A stretch of DNA of 64,000 bases from [Actinomadura] parvosata subsp. kistnae (GTDB lineage: Bacteria; Actinomycetota; Actinomycetes; Streptosporangiales; Streptosporangiaceae). The notes beneath the pieces were generated by a model. It was not told where the DNA came from and ran no database searches. It worked only from the letters and a program-made list of their open reading frames with translations. The DNA is taken from NCBI RefSeq assembly GCF_900323885.1, contig NZ_OOHJ01000018.1, forward strand, positions 3,397,001 to 3,461,000, read 5' to 3'. The position numbers and the translations under genes are program-made. Positions 1 through 64,000 of this stretch are shown one piece after another. How positions within the stretch are numbered: the stretch's first letter is position 1; each line of letters starts with the position of its first letter.

Positions 1-351
1 GGTCATGATCTCCTGCGGGCCGTCGCGGGCCTCACCGACGAGCGCAGAGACGCCCTGGACGGCCAGGCATGCCCCTAGGTAGGCGGCCAGACCGCGGCCC
101 CTGCCGAGCGTACGGCCGGCGAAGTAGGAGGCGACCAGCAGCGGCGGCCACACCACCAGCCAGGCATAGGTGACGGCGCCGAGGGCGGCCAGCGGCCACC
201 AGGAACGCCGCGCGTGCCAGGCGGCCACGCCCGCCGCGCCGGCGATCGCGACCTGCACGGGGAACGGGAGGTCGGACGGCACCCCCATCTGCCCGCTCAT
301 CACGAACAGGGACACCGCGAGGACCGCCACGCCGAGCAGTGCGAATCGCAT
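1..351 (-). CDS. Membrane protein, probably the N-terminal sensor domain of a DesK-type histidine kinase (partial)
   Basis: The frame is open from an ATG at 351 to the left edge, so only the first 117 residues are visible. It begins MRFALLGVAVLAVSLFV and carries about four hydrophobic segments (near residues 3-18, 32-43, 50-75 and 86-100) separated by short Arg-rich loops. This is the usual layout of the membrane half of small actinobacterial sensor kinases. No catalytic part is visible, so the kinase assignment is inference and another small membrane protein is possible. The start lies just beyond a G-rich repeat tract on its upstream side. Confidence 0.6.
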   Translation of the reverse strand, partial: MRFALLGVAVLAVSLFVMSGQMGVPSDLPFPVQVAIAGAAGVAAWHARRSWWPLAALGAVTYAWLVVWPPLLVASYFAGRTLGRGRGLAAYLGACLAVQGVSALVGEARDGPQEIMT

Positions 352-460
352 GGTCACAGGGTAGGGGCGGGCTGGGGAAACGCTGTTACGACGAAAGTAG
401 TAAGGGGAGGCGTCTGTCGGGCGAGTGGGCCCGGGTCTGGGGTTCGTGGGCTGGGGTCCG

Positions 461-635
461 TTGGTCGAAGGATGCCGTTGGTCGAAGGGGGCCGTGGGCT
501 GAAGGGGGCCTGGGCGAGCCTGGGGCGAAGGGTCCCGTAGGTGGAAGGGGCCCGTGAGTTGGAGGGGCCCGTGGGGTGAAGTGGGCGGTGGGTTGAAGGA
601 CCCATGGTTGAAGGGGCCCGTGGTTGAAGGTGCCG
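461..635 (+). repeat. Degenerate 17-bp tandem repeat array
   Basis: About ten imperfect units follow one another with a 17-bp period (two later units are 15 bp). The consensus is close to TGGTTGAAGGGGCCCGT. The array lies downstream of the FAD monooxygenase gene and upstream of the partial membrane gene. The rest of 352-707 is G-rich and contains no convincing gene. Confidence 0.8.
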
Positions 636-707
636 TGGATGTGGGGTTCGTGGGTCCGGGGACCCGGGGGTCGGGGTCGGTGGGGCTGGAAGCAGGGGGT
701 AGGCGGG

Positions 708-1883
708 TCAGTGATCGTAGGTCTTGAGGGTGATGGCGTTGGCGGCGCGGGCGATGGGGCCGGTGATCCGTTCGATCATCCGGTTCCGGCCGGGCAGGTG
801 CGGGAGCAGGCGCATCATCGTGAGCTGGAACCACAGTGCCGCCCGTGACCCGATCACCATCCCCTTGATGTTGGCCGGGCCCAGTGCCTGGTTGGCCGTC
901 ACGAAGGGCCGGAGCTCGCGTTCGTAGCCGTCCGTCCCACCGCCCGTGGCCAGCTCGCCCGCCAGCACGTACGCCCCGACGACGGCCAGGCTCGTCCCCT
1001 GCCCGGAGGCGGGTGAGGCGCAGTAGCCGGCGTCGCCGACCAGCACGACGCGGCCTTTGGACCAGCGGTCGAGGTGGATCTGGGCGACGGAGTCGAAGTA
1101 GAAGTCGTCGGCGTCGCGGGCCGCGTCGAGGAGGGCGGGCACCTGCCAGCCGACCCCGTCCATGGCCTGGGCGAGCAGGTTCTTCTGCGCGGCGACGTCG
1201 CGGTGGTCGTAGGTGAGGGGCGGGGAGGACCACATGAACAGGGCCTTGGCGCGTGTGTCCTGGCGGGTGCTGTAGACGTTGGCGGTCCGGCCGGCGGTGG
1301 CGTGGACGGCTTCCTCGCGGTCCAGGCCGAGGGTGTTGGGCACGGTGCAGATCGAGATGTAGTGGCCGAGGTCGCGGGTGAAGGCGGACTCGTCGCCGAA
1401 GGTGAGCCGCCGGACGTTGGAGTGCGCGCCGTCGGCTCCGACGATGAGGTCGAACGCGCGTGGGCGGGATCGTTCGAACGTGACGGTGCCGTCCTCGGCG
1501 ATGCCGGTGATGGAGTCGTCGAAGATGTACTCGACGTCGTCGCGGGTCAGGTCGTACAGCAGCTCGTTGAGGTCGCCGCGCATGATCTCGGCGTCGGGGC
1601 CGGTGCGTCCGCCGAACAGGTCGGCGTCGACGGTGGTCAGCGGGCGGCCCGAGGCGTCGTAGTAGGTGGCGACGCGCATGTCGGTGGCTCTGGCGCGGAC
1701 GGCGTCCAGCAGGCCCATGCGCTCGATGACCTGCAGTGCCGCCCCGCGCAGGTCCACCTTGTAGCCGCCGGTGCGGATGGCGGGGGCGCGCTCGACGACG
1801 GTCACGGCGTAGCCGTGCCGGCGCAGCCAGTACGCCGTGGCGGTGCCGGCGATGCTCGCTCCCGAAATGAGGATGTTCGTCAT
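708..1883 (-). CDS. FAD-dependent monooxygenase (PHBH/TetX-type)
   Basis: A 391-residue flavoprotein hydroxylase. The N-terminal Rossmann motif GASIAG is at residues 8-13. The second FAD/NADPH motif with Asp-Gly is at 148-154 (VGADGAH) and the GD motif at 282-286 (VGDAG), all in the order expected for class A flavin monooxygenases that hydroxylate small aromatics or inactivate antibiotics. Length is normal. The start ATG at 1883 is 60 bp from the start of a divergent TetR gene, the usual layout for a repressor controlling its neighbour. The substrate cannot be read from the sequence; a drug-inactivating role is only one possibility. Confidence 0.88.
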   Translation of the reverse strand: MTNILISGASIAGTATAYWLRRHGYAVTVVERAPAIRTGGYKVDLRGAALQVIERMGLLDAVRARATDMRVATYYDASGRPLTTVDADLFGGRTGPDAEIMRGDLNELLYDLTRDDVEYIFDDSITGIAEDGTVTFERSRPRAFDLIVGADGAHSNVRRLTFGDESAFTRDLGHYISICTVPNTLGLDREEAVHATAGRTANVYSTRQDTRAKALFMWSSPPLTYDHRDVAAQKNLLAQAMDGVGWQVPALLDAARDADDFYFDSVAQIHLDRWSKGRVVLVGDAGYCASPASGQGTSLAVVGAYVLAGELATGGGTDGYERELRPFVTANQALGPANIKGMVIGSRAALWFQLTMMRLLPHLPGRNRMIERITGPIARAANAITLKTYDH

Positions 1884-1901
1884 GGATGGGACGGTACATC
1901 T

Positions 1902-1937
1902 GTCTGAGACGCTTGTCTAGGACGATTGTGTTAGCCT
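1902..1937. promoter_or_regulatory. Divergent operator/promoter for the monooxygenase-TetR pair
   Basis: The 60-bp gap holds overlapping dyads: GTCT-G-AGAC at 1902-1910 and AGAC-N4-GTCT at 1907-1918, the latter followed closely by AGGAC. TAGCCT at 1932-1937 lies six bases before the TetR ATG and looks like a -10 element of a leaderless transcript. The dyad position fits autorepression by the TetR protein; this is inference. Confidence 0.45.
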
Positions 1938-1943
1938 CTGGGC

Positions 1944-2540
1944 ATGGGAAACAGGGAAGATCTGCTGGCGGGGGCGAAGCAGTGCCTGATCGAGAAGGGC
2001 TACTCGCGCACGACGGCGCGTGACATCGCGAACGCGTCCGGCGTGAGCCTGGCGGGCATCGGCTACCACTTCAAGTCGAAGGAAGCGCTGATGAACGAGG
2101 CGCTGTTCGAGGTGATGCAGGAGTGGGGCGAGGAGCTGGAGGCCACGCTGGCGGCCGACGTGCGGGCCGACGCCACGCCGCTGGAGCGGTTCGAGGCGGC
2201 GTGGGACCGGGTGGTGGAGTCGTTCGAGAAGCTGCGGCCGCTGTGGGTGACGCAGTTCGAGCTGCTCGGGCAGATCGACCACGTGCCGGAGGTGCGCGAG
2301 CAGCTCGTACGGGCGATCGGGGAGGCGCGGCTGGGCCTCGCCGAGCTGTTCGAGGGGGTGGCGCAGGGCACGGATCCCGAGCGCGAGCGCCTCACCGGCA
2401 CGGTCTACCAGGCCATGCTGACCGGGTTCCTGTCGCAGTGGCTGCTCGACCCGGACAGCGCGCTGTCGGGCCGCGAGGTGGTCGCGGCCCTGCGCATGAT
2501 CGTGAACGGGAGCGGGAGCGACGACACGAGCATCCCCTGA
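1944..2540 (+). CDS. TetR/AcrR family transcriptional regulator
   Basis: A 198-residue repressor-type protein. The N-terminal helix-turn-helix lies at about residues 22-45 (TARDIANASGVSLAGIGYHF), with the Tyr-His-Phe typical of the TetR recognition helix. The rest is a helical ligand-binding domain. There is no Shine-Dalgarno upstream; a TAGCCT hexamer six bases before the ATG suggests leaderless translation. It is divergent from the FAD monooxygenase, its likely target together with itself. Confidence 0.92.
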   Translation: MGNREDLLAGAKQCLIEKGYSRTTARDIANASGVSLAGIGYHFKSKEALMNEALFEVMQEWGEELEATLAADVRADATPLERFEAAWDRVVESFEKLRPLWVTQFELLGQIDHVPEVREQLVRAIGEARLGLAELFEGVAQGTDPERERLTGTVYQAMLTGFLSQWLLDPDSALSGREVVAALRMIVNGSGSDDTSIP

Positions 2541-2647
2541 TCACGGCCTGCCCCTGCCGGGAAGATCAATGGCCGCTGGTCACGGCCGGTTACGCACAGA
2601 GGTCCCGCGCGACGTACCCGCTGATCAGGGCCGGCCCCGCCCGCGGG

Positions 2648-3285
2648 TCAAAAGGCGCTGATCGTGGCCGGAGCGCGTTCGGCCCTGCTCAGCGTACGGA
2701 TGACCGCCGTCGGCCCGTGGCGATGCACGGCGAGCCGGGCCAGCAGCTCCACCACCGGGTCGATCACCGAGGCGGGCAGCTCGGGGGTCTCCACCCCCAC
2801 GCTGGCGGCCAGGTCGTCGGAGTGGACGACGAGCTCCACGAGCCGGGTGAGCAGGAAGTCGTCGAGCCGCAGCGACCAGCCGGACCACGGCAGGAACACG
2901 ACCCGGTCGGCGGGCTCGGCGGCCAGGGCGGCGCTCTGCATCTCGTACAGCGCCTGGGCCCGCTCGACGAGCACGGCGGGCCGGCCGCCGCGGCCGCCTC
3001 GCCGCCGCGCCGGACGCTGAGGTTGCTCTCGTGGTCGAGGCCCGCCTGCACCCACGGCGAGCGCGAGTAGTGCTCGATGAGCGTGATGGGCTCCCCGGCC
3101 TGGCCGTTGGGCGGGAGCACGTCGCCGACCCGTACGAGCTGGTGGGCCAGGTGCCCGGCCAGTCCCGCGACGCTGAACTCCATCAGCGCGCTCGGCTTGT
3201 CCCACGACGCCGCCACGGCCGGATCGCGCAGGAGCGACACGGCCGACGCCGCGGCCACCAGATAGGACTGCCTGCTTTCCCCCAT
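2648..3285 (-). pseudogene. Maleylpyruvate isomerase N-terminal (mycothiol-dependent, DinB-like) protein, frameshifted
   Basis: Two overlapping frames make one protein of about 212 residues. The N-terminal half starts MGESRQSYLVAAASAV and ends near a poly-Ala stretch. The C-terminal half is in another frame and carries LVELVVHSDDLAASVG, matching the VHxxDLA signature of mycothiol-dependent maleylpyruvate isomerase/DinB-like proteins. One base is missing within the G/C-rich tract at about 2981-3003; restoring it gives one frame of 213 codons. Family members bind a metal through His residues and act in mycothiol-linked detoxification. Both halves keep normal codon bias, so a sequencing indel is as likely as a true lesion. 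Confidence 0.7.
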
Positions 3286-3414
3286 TTGCCGCCCTTTCCC
3301 GGTTTCAGGTGGTGATTGGTGCCAGCACTACGCTCGTAACAAACCACCGGAGCCTTGCCATTCTTCCTGCGAAAACTCAGGAGGTGCGTGCGCCCGTCCG
3401 GCCGTTGATCCCTC

Positions 3415-4149
3415 TCAGGCGGTGGCGAGCGCCTGCCTGATCGCCGACCTGACGAACGCCCGCGCCAGCCGCCCCCGCCTGAACCGGCTCAGCACCGGCC
3501 GCGGCGTCCCGTAGCGGCGGGCGCGCACGTCGGCCACCACCGGCTCCGGCGCCCCCATCCCGGCCAGCACGTCCAGCGCCTCCAGCTTGCTGATCAGCCG
3601 CCCCTCCCGCAGCGTGACCGTGGCCCTGGCGACGGTCAGCATGCCGAGGTCCACCCAGACGTCCTGCAGCCAGCGCCGCCGCTCCTGCGCCTTGACGAGC
3701 CAGAAGTCGCGCAGGTCCGTACGGACATACCGGATCAGCTCCTCGTCCGAGACGGGCGGCAGCAGGCCGGCGGGCGGCGGCCCGTACAGGACCCTGGCCC
3801 CGTCGTGCAGCTCGCGCCGGGTGACGGCGCTGACGGGGCGCCGGTAGATCTGCTGGTGCGCCCACGTGATGTGCTCGGCCCCGAGGTCGTCCAGCTCCTG
3901 CCTGGACATGTACGAGCAGTGCAGCAGCTCCGCCAGCGGCAGGCGGATCCTGCGGTGCACGGCCTTGATCCGCCGCCAGTCGCCCATCGTGGCCGGCGAG
4001 TCGAGCACCGCGATCAGGTCGAGGTCGCTGCGTCCTTCCTGGTAGTCGCCCGCCGCGAGCGAGCCGTGCGCCCAGAGTGCGACCAGGGGGACGGCGGGCT
4101 CGATGCTCTCGAGAAAATGCGTGAGCAGTCGCTCGGTGGCTGCGTGCAT
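3415..4149 (-). CDS. Nucleotidyltransferase-domain protein (aminoglycoside adenylyltransferase-like fold)
   Basis: A 244-residue protein beginning MHAATERLLTHFLESI. The MinD-type nucleotidyltransferase signature is near residues 32-52: AHGSLAAGDY, then GRSDLDLIAVL. The Gly-Ser and the paired Asp residues are those that bind nucleotide and metal. The remainder resembles the helical C-terminal domain of ANT(3'')/(9)-like enzymes. The ATG at 4149 is chosen because the longer reading adds unrelated residues. It is divergent from an SDR gene whose start is only 10 bp away. The substrate is unknown; antibiotic modification should not be assumed. Confidence 0.8.
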   Translation of the reverse strand: MHAATERLLTHFLESIEPAVPLVALWAHGSLAAGDYQEGRSDLDLIAVLDSPATMGDWRRIKAVHRRIRLPLAELLHCSYMSRQELDDLGAEHITWAHQQIYRRPVSAVTRRELHDGARVLYGPPPAGLLPPVSDEELIRYVRTDLRDFWLVKAQERRRWLQDVWVDLGMLTVARATVTLREGRLISKLEALDVLAGMGAPEPVVADVRARRYGTPRPVLSRFRRGRLARAFVRSAIRQALATA

Positions 4150-4159
4150 GATGGCAACT

Positions 4160-4975
4160 ATGATCGATACAGGGCTGTCAGGAAAGGTCGCGCTGATCAC
4201 AGGCGCCAATCACGGCATCGGCGCGGCGACCGCGAGCGCACTGGCGGCCGAAGGGGTCGCGGTGCTCCTGACGTACAAACGGCTTGAGCCCTTGAACGAG
4301 CCCGCCTATCCGGACACCTACGACCGGGCCCGTGCCGGCACCGCCGACGAGGTGGTGCGCCGCATCCGCGAGGCGGGCGGCACCGCGGAGGCGTTCGAGG
4401 CCGACCTGGCCGACGCGGAGGCGCCGAAGCGGCTGTTCGACCTGGCGGAGGAGACGTTCGGGCCGGTGGAGATCCTGGTCAACAACGCCAGCGGCTGGCT
4501 CAGCGACACCTTCACGCCCACCGAGCGCGACGGGTTCGGCCGCCCGCTGCGGCTCGTGGACGCCGAGACGCACGACCGGCAGTTCGCGGTGGACGCGCGG
4601 GCGGCCGCGCTGCTGATCGCGGAGTTCGCGCGGCGGCACCTGGCGCGCGGGGCGAGCTGGGGCCGCATCATCGGCCTGACCTCCGGCGGGCGCGACGGCT
4701 TCCCGACCGAGGTCTCGTACGGCGCGGCGAAGGCCGCCCAGGAGAACTACACCATGTCGGCCGCGCACGAGCTGGGCCGCTACGGCATCACGGCCAACAT
4801 GGTCTACCCGCCCGTCACCGACACCGGCTGGATCAACGACGAGGTGGCCAGGGCGGTCGCCGAGAGCGCGGTGCTCAAGGAGATCGCGCAGCCGGAGGAC
4901 GTGGCCGAGGTGATCACGTTCCTGGCCTCGCACCAGGGGCGGCGGGTGACGGGGCAGACCATCAGGATGTACTGA
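4160..4975 (+). CDS. Short-chain dehydrogenase/reductase (3-oxoacyl-ACP reductase-like)
   Basis: A 271-residue classical SDR. The cofactor motif TGANHGIG is at residues 14-21 and the NNAS variant of NNAG at 108-111. The catalytic Ser is near 175 and Tyr187/Lys191 fall in YGAAK. An extra 20-30-residue segment after beta-2 (around LEPLNEPAYPDTYDRA) is longer than in FabG. Oxidises or reduces a small alcohol/ketone with NAD(P)(H). The start is ambiguous (ATG at 4148, 4151 or 4160) with no clear ribosome site; 4160 is preferred because the others overlap the divergent gene's start. Confidence 0.87.
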   Translation: MIDTGLSGKVALITGANHGIGAATASALAAEGVAVLLTYKRLEPLNEPAYPDTYDRARAGTADEVVRRIREAGGTAEAFEADLADAEAPKRLFDLAEETFGPVEILVNNASGWLSDTFTPTERDGFGRPLRLVDAETHDRQFAVDARAAALLIAEFARRHLARGASWGRIIGLTSGGRDGFPTEVSYGAAKAAQENYTMSAAHELGRYGITANMVYPPVTDTGWINDEVARAVAESAVLKEIAQPEDVAEVITFLASHQGRRVTGQTIRMY

Positions 4976-4985
4976 ACGGGGCTGC

Positions 4986-5933
4986 TCAGGATGTGCTGAA
5001 CAGGGCGCTGACCGACTCGCCGTAGTGGATCCGGCGCATGGCCTCGGCCAGGGCCGACGCGATCGACAGCACGGTGAGCTTGTCGGTGGGCTTGGGCGGC
5101 GGGACGGTGTTGGTGCAGACGATCTCCTGCACCTCGGGCAGCGCGCTGAGCCGGTCGAGGGCGTCGGCCGAGAACAGGCCGTGCGTGCACGCCACGCGTA
5201 CGGACCGCACGTCGCGTTCGCGCAGCCGGTCGAGCAGCTCGATGACCGTGCTGCCCTTGGCGATCTCGTCGTCGAGGATGATGACGTCCTTGCCGGCCAC
5301 GTCGCCGATCACGGAGCTGATCACGACGCGGTCGTCGCTGAAGCGCTGCTTGGCGCCCATGGCGACGCCGGTGCCGAGCAGGCGGGCGAAGTGCGCGGCC
5401 TCCTTGGCGTTGCCGAGGTCGGGCGAGACGACGACCGTGTTGGACAAGTCGTACCGGCGGAAGTGCGCGGCCAGCTCGCGCAGCGCGTGCAGGTGGTCGA
5501 CGGGGACGCTGAAGAAGCCGTGCACCTGCGGCGAGTGCAGCGTCATCGCCAGCACCCGGCTGGCACCCGCGGCCACCATCAGGTCGGCGACCAGCCGGGC
5601 GCCGATCGAGATGCGCGGCGCGTCTTTCTTGTCACTTCGGGCGTAGGCGTAATGAGGCATCACCACGGTGGTCCGGGCGGCGGAGGCGCCGCGGGCGGCG
5701 TCGAGCATGAGCAGCAGCTCGACGAGGTGCTCCTGCACGGGAGGCACGAGCGGCTGGATGAGGTACACGTCGCGCTCGCGGCAGTTGGCCTGGAGCTGCA
5801 CTTCGAGCACGTCATTGGCGAAGCGGTTGATCTGGACGGGGTGCAGAGGGGTGCCCAGGTGGGCGCAGATCTCCTCGGCCAGTTCGGGATGGGCGCTGCC
5901 GCTGAAAACCGTGATGTCTCGCACGATTCCCAC
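4986..5933 (-). CDS. prs: Ribose-phosphate pyrophosphokinase (PRPP synthetase)
   Basis: A 315-residue PRPP synthetase, normal length. The catalytic flexible loop YARSDKKD is at residues 97-104 and the PRPP-binding loop at 221-229. That loop reads DDEIAKGST rather than the usual DDMIDTGGT. It makes PRPP from ribose 5-phosphate and ATP for nucleotide, His and Trp synthesis. The loop change and the absence of glmU, the usual neighbour of the housekeeping actinobacterial prs, suggest an accessory paralogue. The start is a GTG at 5933 (a GTG at 5924 is also possible). Confidence 0.88.
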   Translation of the reverse strand: MGIVRDITVFSGSAHPELAEEICAHLGTPLHPVQINRFANDVLEVQLQANCRERDVYLIQPLVPPVQEHLVELLLMLDAARGASAARTTVVMPHYAYARSDKKDAPRISIGARLVADLMVAAGASRVLAMTLHSPQVHGFFSVPVDHLHALRELAAHFRRYDLSNTVVVSPDLGNAKEAAHFARLLGTGVAMGAKQRFSDDRVVISSVIGDVAGKDVIILDDEIAKGSTVIELLDRLRERDVRSVRVACTHGLFSADALDRLSALPEVQEIVCTNTVPPPKPTDKLTVLSIASALAEAMRRIHYGESVSALFSTS

Positions 5934-5997
5934 ATGGTAGCCATGGGCACTGACGTTCCACGAGAGCAGCCCTGAGCTCAGCGCCTCCTGGGGTTCT

Positions 5998-6636
5998 TCA
6001 CCCGGCGAGTTCGGCTGAGAGCGCGTCGAGGCCGGGCAGGACGCGCCAGGCCAGGGCGAGCGCGTCGGGCGCGGGTGGGTAGCGCGGGTGCGGCACCGCG
6101 ATCACGCGCATTCCTGCCGCGTACGCCGAGCGGAGCCCGTTGCTGGAGTCCTCGACCGCCACGCATTTCTGGGGGTCGGCCCCGATGCGCCGGGCGGCCT
6201 CCAGGTAGCCGTCGGGCGCGGGCTTGCCGCGCGGCACCTCCTCGGTGGAGACGGTGGCCGCGAAGCACTCCGTCAGCTCGGCCGCCTCCAGAACGACGTC
6301 GATGAGCCGGCGCGGGGACGAGCTGGCCAGCCCCAGCGTGATCCGTCCGGACAGCCGCCGGACGGTCTCGACGGCCCCGGGCATGAGCGGCACGTCGTCG
6401 CGGTAGCGTGCGGCCATCTGCTCGACGACGCCGCGCGCGATCTCGTCGGGGGGCAGCTCGACGCCGAGCTCGTGCAGGTACGCGGCCCATTCGCCGGTGC
6501 TCATGCCCATGAGTCTGGACTGCGTGTCGGGCTGCCAGGTGCCTCCGTGGTCGGCGACGAACGCCCGGCGCACCTCCTCCCAGACCGGCTCGCTGTCCAC
6601 CAGCACCCCATCGAGGTCGAACACGCACGCTTCCAT
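5998..6636 (-). CDS. HAD-superfamily hydrolase (beta-phosphoglucomutase-like)
   Basis: A 212-residue HAD phosphatase starting MEACVFDLDGVLVDSEPVWE. The nucleophile motif DLD is at residues 7-9. Motif II is SSS around 110, the motif III Lys lies in RGKPAPDGY and motif IV is VEDSSNG. The small helical cap between motif I and II is that of the PGM/phosphatase-like subfamily, which acts on small sugar phosphates. The longer reading from 6675 adds a non-conserved N terminus, so the ATG at 6636 is preferred. It follows prs on the same strand with a 64-bp gap. Confidence 0.85.
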   Translation of the reverse strand: MEACVFDLDGVLVDSEPVWEEVRRAFVADHGGTWQPDTQSRLMGMSTGEWAAYLHELGVELPPDEIARGVVEQMAARYRDDVPLMPGAVETVRRLSGRITLGLASSSPRRLIDVVLEAAELTECFAATVSTEEVPRGKPAPDGYLEAARRIGADPQKCVAVEDSSNGLRSAYAAGMRVIAVPHPRYPPAPDALALAWRVLPGLDALSAELAG

Positions 6637-6719
6637 GGCACCCAAGCCAACCACATCCACTTGTCGGAGATTCATCCTATTTAGGGCCTTTATTGAGCTA
6701 TTTGCCGGGAAAGGAGGGC

Positions 6720-8531
6720 ATGCGGCTGTGCATGGCAGACCTTCCCTTCCACGACAGAGGCGACTTCGAGGACGCGGACCGCGGCTTCATCGCGAAGCTC
6801 AGCCCCGCCGTGATCAGAACGGTCGACGGCAGGGTCGTGTGGGACAACGACTCCTACGACTTCCTCCAGGGGGACTGCCCCGGCACCGCCCATCCCAGCC
6901 TCTGGAGACAGGGCCAGCTCTGCTCCAAACAGGGCCTGTACGAGGTCACCGACGGCGTCTACCAGGTACGGGGCCTGGACCTGTCCAACATGACGCTGAT
7001 CGAGGGCGAGCGCGGCGTCGTCGTCATGGACCCGCTCATCTCCACCGAGTGCGCCGCCGCTGCGCTCAAGCTGTACCGCGCCCACCGCGGCGAGCGCCCC
7101 GTCACCGGCGTCATCTACACGCACGCCCACGCCGACCACTTCGGCGGCGTCCGCGGCGTCACCGGCGGCGGCGTGCCCATCCTCGCGCCCGCCGGCTTCA
7201 TGCGGCACGCCGTGGCCGAGAACTTCTACGCCGGCCCCGCCATGGCCCGCCGCGCCGTCTACATGTACGGCCGCGCCCTGCCCCGCTCCCCGCGGGGCCA
7301 GGTCGGCGCCGGGCTGGGCATGACCGCCTCGACGGGCACCATGTCGCTCATCCCGCCCACGGACGAGATCGCCCGCACCGGCCAGGAGGAGACGGTCGAC
7401 GGCGTCAGGATGATCTTCCAGCTCACCCCGGGCGCCGAGGCCCCCGCCGAGATGAACGTCCTGCTGCCCGACCGGCGCGCCCTCTGCCTGGCCGAGAACG
7501 CCACCCACAACCAGCACAGCCTCCTGCCGCTGCGCGGCGCCGCCGTGCGGGATGTGCGCGCCTGGGCCAGGTACCTGACCGAGGCCATCGCCCTGTTCGC
7601 CGGCCGCGCCGACGTCGCCTTCGCCTCGCACCACTGGCCCACGTGGGGCGCCGAGCGCGTGGAGCGCTTCCTCAGCCGGCAACGGGACATGTACGCCTAC
7701 CTGCACGACCAGACCCTGCGCCTGCTCAACAAGGGCCTGACGGCACCCGAGATCGCCGAGGTCGTCCAGCTTCCGCCCGACCTGGAGCGGGCCTGGCACA
7801 CGCAGGGCTACTCCGGCTCGCTGGTGCACAACGTCAAGGCCGTCTACCAGCGGTACCTGGGCTGGTTCGACGGCAACCCGGCGCACCTGTGGGAGCACCC
7901 GCCCCGGGAGAGCGCGATGCGGTACGTCGAGTGCCTGGGCGGCGGGGCGGCCGTGGTCGCGTTCGCCCGGCGCTACATCGACGAGAACGACCTGCGCTTC
8001 GCCGCCCAGCTCCTCAACCACGCGGTCTTCGCCGACGAGGGCAACAAGGAGGCCCGCGACCTGCTGGCCGAGGTCTACACCCGGCTCGGCCACGGCGCCG
8101 AGAACGCCACCTGGCGCAACTGCTACCTGTCGGGCGCGCTGGAGCTGGCCGACGGCACCGTGCCCGCCACCCTGGACACCGCCTCGCCCGACTTCTTCGC
8201 CGCCCTGACCGTGGAGCAGATCTTCGACTCGATCGCCATCCGCGTGGACGGGCCCCGGGCCTGGCACGAGCGCCTGTCCATCGACTGGCACCTGACGGAC
8301 CTGGGCGAGCGGTACCGTACGACGCTGTCGAACGGGGTGTTCATCCAGCAGCCCGCCCCGCGCGACGGCGCCGCCGACCTGACGTTGCGGCTGACGAAGG
8401 CGCAGCTCGTGGGCCTGCTGACGGGCAAGGGGGTGGAAGGGGTGCGGCGCGAGGGCGACACGACGGTGCTGCAACGGCTGGTGGCCGTGCTCGACCGCCC
8501 GGTGCCGGACTTCGCGATCGTCACCGCCTGA
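6720..8531 (+). CDS. Metallo-beta-lactamase-fold alkylsulfatase (SdsA/linear alkylsulfatase family)
   Basis: A protein of about 603 residues with the architecture of SdsA1/BDS1 alkylsulfatases: an N-terminal MBL domain with THAHADHFGG binding a di-zinc centre, a second metal motif near AENATHNQHS, a helical dimerisation domain, and a C-terminal SCP2-like domain. These enzymes hydrolyse alkyl sulfates such as SDS. There is no obvious signal peptide. A strong AAGGAGGG at 6711-6718 sits two bases before the ATG at 6720 and 13 before the ATG at 6732, so the exact start is uncertain. It is convergent with the truncated sensor gene. Confidence 0.87.
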   Translation: MRLCMADLPFHDRGDFEDADRGFIAKLSPAVIRTVDGRVVWDNDSYDFLQGDCPGTAHPSLWRQGQLCSKQGLYEVTDGVYQVRGLDLSNMTLIEGERGVVVMDPLISTECAAAALKLYRAHRGERPVTGVIYTHAHADHFGGVRGVTGGGVPILAPAGFMRHAVAENFYAGPAMARRAVYMYGRALPRSPRGQVGAGLGMTASTGTMSLIPPTDEIARTGQEETVDGVRMIFQLTPGAEAPAEMNVLLPDRRALCLAENATHNQHSLLPLRGAAVRDVRAWARYLTEAIALFAGRADVAFASHHWPTWGAERVERFLSRQRDMYAYLHDQTLRLLNKGLTAPEIAEVVQLPPDLERAWHTQGYSGSLVHNVKAVYQRYLGWFDGNPAHLWEHPPRESAMRYVECLGGGAAVVAFARRYIDENDLRFAAQLLNHAVFADEGNKEARDLLAEVYTRLGHGAENATWRNCYLSGALELADGTVPATLDTASPDFFAALTVEQIFDSIAIRVDGPRAWHERLSIDWHLTDLGERYRTTLSNGVFIQQPAPRDGAADLTLRLTKAQLVGLLTGKGVEGVRREGDTTVLQRLVAVLDRPVPDFAIVTA

Positions 8532-8536
8532 CCGGC

Positions 8537-9001
8537 TCAACTCTGTCCGGCCGCCCGCAGCGCCTTGCAGGCCAGCGCCAGCAGCGTCACCACGACCGCC
8601 GCGACGCCCGGCCCGACCAGCAGCGCCGTCGTCAGCTCGCCCGCGTGCCAGGCCGCCGTCACGATCGCCGCCGACGTCAGCACCGCCACGCCGAACATGG
8701 CCCCCCACAGCGGCAGCACGTGCAGGTACGCGAACAGCAGCGGGAACGCCACCCACACGAACGGCGGCGCCGCCACGGCCAGCACGGCCCACCAGCCGGT
8801 CACCAGCCCCAGCCAGACCTGCCCGGCCACGGCCCGGCCCTGGAGCGCGGGGCCGGCGGCGTACAGGAGGCCGAGCAGCACCCCACCGGCGGCCGGCCAG
8901 CCGCGACCCTCGCGCAGCGCGCCGAGCACGGCGATCAGGAGCAGCCCGGCGGCCGTGACGTGCACGGACGATCTCAGCAGACGTAGCGGAAAGTCAGTCA
9001 T
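8537..9001 (-). CDS. Orphan membrane sensor domain of a DesK-type histidine kinase (no kinase part)
   Basis: A 154-residue protein of four to five membrane segments starting MTDFPLRLLRSSVHVTAAG. The N-terminal pattern and the final LLALACKALRA resemble the membrane half of actinobacterial DesK-type kinases just before the phosphorylation helix, but the reading stops there: HisKA_3 and HATPase domains are absent. The ATG overlaps the TGA of the NCS1 permease gene (TGATG), so the two are translationally coupled. It may be a truncated kinase or a stand-alone membrane accessory of the permease. The gene ends five bases from the convergent alkylsulfatase gene. Confidence 0.7.
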   Translation of the reverse strand: MTDFPLRLLRSSVHVTAAGLLLIAVLGALREGRGWPAAGGVLLGLLYAAGPALQGRAVAGQVWLGLVTGWWAVLAVAAPPFVWVAFPLLFAYLHVLPLWGAMFGVAVLTSAAIVTAAWHAGELTTALLVGPGVAAVVVTLLALACKALRAAGQS

Positions 9002-10431
9002 CAATCACCAACAGTAACAACACGGCGAGGCCGGGCGACAGCGGTGATCACGAAGTACAGCAGCCCGGCCAGCACGAGCGCGATCGCCACGCCGATGTTC
9101 GCCGTCCCGAACGTGCCGCTCTTCAGCTCGTCGCTCATCAGGAACCCGACGAGACCGGCGATGTTCGGATCGGCCGAGGTGATCAGCCCGAGGCCGGCGG
9201 CCGACGCCACGACCAGCGACACCAGGCCCTGCCAGTTGAGCGCGGGCGCGCCCGCCCGCAGCAGCCGCTCGTCGTACTCGCGCCCGCCGGCCCGCAGCCG
9301 CCACATGTCCACCAGGAAGATCGCGACCCAGGCCGCCATCACGACGCCGACGATCGCCAGGAACGCCTGGAACGTGGCCAGGAAGCTCGTGGAGACGAAC
9401 AGCAGGTAGTAGCCGCCGAGCACCATGAGCAGCCCGTCGACCAGCACCGCGTAGTGCCGCCTGATCGGCACGCCGAGCGCCAGCATCGACAGCCCGGACG
9501 AGTAGATGTCCATGATCGCGCCGGCCAGGAAGCCGCCGACGGCGGTCAGCAGGTACGGCACCAGGAACCAGGTCGGCAACGCCCCCGCCAGCGCCGCCAC
9601 CGGGTTGGCCCCCGCCTGCCCGGCCAGCGTGGGATCGCCGCCGGCCAGCAGCACCCCGAACACGAGCAGCACCAGCGGCGGCAGCGCGCCCCCGAGCGTC
9701 GTCCACAGGGCCACCGAGCGCGCCCGTGAGCGGGTGGGCAGGTAGCGGGAGTAGTCGGCGCCGCAGTTCACCCAGCCCAGGCCCAGCAACGTCATGGCGA
9801 AGATGACCCCGCCCACCCAGCCGCCCGCGCCCGACGTCGTCTCCAGGGAGCCCGTGCCGAGCCTGGGCACCATGAGCACCATGTAGACGACCGTCAGCAC
9901 GATGAACGCGTAGGTCAGGTAACGCTGCACCACCATGATCATTTGGTGGCCGTACACGCCGACCGCGATCACCACGGCCGCCGCGACGGCGAAGCACACC
10001 GCCGTGATCGGCGTGGACGCGCCTCTCCACGCGGGAACGAGCCGCTGGATGATCTCCGCGCCGCTCTGCGCCGCGAGCGTGACGAGCACGATCTCCCAGC
10101 CGACATTCGAGACGTACGAGAACAGCGTCGGCAGCTTGTTGCCCTGGTAGCCGAACGGCGCCCGGCCCAGCGTCATCGTCGGCACCCCCGACCTGGTGCC
10201 CGCGATCGCGACCAGGCCGACCAGCAGGAACGACAGCGCGTACCCGACGGCCCCGGTGACGATCGCGGGCACCACGCCCAGCCCGAGCCCGACCACGTAC
10301 ACGCCGAAGGCCACCCCGAACAGCGACAGGTTCGAGCCCGCCCAGGGCCAGAACAGGTCTCTCGGCCTGCCGTGCCGCTCCCGCTCGGGGACGGCGTTGA
10401 TGCCGTTCTGCTCGACCGCCATCGTGTCCAT
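9001..10431 (-). CDS. NCS1-family purine/cytosine permease
   Basis: A 476-residue transporter with about 12 membrane segments, typical of CodB/Mhp1-type NCS1 proteins. It has the N-terminal FWPWAGSNLSLFG before helix 1 and a central LGWVNCGADYSRYLP, the region around helix 6 that is highly conserved in the family. It imports nucleobases or related heterocycles with H+ or Na+. Its stop codon overlaps the start of the small membrane gene downstream. Substrate specificity cannot be assigned from sequence alone. Confidence 0.88.
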   Translation of the reverse strand: MDTMAVEQNGINAVPERERHGRPRDLFWPWAGSNLSLFGVAFGVYVVGLGLGVVPAIVTGAVGYALSFLLVGLVAIAGTRSGVPTMTLGRAPFGYQGNKLPTLFSYVSNVGWEIVLVTLAAQSGAEIIQRLVPAWRGASTPITAVCFAVAAAVVIAVGVYGHQMIMVVQRYLTYAFIVLTVVYMVLMVPRLGTGSLETTSGAGGWVGGVIFAMTLLGLGWVNCGADYSRYLPTRSRARSVALWTTLGGALPPLVLLVFGVLLAGGDPTLAGQAGANPVAALAGALPTWFLVPYLLTAVGGFLAGAIMDIYSSGLSMLALGVPIRRHYAVLVDGLLMVLGGYYLLFVSTSFLATFQAFLAIVGVVMAAWVAIFLVDMWRLRAGGREYDERLLRAGAPALNWQGLVSLVVASAAGLGLITSADPNIAGLVGFLMSDELKSGTFGTANIGVAIALVLAGLLYFVITAVARPRRVVTVGD

Positions 10432-10541
10432 GATCGGACGTTACCCATCCTTGCCCGGGAAACGAACCCGTCCCCGGCCGGAAGCAAAGAAACGCCTCAT
10501 AGGCGATATTTCATGGCTTCACGGGAAGTGTGTGCGAGGTG

Positions 10542-11976
10542 ATGGGGGAGACCAGGACCGACCCGCGGCGGCGCGCGCTGGCCGTCTGCCTGGTCTCCGC
10601 GTTCATGACCGGCCTGGACGTCAGCATCGTCAACGTCGCCCTGCCGTCCATCCGCGAAGGGCTCCAGGCCACCGAGGACGGCCTCCAGTGGACCCTGTCC
10701 GGATACGCGCTCACGTTCGGCCTGCTCCTGGTGCCCGCCGGGCGGCTCGGCGACGCCCGGAGCCGCCGGACGATCTTCCTGGGGGCCGTCGCCCTGTTCA
10801 CGCTCTCCAGCGCCTTCTGCGGCTTCGCCTGGAGCATGAACGTGCTCATCGTGGCCCGCCTCGTGCAGGGCATGGCGGCCGGCATGCTGAACCCGCAGGT
10901 CTCGGGCCTGATCCAGCAGATGTTCCACGGGTACGAGCGGGGCCGCGCCTTCGGCGCGCTCGGCGCCACCATCGGCGTCTCCACCGCCGCCGGGCCGCTC
11001 ATCGGCGGGGCGCTGGTCACCGTGTTCGGGGCCGACGCGGGCTGGCGGTGGGTGTTCCTGGTGAACCTGCCGATCGGGCTCCTGCTGCTCCCGCTCGCCT
11101 GGCGGCTGCTGCCGCGCCCGCAGCTCGTGCACACGCGGCCCGAGAGCATGGACCCCGTGGGCGTGCTGCTGCTCGGGGTCGGCGTGGCCGGGCTGCTGCT
11201 GCCGTTCATCCAGCGGCACCAGTGGGAAGGGGCCGCCAAGTGGCTGCTCGTGCCGGCCGCGCTGGCCGTGCTGGCCGGGTTCGTCACCTGGGAGCGGCTC
11301 TACCGGCGCGAGCCGCTGGTGAACCTGGAGCTGTTCCGCAAACGCTCCTACAGCCTCGGCTCGGCCATCGCGCTGTTCTACTTCGCCGGCTTCACCGGCA
11401 TCTTCTTCATCTTCACCCTCTACCTGCAGAGCGGCCACGGCTACAGCGCGCTGCTCGCGGGCCTCGCGATCACGCCGTTCGCGCTCGGCTCGGCGTCGGC
11501 CGCCATGCTCGGCGGGCACCTCGTGTCACGCATGGGGCGGCGGCTGGTCGCCATCGGGCTCACCCTGGTCATCGCCGGGCTCCTCGCCACCATGGGCGCC
11601 ACCGCGCTCGTGCCCGGCGCCGGGGCCGGGCACGAGCGCGCTGCCGCTGCTCGTCGCGGGCCTCGGCAGCGGCCTGGTCATCTCGCCCAACCAGGCCATC
11701 ACGATGTCGGAGGTGCCGCCCTCCGGAGGCGGGAGCGCCGCCGGGGTGCTGCAGACCGGGCAGCGCCTCGGCTCGGCCATCGGGATCGCGGCGGCCGGGT
11801 CGACGTTCTTCGGGTCGCTGGGCGCGGGGTGGCCGACCGCCTTCCGGCACGGGCTGGTCGTGGTGGTGTCGTCGGTCTCCATCGCCCTGCTGGCCGCCCT
11901 GTACGACCTCGTCCGCACCCGCCACGACCCGGCCCCGTCCCCGGCCAGGTCACCCGCCGACGAGACCGCACCATGA
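10542..11976 (+). pseudogene. MFS drug exporter, DHA2 (EmrB/QacA) family, frameshifted
   Basis: A 14-helix DHA2 exporter of about 477 residues once one extra base is removed. The N-terminal part carries the motif D1-like LDVSIVNVALPSI and the motif A region GRLGDARSRR. Around 11622-11625 (a GGGG run) the frame changes. The new frame continues ALPLLVAGLGSGLVISPNQ and then GSAAGVLQTGQRLGSAIGIA, the conserved TM11-13 region, to a stop at 11976. The unshifted frame yields only an Arg/Pro-rich tail. The start ATG at 10542 follows GAGGTG; a GTG at 10530 is possible. Either a sequencing indel or recent inactivation. Confidence 0.78.
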
Positions 11977-12308
11977 CGCCACGGCGCGCACCGGACGAGG
12001 CCGCGCGACGACACTACGGCGCACGCCGGATGAGGCCGTGCGACGACACTACGGCGCACGCCGGATGAGACCGCGCCACGACACTACGGCGCGCACCGGA
12101 CGAGGCCGCGCCACGACACTACGGCGCGCACCGGATGAGGCCGTGCGACGACGCCACGGCGCGCACCGGACGAGGCCGCGCCACGACACTACGGCGCGCA
12201 CCGGACGAGGCCGCGCCATGACGCCACGGCGCGCGCCGGACGAGGCCGCGCCACGACACTACGGCGCGCGCCGGACGAGGCCGCGCCGCGACGCCAGGAT
12301 GCGCGCGG
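11959..12308 (+). repeat. 35-bp tandem repeat array (about 10 units)
   Basis: Ten units of 35 bp (the last 34) follow directly, starting inside the last six codons of the MFS gene. Units differ by a few substitutions such as CACTA/CGCCA. Within and across units GGCGCG and CGCGCC are 13 bases apart and could pair, so the transcript would form a row of hairpins. There are no spacers, so it is not a CRISPR. Confidence 0.92.
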
Positions 12309-12345
12309 ACGAAGCCGCGCCATGAGGCTCCCGCGATCGCGGGTG

Positions 12346-13326
12346 TCATGAGGCCAGGAGGCGTGCCTCCACGTCCGGGTCGAGGCCCTTGAGGGGCCGG
12401 TCCGCCCGCAGGGGCGCCTGACCGCCGAGGCCGCGCAGCCAGGCCCACGTGTCGGCCACCGTCTCCGTCACCGGCCGCACGCGCAGCCCCGCCGCCACCG
12501 CCTTGCTCACGTCACCCCCGTGCAGGAAGTCGTAGTCGGCGCCGACCAGCCAGAACGGCAGCCCCACCCACGGCTCCACCCCGGCCGCCAGCAGCCGCTC
12601 CTCCTCGATCCAGCGCAGCTCGGCCCCGGACCCGGTCACCTTCACGCACGTCTCCAGCAGCTCTCCCATCGTCGTGAACCCGGGCGGCGACACCACGTTG
12701 AACGCCCCGCCGACGCCCCGCGCCCCCGCCTCCAGGCACCACACGGCGAGATCGCGGGCGTCGATGTACTGCAGGCCCCGATCCGCCGGCGCGGGCGCGA
12801 CCACGGCCCCGCCCCGGGCGATCCGGCCGAGCCACCACGGCAGCCGCCCGACGTTCTCGTGCGGCCCGATGATCAGCCCCGCCCTGGCCAGCAGCGCCCG
12901 GTCGCCGAACGCGGCCACCGCCCCCAGCTCGCCGCCCGCCTTGTTACGCGCGTAGGGGCCGTCGCCGTCGTCGGCCGAGGCCGCCACCACGGGCGCGCTC
13001 TCGTCGGCCCCGAACGGCACCGGCTCGGCGTGCACGGACCGGCTGGAGACGTACACGTAGGAGCCGGCCCGCCCAGCCAGCAGCGCGGCGGAGTCCCTGA
13101 CCGCGGAGGGCGCCCACGACCAGGTGTCGACCACGACGTCCCACTCGCCGCGCTCCAGCGCGGCGAGCCCGCCGGGCGCGGTGCGGTCGCCGCGTAACAC
13201 CGTCACCCCGGCCGGCGGCTCCTGGCTGCCCCGGTTGAACGCCGTGACCTCCCACCCCATCGCCAGCGCCTCGCCGACGACCACCCGGCCGACGAACCCC
13301 GTGCCACCCAGCACCAGAACCTTCAT
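12346..13326 (-). CDS. NAD-dependent epimerase/dehydratase family protein (atypical SDR)
   Basis: A 326-residue extended SDR starting MKVLVLGGTGFVGRVVV, with the nucleotide-binding GGTGFVG at residues 7-13. YVYVSSRSVHAEP precedes a catalytic YARNK near residue 134. Such proteins act on nucleotide sugars, or serve as reductases or RNA-binding chloroplast-like homologues. No pathway neighbours are present. The reverse strand upstream carries the orphan HAMP kinase. Confidence 0.83.
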   Translation of the reverse strand: MKVLVLGGTGFVGRVVVGEALAMGWEVTAFNRGSQEPPAGVTVLRGDRTAPGGLAALERGEWDVVVDTWSWAPSAVRDSAALLAGRAGSYVYVSSRSVHAEPVPFGADESAPVVAASADDGDGPYARNKAGGELGAVAAFGDRALLARAGLIIGPHENVGRLPWWLGRIARGGAVVAPAPADRGLQYIDARDLAVWCLEAGARGVGGAFNVVSPPGFTTMGELLETCVKVTGSGAELRWIEEERLLAAGVEPWVGLPFWLVGADYDFLHGGDVSKAVAAGLRVRPVTETVADTWAWLRGLGGQAPLRADRPLKGLDPDVEARLLAS

Positions 13327-13488
13327 GGCCCCCACCCTGCCCGCCGGGCCGGCCGCCCGTAAGTCATGCACGCCGTCAGCGGAATCGCCGGGAGCGAAAC
13401 ATGTACGGACAGTATCCGTCGATCATGTTGCGTCTGCCACGGGCGGGTAAAGGTTACTCACAGTGATGACAGGAAGGCGGGGACGGGA

Positions 13489-14592
13489 TTGACAACACGG
13501 TTGCTGCCAAGAGCCCGGCGGTCGCTTCCGCGCGGCCGGGGCCTGCTGCCACGTGCTCGTGGGTTGCTGCCGCGTTCGATCCGGGCGCGGCTGACCACGG
13601 CCGCGACCCTGGTGGCCGCGGCCGTGTTCGTCGGCGCGTCGGTCCTCACGCTCGCCACCGTGCGCGGGGCCGGCGCTTCCGCCGACGTGGACGCGGCGCT
13701 CAGGTGGATCCATCTGATGGTGTTCCTGGGCACGCCGCTCGTCCTGGTGATCGTCGCGCTGCTCACCTGGGCCGCGGTGAGCCACGCGCTGCGTCCCGTC
13801 GAGCGCGTACGCGCGGAGCTGGCCGAGATCACGGGCAGGGACCTCAGCCGGCGCGTCCCCGTCCCTCCCACAGGTGACGAGATCGCCGACCTGGCCGCGA
13901 CCACCAACCACACGCTCGACCGCCTGGAGCGCTCGGCCGAGACGCAGCGCCGCTTCGTCGCCGACGCCTCGCACGAGCTGCGCAGCCCCATCTCCGCCCT
14001 GCGCGCCCAGCTCGAGATGGCCGCCAGCTATCCCGACGAGACGGACTGGCCGGCCACGGGCACGCGGGCGCTGGCCGCCGCCGACCGGCTGACCGGCATC
14101 ATCGACGAGCTGCTGATGCTGGCCAAGCTCGACGCGGGCGCGCTCACGCAGCGCCGCGTGGTGGACCTGCGCGCGGTGGCGGAGGAGCAGCTGCGCCACC
14201 GCGCGGGCGGCCCCGTGCCGATCCTTCTGCGCGCCCGCGCGGCGGCCCCGGTGCTCGGCTCGCCGGTGCAGCTCGACCGCCTCCTGACGAACCTGCTCGA
14301 CAACGCCACCCGCCACGCCCTGTCCAGGATCGAGGTCGAGGTGACCGTACGGGAGGAGCAGGTGGTCGTGACCGTCACCGACGACGGCGACGGGATCGCG
14401 CCGGAGGACAGGGAGCGGGTCTTCGAGCGGTTCACCCGCCTGGAGAGCGCCAGGGCGAAGGACAAGAGCGGCAGCGGCCTCGGGCTGCCGCTGTCGCGGG
14501 AGATCGCCACGGCCCACGGCGGCACCCTGACGGTCGCCGACCACGCGCCCGGCGCCCGCTTCGTCGCCGTCCTGCCGTTGCACCGTGGCTGA
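13489..14592 (+). CDS. Sensor histidine kinase (HAMP-HisKA-HATPase)
   Basis: About 367 residues. A cationic N-terminal tail is followed by two membrane segments with a very short extracytoplasmic loop, a HAMP linker (LRPVERVRAEL onward), HisKA with RRFVADASHELRSPISALR, and HATPase_c with N box LLDNATRHA, DDGDGI and GSGLGLPLS. No response-regulator gene is adjacent, so it is an orphan kinase. No in-frame ATG or GTG gives a good start; the TTG at 13489, after AGGAAGG, is the best choice. Its first codons are built from a 21-bp tandem repeat. Confidence 0.85.
   Translation: MTTRLLPRARRSLPRGRGLLPRARGLLPRSIRARLTTAATLVAAAVFVGASVLTLATVRGAGASADVDAALRWIHLMVFLGTPLVLVIVALLTWAAVSHALRPVERVRAELAEITGRDLSRRVPVPPTGDEIADLAATTNHTLDRLERSAETQRRFVADASHELRSPISALRAQLEMAASYPDETDWPATGTRALAAADRLTGIIDELLMLAKLDAGALTQRRVVDLRAVAEEQLRHRAGGPVPILLRARAAAPVLGSPVQLDRLLTNLLDNATRHALSRIEVEVTVREEQVVVTVTDDGDGIAPEDRERVFERFTRLESARAKDKSGSGLGLPLSREIATAHGGTLTVADHAPGARFVAVLPLHRG
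13498..13581 (+). repeat. 21-bp in-frame tandem repeat, four units
   Basis: Four 21-bp units encode heptapeptides RLLPRAR, RSLPRGR, GLLPRAR and GLLPRSI, forming the basic cytoplasmic tail before the first membrane helix of the sensor kinase. Units are diverged in sequence but keep the phase. Confidence 0.75.
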
Positions 14593-14619
14593 GCGCGGCA
14601 GGGGCCTACACTCGGCGGC

Positions 14620-14925
14620 ATGGACCTGCGCGGGCTCTCCGAGGAGATCGAGTCCATCTCGCGGCGGTACGCCGATCACCTGGGCATCGAGCGCGACGAC
14701 ACCTGGTTCCTGCTCAAGCTGCAGGAGGAGGTCGGCGAGCTGACCCAGGCGTTCCTCATGCTCACCGGCAGGGCCAGGACGAAGGGCCGCACCGGGGAGG
14801 AGCTCGACGCCGACTTCAGGGCGGAGCTGGCCGACGTGGTGTGCCACGTGCTGCTCATGGCCCGCCACCACGGGGTGGACCTGGAGGCCGAGATCGCGCG
14901 CAAGTGGCTGGCCTGGAAACGGTAG
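14620..14925 (+). CDS. MazG-like nucleotide pyrophosphohydrolase
   Basis: A 101-residue all-alpha NTP-PPase. The first metal motif is LQEEVGELTQAF (ExxE) at about residues 30-41 and the second is ELADVV (ExxD) at about 68-73, as in MazG/iMazG proteins. These hydrolyse non-canonical or excess (d)NTPs to NMP and PPi. TACACT lies seven bases before the ATG with no ribosome site, consistent with a leaderless transcript. Confidence 0.88.
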   Translation: MDLRGLSEEIESISRRYADHLGIERDDTWFLLKLQEEVGELTQAFLMLTGRARTKGRTGEELDADFRAELADVVCHVLLMARHHGVDLEAEIARKWLAWKR

Positions 14926-14948
14926 GGCCCCGGCGGACACCGGGGCCC
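14925..14948. terminator. Bidirectional hairpin terminator between convergent genes
   Basis: A perfect 9-bp stem (GGGCCCCGG/CCGGGGCCC) with a six-base loop separates the MazG-like gene from the convergent nucleotidase gene. There is no T-run, as is common in actinobacteria. Confidence 0.65.
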
Positions 14949-14964
14949 CACGCTGGTCAGAGGA

Positions 14965-16770
14965 TCACTTGACGAAGGTGATCCGGTCGGCGGGAGACGG
15001 GCTGATGGGCGAGTGGGCGCCCAGGTAGGCCGTGAACGCGTCCAGGTCGATCGGGCCGCTCCACGTGTCGGTGCTCTGCGTGAACACCGAGAAACCGTCG
15101 CCGCCGCCCATCAGGAAGTTGTTGGCGGCGATCTTGATGGACTGCGTGTCCGTGACCGGCGTGCCGTTCAGCTTGATGTCGGACACCCGCGAGCCGACCG
15201 GCTTGGTCGTGTCGAAGGTGTAGGTGAGCGAGGACGACACTTGCAGGATGCGGTGCGTGATCGCGCCCGTCGTCGGGTTGGGCGTCCAGACCTGCTGCTC
15301 CAGCAGGGCCTTGAGCTGCGCGCCCGTGTAGGTCCGGACCTGCACGATGTTGCTGAACGGCTGGACCTCGAACGCCTCGCCGTAGGTGACGACGCCGTCG
15401 CCCTCGGAGCCCTTCTGCGCGTACGTCAGCGACGTCCTGATGCCGCCCGGGTTCATCAGCGCGATCTCGGCGCCGCCCGCCTTGGCGGATTCGAGCTGCG
15501 AGTCGGCGATGAGGTCGCCGAGCGCCGTCTCCGGCTTCGTCGTCGCGGCCGAGCTGTTGTTGACCAGGTTCGTGATGTCGGCCGTGATCGTGCCGATCTT
15601 GCGGTCGGCGACGGCGGCGCTGCGCGTCTTCCACGCCTGGACCTGCGCCTCGACCTGCGGGTCAGGGGTGACCGTACGCGTGACGACCTTGTTGTCGGCC
15701 TTGACCGAGGACCGGATCACGTCCTTGGTGCGCTTGTCGATCTGCAGGTCGATCTGGGTGAGCACGCGGCCGAACGACGACCCCTGCGTGTAGTAGCGGT
15801 CCTGGCCCGCCGGGTCGCTGGTCTTGCAGATGTACGCCTGGTGCGAGTGGCCGCTGATGACCAGGTCGATCTGCGGGTTCAGCTCCCTGGCGATGCGCGA
15901 GCCGGCGTTCGTGGTGTTCACCGAGCAGGCGTCCGGGCTCTGGTTCGGCGTGATCGAGTCGCCCTCGTGCACCAGGACGACCTGCGCCTTGACGCCCTTG
16001 CGCGCCAGGTAGGCCGACGCCCGGTTCGCCGCGGCCACCTCCTCGGTGAACTGCAGGCCCTTGATGCCCTCCGCGGTGACGATGGTCGGGGTGGTGGCCG
16101 TGACCAGGCCGATGAAGCCCACCTTCACGCCGTTGATCGTCTTGACGTAGTAGGGCGGCAGCGCGTACGTGCCGGTGTCCTGCTTCAGGACGTTCGCGGC
16201 GAGGAAGTCGAAGTCGGTGCCCTTCCACTCGCCCGCGGGCGAGCAGCCGTCCACGGGGTGGCAGCCGCCGTTCATCAGGCGCTGCAGCTCGGCGTAGCCC
16301 TCGTCGAACTCGTGGTTGCCCGCCGAGGTGGTGTCCAGGCCGAGCGAGCCGAGCACCTCCAGCGTGGGCTCGTCGTGGTAGGCGGCGGAGATCAGCGGGG
16401 ACGCGCCGATCAGGTCGCCCGCCGCCACGAGCAGCGTGTTCCTGTCACGGGCCTGCTTGATGTGCGTCGCCAGGTACGACACGCCGCCGGCGATCGAGTA
16501 CTTGCCGCCGGCGATGCCGGTCAGGGTGCCGTCCGTGTCGACCAGGGGCCCGTCGGGGTCGAGGATGCGGCTGGAGGAGCCGGACGGGGGCTCCAGGTTG
16601 CCGTGCAGGTCGTTGATGCTGAGCAGGCGGACCGGGACGGTCTGCTTGCCGTGGCCGCCATGGCCGCCGTGGCCGCCGGTCGAGGCGACCGCGGGGGCGA
16701 CGGCCAGGGCGATCCCGGCCGCGGCCGCGGCTCCGGCCGAGAGCAGCCGGAGGAGGGTGCGTGACGTCAT
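14965..16770 (-). CDS. Secreted 5'-nucleotidase/bifunctional UDP-sugar hydrolase family metallophosphatase
   Basis: A 601-residue exported enzyme. It has a signal peptide (MTSRTLLRLLSAGAAAAAG to AVAST), a GGHGGHGGHG spacer, then calcineurin-like metal motifs: INDLHGN near residue 51, GNHEFDEG near 155, and GHSHQAY. A 5'-nucleotidase C-terminal domain carries GDLIADS and NPGGIR, the substrate-stacking region. It removes phosphate from extracellular nucleotides for scavenging. There is no LPxTG or lipobox, so it is probably released. The ATG at 16770 gives the clean signal peptide; the longer reading from 16845 does not. Confidence 0.9.
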   Translation of the reverse strand: MTSRTLLRLLSAGAAAAAGIALAVAPAVASTGGHGGHGGHGKQTVPVRLLSINDLHGNLEPPSGSSSRILDPDGPLVDTDGTLTGIAGGKYSIAGGVSYLATHIKQARDRNTLLVAAGDLIGASPLISAAYHDEPTLEVLGSLGLDTTSAGNHEFDEGYAELQRLMNGGCHPVDGCSPAGEWKGTDFDFLAANVLKQDTGTYALPPYYVKTINGVKVGFIGLVTATTPTIVTAEGIKGLQFTEEVAAANRASAYLARKGVKAQVVLVHEGDSITPNQSPDACSVNTTNAGSRIARELNPQIDLVISGHSHQAYICKTSDPAGQDRYYTQGSSFGRVLTQIDLQIDKRTKDVIRSSVKADNKVVTRTVTPDPQVEAQVQAWKTRSAAVADRKIGTITADITNLVNNSSAATTKPETALGDLIADSQLESAKAGGAEIALMNPGGIRTSLTYAQKGSEGDGVVTYGEAFEVQPFSNIVQVRTYTGAQLKALLEQQVWTPNPTTGAITHRILQVSSSLTYTFDTTKPVGSRVSDIKLNGTPVTDTQSIKIAANNFLMGGGDGFSVFTQSTDTWSGPIDLDAFTAYLGAHSPISPSPADRITFVK

Positions 16771-16877
16771 GACAGGAACGTTACGGCGTGACGCTATGCA
16801 ACAAATGTCTGAAAGGTAACGATTGACGGGACTACCTGCTGGCACTGTTCGCCATGGGGACGCCTAGAGTTCGTCGT

Positions 16878-17786
16878 GTGGGTGCGCACGTGAAGATCAG
16901 GGAACTGCTCGGCGACCGCGACGTCGCCGAAGTGCTCGACGTCGTCGAGCAGGCCACCGAGGCGGACGGCGTCCGCCCTCTCAACGAGCACGTGATGCTC
17001 CATCTGCGCTACGGCGGAGATCCGCTGGCGCGGTCGTTGCTGCTGCGCACCGACGACGGCACGCTCGCGGGCTACGCGCACGTGGACCCCACCGACGAGG
17101 TCGAGGGCCCGAGCGTGGAGCTGGTCATCCACCCGGCCCATCGCCGCCAGGGCCACGGCACGCGGCTGCTGCGCGCCGTACTGGAGCTGACCGGGAGCCC
17201 CGTGCGGCTGTGGGCGCACGGAGACCATGCCGGAGCCGGCGCGCTGGCCGCCGCGTTCGGCTTCGAGCGGGTGCGCTCGCTGTGGCAGATGCGCCGCTCC
17301 CTGTTCGCCCCGCTCGCCACCTACACGCTGCCGGACGGGGTGACGCTGCGCACGTTCGTGCCCGGACAGGACGAGGAGGCGTGGCTCAAGGTGAACGCCG
17401 CCGCCTTCGCCCACCACCCCGAGCAGGGCGCCTGGACGATGGACGACCTGCTGCGGCGCGAGCAGGAGCCCTGGTTCGACCCGGAGGGCTTCTTCCTGGC
17501 CTACCGCGGCGACCGGCTGGCCGGCTTCCACTGGACGAAGATCCACGGCTCCTCCGACCACGGCCACGAACCGCTGGGAGAGGTGTACGTGGTCGGGGTG
17601 GACCCGTCGCAGCAGGGCACCGGCCTGGGCCGCTCCCTCACCCTGGCCGGGCTCGTCCACCTGCGCGCGCGTGGCCTCGCCCAGGCGATGCTGTACGTGG
17701 ACGAGACCAACACGGCGGCGATCCGGCTGTACGAGTCCCTCGGGTTCAACCGGTGGGACGTGGACGTGATGTACGCGCCCCAGTGA
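16878..17786 (+). CDS. mshD: Mycothiol synthase
   Basis: About 302 residues with two GNAT domains in tandem. The first has RRQGHGTRLLRA as acetyl-CoA loop. The second has GVDPSQQGTGLGRSLT followed by LYVDETNTAAIRLYESLGF, the strongly conserved MshD C-terminal signature. It transfers acetyl to Cys-GlcN-inositol, the last step of mycothiol synthesis, an actinobacterial marker pathway. TAGAGT at 16865-16870, seven bases before the GTG at 16878, looks like the -10 of a leaderless transcript; a GTG at 16890 is the alternative start. Confidence 0.92.
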   Translation: MGAHVKIRELLGDRDVAEVLDVVEQATEADGVRPLNEHVMLHLRYGGDPLARSLLLRTDDGTLAGYAHVDPTDEVEGPSVELVIHPAHRRQGHGTRLLRAVLELTGSPVRLWAHGDHAGAGALAAAFGFERVRSLWQMRRSLFAPLATYTLPDGVTLRTFVPGQDEEAWLKVNAAAFAHHPEQGAWTMDDLLRREQEPWFDPEGFFLAYRGDRLAGFHWTKIHGSSDHGHEPLGEVYVVGVDPSQQGTGLGRSLTLAGLVHLRARGLAQAMLYVDETNTAAIRLYESLGFNRWDVDVMYAPQ

Positions 17787-18794
17787 TCAGCTCTCGATGA
17801 TGGCGTGCAGGATGAAGTAGGACACCGCCGCCACGATGGCGGCGGCCGGGATGGTCAGGATCCACGCGGTCACGATGTTCCCCGCGACGCCCCACCGCAC
17901 GGCGCTGAGCCGCTTGGTGGCGCCCACGCCCATGATGGCCGTGGTGATCGTGTGTGTGGTGGAGATGGGCGCCCCGAACCCGATGGCGGCCCCGTACAGG
18001 ACGGTTGCCGCCGCCGACTCCGCGGCGAACCCCTGGGGCGGGTCCAGCGCGATGATGCGCCGCCCCAGCGTCCGCATGATGCGCCAGCCGCCCGCGTACG
18101 TGCCGAGCGAGATCGCCCCGGCGGCGGCCAGGATGACCCACTGCGGGATGGGATCCGTCTGCTGGGCGAACCCGCCGACGGTGAGCGCCAGGAAGATCAC
18201 ACCCATCGTCTTCTGCGCGTCCTGCAGCCCGTGCCCGAGCGCCATGGCGGCGGCCGAGACGGTCTGCGCGTAGCGGAAGCCGCGGTTGGTCTTCCCCGGC
18301 TGGCTGTTGCGGAAGATCCAGTAAATTGCGATCATGATCGCCGCGGCGAGGCTGAAGCCGATCAACGGCGACAGCACCATCGGGATGACGACCTTCTCGA
18401 CCACGCCGTCCCAGTGCACCACGCTGGACGACGCCAGCGCCGAGCCCACCAGGCCGCCGATGAGGGCATGGCTGGAGGAGGAGGGCAGCCCGAAGTACCA
18501 CGTGATCAGGTTCCAGCAGATCGCGCCGATCAGCGCCGCGGCCACGATGACCAGGCCGTGCGAGCCGTTCGGCGCGTCGATGATGCCCTTGCCTACCGTC
18601 TGGGCGACCTGGGTGCCCAGGTGGGCGCCGATGAAGTTCATGGCCGCGGCCATGAACAACGCGGCCCTGGGGGTCAGGGCCCTGGTCGAGACGGAGGTCG
18701 CGATGGCGTTCGCCGCGTCATGGAAGCCGTTGGTGTAGTCGAAGGCAAGGGCGATGACGACCACGCCGATGACGAGGGCGAGCGTGAGGTCCAC
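17787..18794 (-). CDS. Low-affinity inorganic phosphate transporter, PiT family
   Basis: A 335-residue PiT permease with about ten membrane helices. The duplicated PiT signatures are visible as GFHDAANAIATSVSTRAL near the N terminus and APISTTHTITTAIMGVG near the C terminus, with LPSSSSHALIGGL in between. It imports metal-phosphate with protons. It lies nine bases downstream of a DUF47 gene on the same strand, the standard Pit-accessory operon. Confidence 0.94.
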   Translation of the reverse strand: MDLTLALVIGVVVIALAFDYTNGFHDAANAIATSVSTRALTPRAALFMAAAMNFIGAHLGTQVAQTVGKGIIDAPNGSHGLVIVAAALIGAICWNLITWYFGLPSSSSHALIGGLVGSALASSSVVHWDGVVEKVVIPMVLSPLIGFSLAAAIMIAIYWIFRNSQPGKTNRGFRYAQTVSAAAMALGHGLQDAQKTMGVIFLALTVGGFAQQTDPIPQWVILAAAGAISLGTYAGGWRIMRTLGRRIIALDPPQGFAAESAAATVLYGAAIGFGAPISTTHTITTAIMGVGATKRLSAVRWGVAGNIVTAWILTIPAAAIVAAVSYFILHAIIES

Positions 18795-18803
18795 GGCTGG
18801 GCC

Positions 18804-19421
18804 CTAGCTTTCCTTGACCGCGATCGACTCGACGGTGTTGGCCACGTGCTCGAAGGCGTCGGCCGCCTCTTCAAGGGCGTCGACGACCTCCTTCATCTTC
18901 ATGACGGTGAGAGCGTCGTACTCACCGCTGAACAGCTTGGCCAGCAGCCTCCGGTAGACCTGGTCGCCCTGGTTCTCCAGGCGGTTGACCTCGATCCAGT
19001 ACTCGTTGAGGTTCTTCATCGACCGCAGGCGCGGCATCGCCTCGGCGGTCAGCTCCGCCGCCCGCTCCAGCACCTCCACCTGACGGACGACGTCCTTGGG
19101 GAGGTGGTCGAGCTGGTAGAGGACGATGAGGTCGGAGGCGGCCTCCATGGCGTCCATCACGTCGTCGAGGTTCGAGGCCAGCCGGTAGATGTCCTCGCGG
19201 TCGAACGGAGTGATGAAGCTCTCATTGAGCCGGTTCATGATCGCATGGGTGCGTTCGTCACCGGCATGCTCGCAGGCGCGCATCTTCTCGGCCAGGGCCT
19301 CCCTGTCCGAGCCGTCGCTGATGATCTCAACCAGCAGACGCGATGCCGTGACCAGGTTGTTCGCCGAGTCGGCGAACAGGTCGTAGTAGCTGTCCTCACG
19401 TGGCGTGAGACGCAGGCGCAC
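18804..19421 (-). CDS. DUF47 family PhoU-like Pit accessory protein
   Basis: A 205-residue all-helical protein of the TIGR00153/DUF47 family: helical repeats containing CEHAGDERTHAI and TPFDREDIYRLASNLDDVMD, as in PhoU-like regulators. It is co-transcribed with the PiT transporter and thought to modulate it. The start is a GTG at 19421. A Pho-box-like repeat lies about 230 bp upstream. Confidence 0.92.
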   Translation of the reverse strand: MRLRLTPREDSYYDLFADSANNLVTASRLLVEIISDGSDREALAEKMRACEHAGDERTHAIMNRLNESFITPFDREDIYRLASNLDDVMDAMEAASDLIVLYQLDHLPKDVVRQVEVLERAAELTAEAMPRLRSMKNLNEYWIEVNRLENQGDQVYRRLLAKLFSGEYDALTVMKMKEVVDALEEAADAFEHVANTVESIAVKES

Positions 19422-19651
19422 GTCGTTCTCCAGATGTGCGGGGATGGTCCGTGGAAGAGGGTATGGCTAACCAGGCGAAATGCGAACTTCATGTCCCCTT
19501 CGCCTACTGGCTACCCGGCGTATGTTGTGCGACACCGCAGAACCGCGTACTTTTAGGCGGTTTTTTGCTGCTCGGGCCTAGTTTGGGGCTGCCCATAACG
19601 GCTCACTTGGGCGGGGTGAGGCGGGTGAAGGCCGCCGTCCGTTCGCCAAGT

Positions 19652-19680
19652 GTTCATCTACTGTTCACCTTGTTCAGATC
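19652..19680. promoter_or_regulatory. Pho-box-like direct repeat upstream of the DUF47-pit operon
   Basis: GTTCATCTACT and GTTCACCTTGT are adjacent 11-bp units, followed by the half unit TCAGATC. This matches the 11-bp direct-repeat form and the GTTCA(C/T)C core of PhoP boxes described in Streptomyces. It suggests phosphate control of the operon. The last unit merges into the 17-bp repeat array, so chance similarity is possible. Confidence 0.4.
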
Positions 19681-20047
19681 TTCGTTCTACTCAGACCTCG
19701 ATCTTGCTCGCACCTTCGTCTCGCTCGACCTTGATCACGCTGGGACCTCCGCCCGGCTCGACCTTGATCACGCTCGGACCTCCGTCTCGCGCAGACCTCG
19801 GTCGCGCTCGGCCTGCTGTCTTGCGCGGACCTCGATCAGGCTGGGCCTGCTGTCTCGCTCGGCCCTTGATCAGGCTCAGCCGTCTACCTCACTCAGCCTC
19901 CTGCCCCCGCTCAGCCTCCACCTCGCTCAGTTTGCTGCCTCGCGCGGATCTCCGCCTCCTCCTCGGCTCTTCGCCTCCTCCTTGGGTCTCCGCCTCCTTT
20001 CGGATCCCCGTCCTCTTTCAGATCTTGGTCCTCTTTCAGATCTTCGT
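19670..20047. repeat. Degenerate 17-bp tandem repeat array ending in the dcd stop region
   Basis: About 20 imperfect units with 16-18-bp spacing and a consensus near CTCGGACCTCCGTCTCG. The last units, CTTTCAGATC-type, overlap the final codons and stop of dcd (read on the minus strand), so the array appears to have grown out of the gene's 3' end. Together with the Pho-like site it fills the DUF47-dcd gap; no gene is convincing here. Confidence 0.8.
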
Positions 20048-20611
20048 CCGGTGGAAGTTCCGGAACGACCGTGACGGCGTCGGCCCCCGCTGCCCCTGGT
20101 AGCGGGACCCGTACTTGCTGGACCCGTACGGATGCTCGGCAGGCGAGCTGAGCCTGAACACACACAGCTGCCCGATCTTCATCCCGGGCCACAACTTGAT
20201 CGGCAGAGTCGCCACGTTCGACAACTCCAGCGTCACATGCCCGCTGAACCCCGGATCGATGAACCCCGCCGTCGAATGCGTCAACAACCCCAGCCGCCCG
20301 AGCGAGCTCTTCCCCTCCAGCCGCGACGCCAGATCATCCGGCAGGCTGACGACCTCGTACGTGGAGGCCAGCACGAACTCACCCGGATGCAGGATGAACG
20401 GCTCCTCCCCCTGAGGCTCCACCATCCGCGTGAGATCCGGCTGCTCTTCGGACGGATCGATGTGCGGATACCGATGATTCTCGAAAACCCGGAAGAACCG
20501 GTCGAGCCGCACGTCGATGCTGGACGGCTGGATCATCTCAGGGTCGAACGGGTCGATGCCCAGCCGGCCGGCGTCGATCGCAGCGAGGATGTCACGGTCA
20601 GATAGCAACAC
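20036..20611 (-). CDS. dcd: dCTP deaminase (probably bifunctional, dUMP-forming)
   Basis: A 191-residue trimeric dUTPase-fold enzyme starting at a GTG ([19 protein letters not shown]). The substrate/catalytic region [19 protein letters not shown] is followed by [14 protein letters not shown], the typical Dcd signature with the catalytic Glu in TLEL. Actinobacterial homologues of this length convert dCTP directly to dUMP. The 3' end runs into a tandem-repeat array without disturbing the reading frame. Confidence 0.93.
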
Positions 20612-20711
20612 GGTGAGCAACTTACCGTTCTGGCCCGAAGAGTGTGGGGCTGGGATTGCTGTTGTGGGCCAAGTTTCCGCTACAGTGGGGGACGCAGCCT
20701 TCGGGGCGTGC

Positions 20712-20785
20712 GCGGGTGTAGTTCAATGGCAGAACATCAGCTTCCCAAGCTGACAGCGCGGGTTCGATTCCCGTCACCCGCTCCA
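20712..20785 (+). tRNA. tRNA-Gly (anticodon CCC)
   Basis: Complete cloverleaf: acceptor GCGGGTG/CACCCGC, anticodon stem TCAGC/GCTGA around loop TTCCCAA (anticodon CCC), T arm GCGGG-TTCGATT-CCCGT, discriminator T, and encoded CCA at 20783-20785. Its 3' 44 bases are the integration target repeated twice downstream. Confidence 0.96.
20742..20785 (+). other. Attachment site copy 1 (3' end of tRNA-Gly)
   Basis: This 44-bp segment, from the anticodon loop to CCA, recurs exactly at 22477-22520 and 24157-24200. Tyrosine integrases of actinobacterial elements commonly use tRNA 3' ends, so this is the original attB-derived copy. Confidence 0.88.
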
Positions 20786-20792
20786 AACTGAA

Positions 20793-20828
20793 AGAGCCGG
20801 GTCAGGGATGGATTCCCGACCTGGCTCT
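20793..20828 (+). terminator. Hairpin terminator after tRNA-Gly
   Basis: AGAGCCGGGTCAGGGA pairs, with one bulge and wobbles, with TCCCGACCTGGCTCT, then a T-containing tail follows. It lies eight bases after CCA. Confidence 0.6.
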
Positions 20829-20865
20829 GATCGTTTCTAGGGCTCTGTTCGATCTTCCGTGCCCG

Positions 20866-21381
20866 TTACGTGCTCGATCCGTCTGGATCTTGGTCGTCAG
20901 GCTCGGGCTCCTCGGGCTTCAGGGCCTCCTCGGCGAGCTTGCCGAGAGCGTCTGCGATGGCCCTGTCGCGCTCCATCGCGGTGTGCTGGTAGATCAGCGC
21001 GGCCCGGGTGGACGAGTGGCCCATGCGGGTCATCAGGTCCCGAAGGGTTGCGCCGGACTGAGCGGCGAGAGTGTTTCCGGTGTGGCGAAGGTCATGGAAG
21101 TGGAAGCCACTGAGTTGGGCCTTCTTGAGCGCCGCAGCCCAGACGCGGGTGAAGTTCGCGCGACGGAGCTTGGCGCCCTTGGGGCCGACGAAGACGTGTC
21201 CGTGCTCGCCCTTCTCGGCGTACGTCTCCATGTGCTTGCGGAGGTCCGGAAGCAGGGTTGCCGGGATGCTGACGAGGCGCTTGCCCGCTTCAGACTTGGG
21301 CGGACCGATCGTCACCGAGCCGTCCTTGAGTTCGGTCGTGGTGCCGACGACGCGGATCGTGCCCGCGTCCAGGTCAAGCGG
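20866..21381 (-). pseudogene. Tyrosine recombinase (integrase), C-terminal fragment
   Basis: The reading has integrase homology from LDLDAGTIRVV to the end: the beta-hairpin Lys in PKSEAGKRLVSIP, HDLRHTGNTLAAQSG (HxxR box), MGHSSTRAALIYQHT with the nucleophile Tyr, and an acidic tail. The N-terminal arm/core-binding domains and the first catalytic Arg are missing. Upstream of about 21381 the same frame runs into unrelated GC-rich sequence. It sits just inside att copy 1 facing the tRNA, the usual integrase position. It is not expected to be active. The stretch 21382-21607 shows no gene. Confidence 0.85.
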
Positions 21382-21607
21382 CGGCGCGGCGCGCCGCCGC
21401 ACCCCGGCCCTCCGCCCGCCCACCGTCCGGGCATGCGGCCTGGGGGCCGGTCCCGGACGGCGGCGGCACACCGGGCCGGCCACCGCACACCTGCCCCGCC
21501 GTACGGACCGAACCCTCAGCACCGGGGTTGCCGCACCACCGCCCACGGCTCACTCTCAACCGGAAAACGATTTGCCGGAGCAGTGGTCCCACCTCAAGGA
21601 TCACCGC

Positions 21608-21811
21608 ATGAGCGATGAACTGGCCGGATTGGACGACCTCGTCATCCAAGGGCAAACGATCAGAGGCATCAAGCTCATCAAGGACACCTTTGAATGCACT
21701 CTTCACGAAGCCCTCGAGTTCTATGTAGACCGGTATCGCAAGCTGCGCCAGACGCGTCCGAATGACTTCACCGAGAGCCACGAAGAGTACTGGGAGGGCT
21801 TCTACTCCTGA
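21608..21811 (+). CDS. Small protein with an L7/L12 C-terminal-like helical motif
   Basis: A 67-residue protein starting MSDELAGLDDLVIQGQTIRG. The central segment IKLIKDTFECTLHEALEFYV resembles the alpha-helical IKxVRExTGLxLxEAKxxV unit of ribosomal L7/L12 C-terminal domains, used in several small actinobacterial proteins of unknown role. AAGGATC is about eight bases before the ATG. It lies between the integrase fragment and the palindrome in remnant 1. Function unknown. Confidence 0.65.
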   Translation: MSDELAGLDDLVIQGQTIRGIKLIKDTFECTLHEALEFYVDRYRKLRQTRPNDFTESHEEYWEGFYS

Positions 21812-21895
21812 TTAACCTAGGCCTCCGGCGGGGGCGCTCCGACTCCGGGATGATCGCCATACGGTGAGCCAGGACCGTAAGTGGCTGGCGTGGAA

Positions 21896-22050
21896 GCCTG
21901 ATCATCCCGCCCACCATCGACCCGGGACAAGCCGAGCAGACCAGGGCCACGGGTCAAGGGTCGTTCGTCCGGTGGGGCGCTCCGCCCTTGACCCGTGGCC
22001 CTGGCCCGCCTCCCCTTCGGGCGGGTCGACGGCAGACGGGATGATCAGGC
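21896..22050. repeat. Large nested palindrome, copy A
   Basis: A 155-nt imperfect cruciform. The outer arms are GCCTGATCATCCCG (21896-21909) and its exact complement (22037-22050). The middle arms are CCATCGACCCG (21914-21924) and CGGGTCGACGG (22022-22032). The inner arms are a perfect 20-bp stem, 21941-21960 with 21985-22004, around a 24-nt loop. About 75 bp of flanking sequence on the left is shared with copy B at 23403. Confidence 0.9.
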
Positions 22051-22198
22051 GGGCGGGGTGCGCGATGCGAGATCGCAAGCTCTTTATGATCAGGAGCAGT
22101 GTCGTGCGCATGAGGAGATGGGGGTTATGTCGGAGCGGATCGAGTGGACCATGCGCCACTTCTCCCAAGCGAACCCGTAAGGGCCAGGACAGGATGAC

Positions 22199-22348
22199 GT
22201 GCCCGCACTACTCCGACGAGTGGCCGACAGCATCGAGGAGTTGGGCAAGGTCGAGGTGCATGATCTGCTCATGCACACCGAGATCACCGCTGACGGCCCG
22301 TGGCACAACATCACGGTGTACTTCGATTACGTGACTGACGAACGCTGA
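22199..22348 (+). CDS. Short hypothetical protein of remnant 1
   Basis: A 49-residue reading from a GTG with AGGA four bases upstream. It starts VPALLRRVADSIEELGKVEV and ends with alternating hydrophobic/polar residues (ITVYFDYVTDER). It lies immediately before the arm-site repeats and att copy 2, the same position as the 148-residue gene in remnant 2. No family is recognised; it may be the 3' part of a once longer gene. Confidence 0.4.
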   Translation: MPALLRRVADSIEELGKVEVHDLLMHTEITADGPWHNITVYFDYVTDER

Positions 22349-22370
22349 CCTGGCGCTTTGCTGTGATCGC

Positions 22371-22391
22371 CGTGCAACTAGCGTGCAATTA
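22371..22391. other. Putative integrase arm-type sites, remnant 1
   Basis: Adjacent direct repeats CGTGCAACTAG and CGTGCAATTAG about 85 bp before att copy 2. The equivalent pair stands before att copy 3. Position and form suit integrase arm binding, but this is inference. Confidence 0.45.
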
Positions 22392-22476
22392 GCCAGGGGA
22401 ACGAGGGGTCAATCACGGTTACTCGCGACCGGCCTCCCGCCCAGCTCAAGGCTGCCATCAGCCGTGATCGATGCAG

Positions 22477-22520
22477 TTCCCAAGCTGACAGCGCGGGTTC
22501 GATTCCCGTCACCCGCTCCA
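22477..22520 (+). other. Attachment site copy 2
   Basis: An exact 44-bp copy of the tRNA-Gly 3' end, without the tRNA 5' half. It marks the junction of two tandem integrated remnants. Confidence 0.9.
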
Positions 22521-22959
22521 CCTGCTTCGCCTTCCACTTCGAGGCGCTTCGCGCATCTGGGCTCCAGCCCGCGCCTCCCAGGGGGCTCCGCCCCCTTCGA
22601 CCCCCGAAAAGCACCCACCCGTTGCCGATTTACCGGCTTGACCGTTGGGACCCCGCCCCAAAGGGTCCTCGCCTTCGGCTCGGGCTGTTCCTCCCTGGGG
22701 CTTCGCCATGGTTCGAGGGGCTACCGCCCCTCGAGCACCCCGGCCCGGCAGACCGGCGAGCGAGTTGTTCTTCACCATGGAGATTCCTGCGCAGCCAACA
22801 GCGTCGGAGCTGCCTAGGAGCGCCTGCCCGTTCCCGCAACCCATGAAATGCCCGCAGATGGCCGGGCTGCCGCTGTTCAGCGGCGCCTTGCCTCTTCTGG
22901 CGTCCGATCAGGTGCTTGTCGGTGGCTCAAGTGCCGGCCGGGGTTGCCGCGCCGCAGCA

Positions 22960-23301
22960 TCAAACTTCGGACTCCGCTGACCATGCAGCCCAAATGAGGG
23001 TCTCTCTCCACCCGGGCAGCCGGTAGAGCCACATGGTGAACACCTGCACCAGAAGCTGCAGGGTGTGGCAGGAAGCACGGAAGTGCGCGTCAGCACGGCC
23101 TTCGCGATACTCCAGCCAGTAGGCCCCGTCATCCCGAAGATACGCCTGCATGTAGTACTCGTCATTTTCTGCGTCCTGGCGCTCGACCACGAGGAACCGG
23201 TTGGACGCAGTCAATCCGCGCAACAAACCATGGAGGTCATCGGAGGTGGGGCCTTCGACAGTATCGCCGCGTTCATTGAATGCTCGCGCCTGCGAATCCA
23301 T
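22960..23301 (-). CDS. Hypothetical protein of remnant 2
   Basis: A 113-residue protein starting MDSQARAFNERGDTVEG. It contains FLVVERQDAENDEYYMQAYL and DDGAYWLEYREGRADAHF, a beta-rich acidic region seen in small actinobacterial proteins of unknown function, and a Trp-rich C terminus. Codon use is less G/C-biased than the chromosome. It lies between the left end of remnant 2 and palindrome B, pointing away from it. An immunity-type role is conceivable from the acidic beta-sheet look, but there is no direct evidence. Confidence 0.65.
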   Translation of the reverse strand: MDSQARAFNERGDTVEGPTSDDLHGLLRGLTASNRFLVVERQDAENDEYYMQAYLRDDGAYWLEYREGRADAHFRASCHTLQLLVQVFTMWLYRLPGWRETLIWAAWSAESEV

Positions 23302-23402
23302 GGTGCACAAGGTAACAACATCGATGCCTCTGGCCGGGGCGCTCCGGCTCGGGGATGATCGCTGTGCTGGGCAGCGGGGCAGTAGGTGGCTGAGGTGGAA
23401 GT

Positions 23403-23553
23403 CTGATCATCCCGCTCGCCATCGACCCGGGACAAGCCGAGCAGACCAGGACCGCGGGGCCAAGGTCGTTCGTCCAGCGGGGCGCTTCACCTTGTCTCCG
23501 TGGCTCTGGCCCGCTTCCCCTTCGGGCGGGTCGACGGCAGACGGGATGTTGAG
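23403..23553. repeat. Large nested palindrome, copy B
   Basis: A second copy of the structure at 21896. The middle arms are CCATCGACCCG and CGGGTCGACGG. The inner arms are 23446-23466 and 23489-23509. Most inner-stem substitutions relative to copy A leave G-U or G-C pairs, while the loop start TCGTTCGTCC is unchanged. The outer arm is less perfect (two mismatches). Confidence 0.85.
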
Positions 23554-23599
23554 GCGGGTGGGGTGTGCGCAGGTGCGCAATTCATGTCACGCTGCGCCT

Positions 23600-24046
23600 G
23601 TGCTCACTGTCCGCCAACTTCTCGACTACCTCACCGGCCAGCCCGACGAAACCCCCGTCGTAGTCGACGTCAACGCAGGGGGCTGGTATCTCCGCGTAGA
23701 AGATCTGAACGTGACCACCGCCCAAGACGCGACACCCGGTGGCGACCCTCTTGAAGGTGTTGAGATCAATATCTCCTGGGAGCCCGGCGATCGTGGCTGG
23801 ACCATAAATGACCCCTCCAAGACGCTCTTCACCCTGGACGACGTAGACGAACTGATCGCCGAACGCGACGCGCTCCGTCGGGAACTGTCAGACCTCCGAG
23901 CCGGCCTCTGTTTCTCTCTTCGCAAGTACCACAGCGAACCGGGGCCGCAAGGGCTGGTCGTTCGGTCCGTGCTCACCGATCAAGAGATCTTCGCCGAGAT
24001 CGAGCGACTCCGCACCATCACCGCCGAGCCCAGCTCAGAGCCTTGA
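23600..24046 (+). CDS. Hypothetical protein of remnant 2, right end
   Basis: A 148-residue protein from a GTG, starting VLTVRQLLDYLTGQPDETPV. The N-terminal VDVNAGGWYLRVEDL is followed by a beta-rich part and a coiled-coil-like helix DVDELIAERDALRRELSDLR near residues 78-97. The opening pattern (few residues, then PDxTPVVVDV) occurs in small proteins of actinobacterial mobile elements. It lies between palindrome B and the arm sites, like the short ORF in remnant 1. Function not recognised. Confidence 0.65.
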   Translation: MLTVRQLLDYLTGQPDETPVVVDVNAGGWYLRVEDLNVTTAQDATPGGDPLEGVEINISWEPGDRGWTINDPSKTLFTLDDVDELIAERDALRRELSDLRAGLCFSLRKYHSEPGPQGLVVRSVLTDQEIFAEIERLRTITAEPSSEP

Positions 24047-24050
24047 TCGA

Positions 24051-24071
24051 CGTGCCATTAGCGTGCCATTA
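24051..24071. other. Putative integrase arm-type sites, remnant 2
   Basis: Direct repeats CGTGCCATTAG and CGTGCCATTAA, aligned with the pair at 22371 and at the same distance from the att copy. They begin a block of about 100 bp conserved between the two remnants. Confidence 0.45.
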
Positions 24072-24156
24072 AGGGCGGTGACGAGGGGTGAACCACGGTC
24101 ACTCACGACCGGCCTCAGGCCCAGGTCAACGCCCCTACGAGCCAAGATCCCTGCAA

Positions 24157-24200
24157 TTCCCAAGCTGACAGCGCGGGTTCGATTCCCGTCACCCGCTCCA
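24157..24200 (+). other. Attachment site copy 3
   Basis: A third exact 44-bp copy of the tRNA-Gly 3' end. Confidence 0.9.
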
Positions 24201-24500
24201 CTGCATCGCCTTCCATTTTGGGGCGCTTCGCGCATCTGGGCTCCAGCCAGCGCCTCCCAGGGGGCTCCGCCCCCTTCGACCCCAGAAAAGCACTCGCCCG
24301 TTGCCCACTTACGGGTTGACCGTTGGGATCTCGCCCCAGAAGGAGCGCCTGCCCGACACCACAACCCGCCTATACCGCAGATGGCCGACGCCGCCCTGTT
24401 CGGCGGCGCCTTGCCTCTTCTTGCGCCGGATGAGGTGCTTGTCGACGGCTCAAGCGATCAGCTTGCCGGCGCCACGAACGGCGTAGATGGATCATCGGGG
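24201..24500. mobile_element. Left-end sequence of a third tandem element, truncated
   Basis: The bases after att copy 3 match the bases after att copy 2 over most of their length: about 150 bp at once, then a block matching 22825-22950 after a segment of about 150 bp that is present only in remnant 2. A third element therefore began here; its right end is not found nearby. The remainder of 24500-24957 shows no gene. Confidence 0.65.
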
Positions 24501-24957
24501 CGCGGGCGTCGTGGCGCCCGATGCGTGCCCTGAGGTCTTGCGCCGGGCGCCGAGACCACCGTGATCACTCTTCGCTTGTGACGGAGTTCATGGACGTGCA
24601 GACTCGGCACTGAAGACAGAGGGTCGCCGGGATTTGCCGGTTCCTGTGGTCCTGATGGGCTTCAGGCCGCCTTGCTTGAGGGGACTCGGCCGCAGTGCGG
24701 CCGCGCGTACGAGCTGGTGAAGGAACCATGGACTGCGCGACAGACAGCCCCTCCATGAGCAAGACGCGACACCACGGTACCCCTGAACCAACGCGTATCC
24801 AGAAGTTCTGCGCGTAACAGGGCGCGAGATCGCCAAGGTGGACAGGCGCTGACAGGGGCCTCGCCGGGGAGCGGATCGACCTACCCCCTTCCGTGGCGCG
24901 CCTCGGAAGGGGCGACAGGAGGTGTGTGTCCGCCCAGTTCGGCTCGGGGGCGCTCGT

Positions 24958-25806
24958 TCAGCGGAAGGCATCACGGTGGTCGCGCGCCCACTGCTGGAAG
25001 CTGCGCGGTGCTTCCCCGGTGAGTTCCGCGACGGTCGAAGTGACCAGAGTCGAGGCCGAGCGGTTCTCGGCCGCCGACAACAGCGCGTCCACGAGAGCGG
25101 GCGGACGGCCGTCGGCCAGCATTTGCGCCCGCGCGTCCTGGACGGGCACTTCTTCAAAACGGAGCTCACGGCCGATCGCCGCACCGATCGCCTCGACCTG
25201 TTCAGGGCGGCTGATCGTCTGAGGCCCGGTCAGCTGGTAGGTCGCGCCCAGATGCGCGTCGTCGGCGAGCGTGCGGGCGGCGACGGCCGCGATGTCACGC
25301 GGGTCGATGACCGCCGTCGGCGCGGTCAGCGGGCCACGCACCACTCCGGTGGCTCGGATCTGCTCGGCCCAGCCCAGGGTGTTGCTGGCGATGGTGTCCA
25401 CACGCAGGATGGTCCGTGGCAGGCCGGAGTCCTCAATCAGACGTTCCATGTCGGCGTGCATCTTGAAGATGGGGTCGTCGCGTTCCTCGGGGCGGCCGTC
25501 CACGCCGATCGACGAGAGGTAGACCAGGCGCTGGGCATGCCGGGCGATCGTTTCCAGTACCGCGGGCGCGCCTCGGGTGGTGAGGAACGGCCATACCAGG
25601 AAGACCGTCTTGATCCCGGTCAGTGCCTCGGTCAGTCCTTCTGGGGTGCCAAGGCTTCCTGTTGCGATGCTGATGCCGTGGGGCACCCGGGTGGCCGCGG
25701 CCTTGCCCGGAAGCACGAGGGCGCGGACATCGGCCCTGGCCATCGCGTGGAGTTGGGAGAGCACGTGTCGCCCAACGTTTCCCGTGGCCCCGATCACCAA
25801 GATCAT
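24958..25806 (-). CDS. NmrA-like NAD(P)-binding protein
   Basis: A 282-residue atypical SDR starting MILVIGATGNVGRHVLSQL, with GATGNVG at residues 6-12 and no YxxxK catalytic pair. This is the pattern of NmrA/QOR2-type redox sensors or quinone reductases. YLSSIGVDG follows the nucleotide-binding half, and the C-terminal part resembles the NmrA cap. It is divergent from an Lrp/AsnC regulator that probably controls it. Confidence 0.87.
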   Translation of the reverse strand: MILVIGATGNVGRHVLSQLHAMARADVRALVLPGKAAATRVPHGISIATGSLGTPEGLTEALTGIKTVFLVWPFLTTRGAPAVLETIARHAQRLVYLSSIGVDGRPEERDDPIFKMHADMERLIEDSGLPRTILRVDTIASNTLGWAEQIRATGVVRGPLTAPTAVIDPRDIAAVAARTLADDAHLGATYQLTGPQTISRPEQVEAIGAAIGRELRFEEVPVQDARAQMLADGRPPALVDALLSAAENRSASTLVTSTVAELTGEAPRSFQQWARDHRDAFR

Positions 25807-25931
25807 TGTCTCGTTCCTTTCTGAGGTCTCCTTTCCTGACGATCGTGCGGCCTGGTGGGCTTTATGGCGACTCAGAAGCGGCTGGATGAGCAGAATTCGA
25901 CACTGAATAGTCTGTGATGGTGGAAACCGGC

Positions 25932-26894
25932 ATGGCGGACAAGCTTGACCGACGGCTGATCCACGCGCTCCAGCTCGACGCGCGTGCTCCGTTCAGCCGC
26001 ATCGCTGAGGTTCTGGGCGTCTCCGACCAGACGGTTGCGCGTCGCTACAGGCGGTTGCGTACGGCCGATCTGCTGCGGGTCGTGGCGGTGCCACCCGCCA
26101 ACTTCCACGGGCACGGCCGCTGGATGCTGCGGCTGCGGTGCGTCCCGGGGGCGGCCGACGCGATCGCCTCCGCGCTGGCCCGTCGGCCCGACACGGCGTG
26201 GGTGCAATTGGTCTCAGGAGGCACCGAGGTGCAGTGCGTCATCCGCGCCCGGGCTCCCGGCGAGAGCGAGCAGCTTCTCCTGGAACGCCTGCCCCGCAAC
26301 GGACGAGTGGTGGACGTCACTGCCTGCTCGCTGCTGCACACCTTCTACGGCTCGCCCGGACGCGTTCGGCTGCTCAACGCCCTCACGCCGGAGGAAGCAG
26401 GCAGGCTCGGCCCGGAGCCCGACGCGGTGACGGGCGCCGGCCTGTCGCACTGCGATGCCGACGACCTACGCCTGTTGAGCGTCCTGGCCCGCGACGCCCG
26501 TACGGGACTGGCCGATCTTGCCGCCGCCACCGGCTGGTCGCAGTCGACCGTGCGGCGGCGGATGGCCGACCTTCGAGCCGACGGCGCGCTGCACTTCTAC
26601 GCCGAGTTTGATCCCGCCTACCTCGGCTACCGCGCGAGCACGTGGCTGTGGGCCTCGGCCCCGCCCGCCGAGTTGGCCGCCGCCGCGGAGGCCCTGGCCT
26701 CTCATCCCGAAATAGTCTTCGCCGCCGCCACCACCGGGCCCACCAATCTGGTCGCCACGGCGATCTGCACCGACGCGCACGACGTGTACCGGTACCTCAC
26801 CGAACGCGTCGCGGCTCTGCCCTCCATCACCCATGTGGAGACGGCGCCGATCATGCAGACCCGTAAACGCGTCGGCCGCCTCCTGGGTGCTTGA
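25932..26894 (+). CDS. Lrp/AsnC family transcriptional regulator with two HTH-RAM halves
   Basis: About 320 residues, double the usual AsnC length. The first HTH (ALQLDARAPFSRIAEVLGV) is followed by a diverged effector half. A second HTH (LLSVLARDARTGLADLAAA) is followed by an effector-type domain ending VETAPIMQTRKRVGRLL. Such tandem AsnC proteins are common in actinobacteria. GGAA lies seven bases before the ATG at 25932; an upstream ATG at 25917 is possible. It is divergent from the NmrA-like gene. Confidence 0.88.
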   Translation: MADKLDRRLIHALQLDARAPFSRIAEVLGVSDQTVARRYRRLRTADLLRVVAVPPANFHGHGRWMLRLRCVPGAADAIASALARRPDTAWVQLVSGGTEVQCVIRARAPGESEQLLLERLPRNGRVVDVTACSLLHTFYGSPGRVRLLNALTPEEAGRLGPEPDAVTGAGLSHCDADDLRLLSVLARDARTGLADLAAATGWSQSTVRRRMADLRADGALHFYAEFDPAYLGYRASTWLWASAPPAELAAAAEALASHPEIVFAAATTGPTNLVATAICTDAHDVYRYLTERVAALPSITHVETAPIMQTRKRVGRLLGA

Positions 26895-27096
26895 TCCGCG
26901 GTTCTGACCCGGTAGCGGTACGGGCAAGATCGCGGCTTGTGTCGGTCCGTCTCGGGGGCCGGGGAGAGGATGTGCGGCGACCTCGACCCCACCCCCGGCG
27001 GGCCCCTGTCAATGCCTGTCCGCCTTGGTGGTCTCACGCCCTGTTACGTACGCGAAGAATTTCTGGATACGCGGTTAGCCACCCACTCGCGTCCGC

Positions 27097-27282
27097 CTAT
27101 TGAGCCGCGCCATTGAGGAGGACGATCCAGACGTCTTGCGCCTTCTTGGACCGCCACCGATAAGTCTCGTGAACCTGCTGCACCACCCCATCGGCACGCG
27201 TAGTCCGACGGATGTAGGCAAGGCCGCCCTCGCGACACCGTTCGTAAACAGTGTCATCGCACTCACAGGTGTACTCGATCAC
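27097..27282 (-). CDS. Small hypothetical protein
   Basis: A 61-residue reading from a GTG (VIEYTCECDDTVYERCREGG) with three Cys near the N terminus and LAYIRRTTR followed by WRSKKAQDVWIVLLNG. It looks like a natural globular miniprotein with normal amino-acid balance, unlike the overlapping frames, and the Cys spacing could bind metal. There is no visible ribosome site. Family not recognised. The gap 26895-27096 has no gene. Confidence 0.45.
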   Translation of the reverse strand: MIEYTCECDDTVYERCREGGLAYIRRTTRADGVVQQVHETYRWRSKKAQDVWIVLLNGAAQ

Positions 27283-27473
27283 GCGCGGAGGACTTTGCTC
27301 GCGAACTACCTCCCGCCGGACCAGGCGCGCAGATCAGCCCGACGATCGCCACTGCATGACCGGTCATCGTAGGTGGCCAGGAGCGATAGACGATCCAGGC
27401 TTCGTTCCTCACCCTGGCTCACCGGATGGCGTGGCCAGCCAGCGTCACTGGTCGATATGGACACTCCCGCGGC

Positions 27474-28204
27474 TCAAAAGGGCGGGTCGTCGCTGCATCC
27501 TTCTGCTGTCCAGGGCGTGCACTCCAAATCTTCCTGCTCGACCAGCGAGGCGGTTTCTTCGCCCCATGCACGGAGGCCGTCTACCGCGATGGCCCGGTAG
27601 GACCGGTCTGAGCTAGTAGCCAGGACGCTGCGCACGATCGGTGCGAGGCTGACTTGATGATGTGCGAGTTCGGGGGCGTCCAAGAGCGGGACGGCTGCGG
27701 CGAGGGCCGCTTCCCGTACGGGGAGATTGGGGTCTTGGAAGAACGCGGACACGGCGCGAAAGATCGTGGGACGAAGGGCCCGGATTTCCGTGAATACCGG
27801 GTCTTTTTCCGGCAGGCGGCCCAAGCGCACCAACACCGCTTCGACATCGTTGCCGACTTCATCAGTTATGGATCCCAGCCACTCCAGCAGCTCCTGACGT
27901 AAGGGATACCGCTGGCCATCCTTGCGACTTGGCACCAAGGTGTCGGTCCGCGGATCGCTAAGGATCGCAGCGACGTATAAGGCTGCCGGGCCTGTCGCGG
28001 AGTAGAGAGTATTTGATGGTGCACCGGGTCGTTGAGGTGGCGGACGGCGTCGGCTTGGGCTTCCGGAGTGCCAAAGAGGAGGTCGGCCAGCGCGGCAGGG
28101 GTGTCGTCGGCTGGACCCAACGCGTGTTCGAGCGAGGCCCAGTCGGTCTGCGTGATAAGCGCAAGTGGATCTGACGGAGGATCCGTCACATCGTTGATCG
28201 CCAC
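27474..28204 (-). pseudogene. HEAT-repeat-like protein, frameshifted
   Basis: Two frames join into about 243 residues. The first (DPLALITQTDWASLEHALG ... HLNDPVHHQ) and the second (TLYSATGPAALYVAAILSDP ... LLEWLGSITDEVGNDVEAV) are contiguous once one A is added to a run of three (28012-28014 on the plus strand), restoring HHQNTLYSATGPAAL. This layout is typical of actinobacterial HEAT-like scaffold proteins of unknown partner. The start is a GTG at 28204. A sequencing indel is plausible, as both halves are otherwise undamaged. Confidence 0.7.
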
Positions 28205-28213
28205 GTTTGCAGT

Positions 28214-28330
28214 ATGGCGGAGCTCAACGATCGTCGCCTCAACAAGGTCAACCTGCGGCGCGAGTTCTTCCGCGTGACCCCGGCAGAGGTTCCTCTCCGC
28301 CGTGGGCTGGCCGCAACCATGGGCGGGAGG
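28214..28330 (+). pseudogene. C-terminal fragment resembling a GIY-YIG/T5orf172-type protein
   Basis: The reading MAELNDRRLNKVNLRREFFR resembles the closing DRRxNxVNLRREFFR segment of T5orf172/GIY-YIG-family proteins of actinobacteria, but nothing of the N-terminal domain is present upstream. After about 40 residues the frame runs without homology into the toxin promoter. Assignment rests on memory of that motif only. Confidence 0.3.
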
Positions 28331-28384
28331 GGCGTATCGGCAACGACAATTCGCATGGCTGTCACGCCCGGCAGCAGTCAGGCC

Positions 28385-28407
28385 ATGCAAAGCATGGCAT
28401 ATATAAT
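28385..28407 (+). promoter_or_regulatory. Promoter/operator of toxin-antitoxin module 1
   Basis: The palindrome ATGC-AAA-GCAT at 28385-28395 is followed by TATAAT at 28402-28407, seven bases before the toxin ATG. A further GCATGG half-site spans the start codon. This suits a leaderless transcript repressed by the XRE antitoxin. Confidence 0.6.
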
Positions 28408-28414
28408 CCGTTGC

Positions 28415-28785
28415 ATGGGCGAGGAGCTGTACGACATCGAGCTGGAGCCGGCGGTGGAGGCTTGGCTGGACACGTTGTCCGACCGGGATCACGCTGCTGT
28501 CGAGGCCGCTGTCGAACGGCTCGCTCAGTTCGGCGACCGGATGCCGTACGGTCATGCTCGCGACCTGGGTGATGGGTTGTGGGAGCTGCGCTTCGACATC
28601 GCACACCACTCGGTGCGCCTTACCTACTGGCCGAGGGGCGCCGGGCGGTGTTGCTGACTGCTTTCTGCAAGACGCGAGACAGACAGCCGCGCGATGTGGA
28701 GCGCGCCCGCAAGGCGATGGCTGAATGCATGGCCGGCGGCTTGGAGCACGGCGCCGCGCACTGGATCTATGAGGGAAGGGGCTGA
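28415..28785 (+). pseudogene. HigB/RelE-type toxin of module 1, frameshifted
   Basis: The first frame starts MGEELYDIELEPAVEAWLD and reaches LRFDIAHHSVRLTYW. The second continues AEGRRAVLLTAFCKTR, the conserved beta-sheet core plus basic residues of HigB-type mRNA interferases, then an Arg/Lys-rich helix. One G is missing at 28629-28630; adding it gives 123 residues without a break. The protein is similar in layout to the intact toxin at 34502. It is followed four bases later by the antitoxin gene (toxin-first order, as in higBA). Confidence 0.75.
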
Positions 28786-28789
28786 AGAC

Positions 28790-29122
28790 GTGGCCGGGCA
28801 CAGCAAGTGGAAGACGGTCAAGGCCAAGCGGCTTGCTGGTGGGGAGGTTAATCCTGAGTACGCCGCGATGGTGGAGGAGGCGCGATTGGGGCAGGAGCTC
28901 GGCGCAGCCGTATACCGCCGCCGCGTCGAGCTGGGCCTGTCTCAGACAGAGCTCGCCGAGCGGGCAGGCATGACGCAGCCGCAGGTATCCCGCTTGGAGG
29001 GTGGCGCGCACCTGCCGACGATTCCGCTGATGGTGCGGTTGGCGGCGGCGTTGGAAATTGATGTGGTGATGCATGGTGACATTTCCGCGCCGGTGGAGTT
29101 TCGGGCCATCACCGCCGCGTGA
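28790..29122 (+). CDS. XRE-family antitoxin (HigA-like), module 1
   Basis: A 110-residue protein from a GTG, after GGGAAGGGG in the end of the toxin gene. It has a flexible basic N terminus and an HTH_3 domain with LGLSQTELAERAGMTQPQVS, followed by PTIPLMVRLAAALEIDVVMH. It binds its toxin and represses the shared promoter. If the toxin frameshift is real, this is an orphan antitoxin. Confidence 0.88.
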   Translation: MAGHSKWKTVKAKRLAGGEVNPEYAAMVEEARLGQELGAAVYRRRVELGLSQTELAERAGMTQPQVSRLEGGAHLPTIPLMVRLAAALEIDVVMHGDISAPVEFRAITAA

Positions 29123-29316
29123 GGAGACCAGGATCGGCTCCGTTGGTCGAAGTTCCACAATGGGCCGTGATCGCCCACCGGTGTGGCGCCTTTTGATGGG
29201 ATTGGCCGGAAGCGATCAAGACACCAGAACCGGAGTCGGCGTACGGGTTCAGAGGTGGTGAGCGATGTCCGCGGTCACGGTCCGGCTGAACCCATCCAGG
29301 TTTGATGGACGGCTGC

Positions 29317-29500
29317 CTACTGAGTTTCTGCTGTTGCGACGGGGGTGTAGTTGTGACCGTAGTAGATGGCTGCGAACTTCGGGGGCGGCCGGTGACCGCA
29401 GCCGGTGTTGAGGCGTGCTGGTCGTACCAGTCGAGGTATTCCAGCGTCGCGGAACGCACTGCCCTGCCCTGGCGGACGTTGCGGAGGGGACGGACGCGCC
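29317..29500 (-). pseudogene. IS3-family transposase (OrfB) C-terminal fragment
   Basis: The minus strand reads RNVRQGRAVRSATLEYLDWY and then, after a one-base shift near 29430, RLNTGCGHRPPPKFAAIYY to a TAG stop. This is the terminal rve-domain tail of IS3-family transposases (YLDWYNxxRLHxxxGxxPP). The catalytic DDE residues and the inverted repeats are not present, so it is only a scar of an insertion. The flanking 29123-29316 holds no other gene. Confidence 0.75.
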
Positions 29501-29547
29501 ACCATCCAATTGACCGGCTCGAACACCGGTAAGACCGTGAGCAGGCG

Positions 29548-30048
29548 TCACAGGAATTCGCTGCGGTAGAGCGGGGCCAGCTCCGCCGCGCGGCGGCGGC
29601 GTTCCGCGAGGTCGTCCGGGGACAGCTGCGGTGGCGGCGCGTCCGCGCCCGCCACGACGTCGCCGATGCGCATGAAGTACTCGTCCTGCCCGGCCGGCGT
29701 GCACATGCAGAGCATGCGGGCCGGTGCGCCCGAGACGTTGCGGAAGTTGTGCGGCGCGTTGGCCGGGATGTTGATGGTGGATCCGGCCCGCACGGTGTGC
29801 TTCTCGCCGCGGAAGGTGAACTCGATCTCGCCCTCGAGGATCGTGAACATCTCCTCGAAGTCGTGCCGGTGCGGCGGTGGGCCGCCGCCGTCGGGGACGC
29901 GCATGTCGATCAGGCAGTACGCGCCGTTCGTCTGCTCGCCGGTGATCAGCATGGCGTAGGTGTTGCCCACCAGGGAGATGTAGGTGGTGGCGGGGTCGTC
30001 GGGGTTCGCCACGGTCAGCGAGCGGGCGGGATCGTCGGCGGGAATCAT
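29548..30048 (-). CDS. Cupin-domain protein
   Basis: A 166-residue single-domain cupin. Motif 1 is GGPPPHRHDFEEMFTILEGE with His-x-His and Glu ligands; motif 2 is ANAPHNFRN. This metal-binding beta-barrel fold is used by dioxygenases, isomerases and stress proteins; the substrate is not predictable. It is the last gene of a minus-strand run: oxidoreductase, esterase, cupin. Confidence 0.88.
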   Translation of the reverse strand: MIPADDPARSLTVANPDDPATTYISLVGNTYAMLITGEQTNGAYCLIDMRVPDGGGPPPHRHDFEEMFTILEGEIEFTFRGEKHTVRAGSTINIPANAPHNFRNVSGAPARMLCMCTPAGQDEYFMRIGDVVAGADAPPPQLSPDDLAERRRRAAELAPLYRSEFL

Positions 30049-30142
30049 CGTGATCGTCTCCTGGGGTGTGCGGTCGGCTGGTTCCGTCGCTTGGACGACG
30101 ATGCGTCGGTGGTCGAGGTCCAGCGAGTCTTCATGGGCGGTT

Positions 30143-31093
30143 CTACAGGGATTTGAGGACGCGGACGCGGTCGGCGATGGCGCGTTGGGCGACGTCGGCC
30201 TTGAAGGCGATCGAGTCGAACTCGTGCGGGGCTCCGGGATGCAGGTGAAACTCGACCGGGACGCCCGCGCGGCCGAGTTTGGCCGCGTAGGCGAGGTCCT
30301 CGTCGCGGAAGACGTCGAGCTGGCCCACCTCGATGTAGGCAGGCGGGAGGCCGGCGGCGTCCTCGAGCCGGGCCGGGGCGGCGGTGGGCGGGACGCCGGG
30401 TCCGCCGGCAGCCTCGCCGAGCAGCGCCGGCCAGGCGGTGCGGCTGTCGTCGTAGGACCACAACGCGTACGGCTCGATGTGGGGGTCGGGTGCGGTGGGG
30501 CGGTCGTCGAGCATCGGCATGATGAGGATCTGGTGGGCGATCTCCGGGCCGCCGCGCTCGCGGGTCAGGATCGCCAGCGCCGCCGCCATGCCGCCGCCGG
30601 CGCTGTCGCCCATCACCGCGATCCGGTCGCGGTCGACGCCCAGCTCGGGAGCGCGGTCGTGCAGCCAGCGCAGCGCGGCGTAGGCGTCCTCCAGCGGCGT
30701 CGGAAACGGGAACTCGGGCGCGCGGCGATACTCCACCGACAACATCGGCACGCCTGAGGCCGCCACGTAACGGGCGACCGGGCCGTCGAACAGGTCGATG
30801 TGGCCGAAGATGTATCCGCCGCCGTGGAAGAAGACCACGGCCGAGCCCGGCGTCGCGCCGTCCTTGACGTACCAGCGCACTTTGATCTGCGCGCCATCGG
30901 CGGCGGGCACCGTGTGGTCGGTCGTCGTGACGTCGGCCGGCATGGGCTGGGCGTTGCTCGCGGCACCGATGATCGGCTCCCAGAAGGCGCGACGCCCCTC
31001 GACGTCGCCCACTTCGAGTCGCGTGACCTCGGCCATCGCCTCGGCCATCGGGGCCAGCGCCTCGGCGATCTCGGGGTCCAAGGACAAAGACAT
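30143..31093 (-). CDS. Alpha/beta hydrolase of the hormone-sensitive-lipase family (esterase)
   Basis: A 316-residue HSL-type esterase starting MSLSLDPEIAEALAPMAEAM. It has the oxyanion motif FFHGGGYIFG, the nucleophile elbow GDSAGGGMAAA (Ser of the triad), the Asp region in GQLDVFRDED and the His in GAPHEF. It hydrolyses short acyl esters. It is 22 bp downstream of the oxidoreductase gene and likely co-transcribed. Confidence 0.92.
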   Translation of the reverse strand: MSLSLDPEIAEALAPMAEAMAEVTRLEVGDVEGRRAFWEPIIGAASNAQPMPADVTTTDHTVPAADGAQIKVRWYVKDGATPGSAVVFFHGGGYIFGHIDLFDGPVARYVAASGVPMLSVEYRRAPEFPFPTPLEDAYAALRWLHDRAPELGVDRDRIAVMGDSAGGGMAAALAILTRERGGPEIAHQILIMPMLDDRPTAPDPHIEPYALWSYDDSRTAWPALLGEAAGGPGVPPTAAPARLEDAAGLPPAYIEVGQLDVFRDEDLAYAAKLGRAGVPVEFHLHPGAPHEFDSIAFKADVAQRAIADRVRVLKSL

Positions 31094-31115
31094 GACTGCT
31101 CCTCCTGTGAGTGTG

Positions 31116-32060
31116 TCAGGCCGAGGGCGCGAGGACGATGGTCTTGCCCGGCAGCTCGCCCGCGCCGGCCCGGGCGTGGAGCGCGGGCAGGTCGGCCAGC
31201 GCCACCCGCTGGGCGACGTCGACGCGCAACTCGCCGGTGCTGACCCGAGCGACCAGGTCGGCGAGCTGGTCGGCGTCGCTGCGCACGAACACGTCGATGC
31301 CGCGCACACCGCGCTCCTCGGCGGAAGGGGCGGGCATCCAGACGGTGGTGTTGACGAGGGCGCCGCCGTCACGGACCAGCGTGACCAGCGCGGCCAGCCG
31401 TTCCGGGGCGACCGGCGCCAGGTTGAGCACGAGGTCGACCGGCTCGGTCACCGCGGCGGTCACGTCGGTGGTGGTGTGGTCGATCACCTCGTCGGCGCCG
31501 GCGGCCTTGACCCGCTCGGCGCTGCGGGGACTCGCCGTGGCGATCACGTAGGCACCGACCTCCTTGGCCAGCTGCACCGCGTACCAGCCGACCGCGCCGC
31601 CGGCGCCGTTGATCAGCACCCGCTGGCCGGCGGTCAGCTTGCCGTGGTCGAACAGCGCCTGCCACGCGGTCAGACCCACCAGAGGCAACGCCGCCGCGTC
31701 GGCCAGCGGGACGTTCTTGGGCGCCCCCGTCAGGATCTCCGCCGGGGCGAGCACGTACTCCGCGGCCGCGCCGGGTTCCGTCATCGGCAGGAGGCCGACG
31801 ACCTGGTCGCCGACCGCGATGTCGTCCACGCCGTCACCGAGTGCGTCGACCGTGCCGGCGACGTCGATGCCGGGGGTGTGGGGCAGCTCGACCGGGATGG
31901 GGGCCTGCATGTAGCCCGCGCGGATGTTGCCGTCGACGCCGTTGAACGAGGTCGCGGCGACGCGAATCCGGACCTGGCCGGCTCCGGGGGTGGGCTGGGC
32001 CACGTCCTCGTATCGCAGGACCTCAGGACCGCCGAACTCGTGAAAACGGACTGACTTCAT
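31116..32060 (-). CDS. NADP-dependent quinone-oxidoreductase-like MDR protein
   Basis: A 314-residue zinc-free medium-chain reductase starting MKSVRFHEFGGPEVL. The GroES-like half contains PHTPGIDVAGTVDALGDGV. The Rossmann half contains GAGGAVGWYAVQLAKEVGA. The missing Cys/His zinc ligands place it with quinone oxidoreductases, which reduce quinones or enones with NADPH. It is the first gene of the oxidoreductase-esterase-cupin operon. The gap 32061-32250 has no gene. Confidence 0.92.
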   Translation of the reverse strand: MKSVRFHEFGGPEVLRYEDVAQPTPGAGQVRIRVAATSFNGVDGNIRAGYMQAPIPVELPHTPGIDVAGTVDALGDGVDDIAVGDQVVGLLPMTEPGAAAEYVLAPAEILTGAPKNVPLADAAALPLVGLTAWQALFDHGKLTAGQRVLINGAGGAVGWYAVQLAKEVGAYVIATASPRSAERVKAAGADEVIDHTTTDVTAAVTEPVDLVLNLAPVAPERLAALVTLVRDGGALVNTTVWMPAPSAEERGVRGIDVFVRSDADQLADLVARVSTGELRVDVAQRVALADLPALHARAGAGELPGKTIVLAPSA

Positions 32061-32250
32061 CGCAGAACCTGCCTCTTAGAGTGCCGTCAAATGCTTCGAA
32101 CTCGAAGCGATTCCGGTGCAGAGGTGACCCTGCGACCTGCTGCTTCGAGGTGCGAAGGCGTCCAGCCCCGCGTCACCGAAGCTGCCCGGAGGCAGCCACT
32201 GGGTCAGCGCCTGCTGGAGACGTCACTCAATCTCGCAGGATCCGCCGCGG

Positions 32251-33105
32251 TCAGCCTGGGCCAGGCTGGCCCACCTTGATGATGGCCGGCTCCCCGCCGT
32301 CGGAGACGATCTCCGCCAGCCGCGCCGCATCGGCCGAGCCCGGCGCCGCGGTCAGCATCAGAGCGGCCAGATCGTCGCCCGGAATGGCGAGCAGGCTGCC
32401 GACGAGCGTCACGGAACCGCCGTCCGGATGAATGAACGCGGCACTGCTCTCATAGGCCGCCACCGGATGCGGCGCGCGCCACAAGGTGTCGAACAGGGGG
32501 CTCCGGCTCCGCATCTCGTCCACCAGCGCGGCCAGCGACGCGTCGGCGGGGTAGCGCAACAGCGCGCTCGTCAGGCGGGCGACCAGCACCGCCTGATGGT
32601 CGGTCGCGTCACCCGCAGACTGCTTGAAACCATCGAACGGGTCGCAAAACGTCCGCCACGCGATGTTCCACTCCCACGGGTCCCCGGTGAGCTGCCAATG
32701 CCCCAGAGCCATGAACGCACTGTTCACGGCCACGAGATTCATCGCCGCGTCGGAGACGAACATCGGAGTGTCCGTGAACCGCTCCAGCAGCCGCATCGCG
32801 CCCGGGCCGACGTCGTTCGGCACCCGACCGTCCGCGGCGGCGTACCCGGCCAGCGCGCAGAGCCGCTCGTACTCCGCCCGCCCGACCCGCAACGCCCGGG
32901 CGATGGCGTTCACCACGCCCGCCGACGGATGGCTGCGCCCCTGCTCCAGCCGGCGCACGTAGTCCGCGGACATCCCCGCGAGCTCGCCGAGCTCCTCCCG
33001 CCGCAACCCCCGCACCCGCCGACGGCCGACCGGCAGCCCGACGGCCGCGGGCGCCGTACTCTCCCGCAACTGGCGCACCGCGACACCGAACTCGTGACGT
33101 TCCAC
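32251..33105 (-). CDS. XRE transcriptional regulator with MmyB-like ligand-binding domain
   Basis: A 284-residue protein from a GTG at 33105. The N-terminal HTH has RGLRREELGELAGMSADYVR and RLEQGRSHPS. The C-terminal part (MFVSDAAMNLVAVNSAFMAL ... PWEWNIAWRTFCDPF) is the PAS-like MmyB domain, which binds fatty-acid-like ligands and is frequent in actinobacteria. It precedes the oxidoreductase operon on the same strand and often controls such redox genes. The longer reading to 33162 has no homology at its N terminus. Confidence 0.9.
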   Translation of the reverse strand: MERHEFGVAVRQLRESTAPAAVGLPVGRRRVRGLRREELGELAGMSADYVRRLEQGRSHPSAGVVNAIARALRVGRAEYERLCALAGYAAADGRVPNDVGPGAMRLLERFTDTPMFVSDAAMNLVAVNSAFMALGHWQLTGDPWEWNIAWRTFCDPFDGFKQSAGDATDHQAVLVARLTSALLRYPADASLAALVDEMRSRSPLFDTLWRAPHPVAAYESSAAFIHPDGGSVTLVGSLLAIPGDDLAALMLTAAPGSADAARLAEIVSDGGEPAIIKVGQPGPG

Positions 33106-33129
33106 AGCCCAATAGTGCCCGGACCGTCC

Positions 33130-33335
33130 AGCAGCAGATAACGGGGGCGGCCGCACCGGCACCGCCCGGCATCGGCAACACGTCCCTCCGGCGGCTCTTG
33201 CCGCGGATGCTCACCTGCCCGGCTCTCCAGCCGAACGTCGTCCAACTCCAGCCGCGTGACCTCGCCGCCGCGCAGCGCCACCCGGGGCGGCGACGACATG
33301 ATCACGTAGCGCATCCGCCGCCGACGGCCTCTGGG
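33130..33335 (-). pseudogene. Tyrosine recombinase (XerC/D-like) fragment
   Basis: Frame one reads YVIMSSPPRVALRGGEVTRL followed by ELDDVRLESRAGE. Frame two, just after, reads SIRGKSRRRDVLPMP. Joined they match the GLRxGEVxRLxLDDVDW...VRGKxRRxDxLPLP block of XerC/D-type recombinases, which contains the first catalytic Arg region and the beta-hairpin Lys. The HxxR box and Tyr are absent and the junction is frameshifted. It is a fossil of another mobile element. Confidence 0.55.
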
Positions 33336-33370
33336 CCGCCGAAGATCTGGAGCTGAGCCAATCCGAAGTC

Positions 33371-33817
33371 ATGTGGGCGATATCTTGTTTCATCTCCACT
33401 GAGCAGGCTGATGAAGGACCGGAGGACGACCTCGCTGAATGCGAGGGATGCCCGAGCTGTACGGGCGAGGAGCACGCTGACATTGCGGCGGATGTGCTTC
33501 ATGAATACGTCCTTGCCCGCGTTCTCGACCGAATCGAAGCTGAGCCTGACCTGATGCAGCGCTCGATCCTGGCCATGCGCGAGGAAGGTGAGCTCGATCC
33601 GGATATCGTCGCTGAGCTCGGTCCTCTTGAATCTGACCCAAGCATCGTCAGTCAGGTGAACAAGCTGAGCCGAGCGACGGTGACGACGATGGACGACATC
33701 GAGCCGAAGGCATTTCGGCTGGTGATCCTCTATCTCATTCATCGCATCTACGTCGGCGGCCCGTCTCTCCCTCCTGACCAGCAGATCCGAATCCTATGGC
33801 GTATTCCCGAGCTCTGA
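33371..33817 (+). CDS. Hypothetical acidic protein
   Basis: A 148-residue reading starting MWAISCFISTEQADEGPEDD, strongly acidic in its first half, with ECEGCPSCTGEEH (three Cys, possible metal site) and a helical C-terminal part. Third codon positions are much less G/C-rich than in chromosomal genes, which suits acquired DNA. The opposite strand is also open over much of this length, so strand choice is uncertain. No family recognised. Confidence 0.45.
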   Translation: MWAISCFISTEQADEGPEDDLAECEGCPSCTGEEHADIAADVLHEYVLARVLDRIEAEPDLMQRSILAMREEGELDPDIVAELGPLESDPSIVSQVNKLSRATVTTMDDIEPKAFRLVILYLIHRIYVGGPSLPPDQQIRILWRIPEL

Positions 33818-34048
33818 CTCACGTTATTCGAGGTTGTCCGGAATTGTCGGTCCCCGGCCTCTCGGGCGTCGCAAGCTCAAGTTGGTGAAGCGCACGAAAG
33901 GGAGGTAAGCAAGCGTGCGTGACGCTTCGCCAAGCTCGCGCGCATCGCGGGCCCGTTCGCAGCGCGATCAGCGGGAAGTCAAGGGGCTCGCGGCCGCCCT
34001 ATTGACATATGCCTTGTTCGGCCTGCCGATAGGCCATGGCCATGACGA

Positions 34049-34092
34049 TGCCAAGCTGGGAGCGCGGGTCCGATCGCAGTCACCAGCTCTCA
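34049..34092 (+). other. Degenerate sequence resembling the tRNA-Gly att site
   Basis: This 44-bp stretch matches the att repeat at 33 of 44 positions without gaps, including CCAAGCTG, AGCGCGGGT and GTCACC. The T-stem pairing of the tRNA is lost. It could be a decayed fourth att site bounding the whole variable region. The surrounding 33818-34196 contains no convincing gene. Confidence 0.35.
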
Positions 34093-34196
34093 GGGTTCGA
34101 CCGGTCCGGGATCCGCTCTCGATCTTGTGTTCAATACGACTAACGACGCAGTGCCGACAGCCAGGTATTGGCCGTCGGCACCGCTTTCGAGGGTGA

Positions 34197-34505
34197 TCAG
34201 CTGGCCTCCCGTAGCGGTTGGAACTCGACGTTGAGCCGCATCTCCAAGGCTTCTGCCAGGCGCTCCAGCATGGGGATGGTCGGCATGGTGCCCCCTGCCT
34301 CGAACCTTGCGACTGCCGGCTGCTTCAGCCCAGTGCGCTCTGCCAGTTGGGCTTGGGTCAGACCCAGTTGCTCACGCCGCAGTCTCACGGCCTCACCCAG
34401 CTCGAAACGGATTCTGGCCGCATCGTAGGCTGCTCCGGCACCAGGGCGACTCATGATTTCGGACTTCCTGTCAGCCCAAGTCCTGCGCTCGCTCACTCTG
34501 CTCAC
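34197..34505 (-). CDS. XRE-family antitoxin (HigA-like), module 2
   Basis: A 102-residue protein from a GTG that overlaps the toxin TGA (GTGA). The HTH_3 domain has LGLTQAQLAERTGLKQPAVA and PTIPMLERLAEALEMRLNV, closely resembling the antitoxin at 28790. The overlap ensures coupled synthesis with the toxin. It probably neutralises the toxin and represses the promoter dyad upstream. Confidence 0.9.
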   Translation of the reverse strand: MSRVSERRTWADRKSEIMSRPGAGAAYDAARIRFELGEAVRLRREQLGLTQAQLAERTGLKQPAVARFEAGGTMPTIPMLERLAEALEMRLNVEFQPLREAS

Positions 34506-34846
34506 CCCTCATCAGTGGTATGGGCCTCAGCGATACACCGCTGCATGACCCGCCACGCACGATCGATCTCAGCGGTCTCGCGCATCCGCTGCTTGCGGAA
34601 CACCGTCAGCATGATGATCCGTCGCCCCGGAGCGATCCAGTAGGTCATCCGAACCGCCTCTCGGTGAAGGTGAAACCGCAACTCCCGAAGCTTGCCGCAG
34701 AGCTGACGAGTGTAAGGCTCGTCGAGCAGGACGCCTCGCGCGGCCAGTAGGTCGATGTAGAACGCCGCAGTTTCCTGGTCTTCCTGATCGAGCGTGTCAA
34801 ACCACTCATCAACCTCTGGTTCCAGCTCCACCTCTCCCCAGTTCAT
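34502..34846 (-). CDS. HigB/RelE-type toxin, module 2
   Basis: A 114-residue protein starting MNWGEVELEPEVDEWFDTLD. It has the type II HigB-like core (KLRELRFHLHREAVRMTYW, then RRIIMLTVFRKQR) and a C-terminal basic helix. Predicted ribosome-dependent mRNA interferase. The ATG at 34846 lies in a promoter dyad with TATAAC nine bases upstream, so the transcript is probably leaderless. It is intact, unlike the related toxin at 28415. Confidence 0.9.
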   Translation of the reverse strand: MNWGEVELEPEVDEWFDTLDQEDQETAAFYIDLLAARGVLLDEPYTRQLCGKLRELRFHLHREAVRMTYWIAPGRRIIMLTVFRKQRMRETAEIDRAWRVMQRCIAEAHTTDEG

Positions 34847-34861
34847 AACATGGACGTTATA
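34845..34861 (-). promoter_or_regulatory. Promoter/operator of toxin-antitoxin module 2
   Basis: The inverted repeat ATAAC-N6-GTTAT (34845-34860) overlaps the minus-strand -10 hexamer TATAAC (34861-34856) and the toxin start codon, so a bound antitoxin would block RNA polymerase directly. Confidence 0.6.
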
Positions 34862-34944
34862 GCGCGGGCAAGAGCCAGGTCTTCGAGAAGTGAAATTGCC
34901 CTGGTACGCACCACATGGACCGTGAGCGATGTACGTTCGGACGT

Positions 34945-35018
34945 CACCGTCCCTTGAGCTTGGCGGGTTCCCCCCTTCCATCGGGTCGATGGCAGATGGT
35001 GGATCGGCCGATCCTGTG
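34945..35018 (+). repeat. Half copy of the large palindrome (copy C)
   Basis: CCCTTGA, then CCCTTC, GGGTCGATGGCAGATGG and GATC follow in the same order and spacing as the right arm of copies A and B. The left arm is missing. The interval 34862-35259 shows no other long gene. Confidence 0.5.
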
Positions 35019-35034
35019 GCCCAGCCATGGAGCG

Positions 35035-35094
35035 ATGATGACTGGCTTCGTCGTTCTGCTGATCCTCCTGCCCGCCATCGTCTGGCTCGCCTGA
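35035..35094 (+). CDS. Possible very small hydrophobic peptide
   Basis: A 19-residue reading, MMTGFVVLLILLPAIVWLA, preceded by GGAG at five bases and lying just after palindrome half-copy C. The composition is that of one membrane helix, as in type I toxins or regulatory peptides. Such a short frame can arise by chance and there is no comparative support. Confidence 0.2.
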   Translation: MMTGFVVLLILLPAIVWLA

Positions 35095-35259
35095 GTGGCT
35101 CTGCGTCGCCGCAGATAGTGCCAGTGGCGGTAATAGCCTGGGCGGGGTGGGGAGGGCCCACGGTCCGCCTGTACGCGAAACGTATGCCGTTCTCGTGCAC
35201 GGCCCGTCGCGAAACGGCTTGTCACCGCTCTGGGTGTCCCGCCTCGGTAGGTTCTTTCT

Positions 35260-35839
35260 ATGCTGGCCGACGGCTCATCGAGCACCGACTCCCGTGCGTA
35301 CCTGATGCGGCTTGTCCGGGGCGTCGAGCCGTGGGACGACACGGAGGCCGGGCAGCAGGCTGAGGTGTTGAGCTGGATCTCCAGTGGGGCGCCGCTCTAT
35401 CGGACCAGGAAGCCTGATGTCCCCGATCCTCACCTGGTGAGTTACTTCGTGGCGCGCAACCGGGGCGGTGAGCTGCTGCTGGTGGCGCACCGTAAGGCGG
35501 GGTTGTGGTTGCCGAGTGGTGGGCACGTGGAGCCGGGGGAGGACCCCCTGGGACACCGTGGTCCGTGAGTGCCAGGAGGAGTTGCACGCCGCCGCTGTGG
35601 CCGGCCGGGTTGCCGGGGAGCGGCCCTTTTTCGTCACCTGTGCGCGGACTCGGGGCGAGGGCGCGCACACTGATGTTTCCCTCTGGTACGTGCTGGATCT
35701 CGACACGGTCGTTTCTTACGACCGGCGGGAGTTCGCCGGCGTTCGATGGTTCGCTCCGCAGCAGATCCTCGAAGAGCCCATCGGGGTTCTTGACCCGCAC
35801 ATGCATAGGTTCGTCCGGAAGCTCATGAACGGGTTGTAG
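35260..35839 (+). pseudogene. Nudix hydrolase, frameshifted in the Nudix box
   Basis: The first frame starts MLADGSSSTDSRAYLMRLVR and reaches LWLPSGGHVEPGED. The second continues PWDTVVRECQEELHA. Together they form the Nudix box GGHVEPGEDPWDTVVRECQEEL with the metal-binding REXXEE. One C too many in the run at 35543-35547 breaks the frame; without it the protein has 192 residues. Hydrolyses an NDP-X substrate, not predictable. TAGGTT six bases before the ATG suggests a leaderless transcript. The frameshift lies in a five-base homopolymer, so a sequencing error is likely. Confidence 0.78.
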
Positions 35840-35994
35840 CAGGCGAGGGCGGTGGCTGAAGCGGCCTATGTCTTTGGGGAGTGCGGGCTCGACGGCTTTC
35901 CGCCGGTGACGGCACGGCTTGGCTGCTGCGTTGCGTTCATCAGCCGTATGGCGTACGGTACGGCGTACGGTTACGAAAGAGAAAGGGAGGGGTC

Positions 35995-36423
35995 TTGGGG
36001 TACCAGCCGAGCGATGAGGATCTGAAGAGCGTTGAGGCGTGGTTCGCGGAGTACGACGCGCTGGCCGAGCAGGGTGCGATTGAGCAGCTTGCCGACCTGG
36101 CGGTCTTTCCGATGAACCTGGCCACCGACGTGCCGGGTGGGCGCGCGGCCGTGCGGCAGTGGACGCGGGAGGAGTACGTCGAGGCGATGCGGCAGGCCAT
36201 GGGGGGTGGTACGGCGGGGCTCGACCTGCGGTCGGTGCGGACGCCGCACTTCGTGAGCGAGAACCTGGTCGTCGTCGAGACCGAGGCGACCATGACGGTC
36301 GATGGCCGCACCGAGAGCATGTCCTACGTCGACCTGCTCGTACGGACCGAGGACGGGTGGGCGTTCCAGACGATGGTGCAGGGCGGCTGGGGGCATGGCT
36401 GGCCCGTGGCCAAGCGGGGCTGA
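35995..36423 (+). CDS. NTF2-like (DUF4440/SnoaL-type) protein
   Basis: About 142 residues from a TTG with GGGAGGGG just upstream. The reading has the alpha+beta cone layout: an N-terminal helix (SVEAWFAEYDALAEQGAIEQ), middle strands and MSYVDLLVRTEDGWAFQTMV near the end, as in ketosteroid-isomerase-like proteins. Substrate unknown. The 5' region contains GTACGG repeats (35944-35973) that could be an operator. A perfect terminator hairpin follows the stop. Confidence 0.75.
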   Translation: MGYQPSDEDLKSVEAWFAEYDALAEQGAIEQLADLAVFPMNLATDVPGGRAAVRQWTREEYVEAMRQAMGGGTAGLDLRSVRTPHFVSENLVVVETEATMTVDGRTESMSYVDLLVRTEDGWAFQTMVQGGWGHGWPVAKRG

Positions 36424-36428
36424 CCTCC

Positions 36429-36463
36429 GGCGCCGTCCACCCTTTGGCTGGGTGGACGGCGCC
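36429..36463 (+). terminator. Perfect hairpin terminator
   Basis: GGCGCCGTCCACCC and its exact complement form a 14-bp stem with a seven-base loop, six bases after the stop of the NTF2-like gene. The minus-strand gene at 36487 ends toward it, so it can serve both. Confidence 0.8.
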
Positions 36464-36486
36464 GCCCGTTCAACGTGGACCGGATG

Positions 36487-36666
36487 TCAGCTTTCGTTCT
36501 CCGGCTTCTTCGCCATCCCGTGGGCCAGCGCCACCCCCAGGGAGAGCGCCAGGGCGATGCCGAGCGGGAGGCTGTCGGACGACGTGCCGACGGCGATGCC
36601 GATGGGCAGGGCGCAGGCCATGCCGAGGGTCCAGTTGGGGTTCGAGGAGTTCTTCTTGCACGCCAT
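36487..36666 (-). CDS. Small membrane protein
   Basis: A 59-residue protein starting MACKKNSSNPNWTLGMACAL. It has two hydrophobic segments (about residues 13-27 and 33-50) separated by GTSSDS, and a charged end KKPENES, i.e. a hairpin with both ends in the cytoplasm. Codon use is strongly G/C-biased as in real genes. It is convergent with the NTF2-like gene across a shared terminator. Function unknown. Confidence 0.6.
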   Translation of the reverse strand: MACKKNSSNPNWTLGMACALPIGIAVGTSSDSLPLGIALALSLGVALAHGMAKKPENES

Positions 36667-36810
36667 GGGCCAACGATGGCGGGTGAGGGGGGTGCGGCTG
36701 TAGAGGTTGTAGTCACCGGTGCCGTATGACTGATGTCATGGGTGGGGAGTGCCTGATCGGCGGCTTCCGGTGATTGCTGGTGATCGCGAGCGGGACCTGG
36801 AGATGGCTGC

Positions 36811-37089
36811 ATGATCGGGATGCTCTACCAGCCCTTGCTCCTGGCGCTGGGCGGAATGGTCTTCGTGGTGCTGTCCGTGGTTCTGCGCCGTACCCGGTTC
36901 CGGTCCTTCTACCTGCTGCTGCCGGCGGTGGTCTGGTTTCTCGCGGCGCTGGAAGAGTGGTACATGGTGACCTATCAGCCCCAGATGGACATCCGCATCG
37001 ATGCGCTGTTCTTCATGATGCTCATCGCGCTTGTGACGCCGACCGGTGTCCTGCTGGCGGTCCTCCGTCGGCGGCGGCCCGAGCGGTGA
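36811..37089 (+). CDS. Small integral membrane protein
   Basis: A 92-residue protein starting MIGMLYQPLLLALGGMVFVV with three membrane helices (about 5-25, 32-50 and 66-85) and basic cytoplasmic ends (RRTRFRS, RRRRPER). No family recognised. It is followed within 20 bases by the broken Nudix gene. Confidence 0.7.
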   Translation: MIGMLYQPLLLALGGMVFVVLSVVLRRTRFRSFYLLLPAVVWFLAALEEWYMVTYQPQMDIRIDALFFMMLIALVTPTGVLLAVLRRRRPER

Positions 37090-37106
37090 TGCGAGGAGGA
37101 GAGGCC

Positions 37107-37286
37107 GTGCCTGAGAAGGCCGTCAGCGGGAAAGTCCTTTGTTACATCGTCCCGGACGGGCGGCTGCTCGTTTTTCGTCACGTGGATCACAGCGATCCGG
37201 TTCGAGTGTTTCTGGATTCCGCTCGAACACGGGCATGTCCTGCAGCCGGGCAAGATGCTCTGCTCTGGCGGCTCTTTGAGGAGTAG
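37107..37286 (+). pseudogene. Nudix hydrolase remnant lacking the Nudix box
   Basis: From a GTG after AGGAGG the frame gives GKVLCYIVPDGRLLVFRHVD, the first strands of a Nudix protein. In place of the Nudix box comes directly the C-terminal segment, readable as FWIPLEHGHVLQPG in one frame and QDALLWRLFEE in another (a one-base shift near 37249). About 80 central residues are therefore deleted. It cannot bind metal and is surely non-functional. Confidence 0.65.
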
Positions 37287-37297
37287 CGCCGCCGGCC

Positions 37298-38023
37298 TCA
37301 CTGCGGGGGCAGGACGCAGAACTCGTGGCCGTCGGGGTCGGCCATGACCACCCAGTCGACGTCCCCCTGGCCGATGTCGACGCGCGTCGCGCCCAGGGAG
37401 ATGAGGCGGTCCACCTCCGCCTGCTGATCCTCGCCGGGTGGTGGGGCGAGGTCGAAGTGCAGGCGGTACTTCTTGCCCAGCTTCGGCTCCAGCGGCGGGC
37501 CGCCCCAGGTGATCTTCGGGCCGCCGTGCGGTGAGCGGATCGCGGTCTCTTCGTCCTGATCCCACACCAGCGGCCAGTTCAGCGCCTTGCTCCAGAAGTA
37601 GCCGACCGCCTGCGAGCCGTCGGACGCGAGCGCGCCGATGAACCCGCACTCGGCCAGGAACTTGTTGCCCGGCTCGATGACGCAGAACTCGTTGCCCTCC
37701 GGGTCGCCGAGCACGACGTGCTCGGCGTCCGGGCCCTGGCCGATGTCGAGGTGGCGGGCGCCGAGCGCGAGCGCCCGCGCGACCGTCTGCCGCTGGTCCT
37801 CAAGGGACGTGCTCGTCAGGTCGAAGTGCATCTGGTTCGGGCCGAGCTTCGGCTCCTGCGACGGCAGGAACCGGATCCGGAAGCCCGTGTCGTCGTTCGG
37901 CAGGAGCGTGAAGCCCTCGTGAGGATCGTCGGCGAGCTCCCAGCCGAGGACGCCTGCCCAGAAGCGGGCCAGGCCCTGCGGGTCGTGCGCGTCGAAACAG
38001 AGCGCGACAAGGCGAGAAGTCAC
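37298..38023 (-). CDS. VOC family protein with two glyoxalase-like domains
   Basis: A 241-residue protein from a GTG after AGGAGGT. Two VOC halves: the first runs from LVALCFDAHDPQGLARFWAG to LGDPEGNEFCVIEP, the second from FIGALASDGSQAVGYFW to ADPDGHEFCVLPP. Each ends with the conserved DPxGxEFC metal-ligand strand. This type resembles actinobacterial glyoxalase/bleomycin-resistance-like proteins; the ligand is unknown. Confidence 0.88.
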   Translation of the reverse strand: MTSRLVALCFDAHDPQGLARFWAGVLGWELADDPHEGFTLLPNDDTGFRIRFLPSQEPKLGPNQMHFDLTSTSLEDQRQTVARALALGARHLDIGQGPDAEHVVLGDPEGNEFCVIEPGNKFLAECGFIGALASDGSQAVGYFWSKALNWPLVWDQDEETAIRSPHGGPKITWGGPPLEPKLGKKYRLHFDLAPPPGEDQQAEVDRLISLGATRVDIGQGDVDWVVMADPDGHEFCVLPPQ

Positions 38024-38224
38024 TCCGCTCCGCACCTCCTGTCCTGTCTTGTCCTGCCTTGTCTGCTGTTCGGTGCTCCGGCGTGGGTGCTCGCTCGCTT
38101 GCGGGCCGCCGGGTGAAGCAGGGCAGTGCCGATCATGCTGGCAGGTTCGGTCCCGATCCTCCACAGGTTTTCCCGGTGGTCGGGGCGGGGCAGGGTGCTC
38201 CTCGGTGGGCGGCATCATGGCGTC

Positions 38225-38572
38225 ATGGGGACCTGGGTTTATGTACGGGGCTGGCTGGAGTTCCACGGTCATGGGCAGCGGGCCGAGGCGGAGCGGGTGA
38301 TCCGGGAGCGGGACGCCGAGGGATGGGCCTTTCCCGCGGGCGGCTGGCTCGACGCCGCCTGTTACGCCAGGGCCGTGCGGGCGAGTGACGTGGACGACCT
38401 GCTCGATCAGCTGCGGAGGATCGCGGCGCTGCCCGCCGACGCGGACGGTGACCGGGTCTGCGGCCTCTTCCTCGCCTTCCACGAGACGGACGGCCAGTTC
38501 GAGTGGCAGGTGCGCGATGGCGAGGTGGTCATCGCGCCGGCCGCGCCGCGCTACGACTACCTGTGGAAGTAG
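38225..38572 (+). CDS. Hypothetical protein
   Basis: A 115-residue acidic protein starting MGTWVYVRGWLEFHGHGQRA. A beta strand at each end flanks a helical middle (YARAVRASDVDDLLDQLRRI), and it ends VVIAPAAPRYDYLWK. The Tyr/Trp-rich ends resemble small actinobacterial proteins without assigned function. A 37-bp tandem duplication follows its stop. Confidence 0.65.
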   Translation: MGTWVYVRGWLEFHGHGQRAEAERVIRERDAEGWAFPAGGWLDAACYARAVRASDVDDLLDQLRRIAALPADADGDRVCGLFLAFHETDGQFEWQVRDGEVVIAPAAPRYDYLWK

Positions 38573-38592
38573 CGCCCTGCGGGCAACGCCTG

Positions 38593-38666
38593 CCTGAGCA
38601 GCGTCCGGCAGGCGTCAGTCGTTCCTCTTCCTGAGCAGCGTCCGGCAGGTCTAAGGCGTTCCCCGA
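38593..38666. repeat. 37-bp tandem duplication
   Basis: CCTGAGCAGCGTCCGGCAGG occurs at 38593 and again at 38630, and the following bases are also partly alike. It lies between the 38225 gene and the minus-strand remnant, whose stop codon is in the second unit. Confidence 0.7.
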
Positions 38667-38795
38667 CTCGCGAGGTTCGCCAGGGCCTGGCCGGCCACGG
38701 CGGGCCGGGGGTCTTCGGCGAGCACCCGCAGGACGGCGTCCGGGGTGGTGGACGGGGTGGCCAGCCACCATCCCTGAGCGCGGACCCGCAGGCGG
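38651..38795 (-). pseudogene. HEAT-repeat-like protein, C-terminal fragment
   Basis: The minus strand reads GWWLATPSTTPDAVLRVLAE and then DPRPAVAGQALANLASRGTP to a TAG. The paired helices with the DPxxxVAxxAxAN pattern are those of HEAT-like repeats. No start codon or further repeats are found upstream, where the methyltransferase gene ends at once. Confidence 0.4.
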
Positions 38796-38816
38796 TGGGG
38801 ACGAGTCGGCCTCGCG

Positions 38817-39629
38817 TTAGCGCAGGAGGCCGGGACGGTATTGCCAGACGAATTCCAGCCACGGCGGAGCCACCCCCGTGAAATGCGCCCAGCTGCCCGG
38901 CTCCGCGTCCGGATAGTCGCCGCGGACCTCGGACAGCTGTGTCAGGACGAAGCCTTCGCCGATGAGGCCGTTGACGATGCGGCCGAGCGTCTGCCGGTAT
39001 TCCCTGGGCTCCTGGATGTGGTGGCCGGACGGGTGGCGGTCGTAGACCCAGTCCTGGTCGGGGTAGGAGGTGGTGGCCTCGTCCGTGTAGGGCTGCGTGA
39101 GTGTGTAGCCTTCGCCGTTCCACGCGTGGTGGGTGAGGCCGGAGAAGAACGGGTTGGCGCACATCAGGTAGTAGTGGCCGTCCGGCTCGACGACCCGGGC
39201 GACCTGGTGGAAGACGACGCGGGAGTCGGGGACGAAGGTCAGCGAGTACGGGTGCCAGACCAGCTCGAACGACGACTCGTCGAACGCCGACAGGTCGCGC
39301 ATGTCGCCCTGGACGGTGCGGAGGTCGACGCCGTGGTGCTCGGCGGCCAGGCGGTCCCGTTCGAGCTGCCCGGGAGAGATGTCGAAGACCGTCACGTCGG
39401 CTCCGAGCAGCGCGAACGCCACCGACTGCTGCCCGCCGCCGCTCGCCAGGCACAGCACCCTGCGGCCGGTCAGGTCGCTGGGGACGCCCAGGCGTTCCAG
39501 GCCCAGGTAGGCGCGGGACCGCTCCGCGTCGAGGTCGAGCATCGGGCGGGTGAACAGCGCGTCGGCCTCGACCAGGGCTTCCCAGCGCTCCATGTTGTAG
39601 CGGTAGACCTCGTCCGTCACGGTGGGCAC
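38817..39629 (-). CDS. Class I SAM-dependent methyltransferase
   Basis: A 270-residue protein from a GTG. Motif I is VLCLASGGGQQSVAFALLGA with the SAM-binding Gly triplet, followed by VTVFDIS (acidic residue for ribose) and DMRDLSAFDESSFELVWHPY. It is a small-molecule Methyltransf_11/25-type enzyme, substrate unknown. Its start lies one base after the stop of the upstream MFS gene, so the two are co-translated. Confidence 0.9.
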   Translation of the reverse strand: MPTVTDEVYRYNMERWEALVEADALFTRPMLDLDAERSRAYLGLERLGVPSDLTGRRVLCLASGGGQQSVAFALLGADVTVFDISPGQLERDRLAAEHHGVDLRTVQGDMRDLSAFDESSFELVWHPYSLTFVPDSRVVFHQVARVVEPDGHYYLMCANPFFSGLTHHAWNGEGYTLTQPYTDEATTSYPDQDWVYDRHPSGHHIQEPREYRQTLGRIVNGLIGEGFVLTQLSEVRGDYPDAEPGSWAHFTGVAPPWLEFVWQYRPGLLR

Positions 39630-39630
39630 T

Positions 39631-40899
39631 CTATTTGTCCGGTGTCGGGCGGGGCGAGCGGATAAAAGGGAAGTCGCGTGCGCGGCGGATCGGGCTGAGC
39701 AGGAGGACGGCGAGGGCGCCGAGCTGGACGCAGGCCATCAGCCACATGGTCTCCCGGACGCCGAGCGCCTCGCCCAGCGTGCCGCCGAGCAGCGCGCCAA
39801 GGGGGATGGCGCCGTAGTTGAGCGCCGACGTGCTCGCGGTGATCCGGGCGAACAGCTCAGGCGGGCAGTAACTCTGGCGAAAGGTGCTGGTCAGGATGTT
39901 CGAGGCGACGACGCCCGCGCCGGTGCAGAAGCCCGACGCGGTGAAGAAGGCCAGGCCCGCGCCGCCGTCGCCGACCGGCCCGAGCAGCATCATCGGCGCC
40001 GCGAACGCCTCGCACAGCAGGAACCCGCGGGCCGTGCCGAACCGCGCGGCGACCCGGCCGGCCAGGGCCGCGCCGAGCAGGCCGCCCGCGCCGGCCAGCG
40101 CCAGCACCACGCCCACCTGCCCCGCGCCGGCGCCGAGCTCCCGGGCGAGGAACACGACCTGGATCGAGTGGTAGCCCATCAGGGCGATGTTCGACAGGGC
40201 GCTGAAGAGGGTGAGCGGGCGCAGGTACGGGTCGGGGACGACGAACCGCACCCCGTCCAGGATCTCCTTGAGCAGCCGCCGCTCGGCCGGGGCGGGGGGA
40301 CGGGGCTCGCGCGTACGGACGGAGCGCAGGCACAGGGCGGAGACGCCGAAGCTGACCGCGTCGGCCAGGACGCCGCTCACCGCTCCGAACGCCTGCGCGA
40401 GCAGGCCCGCCAGGCCGGGTCCGGCGATCTGCGCCGCCGACTCGCTGCCCTGGAGCTTGGTGTTGGCGTCCAGGAGCCGCTCGCCGCCCACCAGGACGGG
40501 CAGGTACGCCCGGTAGGCGAGCGTGAAGAACACCTTCGCCGCCCCGCCGGCCGTGGCCGCCACGAGCAGGTGCGCCATCGTGAGGCCGCCGAGCCACGCC
40601 GCGACCGGCACGCTCGCGAACGCCGCCATCGAGACGACGTCGCACGCCAGCATCACCGGCCGCTTGCGCAGGCGGTCCACCCACGCGCCGGCGGGCAGGC
40701 CGATCACCAGCCAGGGGAGCCAGGCGGCGGCGGTCAGCAGGCCGACGGCGAGGGTGCCGGCCTGCAGCGTCACCACGGCGACCAACGGGAGCGCCACGGC
40801 GGCTACGGAGCCGCCGAGCATGCTGGCCGTCTCACCGGCCCACAAGAGCCGGAAGTCCCGCGGCAGCCGGGAGCCCCGCACGGCCGGCGCCGCACTCAC
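39631..40899 (-). CDS. MFS transporter (enterobactin-exporter-like, MFS_3)
   Basis: A 422-residue, 12-helix permease from a GTG. It has FRLLWAGETASMLGGSVAAV in helix 1 and AGAWVDRLRKRPVM as the loop 2-3 motif. The FxxLWxG opening is that of EntS/MFS_3 exporters of siderophores, macrolides or lantibiotics. It is downstream of an ArsR regulator on the same strand and upstream of the coupled methyltransferase. Confidence 0.88.
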   Translation of the reverse strand: MSAAPAVRGSRLPRDFRLLWAGETASMLGGSVAAVALPLVAVVTLQAGTLAVGLLTAAAWLPWLVIGLPAGAWVDRLRKRPVMLACDVVSMAAFASVPVAAWLGGLTMAHLLVAATAGGAAKVFFTLAYRAYLPVLVGGERLLDANTKLQGSESAAQIAGPGLAGLLAQAFGAVSGVLADAVSFGVSALCLRSVRTREPRPPAPAERRLLKEILDGVRFVVPDPYLRPLTLFSALSNIALMGYHSIQVVFLARELGAGAGQVGVVLALAGAGGLLGAALAGRVAARFGTARGFLLCEAFAAPMMLLGPVGDGGAGLAFFTASGFCTGAGVVASNILTSTFRQSYCPPELFARITASTSALNYGAIPLGALLGGTLGEALGVRETMWLMACVQLGALAVLLLSPIRRARDFPFIRSPRPTPDK

Positions 40900-40912
40900 G
40901 GCCGGTCCGGGA

Positions 40913-41000
40913 CGGTGCGGATGACCGATGGTGCCGTCGTGACGGGTTGCCGGCACGGTGCGGATGACCGGCGGTGCCGGGGTCACGGGTTGCCCGGGAC
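40913..41000. repeat. 43-bp tandem duplication at the ArsR 3' end
   Basis: CGGTGCGGATGACCG recurs at 40913 and 40956, and a partial third unit begins near 41000. The second unit contains the stop codon of the ArsR gene. Confidence 0.75.
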
Positions 41001-41549
41001 GGCGCGTACCGACAGGAAGACGAGCCGGCGCTCCTGCCCGTCGTCGGGCACCTCGCGGTCGGCCAGCGGCGCCAGCAGGGCGAGGATCCGCTCCTCCAGC
41101 TCGGCCAGCTCGGCGACCGACAGCCGCGCCCAGTGGTCGGCCGTGAACGCCGCCCGCCGCCACTCCTCCGGATAGCTCTCCCGCTCGGCGAACCACTGCC
41201 TGACCAGGCCGGCCTGCCGGTCGAGCAGCAGCGACTCGGCGGCGGCCGCCACGGGGTCGTCGGGGAAGTCCGAGGGCGACCAGCTCAGGACGCCCGGCGA
41301 CCGGCGCCACCAGCGCTCGCGGCGGTCGCGGGCCAGCTCGGGCACCTCCTCCACCAGCTCGCTCGCGGCGAGGACCTTGAGGTGGTGGCTGATGTTGCCG
41401 ACGGCCTGGCCGGTCTTGGCCGACAGAGCGGAGGCCGTCGCGGGGCCGTCGACGCGCAGGATGTCGAGCAGGCGCCGCCGCAGCGGGTGGGACATGGCGG
41501 CGAGCACCTTGGAGTCGCGGATCTCGCGCCTGGAGCGGTCGGTCGGCAT
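40983..41549 (-). CDS. ArsR-family winged-helix regulator
   Basis: A 188-residue protein starting MPTDRSRREIRDSKVLAAMS. The winged helix has HPLRRRLLDILRVDGPATAS and NISHHLKVLAASELV. A C-terminal helical extension follows (LRQWF-type region, WARLSVAELAELEERI). No metal-binding Cys pair is seen. It likely represses the MFS-methyltransferase pair and itself; a perfect palindrome stands just upstream. Confidence 0.9.
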   Translation of the reverse strand: MPTDRSRREIRDSKVLAAMSHPLRRRLLDILRVDGPATASALSAKTGQAVGNISHHLKVLAASELVEEVPELARDRRERWWRRSPGVLSWSPSDFPDDPVAAAAESLLLDRQAGLVRQWFAERESYPEEWRRAAFTADHWARLSVAELAELEERILALLAPLADREVPDDGQERRLVFLSVRAVPGNP

Positions 41550-41565
41550 GATCTCAGCGTAGATG

Positions 41566-41581
41566 CACAAGAGCTCTTGTG
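41566..41581. promoter_or_regulatory. 16-bp perfect palindrome, candidate ArsR operator
   Basis: CACAAGAGCTCTTGTG lies 17 bases before the ArsR start and four bases from the SnoaL-like gene stop. It is not followed by a T-run, so an operator is likelier than a terminator. Confidence 0.65.
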
Positions 41582-41584
41582 TAA

Positions 41585-41995
41585 CTACGTCTGACCGAAG
41601 ACCAGGCGGTGGCCGCGCGCCGTGTCCACGTACTCGCGGACCCGGTGGATCAGCTCGCCCCGGAGCTCGAAGACGAAGCAGTAGTCGTTGCTGTAAGGGG
41701 TGCCGTCGGCGAGCGTCGCCGACAGGGTCGCCTCCGTGGTCGCCCGCACGCCGTCGGTGTGGAACCCGTGCACGGACAGGGCGACGTCGCGGGCGAAGAG
41801 GCGGGGGAAGTCCTCGGTGAAGAAGCGGACGATCGCCTTCCTGCCCACCATGTGGTGGGTCGCGCCGAGGGCGGCGGCGGTGGCGTTGCCCGGGGGCGAG
41901 AGCCATTCGGCGTCCTCGGTGAGCACGGCGGCGACGCGGTCGGGGTCGTTGCTGGCGAGCGCCTGGAGCGCGTTCTGGATGATGTCGAGGCTCAT
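41585..41995 (-). CDS. SnoaL-like/NTF2-fold protein
   Basis: A 136-residue protein starting MSLDIIQNALQALASNDPDR. The sequence TEDAEWLSPPGN, a conserved HHMVGRKAIVRFF and a C-terminal beta sheet ending EYVDTARGHRLVFG are as in SnoaL/limonene-epoxide-hydrolase-like proteins. Substrate unknown. It is upstream of the ArsR gene on the same strand and divergent from an AraC regulator. Confidence 0.88.
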   Translation of the reverse strand: MSLDIIQNALQALASNDPDRVAAVLTEDAEWLSPPGNATAAALGATHHMVGRKAIVRFFTEDFPRLFARDVALSVHGFHTDGVRATTEATLSATLADGTPYSNDYCFVFELRGELIHRVREYVDTARGHRLVFGQT

Positions 41996-42059
41996 GTCGT
42001 GACTGTCGCCGCCGCCGCGCGCCCGAGTCTTGGAGAAATGTTCCTTCTAGCATGGGGTC

Positions 42060-42869
42060 ATGCGATCCGCCGTGGCGGGGTGGGACGTCGTCAGGCCCCC
42101 GGGGCCGGGCCGGGTGGCGGGTGTGTGCATGGCCGGGTTCCGCAGCGCGGGGTCCGTCGATGTGCGGGTGGTGCCGCATCCGGCGCTCACGCTGGTGCTG
42201 GAGTTCGGGAACGGGCCGCTCGTCGTGGATCGCGCCACCGGGCGGCAGCGGCGGGGCGACCTGGTGGCCGGGTTCCTGCACCGCGATCTCCGCGTGCGCG
42301 GCGCCGGGGTGGAGTGTGTGCAGGTACGCCTGTCGCCGCTGGTCGCGCGGGCCGTGCTGGGCGCCTCCCCGGTTGCGCTCGACCGGACCGTGGTCCCTCT
42401 CGACGACCTGTGGGGACGGGACGCGGCCCGGCTGCGGCAGCGGCTCGGCGACGCCACCTCCTGGCACGACCGCTTCGCGCTGGCGGAGGCCCTGGTGGCA
42501 CGCAAGGCGCAGGCGGGGCCGGGCGTGGACCCTGAGGTGGCCTGGGTGTGGGGCCGGATCGTGCGCAGCCGGGGCCGGGCGCGGGTGGAGGCGCTGGCGG
42601 CGGAGGTCGGGTGGAGCCGCAAGCGGCTGTGGTCGCGGTTCCTGTCGCAGATTGGGCTCGCGCCCAAGCGGGCCGCGCGGCTGGTCCGCTTCGACCACGC
42701 CGCCCACCGCCTGGCCGCCGGCGAGGGCGCGGCCGGGGTGGCGGCCGACAGCGGGTACGTCGACCAGTCGCACCTGCACCGGGACTTCGTGGCGTTCACG
42801 GCGATGACGCCCGCGACCGCGGTGGGCCAGCCCTGGCTGGCGGTGGACGGCCTCGCGTGGGGGCGGTGA
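42060..42869 (+). CDS. AraC-family transcriptional regulator
   Basis: A 269-residue protein. An N-terminal cupin-like domain (LTLVLEFGNGPLVVDRATG) is followed by the two-HTH AraC domain: VEALAAEVGWSRKRLWSRFL and AAGVAADSGYVDQSHLHRDF, with the conserved GYxDQSHLxRxF. TAGCAT six bases before the ATG suggests leaderless transcription. It is divergent from the SnoaL-like gene. The C-terminal codons are part of a 27-bp tandem repeat. Confidence 0.9.
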   Translation: MRSAVAGWDVVRPPGPGRVAGVCMAGFRSAGSVDVRVVPHPALTLVLEFGNGPLVVDRATGRQRRGDLVAGFLHRDLRVRGAGVECVQVRLSPLVARAVLGASPVALDRTVVPLDDLWGRDAARLRQRLGDATSWHDRFALAEALVARKAQAGPGVDPEVAWVWGRIVRSRGRARVEALAAEVGWSRKRLWSRFLSQIGLAPKRAARLVRFDHAAHRLAAGEGAAGVAADSGYVDQSHLHRDFVAFTAMTPATAVGQPWLAVDGLAWGR

Positions 42870-42940
42870 GTGGATGGTCTCGCGTGGGCGAGGTGAGTGG
42901 ACGGCCTCACGTGGGGGACGGCCTCGCGTGGGCGTGGTGA
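42843..42940 (+). repeat. 27-bp tandem repeats from the AraC gene 3' end
   Basis: The last 27 bases of the gene (42843-42869, ending in its TGA) are repeated at 42870-42896 with three changes, then two shorter units follow up to 42940. Confidence 0.85.
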
Positions 42941-42946
42941 CCGGGC

Positions 42947-43948
42947 TCAGCCGAGCCGCAGGCGGGCCGCGGTCGGGAGGTGGTCGCTGCCGGTCGCGGG
43001 CAGGGCCCAGGTGTCGTACGGGGCCGCGCCGCGGGCCATGACGTGGTCGATCCGGGCGAGCGGGAAGGCGGCCGGCCACGTGAAGTCGAACCCGGCCCGC
43101 GCCGGGGTCAGGCGGGAGGTGAGCGGGGACAGGCCGCGGTCGTGCAGGGTGCCGTTGAGGTCGCCCAGCAGGACGATCCGCTCCAGCCGCTCGGTGGCGA
43201 GCGCGGCGCCGAGCGCGACGGCGCTCTCGTCGCGCCAGGCGGTGCCGAAGCCGTCCTGGGGACGGATGCGGACCGAGGGGAGGTGGGCGACATATGCGGC
43301 TATGTCACCGTACGGGGTGCGGACGGTGGTGCGCAGCCCGCGGTTCCAGTCGTCGGTGATGCCCTTGGGCTTGATGTCCACAGGACGGCCGTCGGCGAGA
43401 GGATGCCGGGACCAGAGCCCGACCGTGCCGGCGACGACGTGGTACGGGTGCTCGGGGGCGAGGGCGGCCTCGTAGACCGGCAGCGCCTCCGGGGTCAGCT
43501 CCTCAAGGGCGGCGAGGTCGGCTCCGGCGGCGGCCAGGGCGCGCGCCGTACCCGCTGGATCGGGATTGTCGTCGGCGACATTGTGCTGGAGCACCGTCAG
43601 GACGGGCGCCGGGCCGGCGACGCTCACGGACCCTCCGAACACGGACCCTCCGAACACGGACCCGCCGAACACGGACCCGCCGAACATCGCGCCCCAGACC
43701 ACCGCCGGAAGGGCCGCCGCGATGATCGCGGCGGGCGAGCGCCGCCACAGCGCCAGGACGAGCAGCGCCGCCACCACCAGGCCGAGCCAGGGGAGGAACG
43801 TCTCCAGCAGGCTGCCGAGGTTGCCGACGACGTTGGGGACGGCGGAGTGGAACGCCAGGAGCCCGGCCACCAGCACGGCGGCCACGACGAGGATCCGGCC
43901 CCGCACGCCCCGCCCCTCACCTGCCCCAAGGCCGTCGCTCACGTGCAC
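42947..43948 (-). CDS. Membrane-anchored endonuclease/exonuclease/phosphatase family protein
   Basis: A 333-residue protein. Three N-terminal membrane helices are followed by a (GGSVF)4 linker, then an EEP domain: LQHNVADDN, the metal Glu in LEEL, VLLGDLNGT (Asp-x-Asn) and GSDHLPT (catalytic His). The active site faces outside. Phosphodiesterase or phospholipase activity is likely, but the substrate is unknown. The start is a GTG at 43948 or 43942. Confidence 0.88.
   Translation of the reverse strand: MHVSDGLGAGEGRGVRGRILVVAAVLVAGLLAFHSAVPNVVGNLGSLLETFLPWLGLVVAALLVLALWRRSPAAIIAAALPAVVWGAMFGGSVFGGSVFGGSVFGGSVSVAGPAPVLTVLQHNVADDNPDPAGTARALAAAGADLAALEELTPEALPVYEAALAPEHPYHVVAGTVGLWSRHPLADGRPVDIKPKGITDDWNRGLRTTVRTPYGDIAAYVAHLPSVRIRPQDGFGTAWRDESAVALGAALATERLERIVLLGDLNGTLHDRGLSPLTSRLTPARAGFDFTWPAAFPLARIDHVMARGAAPYDTWALPATGSDHLPTAARLRLG
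43626..43685 (-). repeat. 15-bp in-frame tandem repeat, four units
   Basis: Four near-identical 15-bp units encode GGSVF repeats between the membrane helices and the catalytic domain. Units 1-2 and 3-4 differ from each other by one base. Confidence 0.9.
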
Positions 43949-43998
43949 CCCCCGCTCCTGCCCCTGACGCGAATCGACTCGATGATCGCATCAGGCCG

Positions 43999-44835
43999 TC
44001 ACAGGAAGAACCGCAGAGCTCGCCCGGCGATGGCCGGCGCCGCCTTGCGCTCCGACGGGCTCAGGTGGTTGAGGCCGGGCAGGGTTTCGAGGGTGGCGTG
44101 CGGCAGGACCTCGCTCAGCGTCGCGAACTCGGCCCGGTGGGCGGCCTTGGACCGCCCGCCGCAGAGCAGCAGCACCGTGGCGGACACGTCCGCGAACCCG
44201 GCGAGCCGGCCGTGCTGGGCGGCGATCTGCTCGTGCTCGGCCGCGTTGCACTCCAGCAGGGGCAGCATCCGCCGCCACGCCTCGCCGTGGAAGGCCATGC
44301 GCAGCACCAGCCGCAGGTACCAGCCGGGCACCTTGGTCATGAAGGCGGGAGCGCCGCCGGAGCCGCGGATGAAGCACGCGAACGCGCCGTAAGGGTCGCC
44401 GGCGGCCAGCAGTTCGCGGTAGCGCGGGATCCACCCGGTCGGGACGGGCGCGACGGGCACCCCCGGCTCCCACGCCACGATCCGCTCGAACACCGGGTGC
44501 GTGCGCGCCGTCTCCAGCAGGGCCAGCCCGCCGTAGCTGTGCCCGAACGCGAGCCGCGCCCCGGTCTCCGCCTGCACGGCGAGGACGTCCTCGACATCGT
44601 CGGCCAGGGTGTAGTGCGGGCCCTGGGGGCCGCTGGCGCCGCGCCCGCGCCGCTCGACGACGTGGACGGTGAACGAGCCCGCCAGCCCGTGGGCCAGCGG
44701 CAGGTAGTCGTCGCAGGTGCGCAGCGTGCCGCCCACCAGGATGAGGCCGGGGCCGTCGCCGGTCGTCCGGTAGGCGATCGTCGTGCCGTCGGCGGAGGTG
44801 ACCGCGCGCTCACGTAAGGACGGGGGGTGGCTCAT
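43999..44835 (-). CDS. Alpha/beta hydrolase
   Basis: A 278-residue fold protein starting MSHPPSLRERAVTSADGTTI. It has GGTLRTCDDY near the oxyanion hole, the nucleophile elbow GHSYGG, an acidic residue in LLLCGGRSKAAHRAEF and the His in LPGLNHLSPSE. Its ATG overlaps the stop of the MarR gene (ATGA), so it is translationally coupled and is probably the MarR target. Confidence 0.9.
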   Translation of the reverse strand: MSHPPSLRERAVTSADGTTIAYRTTGDGPGLILVGGTLRTCDDYLPLAHGLAGSFTVHVVERRGRGASGPQGPHYTLADDVEDVLAVQAETGARLAFGHSYGGLALLETARTHPVFERIVAWEPGVPVAPVPTGWIPRYRELLAAGDPYGAFACFIRGSGGAPAFMTKVPGWYLRLVLRMAFHGEAWRRMLPLLECNAAEHEQIAAQHGRLAGFADVSATVLLLCGGRSKAAHRAEFATLSEVLPHATLETLPGLNHLSPSERKAAPAIAGRALRFFL

Positions 44836-45269
44836 GTCGTCTTCTCCTGCTCCCATTGGTCGAAGGTGGCCAGCAGCCGGGCCGTGTGCTCGGCGTACTC
44901 GTCGTAGGGGATGCCGCTGCGCGCGACCAACTCGGCCAGCCGCCCCTCGAACCCCTCCTGGATCGAGGCGACCAGCCGCTTGCCCTGGTCGGTGAGGCTG
45001 AGCCGCCTGCGGTTGCCCCCGGCGGGGTCGGGCCGCACGTCGAGGAGGCCGTCGGCCGCCAGCACACCTGTCATGCGGCTCACCGACGGCTCGGTCACGC
45101 CGAGGTATTCGGCGAGGGTGCGCTGCGTCGAGGCGCCCAGCTCGCCCACCAGCACGAGGGCCAGGTAGCGGCTGTAGGACAGGTTGTGCTCGGCTCGCAG
45201 GATCCGGTCGGCCGCCCGGTCGAGGCGGGCGGTCAGCACATGGAGGTTGAGGCTCAGGTTGCGATCCAC
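44832..45269 (-). CDS. MarR-family transcriptional regulator
   Basis: A 145-residue protein from a GTG. The winged HTH has TQRTLAEYLGVTEPSVSRMT and the wing RPDPAGGNRRRLSLTDQGK, typical of MarR. It is divergent from a VOC gene; an inverted repeat lies in the 68-bp gap. It likely controls both the coupled hydrolase and the VOC gene. Confidence 0.92.
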   Translation of the reverse strand: MDRNLSLNLHVLTARLDRAADRILRAEHNLSYSRYLALVLVGELGASTQRTLAEYLGVTEPSVSRMTGVLAADGLLDVRPDPAGGNRRRLSLTDQGKRLVASIQEGFEGRLAELVARSGIPYDEYAEHTARLLATFDQWEQEKTT

Positions 45270-45287
45270 GTCCGCAACTTAACATTC

Positions 45288-45308
45288 TAACTTAGCCAAG
45301 GCAAGTTA
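45288..45308. promoter_or_regulatory. Candidate MarR operator
   Basis: TAACTT-N9-AAGTTA, an A/T-rich dyad in very G/C-rich surroundings, lies between the divergent MarR and VOC genes. TTCAAT at 45326-45331, six bases before the VOC ATG, looks like a -10 element. Confidence 0.65.
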
Positions 45309-45337
45309 CTGCTCGCGGGCGGGTGTTCAATGGGCGG

Positions 45338-45733
45338 ATGGACATCCTCGGCGTCGACAACGTGCTGATCCCCGTGGGCGACCTGGCCGCGGCCCGGCGG
45401 TACTACGCCGACGGGCTCGGCCTGAAGGTGAAGTTCGAGATGGAGGCGCAGGGGGTCGCGTTGTTCTCGGTGGGGGCGGAGGCGCCGGGCATCCTCGTCC
45501 GCGTCGACGCCCGCGCGGGCCGGCCGGGGCCGGGGCCCGCGATGCGGCTGTGGCTCGAAGTCCCCGACGCCCGCGCCGTGTCCGCTGAGCTGGGCGAACG
45601 CGGCATCCGCCCGCTCGCCGCACCCTTCGAGGTCGGTACGGGCTGGGCCGTCGAGGTGGCCGACCCGTGGGGCAACGTGATCGGCTTCACCGACTACCTC
45701 AAACGCCCCGAGCTGTCCCGCCCCCGCCCCTGA
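45338..45733 (+). CDS. VOC family protein (glyoxalase-like, single domain)
   Basis: A 131-residue protein starting MDILGVDNVLIPVGDLAAAR. One VOC module pair runs through RRYYADGLGLKVKFEMEAQG to VADPWGNVIGFTDY, the DPxGNxI closing strand. Possible metal-dependent lyase, dioxygenase or binding protein. Divergent from the MarR gene and one base from the convergent hydrolase stop. Confidence 0.9.
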   Translation: MDILGVDNVLIPVGDLAAARRYYADGLGLKVKFEMEAQGVALFSVGAEAPGILVRVDARAGRPGPGPAMRLWLEVPDARAVSAELGERGIRPLAAPFEVGTGWAVEVADPWGNVIGFTDYLKRPELSRPRP

Positions 45734-45734
45734 C

Positions 45735-46508
45735 TCAGGCCGGAGCCGCCGGGCGGGCGAGGTGCTGCATGAGCAGGCGCAGCACCGTTTCGGGGGCTTC
45801 GACGTGCGGGTCGTGCCCCGTCGGCAGGGACGCCTGCCGTACCAGCGGGAACTCGCGGGTGACCGCGTCGAGCTCCCGCCGGGTCCACGCACAGTACGCC
45901 TCCCACGCCGGCACCAGCCGGTCGGGGAACACCGCGGCGAAGGCCGGCGCGTCGCCGCTGACCACCAGCAGCGGGCACCGGGCGCGCCGATACACCGGGA
46001 AGAGGTCGAGCGCGTCTATCTCCCGCATGACCTGCAAGAACGACTCCGGCAGCCCCTGGCCCATCTCCGCCAGGAACGCGGTCATCTCCCGGCAGGCGCC
46101 GGCCGCCGCGTTCGCGTCCAGGCCGGCGAACTGGCCGGGGCGGGTCGGGTTGCCGTGGCCGTCGAGGTTCACGGCGAGCCGGCACTCCGGGTGCTCCGCC
46201 GCCCACAGGGCCGCGATCATGCCGCCCAGGGAGTGCCCGACGACCACCGGCCGGTGCAGCTGGTACGCGTCGGCGACGGCCGCGACGTCCTCAAGCACCG
46301 CCGGCCACGACCACGGCGCGGCGCCGGACTCGCCGTGGCCGCGCAGGTCCATGGAGACCGGCCGGAAACCGGCGCCCACGAGCAGCCCGGCGAGCGGCTC
46401 CCAGTCGGCACGGGTACGGCCGCCGCCGTGCAGGAGCAGCACGTCCTGCCCGGAACCGCCGTGGTCCTCCGTCATGATCGGTACGGGACCGTTCATGACC
46501 GTCGCCAT
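45735..46508 (-). CDS. Alpha/beta hydrolase
   Basis: A 257-residue hydrolase starting MATVMNGPVPIMTEDHGGSG. It has LLLHGGGRTRADW (oxyanion), SMDLRGHGESG, the nucleophile elbow VGHSLGGM, and the His in LPTGHDPHVEAP. It lies eight bases downstream of a lipoprotein gene with an LpqF-like N-terminal domain. In some actinobacterial proteins such a domain and a hydrolase are fused, so the two may act together. Confidence 0.88.
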   Translation of the reverse strand: MATVMNGPVPIMTEDHGGSGQDVLLLHGGGRTRADWEPLAGLLVGAGFRPVSMDLRGHGESGAAPWSWPAVLEDVAAVADAYQLHRPVVVGHSLGGMIAALWAAEHPECRLAVNLDGHGNPTRPGQFAGLDANAAAGACREMTAFLAEMGQGLPESFLQVMREIDALDLFPVYRRARCPLLVVSGDAPAFAAVFPDRLVPAWEAYCAWTRRELDAVTREFPLVRQASLPTGHDPHVEAPETVLRLLMQHLARPAAPA

Positions 46509-46516
46509 CTGAGCAC

Positions 46517-46918
46517 CTATCTGGGTTCGAGCAGCAAGTAGTCGATCTTGCCGTCGTCGTCCACGGAGATCTTCGTGTCGTACTTCTGCCCGGCCGGAAT
46601 CGACGTCACCCCGGCCAGCTCGGTCGGCTTCGTGCTGCTCAGCTCCTCCAGCTTGAGCCCGGCCAGGTCCTTGGCCAGCTCGTTGAACTTCGCCGCCGGC
46701 ACCTCCTTGAGGAAGGTCTCGCTGAGGTGCTCGCTGAGCTCGCCGTCCGGGATCGGCGTGCGGTTGACCGCGTCCAGGTACCACTGCAGCTGCTTGCCGA
46801 CGGAGCTGTCGGGGACGGCCACGGCCTTCTCACCGCCGCCGCTGCCGCCGGCCGAGCAGCCCGTCACGAGGACGGCGAGCAGAGCGATGAAGCCGGCTAA
46901 CGCCGAGAGAGAACGCAC
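46517..46918 (-). CDS. Lipoprotein resembling the N-terminal domain of Cpe/LpqF-type hydrolases
   Basis: A 133-residue protein from a GTG after AGGAG. Signal peptide with lipobox LVTGC at about residues 17-21, a Ser/Gly linker, then VGKQLQWYLDAVNRTPIPDG and LSEHLSETFLKEVPAAKFNE. This resembles the steroid-isomerase-like N-terminal module found before beta-lactamase-type or hydrolase domains in LpqF/ORF12-like proteins. Here it is a separate gene, followed by a hydrolase gene. Anchored outside the membrane. Confidence 0.7.
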   Translation of the reverse strand: MRSLSALAGFIALLAVLVTGCSAGGSGGGEKAVAVPDSSVGKQLQWYLDAVNRTPIPDGELSEHLSETFLKEVPAAKFNELAKDLAGLKLEELSSTKPTELAGVTSIPAGQKYDTKISVDDDGKIDYLLLEPR

Positions 46919-47004
46919 TGAGGACTCCTGATGATCGACTTTCGGGAAAGCGCATGCTAGCAACCCGCGCCGTCAAGAACGTCCCGCGAGTGACGGGCGC
47001 CGGG

Positions 47005-47973
47005 TCAGCGCAGGAGGATCGGGTTGGTGAGGGCGGCCATGTGGCCGGTGGGGTGGCGGATCTCGGCACGGACGAACGGGGACTCCGCCGCGCTCGTCCG
47101 CCATTCCACGACGCCCGGGCCGCCGTCGGCGGGCAGCGGTGCGCGGTGGGTGGTGCCGCGTTCGGTGTGGAAGGTGACGGTGCCGGAGGGGACGCCGTGC
47201 ACCTCCAGCTGCACCACGACCGGCTCGCCGCCCGTCTCCAGGCGTTCGCCGATGCCGGCGGGCGTGGAGGAGACGGCGGTGTGGGCCTCGAAGGTCAGGT
47301 CGATGGTGGTGGCGGCGGCGATCCAGGTGCGGCCGGTGCGGAGGGCGGTGAGCAGGGCCGGGGTGCTCGGCTCGTCGGCCAGGGCGACGGTGTGAGGGGT
47401 GCCGAGCTGGCCCTCCAGGTGGGCGTCGCTGTTGCCGATCGCGGGGCGCCACGAGCCGCGGTGCACGTCGTGGGCCAGGGTGCGGCCCCATTCGGCCAGT
47501 GCGGCCTCGTTGTCGGCGTTCCAGGGCAGGTCGGAGGTCCACTGGCCGTTCCAGACCTCCACCGCGTCGAACCCCTCGTACGGGTACATGAACGTCCCGG
47601 ACGGGTACGGCGCGTACGGGTGGGCCGCCACGCACAGCCCGCCGGAGCGGCGGACCTCGTCCAGGTGCCGGTGCACAGCGTCGTCGCGGACGCCGTAACG
47701 CCACTCCACCTCCTGGCCGGGGGCCAGGCCGAGGGCCAGCCAGTGGCCGGTGCCGGTGACGACCTCCTGGCCGGGGATCACCAGCAGGTCGTCGCCGGCC
47801 AGCGCGCGCCACTCGTCGTACGCGGCGGCGGTGTTGTGCTCGGTGACGGCGATGAAGTCGAGCCCGGCGGCGCGGGCGGCGGCCACGAGCTGCGCCGGCG
47901 TCTGGTCCGCGCCTTGCGAGCGCAGCGAGTGGACGTGGCAGTCGCCCCGGTACCAGCGGCGGCCCGCTCTCAT
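47005..47973 (-). CDS. CehA/McbA-type PHP-domain metallohydrolase
   Basis: A 322-residue enzyme starting MRAGRRWYRGDCHVHSLRSQ. PHP metal ligands are in GDCHVHS, VTEHNT, IPGQEV, AAHPYAPYP and GNSDAH; the C-terminal part is beta-rich. The family hydrolyses carbamates or phosphoesters such as carbaryl. Its ATG overlaps the pyrH-like stop (ATGA), an unusual coupling with a nucleotide kinase, which hints at a nucleotide-linked substrate (inference). Confidence 0.88.
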   Translation of the reverse strand: MRAGRRWYRGDCHVHSLRSQGADQTPAQLVAAARAAGLDFIAVTEHNTAAAYDEWRALAGDDLLVIPGQEVVTGTGHWLALGLAPGQEVEWRYGVRDDAVHRHLDEVRRSGGLCVAAHPYAPYPSGTFMYPYEGFDAVEVWNGQWTSDLPWNADNEAALAEWGRTLAHDVHRGSWRPAIGNSDAHLEGQLGTPHTVALADEPSTPALLTALRTGRTWIAAATTIDLTFEAHTAVSSTPAGIGERLETGGEPVVVQLEVHGVPSGTVTFHTERGTTHRAPLPADGGPGVVEWRTSAAESPFVRAEIRHPTGHMAALTNPILLR

Positions 47974-48701
47974 GAGCCGGGGGCGTCGACGGTGATGCGG
48001 GTGCCGATGTCCTCGCCCTCGCAGATGGCCCGCATCACGCCCCTGGCGGCGACGTCGAACACGTGCATGCGCAGGCCCTGCTCGTTCGCGAGGACGAACG
48101 CGCTCTCGTCCATGACCCGCACCCCGGCCGCCAGCGCCTCCCGGTAGGTGAGGTTCGTGTAGCGCTTGGCGTCAGGGTTGAGGTTCGGGTCGGTGTCGTA
48201 CACGCCGTCCACGCCGCGCTTGGCCACCAGCAGGGCGTCCGCGTCGAGTTCCAGGGCTCGCTGCACGGCCGGGTAGTCGGTGGTGACGTACGGCTGGCCG
48301 ATGCCGCCGGCGAGCAGCACGATGAGGTCGCGGCGCAGGTGCCGGTCGGCGCGCAGCCGGATGAACGGCTCGGCCACGCTCTGCATGGGCATGGCCGTCA
48401 TGACCCGGACGTCGGTGTCGGAGCGGGCGGTCAGGACGCCGCGCAGCATCAGAGCGTTCATGACCGTGCCCAGCATGCCGATGTTGTCGGCCTCGGCCCG
48501 GCCGATGCCCCAGCCGTCCGCCATGCGGCCGCGGAAGTAGTTGCCGCCGCCGATCACCACGGCGATCTGCACGCCGAGGTCATGGACGGACAGGATCTCG
48601 TCGGCGAGCTGGGCCAGGCTCGCCGGGTCGGTGCCCCAGCCGCTCTCGCCCGAGAGGGCCTCGCCGCTGAGCTTGACCACGACACGTGAGTAACGACGCA
48701 T
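47970..48701 (-). CDS. pyrH: UMP kinase (PyrH-type amino-acid-kinase-fold protein), paralogue
   Basis: A 243-residue protein starting MRRYSRVVVKLSGEALSGES, with KLSGEAL as phosphate loop, VIGGGNYFRG, KRGVDGVYDTDP and a C-terminal GTRI. Length and motifs match bacterial UMP kinase, which makes UDP from UMP. The normal rpsB-tsf-pyrH-frr context is absent. It is coupled by a 4-bp overlap to a PHP hydrolase and preceded by a GNAT gene. So it may be a second, specialised copy. Confidence 0.85.
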   Translation of the reverse strand: MRRYSRVVVKLSGEALSGESGWGTDPASLAQLADEILSVHDLGVQIAVVIGGGNYFRGRMADGWGIGRAEADNIGMLGTVMNALMLRGVLTARSDTDVRVMTAMPMQSVAEPFIRLRADRHLRRDLIVLLAGGIGQPYVTTDYPAVQRALELDADALLVAKRGVDGVYDTDPNLNPDAKRYTNLTYREALAAGVRVMDESAFVLANEQGLRMHVFDVAARGVMRAICEGEDIGTRITVDAPGS

Positions 48702-48766
48702 CCCGCCATCCCTTCGGGGCCGCGCGTTCGGCGACCCGGCCAAGGATACGGCTCGGCCGCCCAGCC

Positions 48767-49228
48767 CTACAGGTGCAGCACGCCGACCGTCTGGCCGCCG
48801 CTCGTCTCCCCGGTGAGCTCGAAGCCGAGCTTGCGGTAGAAGCCCTCCGGCCCGTCGTCGCCCGGATGCCAGGTCACGTACATGCGGGTGACGCCGCGCC
48901 GCCGCAGCTCGTCGGCCACCGATGAGACCGCGAACCGGCCCACGCCGCGCCCCTGCGCGTCCGGCACCACGTTGAGGCGCCACAGCCCGGAACGGAAGTC
49001 GACCCCCTTGCCGTTCCAGTCGATGTCGAGGAAGGTCATGAGGAAGCCGACGGCGGTGCCGTCCTCGTCGAGGATGAGGCGCGGCCACGCGGTCTCTCCG
49101 TGGACGTACGCCTCAGCCAGCGACTTCGCCACCGGCGAGACGAAGTGCTCCTGGTCGGGGCGGACCTTCACGGCGAGTGCCGTGTCGATGTTGGCCGGGG
49201 TGATGCGGGCGAGGCGCAGCTCAGGCAT
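48767..49228 (-). CDS. GNAT acetyltransferase (diamine/spermidine acetyltransferase-like)
   Basis: A 153-residue enzyme starting MPELRLARITPANIDTALAV. The N-terminal HFVSPVAKSLAEAYVHGETA resembles BltD/PaiA-like polyamine acetyltransferases. The acetyl-CoA loop is VVPDAQGRGVGRFAVS. It precedes the pyrH paralogue on the same strand by 65 bp. Confidence 0.88.
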   Translation of the reverse strand: MPELRLARITPANIDTALAVKVRPDQEHFVSPVAKSLAEAYVHGETAWPRLILDEDGTAVGFLMTFLDIDWNGKGVDFRSGLWRLNVVPDAQGRGVGRFAVSSVADELRRRGVTRMYVTWHPGDDGPEGFYRKLGFELTGETSGGQTVGVLHL

Positions 49229-49303
49229 GGTGCGGCAATCTTGTGAGGGGACGGTCGCTCCAGTGCACCCTTACCGGGGGATCCGGCGCCACTCATTTTC
49301 AGC

Positions 49304-49337
49304 GCGGCGCCGTCACCGTTTTCAGAGCGTCACCGTT
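49304..49337. repeat. 17-bp tandem duplication at the LysE 3' end
   Basis: CGTCACCGTT occurs at 49311-49320 and 49328-49337, with TTTTCAG-type bases between. The second unit contains the stop codon of the LysE gene (49330-49332). Confidence 0.5.
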
Positions 49338-49965
49338 GTTCCAGGGCCAGTTTCACGCCGAGCCCGACGAAGATGCCGCCCGTGGCGACGTCGATGCGGC
49401 GGCGGGCGGCGCGGCGGTGGCGCAGCCAGCCGCCGATGCGGCCCGCGAGGACGCCGACCGCCCCGTCCACCACGAACTCCATGGCGATCAGGATGACTCC
49501 GAGGATCGCGAACTGCAGCCACACCTGGCCGAGGCTCGGGTTGATGAACTGCGGGAGGAACGCGATGGTGAAGGTGACCATCTTGGGGTTGAGCAGGTTC
49601 GTCATCAGCCCGCTCAGGTACGCCCGGCGCCCCGACATGCTGCCGCCGCCCACCGCGACCTCCAGCGGGCTGTCGTCGCGGTTGCGGATGGCCTGGACGC
49701 CCAGGTAGATCAGGTACGCGGCGCCGACGATCCGGACGACGGTGAAGGCGATCGGCACCGCCTCGAAGAGCGCCGCGAGGCCCGCGGCGGCCACGGCGAC
49801 GTGGATGGCCTCGCTGGTGGCGACGCCCGCGGTGGCGAGCAGGCCGGCCCGGGGGCCGCCGCGCATCCCGCAGCCCAGCACGAACAGCATGTCCGGCCCC
49901 GGGGTGATCATGGCGATGATCGTGGTGACGGTGAAGAGGGCAAGGAGGTGGGGGTCGATCGGCAT
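49330..49965 (-). CDS. LysE/RhtB-family exporter
   Basis: A 211-residue, six-helix exporter starting MPIDPHLLALFTVTTIIAMI. The family signature ITPGPDMLFVLGCGMRGG is followed by AGVATSEAIHVAVAAAG and NPKMVTFTIAFLPQFI. It exports amino acids or derivatives. Stand-alone gene. Confidence 0.93.
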   Translation of the reverse strand: MPIDPHLLALFTVTTIIAMITPGPDMLFVLGCGMRGGPRAGLLATAGVATSEAIHVAVAAAGLAALFEAVPIAFTVVRIVGAAYLIYLGVQAIRNRDDSPLEVAVGGGSMSGRRAYLSGLMTNLLNPKMVTFTIAFLPQFINPSLGQVWLQFAILGVILIAMEFVVDGAVGVLAGRIGGWLRHRRAARRRIDVATGGIFVGLGVKLALEQR

Positions 49966-50106
49966 ATCCGGATTTTCCCACGTTGTCCTACATTGCGGAT
50001 CTACGGGGGAGCCCTCAGCACCACACTCTCAAGGGGCGGGAAGCGCCGATACCGCTCCGCCGCCGTCGCGCAGCTCGGCCGGCATCGGCGCCTCCAAGAG
50101 CAGGAA

Positions 50107-52106
50107 TCAGGGGTTCATGGACTGGGCGAGCAGCTTGAAGAAGGTGTCGCCGCGGACGATCTCGAACGGGTCCCCCAGCAACGTGCCCAGCTCCGCGATG
50201 TCGCTCGGCGCCCAGTTCCAGGCGTTGACCGCCCCGGCGATGAACAGCGGCCGCGCCCCGTCCCACCCCTCGATGTGCTTGACCAGCGTGTCCCGGTACT
50301 CCTGCGCCTTGCCCTGCGGCGAGAAGTTCCCGATGACGGGCAGCCCGGCCGGAGCGGCTTGCAGGTCGCCGGTCTCCCACGACTGGATGATGCCCCGCAG
50401 CGGCGTGTTCTTCCGGTACGAGGCCGCGATCCGCTCGTCGAAGGCCACCCAGCCGTCGCCGGCCGCGTTGCGATGGTTGTAGGCGTAGACGAGGTTCATC
50501 CCCGTGCGGCGCAGGAACCGGCCGGTCAGTGCGGTGTAGGCGTCGAGGGCGTTCTGGGGCCACGACCCCGGGTAGGTGTAGCCGGCGCCGGACGGGCCCG
50601 CGATCAGCAGGTCGTGCTCCGTGGCCGTGCGCTGGTAGTAGGCGAGCAGGGCGGGCCCGATGTCGGCCAGCAGCGGGCTGACCGTCCAGTTGGTGGGCAC
50701 CCGGCCGCGCGCGGGGTCGTCCCAGATCTGGCGCATCCGGCGCTGGCAGTACTGGATGTTGTCGCCCTCGCCGACGGTGAGCGTGAGGTAGACGCGGTTG
50801 CGCAGGGTGGCGCGCGGCACCGGGCGTACGCGGTCGGAGATCTTGGCCGGCACGCCCGCGTGCACGGTGGCGTTCATGTAGTAGTCGGCGGGCACCACCT
50901 CGACCGCGTGCTGCGAGGCCCGGTCGACCCCACCCCACTCGCCGGCCACGTCGTTGGAGAACCAGCCCGCGTACGGCGTCGTCGGCTTGACCTTGCCCAG
51001 GATCTCGTCCAGCAGCGCGCCGGTCGCGCCGCTGGGCGGCAGCCAGAACACCATGGCGCGCATGGCCACGGTGTAGTCGCGGAAGTACGGGAAGGGCTCG
51101 ACGCGGGTGGGCGCGGTGGTGGTGGCGGTGACCAGGAACTGGTTCCACAGGTCCACCTCGACGAGCAGCTGCCGCGTGCCGGCGGGGGCGGTGAAGCGGT
51201 AGATGAAGTAGTTGCCGCCGTCGGCGAACCGGTTGGAGTCCCCGCCGAGGGCGGAGTTGAGGCCGTCGAAGAGGTACGGGGTCTCGGCGTCGGTGCCGGG
51301 CGTGAACGAGGCGATGGTCGTCCCGTCGGCCTTGACCGTGACGGAGCCGACGGAGGCGCCCCAGCCGTCGTCGCCCAGGGAGTCCTGGAAGCGCAGGTAG
51401 ACGCCGTCCTGGCCGGACAGCTCCTGGCTGAGGTCGAACGTGCGGACCTGCCGGTTGGAGGAGTCCCTGATCCGCTCGCTCTCCCTGGCGACCTCGCGCC
51501 ACTGGACGTTGTCGACCTTGACGGTCCTGGTCGGCGGCAGGCCGCTGAGCAGGGCTTTCGTGCAGCGGGGGAAGAGGTGGTCGAGCTGCCAGCGGTAGGT
51601 GGCCGGCACGTCGTCGGGATCGAAGCGGCCGCGCAGGTCGGTGATGACCTTGAAGCCGTGCTCGGCGGCCTGCTCGGCGGTGGCGGCCACGGCGTTCTCC
51701 AGGCCGGCCAGGGTGGTGGCGACGTTCACCGAGTCGGGGACGGCCGGGTCGTGCAGGATCGCGCCGCGGGCCTCGCCCCGGTAGCGGGCGATCAGGTCGA
51801 GCGGCCGGTCGTGGCGGGTGACGCGGGCGCCGGTGCTGTCGAGCCAGGCGGTGTCGTAGCCCTCGGGGTTGTAGTTGAAGTACAGGCGCGGGTCGCGGCG
51901 GTTGACGACGCCCTGGAGGGTGGTCAGGAGTAACTGGTCGTCGCCGTGCAGGGTGCTGACGTCGGCGAAGTCGAGGCGGGACGGGCGGCCGAAGCCGGGC
52001 AGGAGGGGGTCGCGGCGGTGGCGGCCTGGGCGGGGAGGCTGACCCCGAGCCCGCCGGCCGCGAGGACCACGGCGTTGGCCCGCAGGAAGGTACGTCGGGA
52101 CACCAT
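50107..52106 (-). pseudogene. Tat-exported GxGYxYP-domain protein, frameshifted after the signal peptide
   Basis: About 666 residues. The N-terminal frame gives a twin-arginine signal, MVSRRTFLRANAVVLAAGGL to PAQAATA. The main frame starts LLPGFGRPSRLDFADVS and runs to NP at 50107. One C is missing from the run at 52005-52009 (G on the plus strand). The mature part carries SGAGYTYPGSWP, the GxGYxYP signature of this glycan-associated family. A jelly-roll-like region with TFDLSQELSGQDGVYLRFQD is inserted. Probably an extracellular polysaccharide-related protein. Only the signal is out of frame, so a sequencing indel is likely. Confidence 0.85.
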
Positions 52107-52141
52107 CGGCGTTCACTGCTCCTCGTCGGGGGGAGACCAGG

Positions 52142-52157
52142 AATGACAGCGTTGTCA
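52142..52157. promoter_or_regulatory. Palindromic operator candidate
   Basis: ATGACA-N4-TGTCAT lies 36 bases upstream of the GxGYxYP start codon, in a G/C-rich gap between divergent genes. The A/T-rich dyad resembles TetR- or GntR-type binding sites; the regulator is not adjacent. Confidence 0.5.
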
Positions 52158-52275
52158 TCTGCTGACTGCGAACGTAACAACGTGACCGGATGTTGTCCAT
52201 GCCGTAAAACGGCGCGCGCCGAACCGTACTTTCGGCCGGTGCCGCGCCACCGCCCCGCCTCCTAGGGTCGGAGAG

Positions 52276-53385
52276 GTGCGGGAGTGGTGGCAGGCCGCCG
52301 GGACCGGCGTCGCGTGCGCGGTGGTGCTCGCCTTCTGGGCCCACCAGGTCGCCGACAGCTGGGGCGGCGGCTACTGGATCTTCGGGTGCGCGGCGGGCGC
52401 GGTGGTGTGCGCCCTCGCCCTCGTACGCCGCCGCGCCCGGCTCCCCGCGGCCGTCGCGGGCCTGGCCGTCGCCGCCGTGGCCATCCTCGTCGCCCGCCTC
52501 CACGACCTGCCCGCCGAGCCTGGCCCCGGGACGGCGCTCGGCCTGTCCGTGCTGGTCGGCTCCGCCTTCAGGACGCTCCCGCTGCCCCAGGCCGCCGGCG
52601 TCGGAACCGGCGGGCTCGCGGTCGCGCTCGCCAGCCAGCTCTCCGGGTCGCCGCACTCCTCCGTCCTCGTCCTGAACGTCGGCGCCTGGCTCGCCGCCCT
52701 CGCCGGCGGCCTGGGGCCCCGGCTCCTGGCACGCCGCCGTGCCGCCGCCGAGGAGCGGGTACGCCAGTCGGAACGGCTGGAGCTGGCCAGGGAGCTGCAC
52801 GACGTCGTCGCCCACCACGTCACCTGCGTGGTGCTCCAGGCCCAGGCCGCGCGGCTCGTCGCCCGCAAGGACCCCGAGCGGGTGGCCGGGTCGCTCGCCG
52901 ACATCGAGGCCGCCGGCTCCGACGCCCTCGCCGCCACCCGGCGCGTCGTCGGGCTGCTGCGCGAGCGCGGCGGGCGGGCCGCGTTCGGGCCCGCCGAGCG
53001 GCTCGGGGAGCTGGTCGCCCGGTTCAGCGGGCCTCCGGTGACCCTGCGGCTGCCCGACGGGGAGCCCGCGTGGCCGTCCGAGGTGGCCGGGACCGTCTAC
53101 CGGGTGGTCCAGGAGTCGCTCACGAACGTCTCGCGGCACGCGCCCGAGGTCGAAGCCGTGGTCGTCAGCGTCACGCAGGAGGAGCAGGAGCTGGTGGTGG
53201 AGGTGACGGACGACGCCCCGCCGCCGCATCGCACCCGCGGCCGGCTGGGCGGCGGGTACGGGCTGGTCGGGATGCGCGAACGCGTCGAGGCGCTGGGCGG
53301 ACGGCTGACGGCCGGCCCGCGCCCGGAGGGCGGCTGGACCGTGCACGCCACCCTGCCCCTGCCCGAGCGGGTGGTGCGGGGATGA
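52276..53385 (+). CDS. DesK-type sensor histidine kinase
   Basis: A 369-residue kinase from a GTG. Five to six membrane segments are followed by HisKA_3 with LELARELHDVVAHHVTCVVL (phospho-His in ELHDVVAHH) and a HATPase with VVQESLTNVSRHA and GYGLVGMRERVEALGG. TAGGGT lies seven bases before the start. It pairs with the response regulator downstream. The two were probably once joined by an ATGA overlap; a 41-bp duplication now separates them. Confidence 0.93.
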   Translation: MREWWQAAGTGVACAVVLAFWAHQVADSWGGGYWIFGCAAGAVVCALALVRRRARLPAAVAGLAVAAVAILVARLHDLPAEPGPGTALGLSVLVGSAFRTLPLPQAAGVGTGGLAVALASQLSGSPHSSVLVLNVGAWLAALAGGLGPRLLARRRAAAEERVRQSERLELARELHDVVAHHVTCVVLQAQAARLVARKDPERVAGSLADIEAAGSDALAATRRVVGLLRERGGRAAFGPAERLGELVARFSGPPVTLRLPDGEPAWPSEVAGTVYRVVQESLTNVSRHAPEVEAVVVSVTQEEQELVVEVTDDAPPPHRTRGRLGGGYGLVGMRERVEALGGRLTAGPRPEGGWTVHATLPLPERVVRG

Positions 53386-53430
53386 GCGTCATGGGACTGC
53401 GGGCCGAGCGGGTGGGGCGGTCATGAGCAT
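53365..53430 (+). repeat. 41-bp tandem duplication between the kinase and regulator genes
   Basis: GAGCGGGTGGTGCGG at 53365 recurs as GAGCGGGTGGGGCGG at 53406, each followed by ATGAGC. The first ATGAGC overlaps the kinase stop; the second is the start of the regulator gene. Confidence 0.75.
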
Positions 53431-54073
53431 CACGGTGCTGCTGGCGGACGACCAGCCCATGATCCGGAGCTGCCTGCGCCTCATCCTGGAGGACCAGCCG
53501 GACCTCCGCGTGATCGCCGAGGCGGGCGACGGCGTGGAAGCGGTCGCGCTGGCGCGCCGGCTGCGCCCCGACGTGTGCCTCGTGGACGTGCAGATGCCCC
53601 GCATGGACGGCATCGAGGTCACCGCCGCCCTGGCCGGCCCCGAGGCCCGCGACCCGCTGCGGGTGATCGTGGTCACCACGTTCGACCTCGACGAGTACGT
53701 CTACGGCGCGCTCCGGGGCGGCGCGGCCGGCTTCGTACTGAAGGACGCCGGGCCCGAGCTGCTCGTCGAGGCGGTCAGGGCCGCGCACGCCGGTGACGCG
53801 CTGATCTCGCCGTCGGTCACGCTCCGGTTGTTGCGCCACGTCACGGCCACCGCGCGCAGGCCCGCCCGCGCGCCCGCGCAACCGCTGTCGGAGCGCGAGA
53901 CCGAGGTCGTGCGCGCGATCGCCAGGGGGCGCACCAACCAGGAGATCGCCGCCGAGCTGTGCATCTCGCTCAGCACCGTGAAGGGGCACGTGTCGTCGGT
54001 CATGACCAAGCTCGGGATGCGCAACCGGGTCGAGATCGTCGCCTGGGCGTGGGAGAGCCGCCTGGTCCGTTAG
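53423..54073 (+). CDS. NarL/LuxR-family response regulator
   Basis: A 216-residue protein. The receiver domain has the acidic pair DD at 9-10, the phospho-Asp in CLVDVQMPRMDG at about 54, and Lys in FVLKDAG. The LuxR-type HTH is LSERETEVVRAIARGRTNQE and IAAELCISLSTVKGHVSSVM. It is the partner of the DesK-type kinase upstream; the target is unknown. Confidence 0.95.
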   Translation: MSITVLLADDQPMIRSCLRLILEDQPDLRVIAEAGDGVEAVALARRLRPDVCLVDVQMPRMDGIEVTAALAGPEARDPLRVIVVTTFDLDEYVYGALRGGAAGFVLKDAGPELLVEAVRAAHAGDALISPSVTLRLLRHVTATARRPARAPAQPLSERETEVVRAIARGRTNQEIAAELCISLSTVKGHVSSVMTKLGMRNRVEIVAWAWESRLVR

Positions 54074-54166
54074 GGGCAGCCGCACATCGGCCGGTGCCGT
54101 TTCGGAAGCGATTACGGTGGGTAGGCCCGGGTTGATTCTGAGCTGCCTGGTCCTCAGGAGCCACAG

Positions 54167-54508
54167 ATGTCCCGTATCACGCTCACTTCCGCAGCCCGTG
54201 AAGCACTCCGCGACGGAGAAGTGGTCTTCTTCGACTGGCACGTGACCGGTCTTTGCTGCGCGGACGCGGGGGAGTTCTCGGTCAGGGCGGTGCGCCGCGC
54301 CAGGCTGCCCCGCAGGGCCCGCCCGCTGGGGCGGTCCGGGCTGGTGTACGCCCACCCGACCGCCTGGGTGCACCTCACCGGCCTGCCCGTCACGGTCGAC
54401 TGCCGCCCGCTGTGGCGCTGGCGGCGCTTCGTCTCCGATCTGCCGCCGGACGCCGGTCTGCGCTGCTGCCTGGGGCGCCCCATAGACGGCTCTCTGCAGG
54501 GGAGGTAA
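54167..54508 (+). CDS. Hypothetical Cys-containing protein upstream of cstA
   Basis: A 113-residue protein starting MSRITLTSAAREALRDGEVV, with AGGAG seven bases before the ATG. It has VTGLCCADAGEF near the N terminus and GLRCCLGRPIDG near the C terminus, i.e. two CC pairs that might bind metal or form disulfides. The middle is Arg-rich. The stop overlaps the ribosome site of cstA, so they are co-translated. It is not the usual YbdD/DUF466 CstA partner. Confidence 0.7.
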   Translation: MSRITLTSAAREALRDGEVVFFDWHVTGLCCADAGEFSVRAVRRARLPRRARPLGRSGLVYAHPTAWVHLTGLPVTVDCRPLWRWRRFVSDLPPDAGLRCCLGRPIDGSLQGR

Positions 54509-54511
54509 CGG

Positions 54512-56635
54512 GTGAAGCTGCGTTCCATCATCATCTGGACGGCGGTGGCCGTCGTCGGCGCCGTGGGCTGGGCGGTGCTGGCCCTGTCGAGGGGCGAGAA
54601 CGTCAACGCGGTGTGGCTGCTGTGCGCCGCGCTCGGCTCGTACGCCATCGCCTACCGGTTCTATGCCCGGTTCATCGTGCGCAAGGTGCTGGGTGCCGAC
54701 GACCGCAGGGCGACTCCGGCCGAGCGGCTGGACAACGGCATCGACTACCAGCCGACCGACCGCCGGATCCTGTTCGGCCACCACTTCGCGGCCATCGCGG
54801 GGGCGGGGCCGCTGGTGGGGCCGGTGCTGGCGGCGCAGATGGGGTACCTGCCCGGCACCATCTGGATCATCGCGGGCGTGATCTTCGCGGGAGCGGTGCA
54901 GGACATGGTGGTCCTGTTCTTCTCCATGCGCCGCAACGGCCGCAGCCTCGGGCAGATGGCCCGCGAGGAGATCGGGCCGGTGGGCGGGGCGGCGGCGCTG
55001 GTCGCGGTGTTCGCCATCATGATCATTCTGCTGGCGGTGCTGGCGCTGGTCGTGGTCAACGCGCTGGCGAAGTCGCCGTGGGGTGTCTTCTCGATCGCGA
55101 TGACCATCCCGATCGCCCTGTTCATGGGCTTCTACCTGCGGGTGATCCGGCCGGGCCGGGTCGTCGAGACGACCGTCATCGGGGTCGCGCTGCTGCTTCT
55201 CGCGATCGTGGCGGGCGGCTGGGTGCAGGGGTCGAGCTGGGCGCCGTTCTTCACGCTGACGCCGTCGGCGCTGGCGCTGTGGCTGATCGCGTACGGGTTC
55301 GTGGCGGCGGTGCTGCCCGTGTGGATGCTGCTGGCGCCGCGCGACTATCTCTCGACGTTCATGAAGATCGGCACGATCGTGCTGATCGCCATCGGCATCG
55401 CGATCACCGCGCCGCCGCTGCGCACCACGGCCTTCACCGACTTCGCCTTCAACGGCAAGGGGCCGGTGTTCGCGGGGTCGCTGTTCCCGTTCGTGTTCAT
55501 CATCATCGCGTGCGGGGCGCTGTCCGGGTTCCACTCGCTGATCTCGTCCGGCACGACGCCGAAGATGATCCAGAAGGAGACCCAGGTCCGCATGATCGGC
55601 TACGGCTCCATGCTCATGGAGTCGTTCGTGGCGGTCATGGCGATCACGGCGGCCTGCGTGCTGACGCCCGGCCTGTACTTCGCGATGAACTCCCCGGCCG
55701 GCGTGCTCGGCCCCACCGTGCAGAGCGCCGCCGCGGCGGTCACGAACATGGGCTTCGTCATCACGCCGCAGGACCTCCAGGCCGCCGCGGCGGCCGTGCA
55801 GGAGCAGACGCTGATCGCGAGAACGGGCGGCGCGCCCACGCTGGCCGTGGGCATCTCGCAGATCTTCTCCGGCTTCCTCGGCGGCACGGCGCTGCAGGCG
55901 TTCTGGTACCACTTCGCGATCATGTTCGAGGCGCTGTTCATCCTCACCACCGTGGACGCCGGCACGCGGGTGGGCCGCTTCATGCTCCAGGACACGCTGG
56001 GCAACCTGTGGCGGCCGATCTCCCGGGTGAGCTGGTGGCCCGGCCTGGTCGCGACCAGCGCCGTGGTCGTGGCCGCCTGGGGATACTTCCTCTACCAGGG
56101 CGTCAACGACCCGCTCGGCGGCATCAACCAGCTCTTCCCGCTGTTCGGCATCGCCAACCAGCTCCTCGCCGCCGTCGCGCTCACCGTGGCCACGACGCTG
56201 CTGATCAAGAGCGGCCGGCTCAAATGGGCGTGGGTGACGGGCGTGCCGCTGGCCTGGGACGCGGCGGTCACGCTGACCGCCAGCTACCAGAAGGTGTTCT
56301 CGCCCGACCCGACGCTCGGCTTCTTCGCCCAGCGCGACCGCTACCAGGCCGCGCTCGACCAGGGGCAGCTCCTCCCGCCGGCCAAGACGACCGGCGCGAT
56401 GCAGCAGATCGTGCTCAACTCCACCGTCGACGGCGTGCTGGCGGCGCTGTTCGCGCTCCTGATCATCGTGGTCATCCTCGACGCCGCCCGCGTGTGGGTC
56501 ACGGCGATCCGGGCGCGGGAGCCGCTGCCCAGCACGGAGGAGCCGTTCGAGGAGTCGAAGATCTACGCCCCGGCCGGGCTCATCGCCACCCGCGAGGAGA
56601 AGGAGATGATGGCCAGAGCCTCCTCAAGCGGATAG
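54512..56635 (+). CDS. cstA: Carbon starvation CstA-family pyruvate/peptide transporter
   Basis: A 707-residue protein with about 16-18 membrane helices. It has GIDYQPTDRRILFGHHFAAI, then AGPLVGPVLAAQMGYLPGTI, and FHSLISSGTTPKMIQ, the conserved CstA blocks. It carries pyruvate (and in some species peptides) into the cell when carbon is scarce. The start is a GTG after GGGGAGG. The last 12 bases overlap the convergent tenA gene. It is downstream of the two-component pair but separated by 93 bp and a small gene. Confidence 0.93.
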   Translation: MKLRSIIIWTAVAVVGAVGWAVLALSRGENVNAVWLLCAALGSYAIAYRFYARFIVRKVLGADDRRATPAERLDNGIDYQPTDRRILFGHHFAAIAGAGPLVGPVLAAQMGYLPGTIWIIAGVIFAGAVQDMVVLFFSMRRNGRSLGQMAREEIGPVGGAAALVAVFAIMIILLAVLALVVVNALAKSPWGVFSIAMTIPIALFMGFYLRVIRPGRVVETTVIGVALLLLAIVAGGWVQGSSWAPFFTLTPSALALWLIAYGFVAAVLPVWMLLAPRDYLSTFMKIGTIVLIAIGIAITAPPLRTTAFTDFAFNGKGPVFAGSLFPFVFIIIACGALSGFHSLISSGTTPKMIQKETQVRMIGYGSMLMESFVAVMAITAACVLTPGLYFAMNSPAGVLGPTVQSAAAAVTNMGFVITPQDLQAAAAAVQEQTLIARTGGAPTLAVGISQIFSGFLGGTALQAFWYHFAIMFEALFILTTVDAGTRVGRFMLQDTLGNLWRPISRVSWWPGLVATSAVVVAAWGYFLYQGVNDPLGGINQLFPLFGIANQLLAAVALTVATTLLIKSGRLKWAWVTGVPLAWDAAVTLTASYQKVFSPDPTLGFFAQRDRYQAALDQGQLLPPAKTTGAMQQIVLNSTVDGVLAALFALLIIVVILDAARVWVTAIRAREPLPSTEEPFEESKIYAPAGLIATREEKEMMARASSSG

Positions 56636-57292
56636 CCACCGCTGGGTCGGCCAGGTCTCGCGGTGCCACGCGCTGTCCCAGAACATCCACTCGTACGCCG
56701 CCGCCCGGCAGTACGCCTGCGCCATCGCCGCGCGCAGATCGGGCCCGGCGGTGGCGGCGAGCCGGTCGGCGATCGCCTTGGCCTGCTCCACGGAGGCCGC
56801 GAAGCCCGGGTCGGCGTAGGTGGAGATCCACTTGCCGTACGGGTGGCCGCCGGTGTCGCCGACGCGCTCCAGCAGCGCCGTGCCGACGTCCTGGTAGATC
56901 CAGAAGCACGGCAGCACCGCCGCCGCGATCACCGGGTAGGGCGCCGTCAGCGCGGTGGCCTGGAGGTAGGACGCGTACGCCAGGCACGTGGGCGAGGCGT
57001 CGAAGCCCTCCACGCCCAGCTCCTCGATGTACCCGGCGTGCTGCATGCGCTCGGCGGCCAGCGCGGTGTGCGCGCTCTGCGCCCAGAACGCCGCCTCGCC
57101 CGGATCCGTGGCCCGCGCCGACGCCGTGGCCAGGGCCTTGGAGAACGCCTCCAGGTAGCGGGCGTCCTGGGCGATGTAGAAGCCGAACCGGCCCGGGTCG
57201 AGGGTGCCGTCGCCGAGCGCGGTGATGAAGGGGTGCTCGTGGATGGCGCGCATCAGCTCGGCCGTCCGCTGCCGGACGTCGTCGCAGAACAT
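56624..57292 (-). CDS. tenA: TenA-family thiaminase II / aminopyrimidine aminohydrolase
   Basis: A 222-residue helical protein starting MFCDDVRQRTAELMRAIHEH. It has FYIAQDARYLEAFSKALATA, a Cys-containing VLPCFWIYQDVG in place of the usual catalytic-Cys segment, and YEWMFWDSAWHRETWP. It salvages the pyrimidine moiety of degraded thiamin. Twelve bases downstream of thiD, in the same riboswitch-controlled transcript. Confidence 0.92.
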   Translation of the reverse strand: MFCDDVRQRTAELMRAIHEHPFITALGDGTLDPGRFGFYIAQDARYLEAFSKALATASARATDPGEAAFWAQSAHTALAAERMQHAGYIEELGVEGFDASPTCLAYASYLQATALTAPYPVIAAAVLPCFWIYQDVGTALLERVGDTGGHPYGKWISTYADPGFAASVEQAKAIADRLAATAGPDLRAAMAQAYCRAAAYEWMFWDSAWHRETWPTQRWLSA

Positions 57293-57303
57293 GGTGGGCC
57301 CCC

Positions 57304-58107
57304 TCACCAGATCGCGTGGAAGTGGTGGACGGGGCCGTGGCCGTGTCCGACGTGCAGGCTGTCGGCCGCGCGCAGCGCCTCGGTGAGGTACGCCTTCGCG
57401 GCCCGCACCGCGCCCTCCCAGCCGTCGTGGCGGGGCCGCAGCGCGGCGATGGCCGAGGACAGCGTGCAACCGGTGCCGTGGGTGTTCGTCGTCTCGACGC
57501 GCGGCGCGGACAGCTCGACCGTGCCCTCCGGCGTCGCGAGCGCGTCCACGCACGTGTCGCCGTCGAGGTGGCCGCCCTTGAGCAGCACCTGCCGCGCGCC
57601 CAGCGCCCGCAGCCGCTGCGCCTGCCCGTGCATGTCCGCCAGGCTCGCGGCCGGCTCCTCCCCGAGCAGGTCGGCCGCCTCGGGCAGGTTGGGCGTGATG
57701 AGGTCGACGCGGGGCAGCAGCGTCTCGCGCAGCGCGGCGACGGCGTCGGCCGGCAGCAGCCGGTCGCCGCTCTTGGCCACCATGACCGGGTCGAGCACCA
57801 CGTACGCCGGCTTGTAGGTGTCGAGCGCCGCCGCCACCGCCTTGATCAGCGCCGCGTTGCCCAGCATGCCGATCTTCACGGCGTCGGCGGGCACGTCGGT
57901 CAGCAACGTGTCGAGCTGCTGGGCGACGAACTCGGCCGGCACCTCGTGGATGCCGGTCACGCCCGTGGTGGTCTGCGCGACGAGCGCGGTGACGACGGTC
58001 ATGCCGTACGCGCCGAGCGCGGAGAAGGTCTTCAGATCCGCCTGGATCCCGGCGCCGCCGCTGGGATCGGTGCCCGCGATGGACAGGACTTTGGGAACAG
58101 CGCTCAC
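57304..58107 (-). CDS. thiD: Hydroxymethylpyrimidine/phosphomethylpyrimidine kinase
   Basis: A 267-residue ribokinase-fold enzyme starting MSAVPKVLSIAGTDPSGGAG, with the substrate motif AGTDPSGGAGIQADLKTF and a catalytic NTHGTGCTLSSAIAA. It phosphorylates HMP and HMP-P in thiamin synthesis and salvage. The TPP riboswitch immediately upstream controls it, together with tenA. Confidence 0.95.
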   Translation of the reverse strand: MSAVPKVLSIAGTDPSGGAGIQADLKTFSALGAYGMTVVTALVAQTTTGVTGIHEVPAEFVAQQLDTLLTDVPADAVKIGMLGNAALIKAVAAALDTYKPAYVVLDPVMVAKSGDRLLPADAVAALRETLLPRVDLITPNLPEAADLLGEEPAASLADMHGQAQRLRALGARQVLLKGGHLDGDTCVDALATPEGTVELSAPRVETTNTHGTGCTLSSAIAALRPRHDGWEGAVRAAKAYLTEALRAADSLHVGHGHGPVHHFHAIW

Positions 58108-58114
58108 GGCTGTG

Positions 58115-58197
58115 ACGTCCCTTCGCTAGTACGAGCTAGATCAGGTTCGACGGGTGTGATCTCAGCCCGGCCCTCCGGGCACCCCGCGTCAACGGCC
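58115..58197 (-). promoter_or_regulatory. TPP riboswitch (THI element)
   Basis: On the minus strand, GACGCGGGGTGCC and GGGCTGAGATCACACCC are followed by GAACCTGATCTAGCTCGTAC and AGCGAAGGGA: the complete THI-box consensus. It ends about eight bases before the thiD start, so control may be translational, through the ribosome site. Confidence 0.95.
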
Positions 58198-58217
58198 TAC
58201 TGTAACAGGGGCGGGGG

Positions 58218-59615
58218 TCAGCGCATGGCACAGACGGAGAGCGCCGCCTCGCCGCCGCCGTACCGTGACCAGTCCGCGTCCCCCGCGAATGTGGTCCACT
58301 CCTTCCTGCTGATGGTCTCCCCGTTGCCCGACTGGCGGCAGATCGCCTTCAGGGGATCCGCGACGAGGTCGGCCAGGCCGCTGAGATTCCAGACGAACAC
58401 TCCTCGGTACGAGCTGGCCATCAGGGCGGCCCGGCCGTCCGCGCTCAAGGCGACGGCATTGACGTCCTCCGTGTTCCCCTTCAAGGAGGCCAGCCGGACT
58501 GGGCGAGATGGCTGGGACAGGTTCCAGAGGATTCCGTCACCGAGGCTGCTCGCGAGGAGGGCGGTCCGTCCGTCCGAGGTCAGGGCCATCCCGGTGATGT
58601 CCGGCAGATCCACGCCGGCGACCTCACCGGGAGCCGTAGGATCATCGAGGTTCCATACGGTGACCCGCTCAGGGTCGGCGACGAGCGCGGTCCTGCCGTT
58701 CGCGCTCATGGCCATGGCCGTCACCGGGCCGCCGGAGAACGCGGGCTCGGCTGTCCTGACGGGATCTGAGAGGTCCGCCAGGTTCCAGACGACTGCCGAG
58801 CCTCCGTCTCCCACGGTGACGGCGGTCCTGCCGTCGGCGCTCAGCGCCAGGTCCTGTACGCCGTCGCGGTCGGCCTGGGTGACCGAGCGCCGCGCTGGAC
58901 GGGACGTGTCGGTCAGATCCCACACGGTCATGCGGCCGCTGTCGTCGCCGACCACGACGGTCCGGCTGTCATCCGAGAGCGCCAGCTCGCGAACGGGGCC
59001 GTCCTTCACCTCACCGGCCAGCGTGGTCTCGCGTCTCGGGTGGGCCGGGTCGAGAAGGTCCCAGACGATCGTGGCGCCATCGCCGCCGCCTACCAGGGCG
59101 GTCCGCCCGTCAGGCGACAGCGCCACCGCGGTCACCTCTCCTTCATGTCCCTTCAGCACGGCGAGCCGGCCGGCTTTCCCGGCGACCTCCGGATCGAGCC
59201 AGGTCTTGAGGTCGTGCACACTCACTCCGTCCGCGTCCTCGGTAAGAGCGATCTGTCCGTCAGCGCTCAGGGCCACGTCCTGATCACCGCCGGTCGTGGG
59301 GCCGGACAGGTGCTCGCGCCGCCACATGAGCAGGGTGTCCGCCAGCCCGGCGCGTGTCTGCTCGTCGGGATGGAGCGCGACCGCGGCTGCTCCGAACCTG
59401 CGTGCCGTCACCGGGTCGGTGTCACGCGTCTCGGCGGCGTGTAGTGCGAGCCCACGAGCCAGGGCGAGGCGTTCCTGGGCCCATGTTCTGTCGTGCTCGC
59501 GCTTCCAAGCGAGGCCGCCGGCACCCAGGACGATGACCAGACAGAGGGCGAGCGCCGCTGGGAGGGCACGGTGGAAGCCGGTCGAGCTTCGCCGGGCTCC
59601 GGCCACATCCGTCAT
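58218..59615 (-). CDS. Membrane-anchored WD40-repeat protein
   Basis: About 465 residues. A single N-terminal membrane helix (ALPAALALCLVIVLGAGGLA) is followed by a helical linker and about six to seven WD40 blades (DLALSADGRTAVTVGDGGSA VVWNL-type repeats). The C-terminal segment ends with CRQSG, RKEWTTFAGD and CAMR, as in tails of actinobacterial nSTAND/WD40 signalling proteins. There is no kinase or ATPase part. GGAGA precedes the ATG at 59615; an upstream ATG at 59636 is possible. It follows the broken hypothetical gene in the same direction. Confidence 0.85.
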   Translation of the reverse strand: MTDVAGARRSSTGFHRALPAALALCLVIVLGAGGLAWKREHDRTWAQERLALARGLALHAAETRDTDPVTARRFGAAAVALHPDEQTRAGLADTLLMWRREHLSGPTTGGDQDVALSADGQIALTEDADGVSVHDLKTWLDPEVAGKAGRLAVLKGHEGEVTAVALSPDGRTALVGGGDGATIVWDLLDPAHPRRETTLAGEVKDGPVRELALSDDSRTVVVGDDSGRMTVWDLTDTSRPARRSVTQADRDGVQDLALSADGRTAVTVGDGGSAVVWNLADLSDPVRTAEPAFSGGPVTAMAMSANGRTALVADPERVTVWNLDDPTAPGEVAGVDLPDITGMALTSDGRTALLASSLGDGILWNLSQPSRPVRLASLKGNTEDVNAVALSADGRAALMASSYRGVFVWNLSGLADLVADPLKAICRQSGNGETISRKEWTTFAGDADWSRYGGGEAALSVCAMR

Positions 59616-59645
59616 CTGTTCTCCATCGGCTTCCATGGCCCGCGA

Positions 59646-60194
59646 TCACAGCGGCGCGTATGTGGTGTCTGTGACGTGCGCGTACTCGGGTTTGCAGGTG
59701 GGCGCGTACTTACTGAACCTGCAATTGTCGATGATGTCGATCACCGCCTCCACCACGCCGCATCCCGCGGCGACCTCCGGCGCGGTTCCACCCTTGACCG
59801 CCGCGCAGATATCAAGCCCGGCGGTCAGGATGACCATGGGCAGTTCGCCGCCCTTCTCGATGGTGTTCTCGTCGGCCTCGCTCACGTATGTGACGCACAC
59901 CGGCGCTGCCGTTCTGACAGATGGTGTAGCTCACATCCTGCCTGCTTTCCCCCTGTGTGCAGTTGGGGCCGGTGAGCCCCTGAATCGCACGTACGCCTCG
60001 GGCACGCCGTCCGCGTACGGCACGTAGTCCCCGGCGGCCTCCGAGACGCGTACAGGAATGCCGGGGAAGTGCTCGCCCGCCACCCGGGCAGTCTCGGCGG
60101 CACGCGGCAGTGGGCCGTGGTGGACGACGGCGAGCAGGGCGTCGCGCAGCCGCCTTCTCGTCGGGTTGTTGACCACACGTTCGAATGTCGGCAT
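59646..60194 (-). pseudogene. Hypothetical protein upstream of the WD40 gene, interrupted (probable double frameshift)
   Basis: A first part starts at 60194 with MPTFERVVNNPTRRRLRDAL and has clearly coding, G/C-biased codons to AYVRFRG. The last part (59646-59900, VCVTYVSEADENTIEKGGEL to TTYAPL) is in the same frame. Between them an in-frame TGA occurs near 59931, while a neighbouring frame reads GPNCTQGESRQDVSYTICQN. Adding one G at the 59977-59980 run and removing one base near 59900-59904 would give one protein of about 182 residues with six Cys in its second half. Alternatively two short genes. Divergent from the polymerase gene, 10 bp away. Confidence 0.5.
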
Positions 60195-60204
60195 CGTAGG
60201 GCGG

Positions 60205-61152
60205 GTGGCCGCTGACGAGACGCGCGACGGCGTCGACCTGACCAACCTGGACCAGCCGCTGTTCGACGGCGCCGGTGCCACCAAACGCGACCTGGTCGAC
60301 TACCTCGACGCCGTGCGCGACCGCATCCTCCCCGTGCTGCGCGAGCGCCCGCTCTCCGTCGTGCGCGTGCGCCCGGGGCAGGAGCCGTTCATGCAGAAGA
60401 ACCTGCCCAAGTACGCCCCCGCCTGGGTGCGGTCGGTGTCGGTGTGGGCGGAGGCGTCGCGCCGGCAGGTGACGTACGCGCTGTGCGACGACAGGAAGAC
60501 ACTGCTGTGGTTCGCCAACCAGCGGGCCGTGGAGTTCCATCCGGCCCTGTACGCCGGCGGCCACCCCACCCACCTGGTCCTCGACCTCGACCCGCCCGAG
60601 CACGACGACTCCTTCGCGCTGGCCGTGCGCGGCGCGCTCCTGGTGCGGCAGGCGCTGGCGGACATGGGGCTGGCGGGCGCGGTGAAGACGAGCGGCGCCA
60701 AGGGGGTGCACGTGTTCGTGCCCGTGGCGGAGGGCACCGCCATGGACGACCTCGCGGCGGCCACCCGCGCGCTGGCGGCGCGGGCCGAGCGGCTGGATCC
60801 GGCGCTGGCCACCACGGCGTTCATCAGGGAGGACCGCGAGGGCAAGGTGTTCCTCGACTCCACCCGCGCGGGCGGCGCCACGGTGGTGGCCGCCTACAGC
60901 CCGCGCATCCGGCCCGGCGTGCCCGTCTCCTTCCCGCTCGCGTGGGCCGACCTCGAACGGGTGGCGCCGGGCGACTTCACGCTGCGGACGGCGCCGGGCC
61001 TGCTGAAGGGCGGCGACCCGTGGGCCGAGCACATGCCCGCGCCGCAGCGGCTGCCCGCCGACCTCGTCGAGGAGGGGCACACGATCCCCGTCGCCCGCGT
61101 CCAGGCGATGCACGAGGGCAAGCGGCGCGCCCGCGCCCGCCGCGCGGAGTGA
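60205..61152 (+). CDS. Stand-alone LigD-type polymerase domain (NHEJ DNA polymerase/primase)
   Basis: A 315-residue archaeo-eukaryotic primase-type enzyme from a GTG. It has PFMQKNLPKYAPAWV, the catalytic VLDLDPP (DxD), KTSGAKGVHVFVPV with its conserved Ser and His, and TPGV-like GVPVSFPLAW. It fills gaps or adds ribonucleotides in non-homologous end joining. It lacks the ligase and phosphoesterase domains of full LigD, and no Ku gene is in the window. Mycobacterial PolD-type homologues are similar stand-alone forms. Confidence 0.9.
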   Translation: MAADETRDGVDLTNLDQPLFDGAGATKRDLVDYLDAVRDRILPVLRERPLSVVRVRPGQEPFMQKNLPKYAPAWVRSVSVWAEASRRQVTYALCDDRKTLLWFANQRAVEFHPALYAGGHPTHLVLDLDPPEHDDSFALAVRGALLVRQALADMGLAGAVKTSGAKGVHVFVPVAEGTAMDDLAAATRALAARAERLDPALATTAFIREDREGKVFLDSTRAGGATVVAAYSPRIRPGVPVSFPLAWADLERVAPGDFTLRTAPGLLKGGDPWAEHMPAPQRLPADLVEEGHTIPVARVQAMHEGKRRARARRAE

Positions 61153-61220
61153 TGTCGCGAATATGCGACAGCGCATGATGTCGCGAACTCGCGGCAGCGC
61201 ATGATGTCGCGAATTCGCGA
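61151..61220. repeat. Three palindromes with 26-bp spacing
   Basis: TGTCGCGAATATGCGACA (61151), TGTCGCGAACTCGCGGCA (61177) and the perfect palindrome TGTCGCGAATTCGCGACA (61203) are spaced exactly 26 bp. The first begins within the polymerase stop codon. They could be operators for the peptidase gene downstream or a row of terminator hairpins. Confidence 0.85.
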
Positions 61221-61321
61221 CAATTGTGGGTCTTCACGCTGATCCCGCGCCGGGTTACGTTCGGGCAACGGCAGCTCGGGGGCAAGGGCCGTGCCATCCC
61301 GGTGACCCATGGGGGACCTGC

Positions 61322-62818
61322 ATGCGGAGACTCGTCATCGCGCTGATCGCCACACTCGCCTTACCCCTGGCCATGGCCGTGCCGGCACACGCCGGCGGCC
61401 TCGACGACGCCTTCGCCAAGGTGCTCGTCAAGAAGGTCAAGGGCGCCAACGTCAAGAAGCACCTCCAGGCACTCCAGGCCATCGCCGACGCCAACGGCGG
61501 CACCCGCGCCATCGGCACACCCGGTTACGACGCCTCCGCCGCGTACGTGGAGGGCAAGCTGCGCAGGGCCGGCTACAAGGTCACGCGTCAGCCGATCAAC
61601 TTCCCCGAGAGCTGGAGCGAGAACACCCCGCCCGTCCTCAACCTCACCGCTCCCACCTCGAAGACATACACGCCCGGCACCGACTTCGTCACCTTCGAGC
61701 CCTCCCCGTCCGGCGACGTGACCGCGCAGGTCCAGGGCGTGGACCTGACGCTGCCGCCGACTCCGACGCCCAGCTCGACCAGCGGCTGCGAGGAGTCCGA
61801 CTTCGCCGGCTTCGTCGCCGGCCGCATCGCGCTCATCCAGCGCGGCACCTGCCCCTTCGTCAACAAGGTGATGAACGCCGCCCGCGCGGGAGCCTCCGGC
61901 CTCATCGTCTTCAACGAGGGCCAGCCGGGACGCACCGACCCCTACCCGCTCAACATCGGCGAGTGGCGGGCCGGCATCCCGATGGTGTTCGCGAGCTTCG
62001 CCGTCGGCAACGAGCTGGCGAACACGCCCGGCGCCACCGTCCGCCTCAAGGTGGACGCCAACCTCGTGCTCGGCACCAGCGACAACGTCATCGCCGAGAC
62101 CCGCTTCGGCGACCCGCGCAACGTCGTCATGGTCGGCGGCCACCTCGACAGCGTGGAGGCCGGGCCCGGCATCAACGACAACGGCTCCGGCAGCGCGGCC
62201 ATCCTGGAGATCGCGGAGGAGATGGCTCTCGTCCCGGTCAAGAACAAGGTGCGCTTCGCGTTCTGGGCGGGCGAGGAGATCGGGCTGCTCGGCTCCGACC
62301 AGTACGTGGCGTCCCTGTCGGAGGCGCAGCGCGACCGGATCAGGGTGTACCTGAACTTCGACATGATCGCCTCGCCGAACTACGCGTACAAGCTGTACGA
62401 CGGTGACGACTCCGACGGCGTCGGCTCGCCCGCCGGGCCACCCGGGTCGGCGCAGATAGAGAAGCAGTTCGAGGCGTTCTACGGCTCCCACTCGCTGCCC
62501 ACCGTGGGCACCGACTTCGACGGGCGCTCCGACTACGGGCCGTTCATCGAGGTCGGCATCCCGTCCGGCGGCATCTTCACCGGCGCCGAGGGCATCAAGA
62601 CGCCCGAGGAGGCGGCGATGTTCGGCGGGACGGCCGGGGTGGCGTACGACGAGTGCTACCACCAGGCGTGCGACACGATCGCCAACATCAACGACACGGC
62701 GCTCGACGTGGACTCGGACGCGATCGCGGACTCGGTGGCGCGGTTCGCGTACAACCTGCGCGGGATCCCGGCCAGGACGGCGCCGCAGGCGGCGGTCGCC
62801 GCCCTGTCGGCGAGCTGA
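61322..62818 (+). CDS. Secreted M28-family aminopeptidase with PA domain
   Basis: A 498-residue zinc exopeptidase starting MRRLVIALIATLALPLAMAV with a signal peptide ending near AHA. A PA insert contains GRIALIQRGTCPFVNKVMNA. The catalytic part has GGHLDSVEAGPGINDNGSG (zinc ligands His and Asp) and FWAGEEIGLLGSDQYV (catalytic Glu pair), then DMIASPN and a later His. This is the layout of Streptomyces griseus aminopeptidase. Convergent with a second M28 gene. Confidence 0.93.
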   Translation: MRRLVIALIATLALPLAMAVPAHAGGLDDAFAKVLVKKVKGANVKKHLQALQAIADANGGTRAIGTPGYDASAAYVEGKLRRAGYKVTRQPINFPESWSENTPPVLNLTAPTSKTYTPGTDFVTFEPSPSGDVTAQVQGVDLTLPPTPTPSSTSGCEESDFAGFVAGRIALIQRGTCPFVNKVMNAARAGASGLIVFNEGQPGRTDPYPLNIGEWRAGIPMVFASFAVGNELANTPGATVRLKVDANLVLGTSDNVIAETRFGDPRNVVMVGGHLDSVEAGPGINDNGSGSAAILEIAEEMALVPVKNKVRFAFWAGEEIGLLGSDQYVASLSEAQRDRIRVYLNFDMIASPNYAYKLYDGDDSDGVGSPAGPPGSAQIEKQFEAFYGSHSLPTVGTDFDGRSDYGPFIEVGIPSGGIFTGAEGIKTPEEAAMFGGTAGVAYDECYHQACDTIANINDTALDVDSDAIADSVARFAYNLRGIPARTAPQAAVAALSAS

Positions 62819-62833
62819 CGTCTCGTGGCGGCG

Positions 62834-62863
62834 CCGGGCGGGCGGTACTCCCCGCCCGCCCGG
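62834..62863. terminator. Bidirectional hairpin terminator between two peptidase genes
   Basis: CCGGGCGGGCGG and its exact complement form a 12-bp stem around a six-base loop, midway between convergent stops. Confidence 0.8.
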
Positions 62864-62901
62864 CCTCGTCCGGCCGCACCGCGCTCGCGGCGGGCCGGGG
62901 C

Positions 62902-64000
62902 TCAGGTGGCGGGGGTCGGGTAGCTGACCGGGCTGCGGTGGCCTTGCCGGTCCACCGCCCGGACCCCGAACTGGTAGTTGTCCTTCGACAGGCCCTCCAC
63001 CGTGTACGCGGTGACGTTCCCGACGAAGCGGGAGTGCGTCCACGTCGGCTCGGTCGTGTCCCGCCAGACCACCTCATAACCGGAAATGTCGGGCTCAGGG
63101 TTGGCGTCCCACCGCAGATCCGTGTCGTTCGTCAGCCGGCTCGTCACGATCGCCGCCCGCGCCGGCGAGCGCGGCGCGCGGGCCAGCGCCGCCAGCGCGG
63201 CCAGGTTCACCTGCGTCACCCGCGCCACGTAGTCGTTCTCGACGAACGACAGCAGGTCACCGTACTGGACGCCGTCCTCCACCCGCACGTCCTGGTGCTG
63301 GTGCCGGTAGTCCTCGTGCACCTCCGTGAAGCGCACCGCCGCGTACCCCTGCTGCAGGAACGGGATCTGGTCGCCGCCCCGCAGGTAGCGGTCCCTGCGG
63401 TAGTACAGGCGCGCGTCGAACCACGGCACGTACCGTGCGGCCGTCTCGTGGACGAAGCGGGCGAGCTGCCGCGAGACGCCGTCGTTCTCGCCCCCGACCG
63501 ACTGCCGGACGGAGGCCTGCGCGGGGGTCTCCGAGGTGGGCACGCCCTCGGAGAAGACCCGCACGGCCCGGGCGTCGCGCCCGTTCTCGCCGTCGGCGCT
63601 GCCCACGATGTCGTTGGTGAACATGCCCTGGACGTCCACCCCCTGCTGCTTGGCCTGCTGGGCGAAGTGCGCGGACCCGTACAGGCCCTGCTCCTCGCCC
63701 GCGACCGCCATGAACACCACGGTCGCGTCGAACGTGCGGGTGGCCATCACGCGGGCCGCCTCGATGGCGACCGCGACCCCGGAGGCGTCGTCGTCCGCGC
63801 CGGGCGCGTCGCAGGTGGCGTTCATGACGTCGGTGCAGCGCGAGTCGTAGTGGCCGCTGACCACGTACGTGCGGCCGGCGGAGGCGTCCTGGGTGCCGCG
63901 CAGCGTGGCGACCACGTTCGTGATCACCGTCGGGGCGGGGACGCGCGGCGAGACGGGCTGGACGAACGACTGCTTCTCCACGGTCATGCGCCCGCCGGAG
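62902..64000 (-). CDS. M28-family peptidase with C-terminal fibronectin type III domain (5' end outside the window)
   Basis: At least 366 residues, open to the right edge. VVSGHYDSRCTDVMNATCDA with PGADDDASG (zinc ligands) and VAGEEQGLYGSAHFA (catalytic Glu) are followed by FTNDIVG and a later FTEVHEDY. The last 90 residues form an FN3 domain (DLRWDANPEPDISGYEVVWR). An ATG at 63987 exists, but the conserved N-terminal part of such enzymes (signal peptide and about 100 residues) would lie upstream, so this is probably partial. Confidence 0.88.
   Translation of the reverse strand, partial: SGGRMTVEKQSFVQPVSPRVPAPTVITNVVATLRGTQDASAGRTYVVSGHYDSRCTDVMNATCDAPGADDDASGVAVAIEAARVMATRTFDATVVFMAVAGEEQGLYGSAHFAQQAKQQGVDVQGMFTNDIVGSADGENGRDARAVRVFSEGVPTSETPAQASVRQSVGGENDGVSRQLARFVHETAARYVPWFDARLYYRRDRYLRGGDQIPFLQQGYAAVRFTEVHEDYRHQHQDVRVEDGVQYGDLLSFVENDYVARVTQVNLAALAALARAPRSPARAAIVTSRLTNDTDLRWDANPEPDISGYEVVWRDTTEPTWTHSRFVGNVTAYTVEGLSKDNYQFGVRAVDRQGHRSPVSYPTPAT

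Follow-up and report, generated by a model that had tools for sequence, protein, structure and literature searches.

Chromosomal integrons hold arrays of small, promiscuous cassettes, each with a recombination module at its 3' end; these are added at one fixed end by means of a tyrosine recombinase, and many of them encode toxin-antitoxin pairs. The recombinase-associated acquired interbacterial defence arrays of gut Bacteroidales contain recombinase-linked small immunity genes. The rows of att-bounded units described here, located at the tRNA-Gly(CCC) gene of Nonomuraea, resemble integrons in their arrays of small cassettes, the 3'-end module of each, the tyrosine recombinase, the apparent addition at a fixed end and the toxin-antitoxin cassettes, whereas recombination takes place at the 3' end of a tRNA gene accompanied by arm sites, with an AICE as the presumed helper. 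Recombinase-linked rows of small genes are also common to the Bacteroidales arrays, although the Nonomuraea rows occur in another phylum, are mostly of toxin-antitoxin type, anchored at a tRNA gene and linked to AICEs.

Accretion of AICEs is described for Streptomyces, including AICE-DAICE tandems for which cis-mobilisation was proposed (PMC9513070 and the CIME/accretion literature), and two tandem AICEs of Frankia excise separately and together (PMC3218068). A CIME is defined as retaining attL and attR (PMC5704250). The Nonomuraea rows are like these systems in having tandem units with a common att at one tRNA gene, among them units without integrase and apparently without transfer genes. In contrast to the CIMEs and AICE tandems of these accounts, many units are only about 1 kb long and are found again as defined cassettes in more than one species; the cassettes are one-armed and often of toxin-antitoxin type, and the rows comprise up to seven units and are found genus-wide. 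The ssrA islands of Dehalococcoides lie in ordered tandem next to a single RNA gene; 15 of them have no integration module, and they were suggested to be cis-mobilisable (PMC3146451); in that account they differ by serine recombinases, a 20-bp repeat, reductive dehalogenase cargo and a tmRNA target. In Shewanella, a tRNA-inserted composite genomic island is reported to be stabilised by a HipAB toxin-antitoxin pair (PMC8978831); as described there, it is a single 48-kb composite rather than a row of small cassettes. The open-access literature does cover accretion and CIMEs, and no paper on rows of toxin-antitoxin cassettes at a tRNA gene in this family was found in it among the matches listed.

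Units of about 1 kb without a recognised mobility gene appear to cross species here by borrowing half an AICE attachment site. We regard it as a tentative and somewhat doubtful idea that this is a second integron-like capture system, Streptosporangiaceae-wide, with a tRNA as platform, an AICE integrase and polar rows of one-armed cassettes that record arrivals. If units do move by such borrowing, this would explain the single spread of toxin-antitoxin and immunity genes in these actinomycetes, make a locus present in every genus genome searched an ordered archive of past conjugative traffic, and allow one-armed attachment sites to be tested cleanly.

The tRNA-Gly(CCC) locus of the window

The window comprises 64,000 nucleotides of [Actinomadura] parvosata subsp. 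kistnae (Table 1). A preliminary description had reported that the 3' end of its tRNA-Gly(CCC) gene recurs exactly twice and had read these copies as tandem integration scars; both copies were reproduced at 44/44 nt, and the reading is supported, as is the presence of element-like sequence between them. The copies delimit units of 1735 bp (unit 1) and 1680 bp (unit 2), whose common right-end architecture was borne out by two homologous blocks (21821-22064 versus 23326-23569, 244 nt, 83%; 22364-22521 versus 24044-24201 around arm and att, 158 nt, 82%). The sequence after copy 2 is similar to that after copy 3 as well (90% over 115 nt, with further, shorter matches as far as about 24454). The proposal that a third insertion began there is not upheld, since in other genomes sequence like the window's follows att beside the tRNA as well as behind the final att of a row, which makes the repeat a weak sign of insertion.

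Table 1. Features of the tRNA-Gly(CCC) locus and of the row downstream of it in the window.
Feature	Position	Strand	Details
tRNA-Gly(CCC) target gene	20712..20785	+	sole tRNA-Gly(CCC) of the window
att copy 1	20742-20785	+	3' 44 nt of tRNA-Gly(CCC)
Left arm site pair, class 1	20859..20873	+	GTGCCCGTTACGTGC; starts 74 nt after att
C-terminal integrase fragment, unit 1	20866..21402	-	178 aa; Phage_integrase, 1.4e-14
Palindrome module, copy 1	21821..22064	+	656 nt before att
Possible small gene remnant between palindrome and right arm	22127..22348	+	frame interrupted by a stop codon
Right arm site pair, unit 1, class 0	22371..22392	+	CGTGCAACTAGCGTGCAATTAG; direct repeats CGTGCAACTAG/CGTGCAATTAG
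att copy 2	22477..22520	+	44/44-nt copy
116-aa ORF	22960..23310	-	61% identical homologue in G034, adjoining the same palindrome
Palindrome module, copy 2	23326..23569	+	831 nt before att
147-aa ORF	23603..24046	+	88% identical homologue in G008, 46% in Planobispora
Right arm site pair, unit 2, class 0	24051..24072	+	CGTGCCATTAGCGTGCCATTAA; direct repeats CGTGCCATTAG/CGTGCCATTAA
att copy 3	24157..24200	+	44/44-nt copy
Gp49-type toxin gene, decayed cassette	28415..28773	+	split over two frames, E 3.9e-6; 80-90% identical to G026_u0 toxin
HTH antitoxin-type partner	28790..29119	+	90% identical to that of G026_u0; HTH type assigned via Pfam match of the G026_u0 protein
Decayed right arm + att, class 1	33935..34090	+	nhmmer E 6.7e-15
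HTH antitoxin-type gene	34200..34505	-	90% identical to that of G029_u3; HTH type assigned via Pfam match of the G029_u3 protein
Gp49-type toxin gene, 34200-34846 cassette	34508..34846	-	90% identical to that of G029_u3; Gp49 match 34556-34807, E 1.3e-13

As described before, an integrase is present in unit 1 only and is truncated: the fragment aligns to positions 212-371 of the 372-position model, and a search of unit 2 with the integrase model found none. An intact integrase, which served as criterion for an AICE, is absent from both units. The left arm pair of unit 1 is found at unit position +117, where AICE-size units usually have it. Units 1 and 2 are decayed AICE derivatives in a tandem array. 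Elements that combine this right end with an integrase in a single open frame, a check suggested earlier, do exist (e.g. G017_u0, G022_u0 and G024_u0, with the palindrome 384 nt before att); the distance from palindrome to att is 377-396 nt in 13 of the 23 palindrome-bearing units.

The 116-aa and 147-aa ORFs of unit 2 were both without match in Pfam and NCBIfam, and the possible gene remnant of unit 1 had no homologue in the searched loci. The G008 homologue of the 147-aa ORF is encoded in the tRNA-Gly region, the Planobispora homologue in one locus. An AlphaFold model of the 116-aa protein (mean pLDDT 64.5) and its Foldseek search (no match at E <= 0.001) were uninformative. A phage origin was rejected: the best 20 of 81 matching phage records cover 2-4% of the query, and their matches fall at tRNA and att.

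The row extends past copy 3 with a decayed arm and att and the two toxin-antitoxin cassettes at 28415-29119 and 34200-34846. Compact recurring units exist further down the window and in relatives; the two remnants themselves are not of this kind. The likeness to MITEs suggested earlier fits the units of this locus poorly, with their one tRNA target, direct att repeats and arm sites; the inverted repeats in the window are not terminal.

Rows of units in Nonomuraea and related genera

The pattern of arm end plus att (<=3 mismatches) was found in 97 of 297 genomes of the family, and the reversed pattern had no match among the matches listed in the same search; the pattern is therefore not ascribed to chance. 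Across species, arm and att modules are up to 96% identical to those of the window. Within Nonomuraea, at least one att-bounded unit was detected in 45 of 54 genomes (124 units in total, longest rows of seven), and the units were divided into large or AICE-size (>=9 kb, n=24), mid-size (n=60) and tiny (<=1.3 kb, n=40). Duplication of the tRNA gene without mobile elements would account for nothing beyond the repeat itself, which covers the 3' part of the gene only and has element genes between its copies; this explanation is hardly conceivable and is ruled out by the single match to tRNA-Gly(CCC) (E <= 1e-20) in each of the 54 genomes.

Empty tRNA-Gly sites, expected in relatives, were looked for, and no clean one was found in the 54 genus genomes. 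Nine were without a second att at <=4 mismatches: in G006, G018, G028 and G032 the contig ends 1-8 kb past the tRNA, in G008, G013, G014 and G036 arm remnants are present, and G041 holds a homologue of a cassette gene. Such an absence had been named beforehand as a refuting outcome; we set against it that att-bounded units recur across species. The rows appear polar by comparison, as att decay increased with rank in the row (rho 0.42, p 3e-7, n=138) and distal remnants were oriented forward in 54 cases and reverse in one.

Most units >=9 kb look like AICEs. The integrase model (matched domains: Phage_integrase and SAM-like) was covered to >=85% in 19 of 24, with pieces summed and some possibly broken, and the integrase was in one open frame in 18 of 24. 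G037_u0, the single large unit scanned for a translocase, encodes an integrase, an Xis-like HTH_17 protein and an FtsK/SpoIIIE-type TraB translocase (PF01580, 4.8e-12). RepSA was matched in the 3.3-kb unit G005_u0 (1.7e-43) and as a fragment in G042_u0.

The one-armed cassettes consist of a single gene or a toxin-antitoxin pair followed by an arm and att module of about 165 bp. None of the 40 tiny units matched the integrase model, in agreement with the earlier view of non-autonomous, CIME-like units related to integrase-bearing elements, and no transfer genes were found among the Pfam-scanned representatives. Left arms (arm calls: >=15 of 20 positions matching) were recognised in 20 of 24 large units versus 0 of 40 tiny ones, right arms in 23 of 24 versus 38 of 40, against a background of 0/620 in 50-nt shuffles, 1/620 in 65-nt shuffles and 1/605 in internal stretches. 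The tiny cassettes have core att on both sides, with an attL that looks incomplete. No left arm was recognised in 34 of 60 mid-size units. Where both arms are present, they belong to different classes in 4 of 20 large units and in 9 of 21 mid-size ones. Tiny units of other genera had a left arm in 1 of 12 and a right arm in 9 of 12, the latter count being biased upward since the loci were fetched by the arm-end and att pattern.

With genes called in small units by composition only and Pfam run on representative units, 21 of the 40 tiny units were assigned to families in which Pfam identifies a toxin gene; for 15 of these an antitoxin-type partner was recognised as well. Judged by sequence matches, two toxin families are enriched in the arrays, which make up 0.09% of bases: Gp49 (10 of 101 genus matches) and DUF5615 (8 of 17), the counts not being independent, as the eight DUF5615 matches represent one cassette family. 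Among ten cargo proteins analysed with PADLOC, the Uma2 protein alone was matched, to a candidate system.

Apparent movement of cassettes between species

Some cassettes are 97-99.9% identical between species whose conserved sequence is at 85-95%. The 895-bp-class cassette is 98.5-99.9% identical in pairs among G009, G039, G042, G045 and G046, compared with 85.5-91.1% for the 2-kb stretch preceding the tRNA gene in these five and 91.8-93.8% for the best-matching rpoB loci of G009, G039 and G045; these host clocks are two loci, one beside the array and the other, rpoB (seven loci of five species), having paralogues. Other members of the 895-bp class are only 72-93% identical, and in several other cassette families the identity does not exceed that of the hosts. 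The blocks shared by G042/G045 (99.3%) and G039/G042 (98.5%) span AICE right end, att and cassette; they reach about 0.8 kb into the AICE on the upstream side and end 17 nt past the cassette att. The block of G012/G050 (98.4%) runs from att to att, that of G029/G042 (97.9%) covers the AICE end alone and ends at att, and the cassette common to G009 and G042 includes only about 72 nt of the preceding unit, a pattern that independent cassette movement would also give.

We consider it fairly probable, from the comparison of these sequences, that one-armed cassettes travel as trailers of AICEs, i.e. by cis-mobilisation, in arrays anchored at the tRNA that the tyrosine integrase of AICEs would build in tandem. 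A complete AICE has the tRNA-Gly 3' end as core att, with a left arm pair 74 nt away on one side and, at a distance of about 105 or 121 nt on the opposite side, a right arm pair. The small cassettes, which measure 0.66-1.6 kb and hold a single gene or a single toxin-antitoxin pair, carry right arm and att alone, at their 3' end. An AICE inserting at the tRNA, ahead of resident cassettes, would place its left arm next to the tRNA att; recombination of this att with a distal one that has the right arm of a cassette could then give a single circle of AICE and cassette(s) with a complete attP. This circle would transfer, presumably by conjugation, to a new host and integrate at its tRNA, where later exit of the AICE via its own two att copies would leave the cassette stranded beside the tRNA. 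Arrays would grow from the tRNA side while distal members decay, and toxin-antitoxin cargo may be favoured by penalising loss from an unstable repeat array. Counting against such trailers are the tiny cassettes that are first at the tRNA in 10 of 45 rows, which need later AICE exit or direct insertion, the arm counts in other genera (one left arm, three of 12 units without recognised right arm), the mid-size units without left arm, the lack of a clean empty site in the genus and the divergent 895-bp members.

Mobilisation in trans, favoured in the preliminary description, is unlikely. The AICE integrase would act on a lone cassette, for which right arm and att would suffice, and the cassette would circularise by itself and insert. 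Shared blocks with unlike neighbours (G012/G050, G009/G042) and the ten tiny units directly at the tRNA speak for it, but a lone circle would also need its own route into another cell, and cis-mobilisation is better supported because the tiny units are without left arm and because, in two of the long shared blocks, att and cassette are joined to the end of the AICE upstream.

That the cassettes are ordinary decayed AICEs or CIMEs, whose transfer among species is due solely to homologous recombination within arm and att modules or conserved flanks, is improbable. The repeated, closely similar modules are good substrates, and a partial integrase clearly marks many of the mid-size units as decayed AICEs; against this, the shared blocks end at att, the cargo is frequently a complete small module, and the genus tiny units lose the left arm in all cases but keep the right one in 38 of 40.

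A hairpin follows att in many units (z < -2 in 54% of units versus 8% of mid-unit sequence, with shuffles preserving single-base content only) and is read as a putative terminator for the tRNA.

Row of att copies downstream of tRNA-Gly(CCC)

The 3' 44 nt of the tRNA-Gly(CCC) gene (att) recur exactly at 22477 and 24157, as had been described before, and the two units bounded by these copies do share their right ends (83% identity in a 244-nt palindromic block, 82% in the 158-nt end with direct repeats and att). The integrase, reported as truncated and confined to unit 1, is represented there by a C-terminal fragment, and none was found in unit 2. The left arm of unit 1 (arms being direct-repeat site pairs flanking att) belongs to sequence class 1 and the right arm to class 0. 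The row is longer than the preliminary description indicated, since a decayed right arm with att and two toxin-antitoxin cassettes are located downstream. Some 100 kb before the tRNA, right-arm-like sequence was also seen (G000:C22:3309439 and 3319661), with no att recognised there at up to 10 mismatches.

Features of the row in the window (window positions)
Feature	Position	Remarks
tRNA-Gly(CCC)	20712-20785	gene whose 3' 44 nt are att
Toxin-antitoxin cassette	28415-29119	toxin gene broken across two frames; partner 90% identical to first unit of genome G026 (G026_u0)
Decayed right arm and att copy	33935-34090	model of right arm and att, E 6.7e-15
Toxin-antitoxin cassette	34200-34846	both genes 90% identical to G029_u3, a unit of genome G029

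The genome (13.6 Mb) belongs to Nonomuraea (Streptosporangiaceae). All 54 genomes of the genus, some of them drafts, have a single tRNA-Gly(CCC) match at E ≤ 1e-20, and 1-78 kb downstream of it were searched with one att model (≤4 mismatches). At least one att-bounded unit was found in 45 of the 54, 124 units in total, with seven in the longest row. Among the other nine, four reach a contig end 1-8 kb past the tRNA, G008, G013, G014 and G036 carry arm remnants, and G041 a cassette-gene homologue; a clean empty site, as expected earlier in relatives, was not found among the 54 genomes. The proposed search of related genomes did recover the arm end with att in 97 of 297 family genomes (genus included) and 21 of 68 genera, while exact matches in named records fall into ten genera, Nonomuraea and nine others. 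The encoded tRNA 3' end varies: 22 of 54 genomes match all 74 nt through CCA (two at 99%), and most others match to position 72 and continue with TC, a pattern that would arise if the last two bases (20784-20785 in the window) were replaced at each insertion.

Unit anatomy and one-armed cassettes

Read from the tRNA, units consist of att, a hairpin, a left arm pair in those of AICE size (AICE, actinomycete integrative and conjugative element), an integrase gene mostly on the minus strand, cargo, in some the palindrome, a right arm pair and the next att. In the 60 nt after att, a hairpin with z < -2 is present in 54% of units versus 8% of mid-unit sequence. The left arm pair of AICE-size units lies at about +117 and the right arm pair mainly 105 or 120-122 nt before att. 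Right arms cluster into 68 and 52 units with four left over, and arm classes are mixed in 4 of the 20 large units having both arms and in 9 of the 21 such mid-size units. The 244-nt near-palindrome, a candidate origin, transfer site or terminator, is close to the right end in 23 of 124 units, and in 13 of these its distance to the next att is 377-396 nt; in the window, where the copies lie at 21821-22064 and 23326-23569, the distance is greater (656 and 831 nt) because ORFs sit between palindrome and right arm.

The integrase model was covered to at least 85% in 19 of 24 large units (≥9 kb; 18 in one open frame), partially in two and not at all in three; no match was found in the 40 tiny units or cassettes (≤1.3 kb). 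The first unit of G037 encodes integrase, an Xis-like HTH_17 protein and FtsK/SpoIIIE; RepSA is encoded in G005_u0, a shorter unit, and in fragmentary form in G042_u0. Of the 24 large units, 17 directly follow the tRNA, as do 10 of the 40 tiny ones.

Arms were called with 20-nt Nonomuraea consensuses (≥15 matching positions; background 0/620 shuffled 50-nt, 1/620 shuffled 65-nt and 1/605 random internal stretches). A right arm is present in 23/24 large, 42/60 mid-size and 38/40 tiny units, a left arm in 20/24, 26/60 and 0/40, respectively, and a looser pattern applied to both strands of the first 300 nt also gave 0/40 for tiny units. With the same consensuses, 12 tiny units from seven genera (15 loci from nine other genera) showed a left arm in one and a right arm in nine, the latter figure being biased upward because loci were fetched by the arm-end and att pattern.

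Shared blocks and proposed mobilisation

A cassette of the 895-bp class is 98.5-99.9% identical among G009, G039, G042 and G045 or G046. The hosts are 85.5-91.1% identical in the 2 kb upstream of the tRNA, a region that adjoins the array and could itself have recombined, and rpoB loci of G009, G039, G045 and G046, a gene with paralogues, reach 91.8-93.8% between species, the G045/G046 pair apart. (Two rpoB-type matches were obtained in 12 of 15 Nonomuraea genomes searched and none in the other three.) For a 1596-bp cassette, two pairs show identities of 98.7% (host 86.7%) and 98.5% (host 90.1%); a 1215-bp cassette is 97.4% identical (host 86.2%). However, identity is 72-94% for further members of these classes, and several families show no greater similarity than their hosts; the G045/G046 cassette is 100% identical, the hosts 98.5%.

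Two shared blocks, G042 4453-6226 with G045 12283-14056 (99.3%) and G039 17703-19478 with G042 4449-6226 (98.5%), start about 0.8 kb inside the upstream AICE-derived unit, span att and cassette and end 17 nt beyond the next att. G029 and G042 have the AICE end alone in common (97.9%, ending at att), G012 and G050 the cassette alone from att to att, and G009 and G042 the cassette with about 72 nt preceding it. Att degeneracy increases the further a copy lies from the tRNA (rho 0.42, p 3e-7, n=138). Of 55 further arm remnants, 54 point the same way as the array.

Mobilisation in trans had been proposed for the integrase-less units of this row. Judged from the sequences, cis-mobilisation as trailers of an AICE is probably the best fit, a rating slightly tempered by the weak control in other genera. 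The upstream AICE would provide the left arm for a cassette having only right arm and att, and excision at the tRNA att and a more distal copy would yield a circle carrying both arms. Such a circle would jointly explain one-armedness, blocks containing AICE ends, mixed arm classes and polarity. Excision both separately and together is described for two tandem AICEs of Frankia (PMC3218068), and cis-mobilisation was proposed for AICE-DAICE tandems in Streptomyces (PMC9513070). Tandem ssrA islands of Dehalococcoides include some without integration module (PMC3146451). CIMEs, as defined in PMC5704250, have lost integration and transfer genes and kept attL and attR; so far as tested, the cassettes agree with the first part of this wording, and they fit just half of the second.

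Cargo of tiny units

The cassette rows resemble integron arrays. Small-unit genes were predicted by composition and Pfam was run on representatives. The 40 tiny units form 22 families; 21 units fall into families for which the representative or a close homologue gave a hit to a Pfam toxin family (DUF5615/PIN with DUF433, eight; Gp49 with HTH_3, seven; PIN, five; PemK, one). In 15 of the 21, DUF433 or HTH_3 was recognised as an antitoxin-type partner; these include G039_u3, whose toxin gene is broken across frames. Two further units, with DUF6247 and a RelE-like ORF without Pfam match, may by inference be toxin-antitoxin pairs. The remaining cargo comprises SUKH (two units), DUF6188, Uma2, DUF5655, an NmrA-type gene, DUF4303 (under the family cut-off) and genes without match; Imm21 and DUF6985 were found in larger units. 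Several cassette reading frames vary chiefly at third codon positions. Arrays make up 0.09% of genus bases and hold 10 of 101 Gp49 and 8 of 17 DUF5615 matches, counts that depend in part on the spread of cassettes. Many cassette genes have further homologues past the last att, which fits old, decayed row members. Twelve of the 54 genus genomes encode, in their tRNA-Gly region, homologues of a 208-aa family of unassigned function (starting MGTDIHGF); distant relatives (33-35%) occur at loci of Planotetraspora and Streptosporangium (L195, 2417-3037; L186, 6967-7590).
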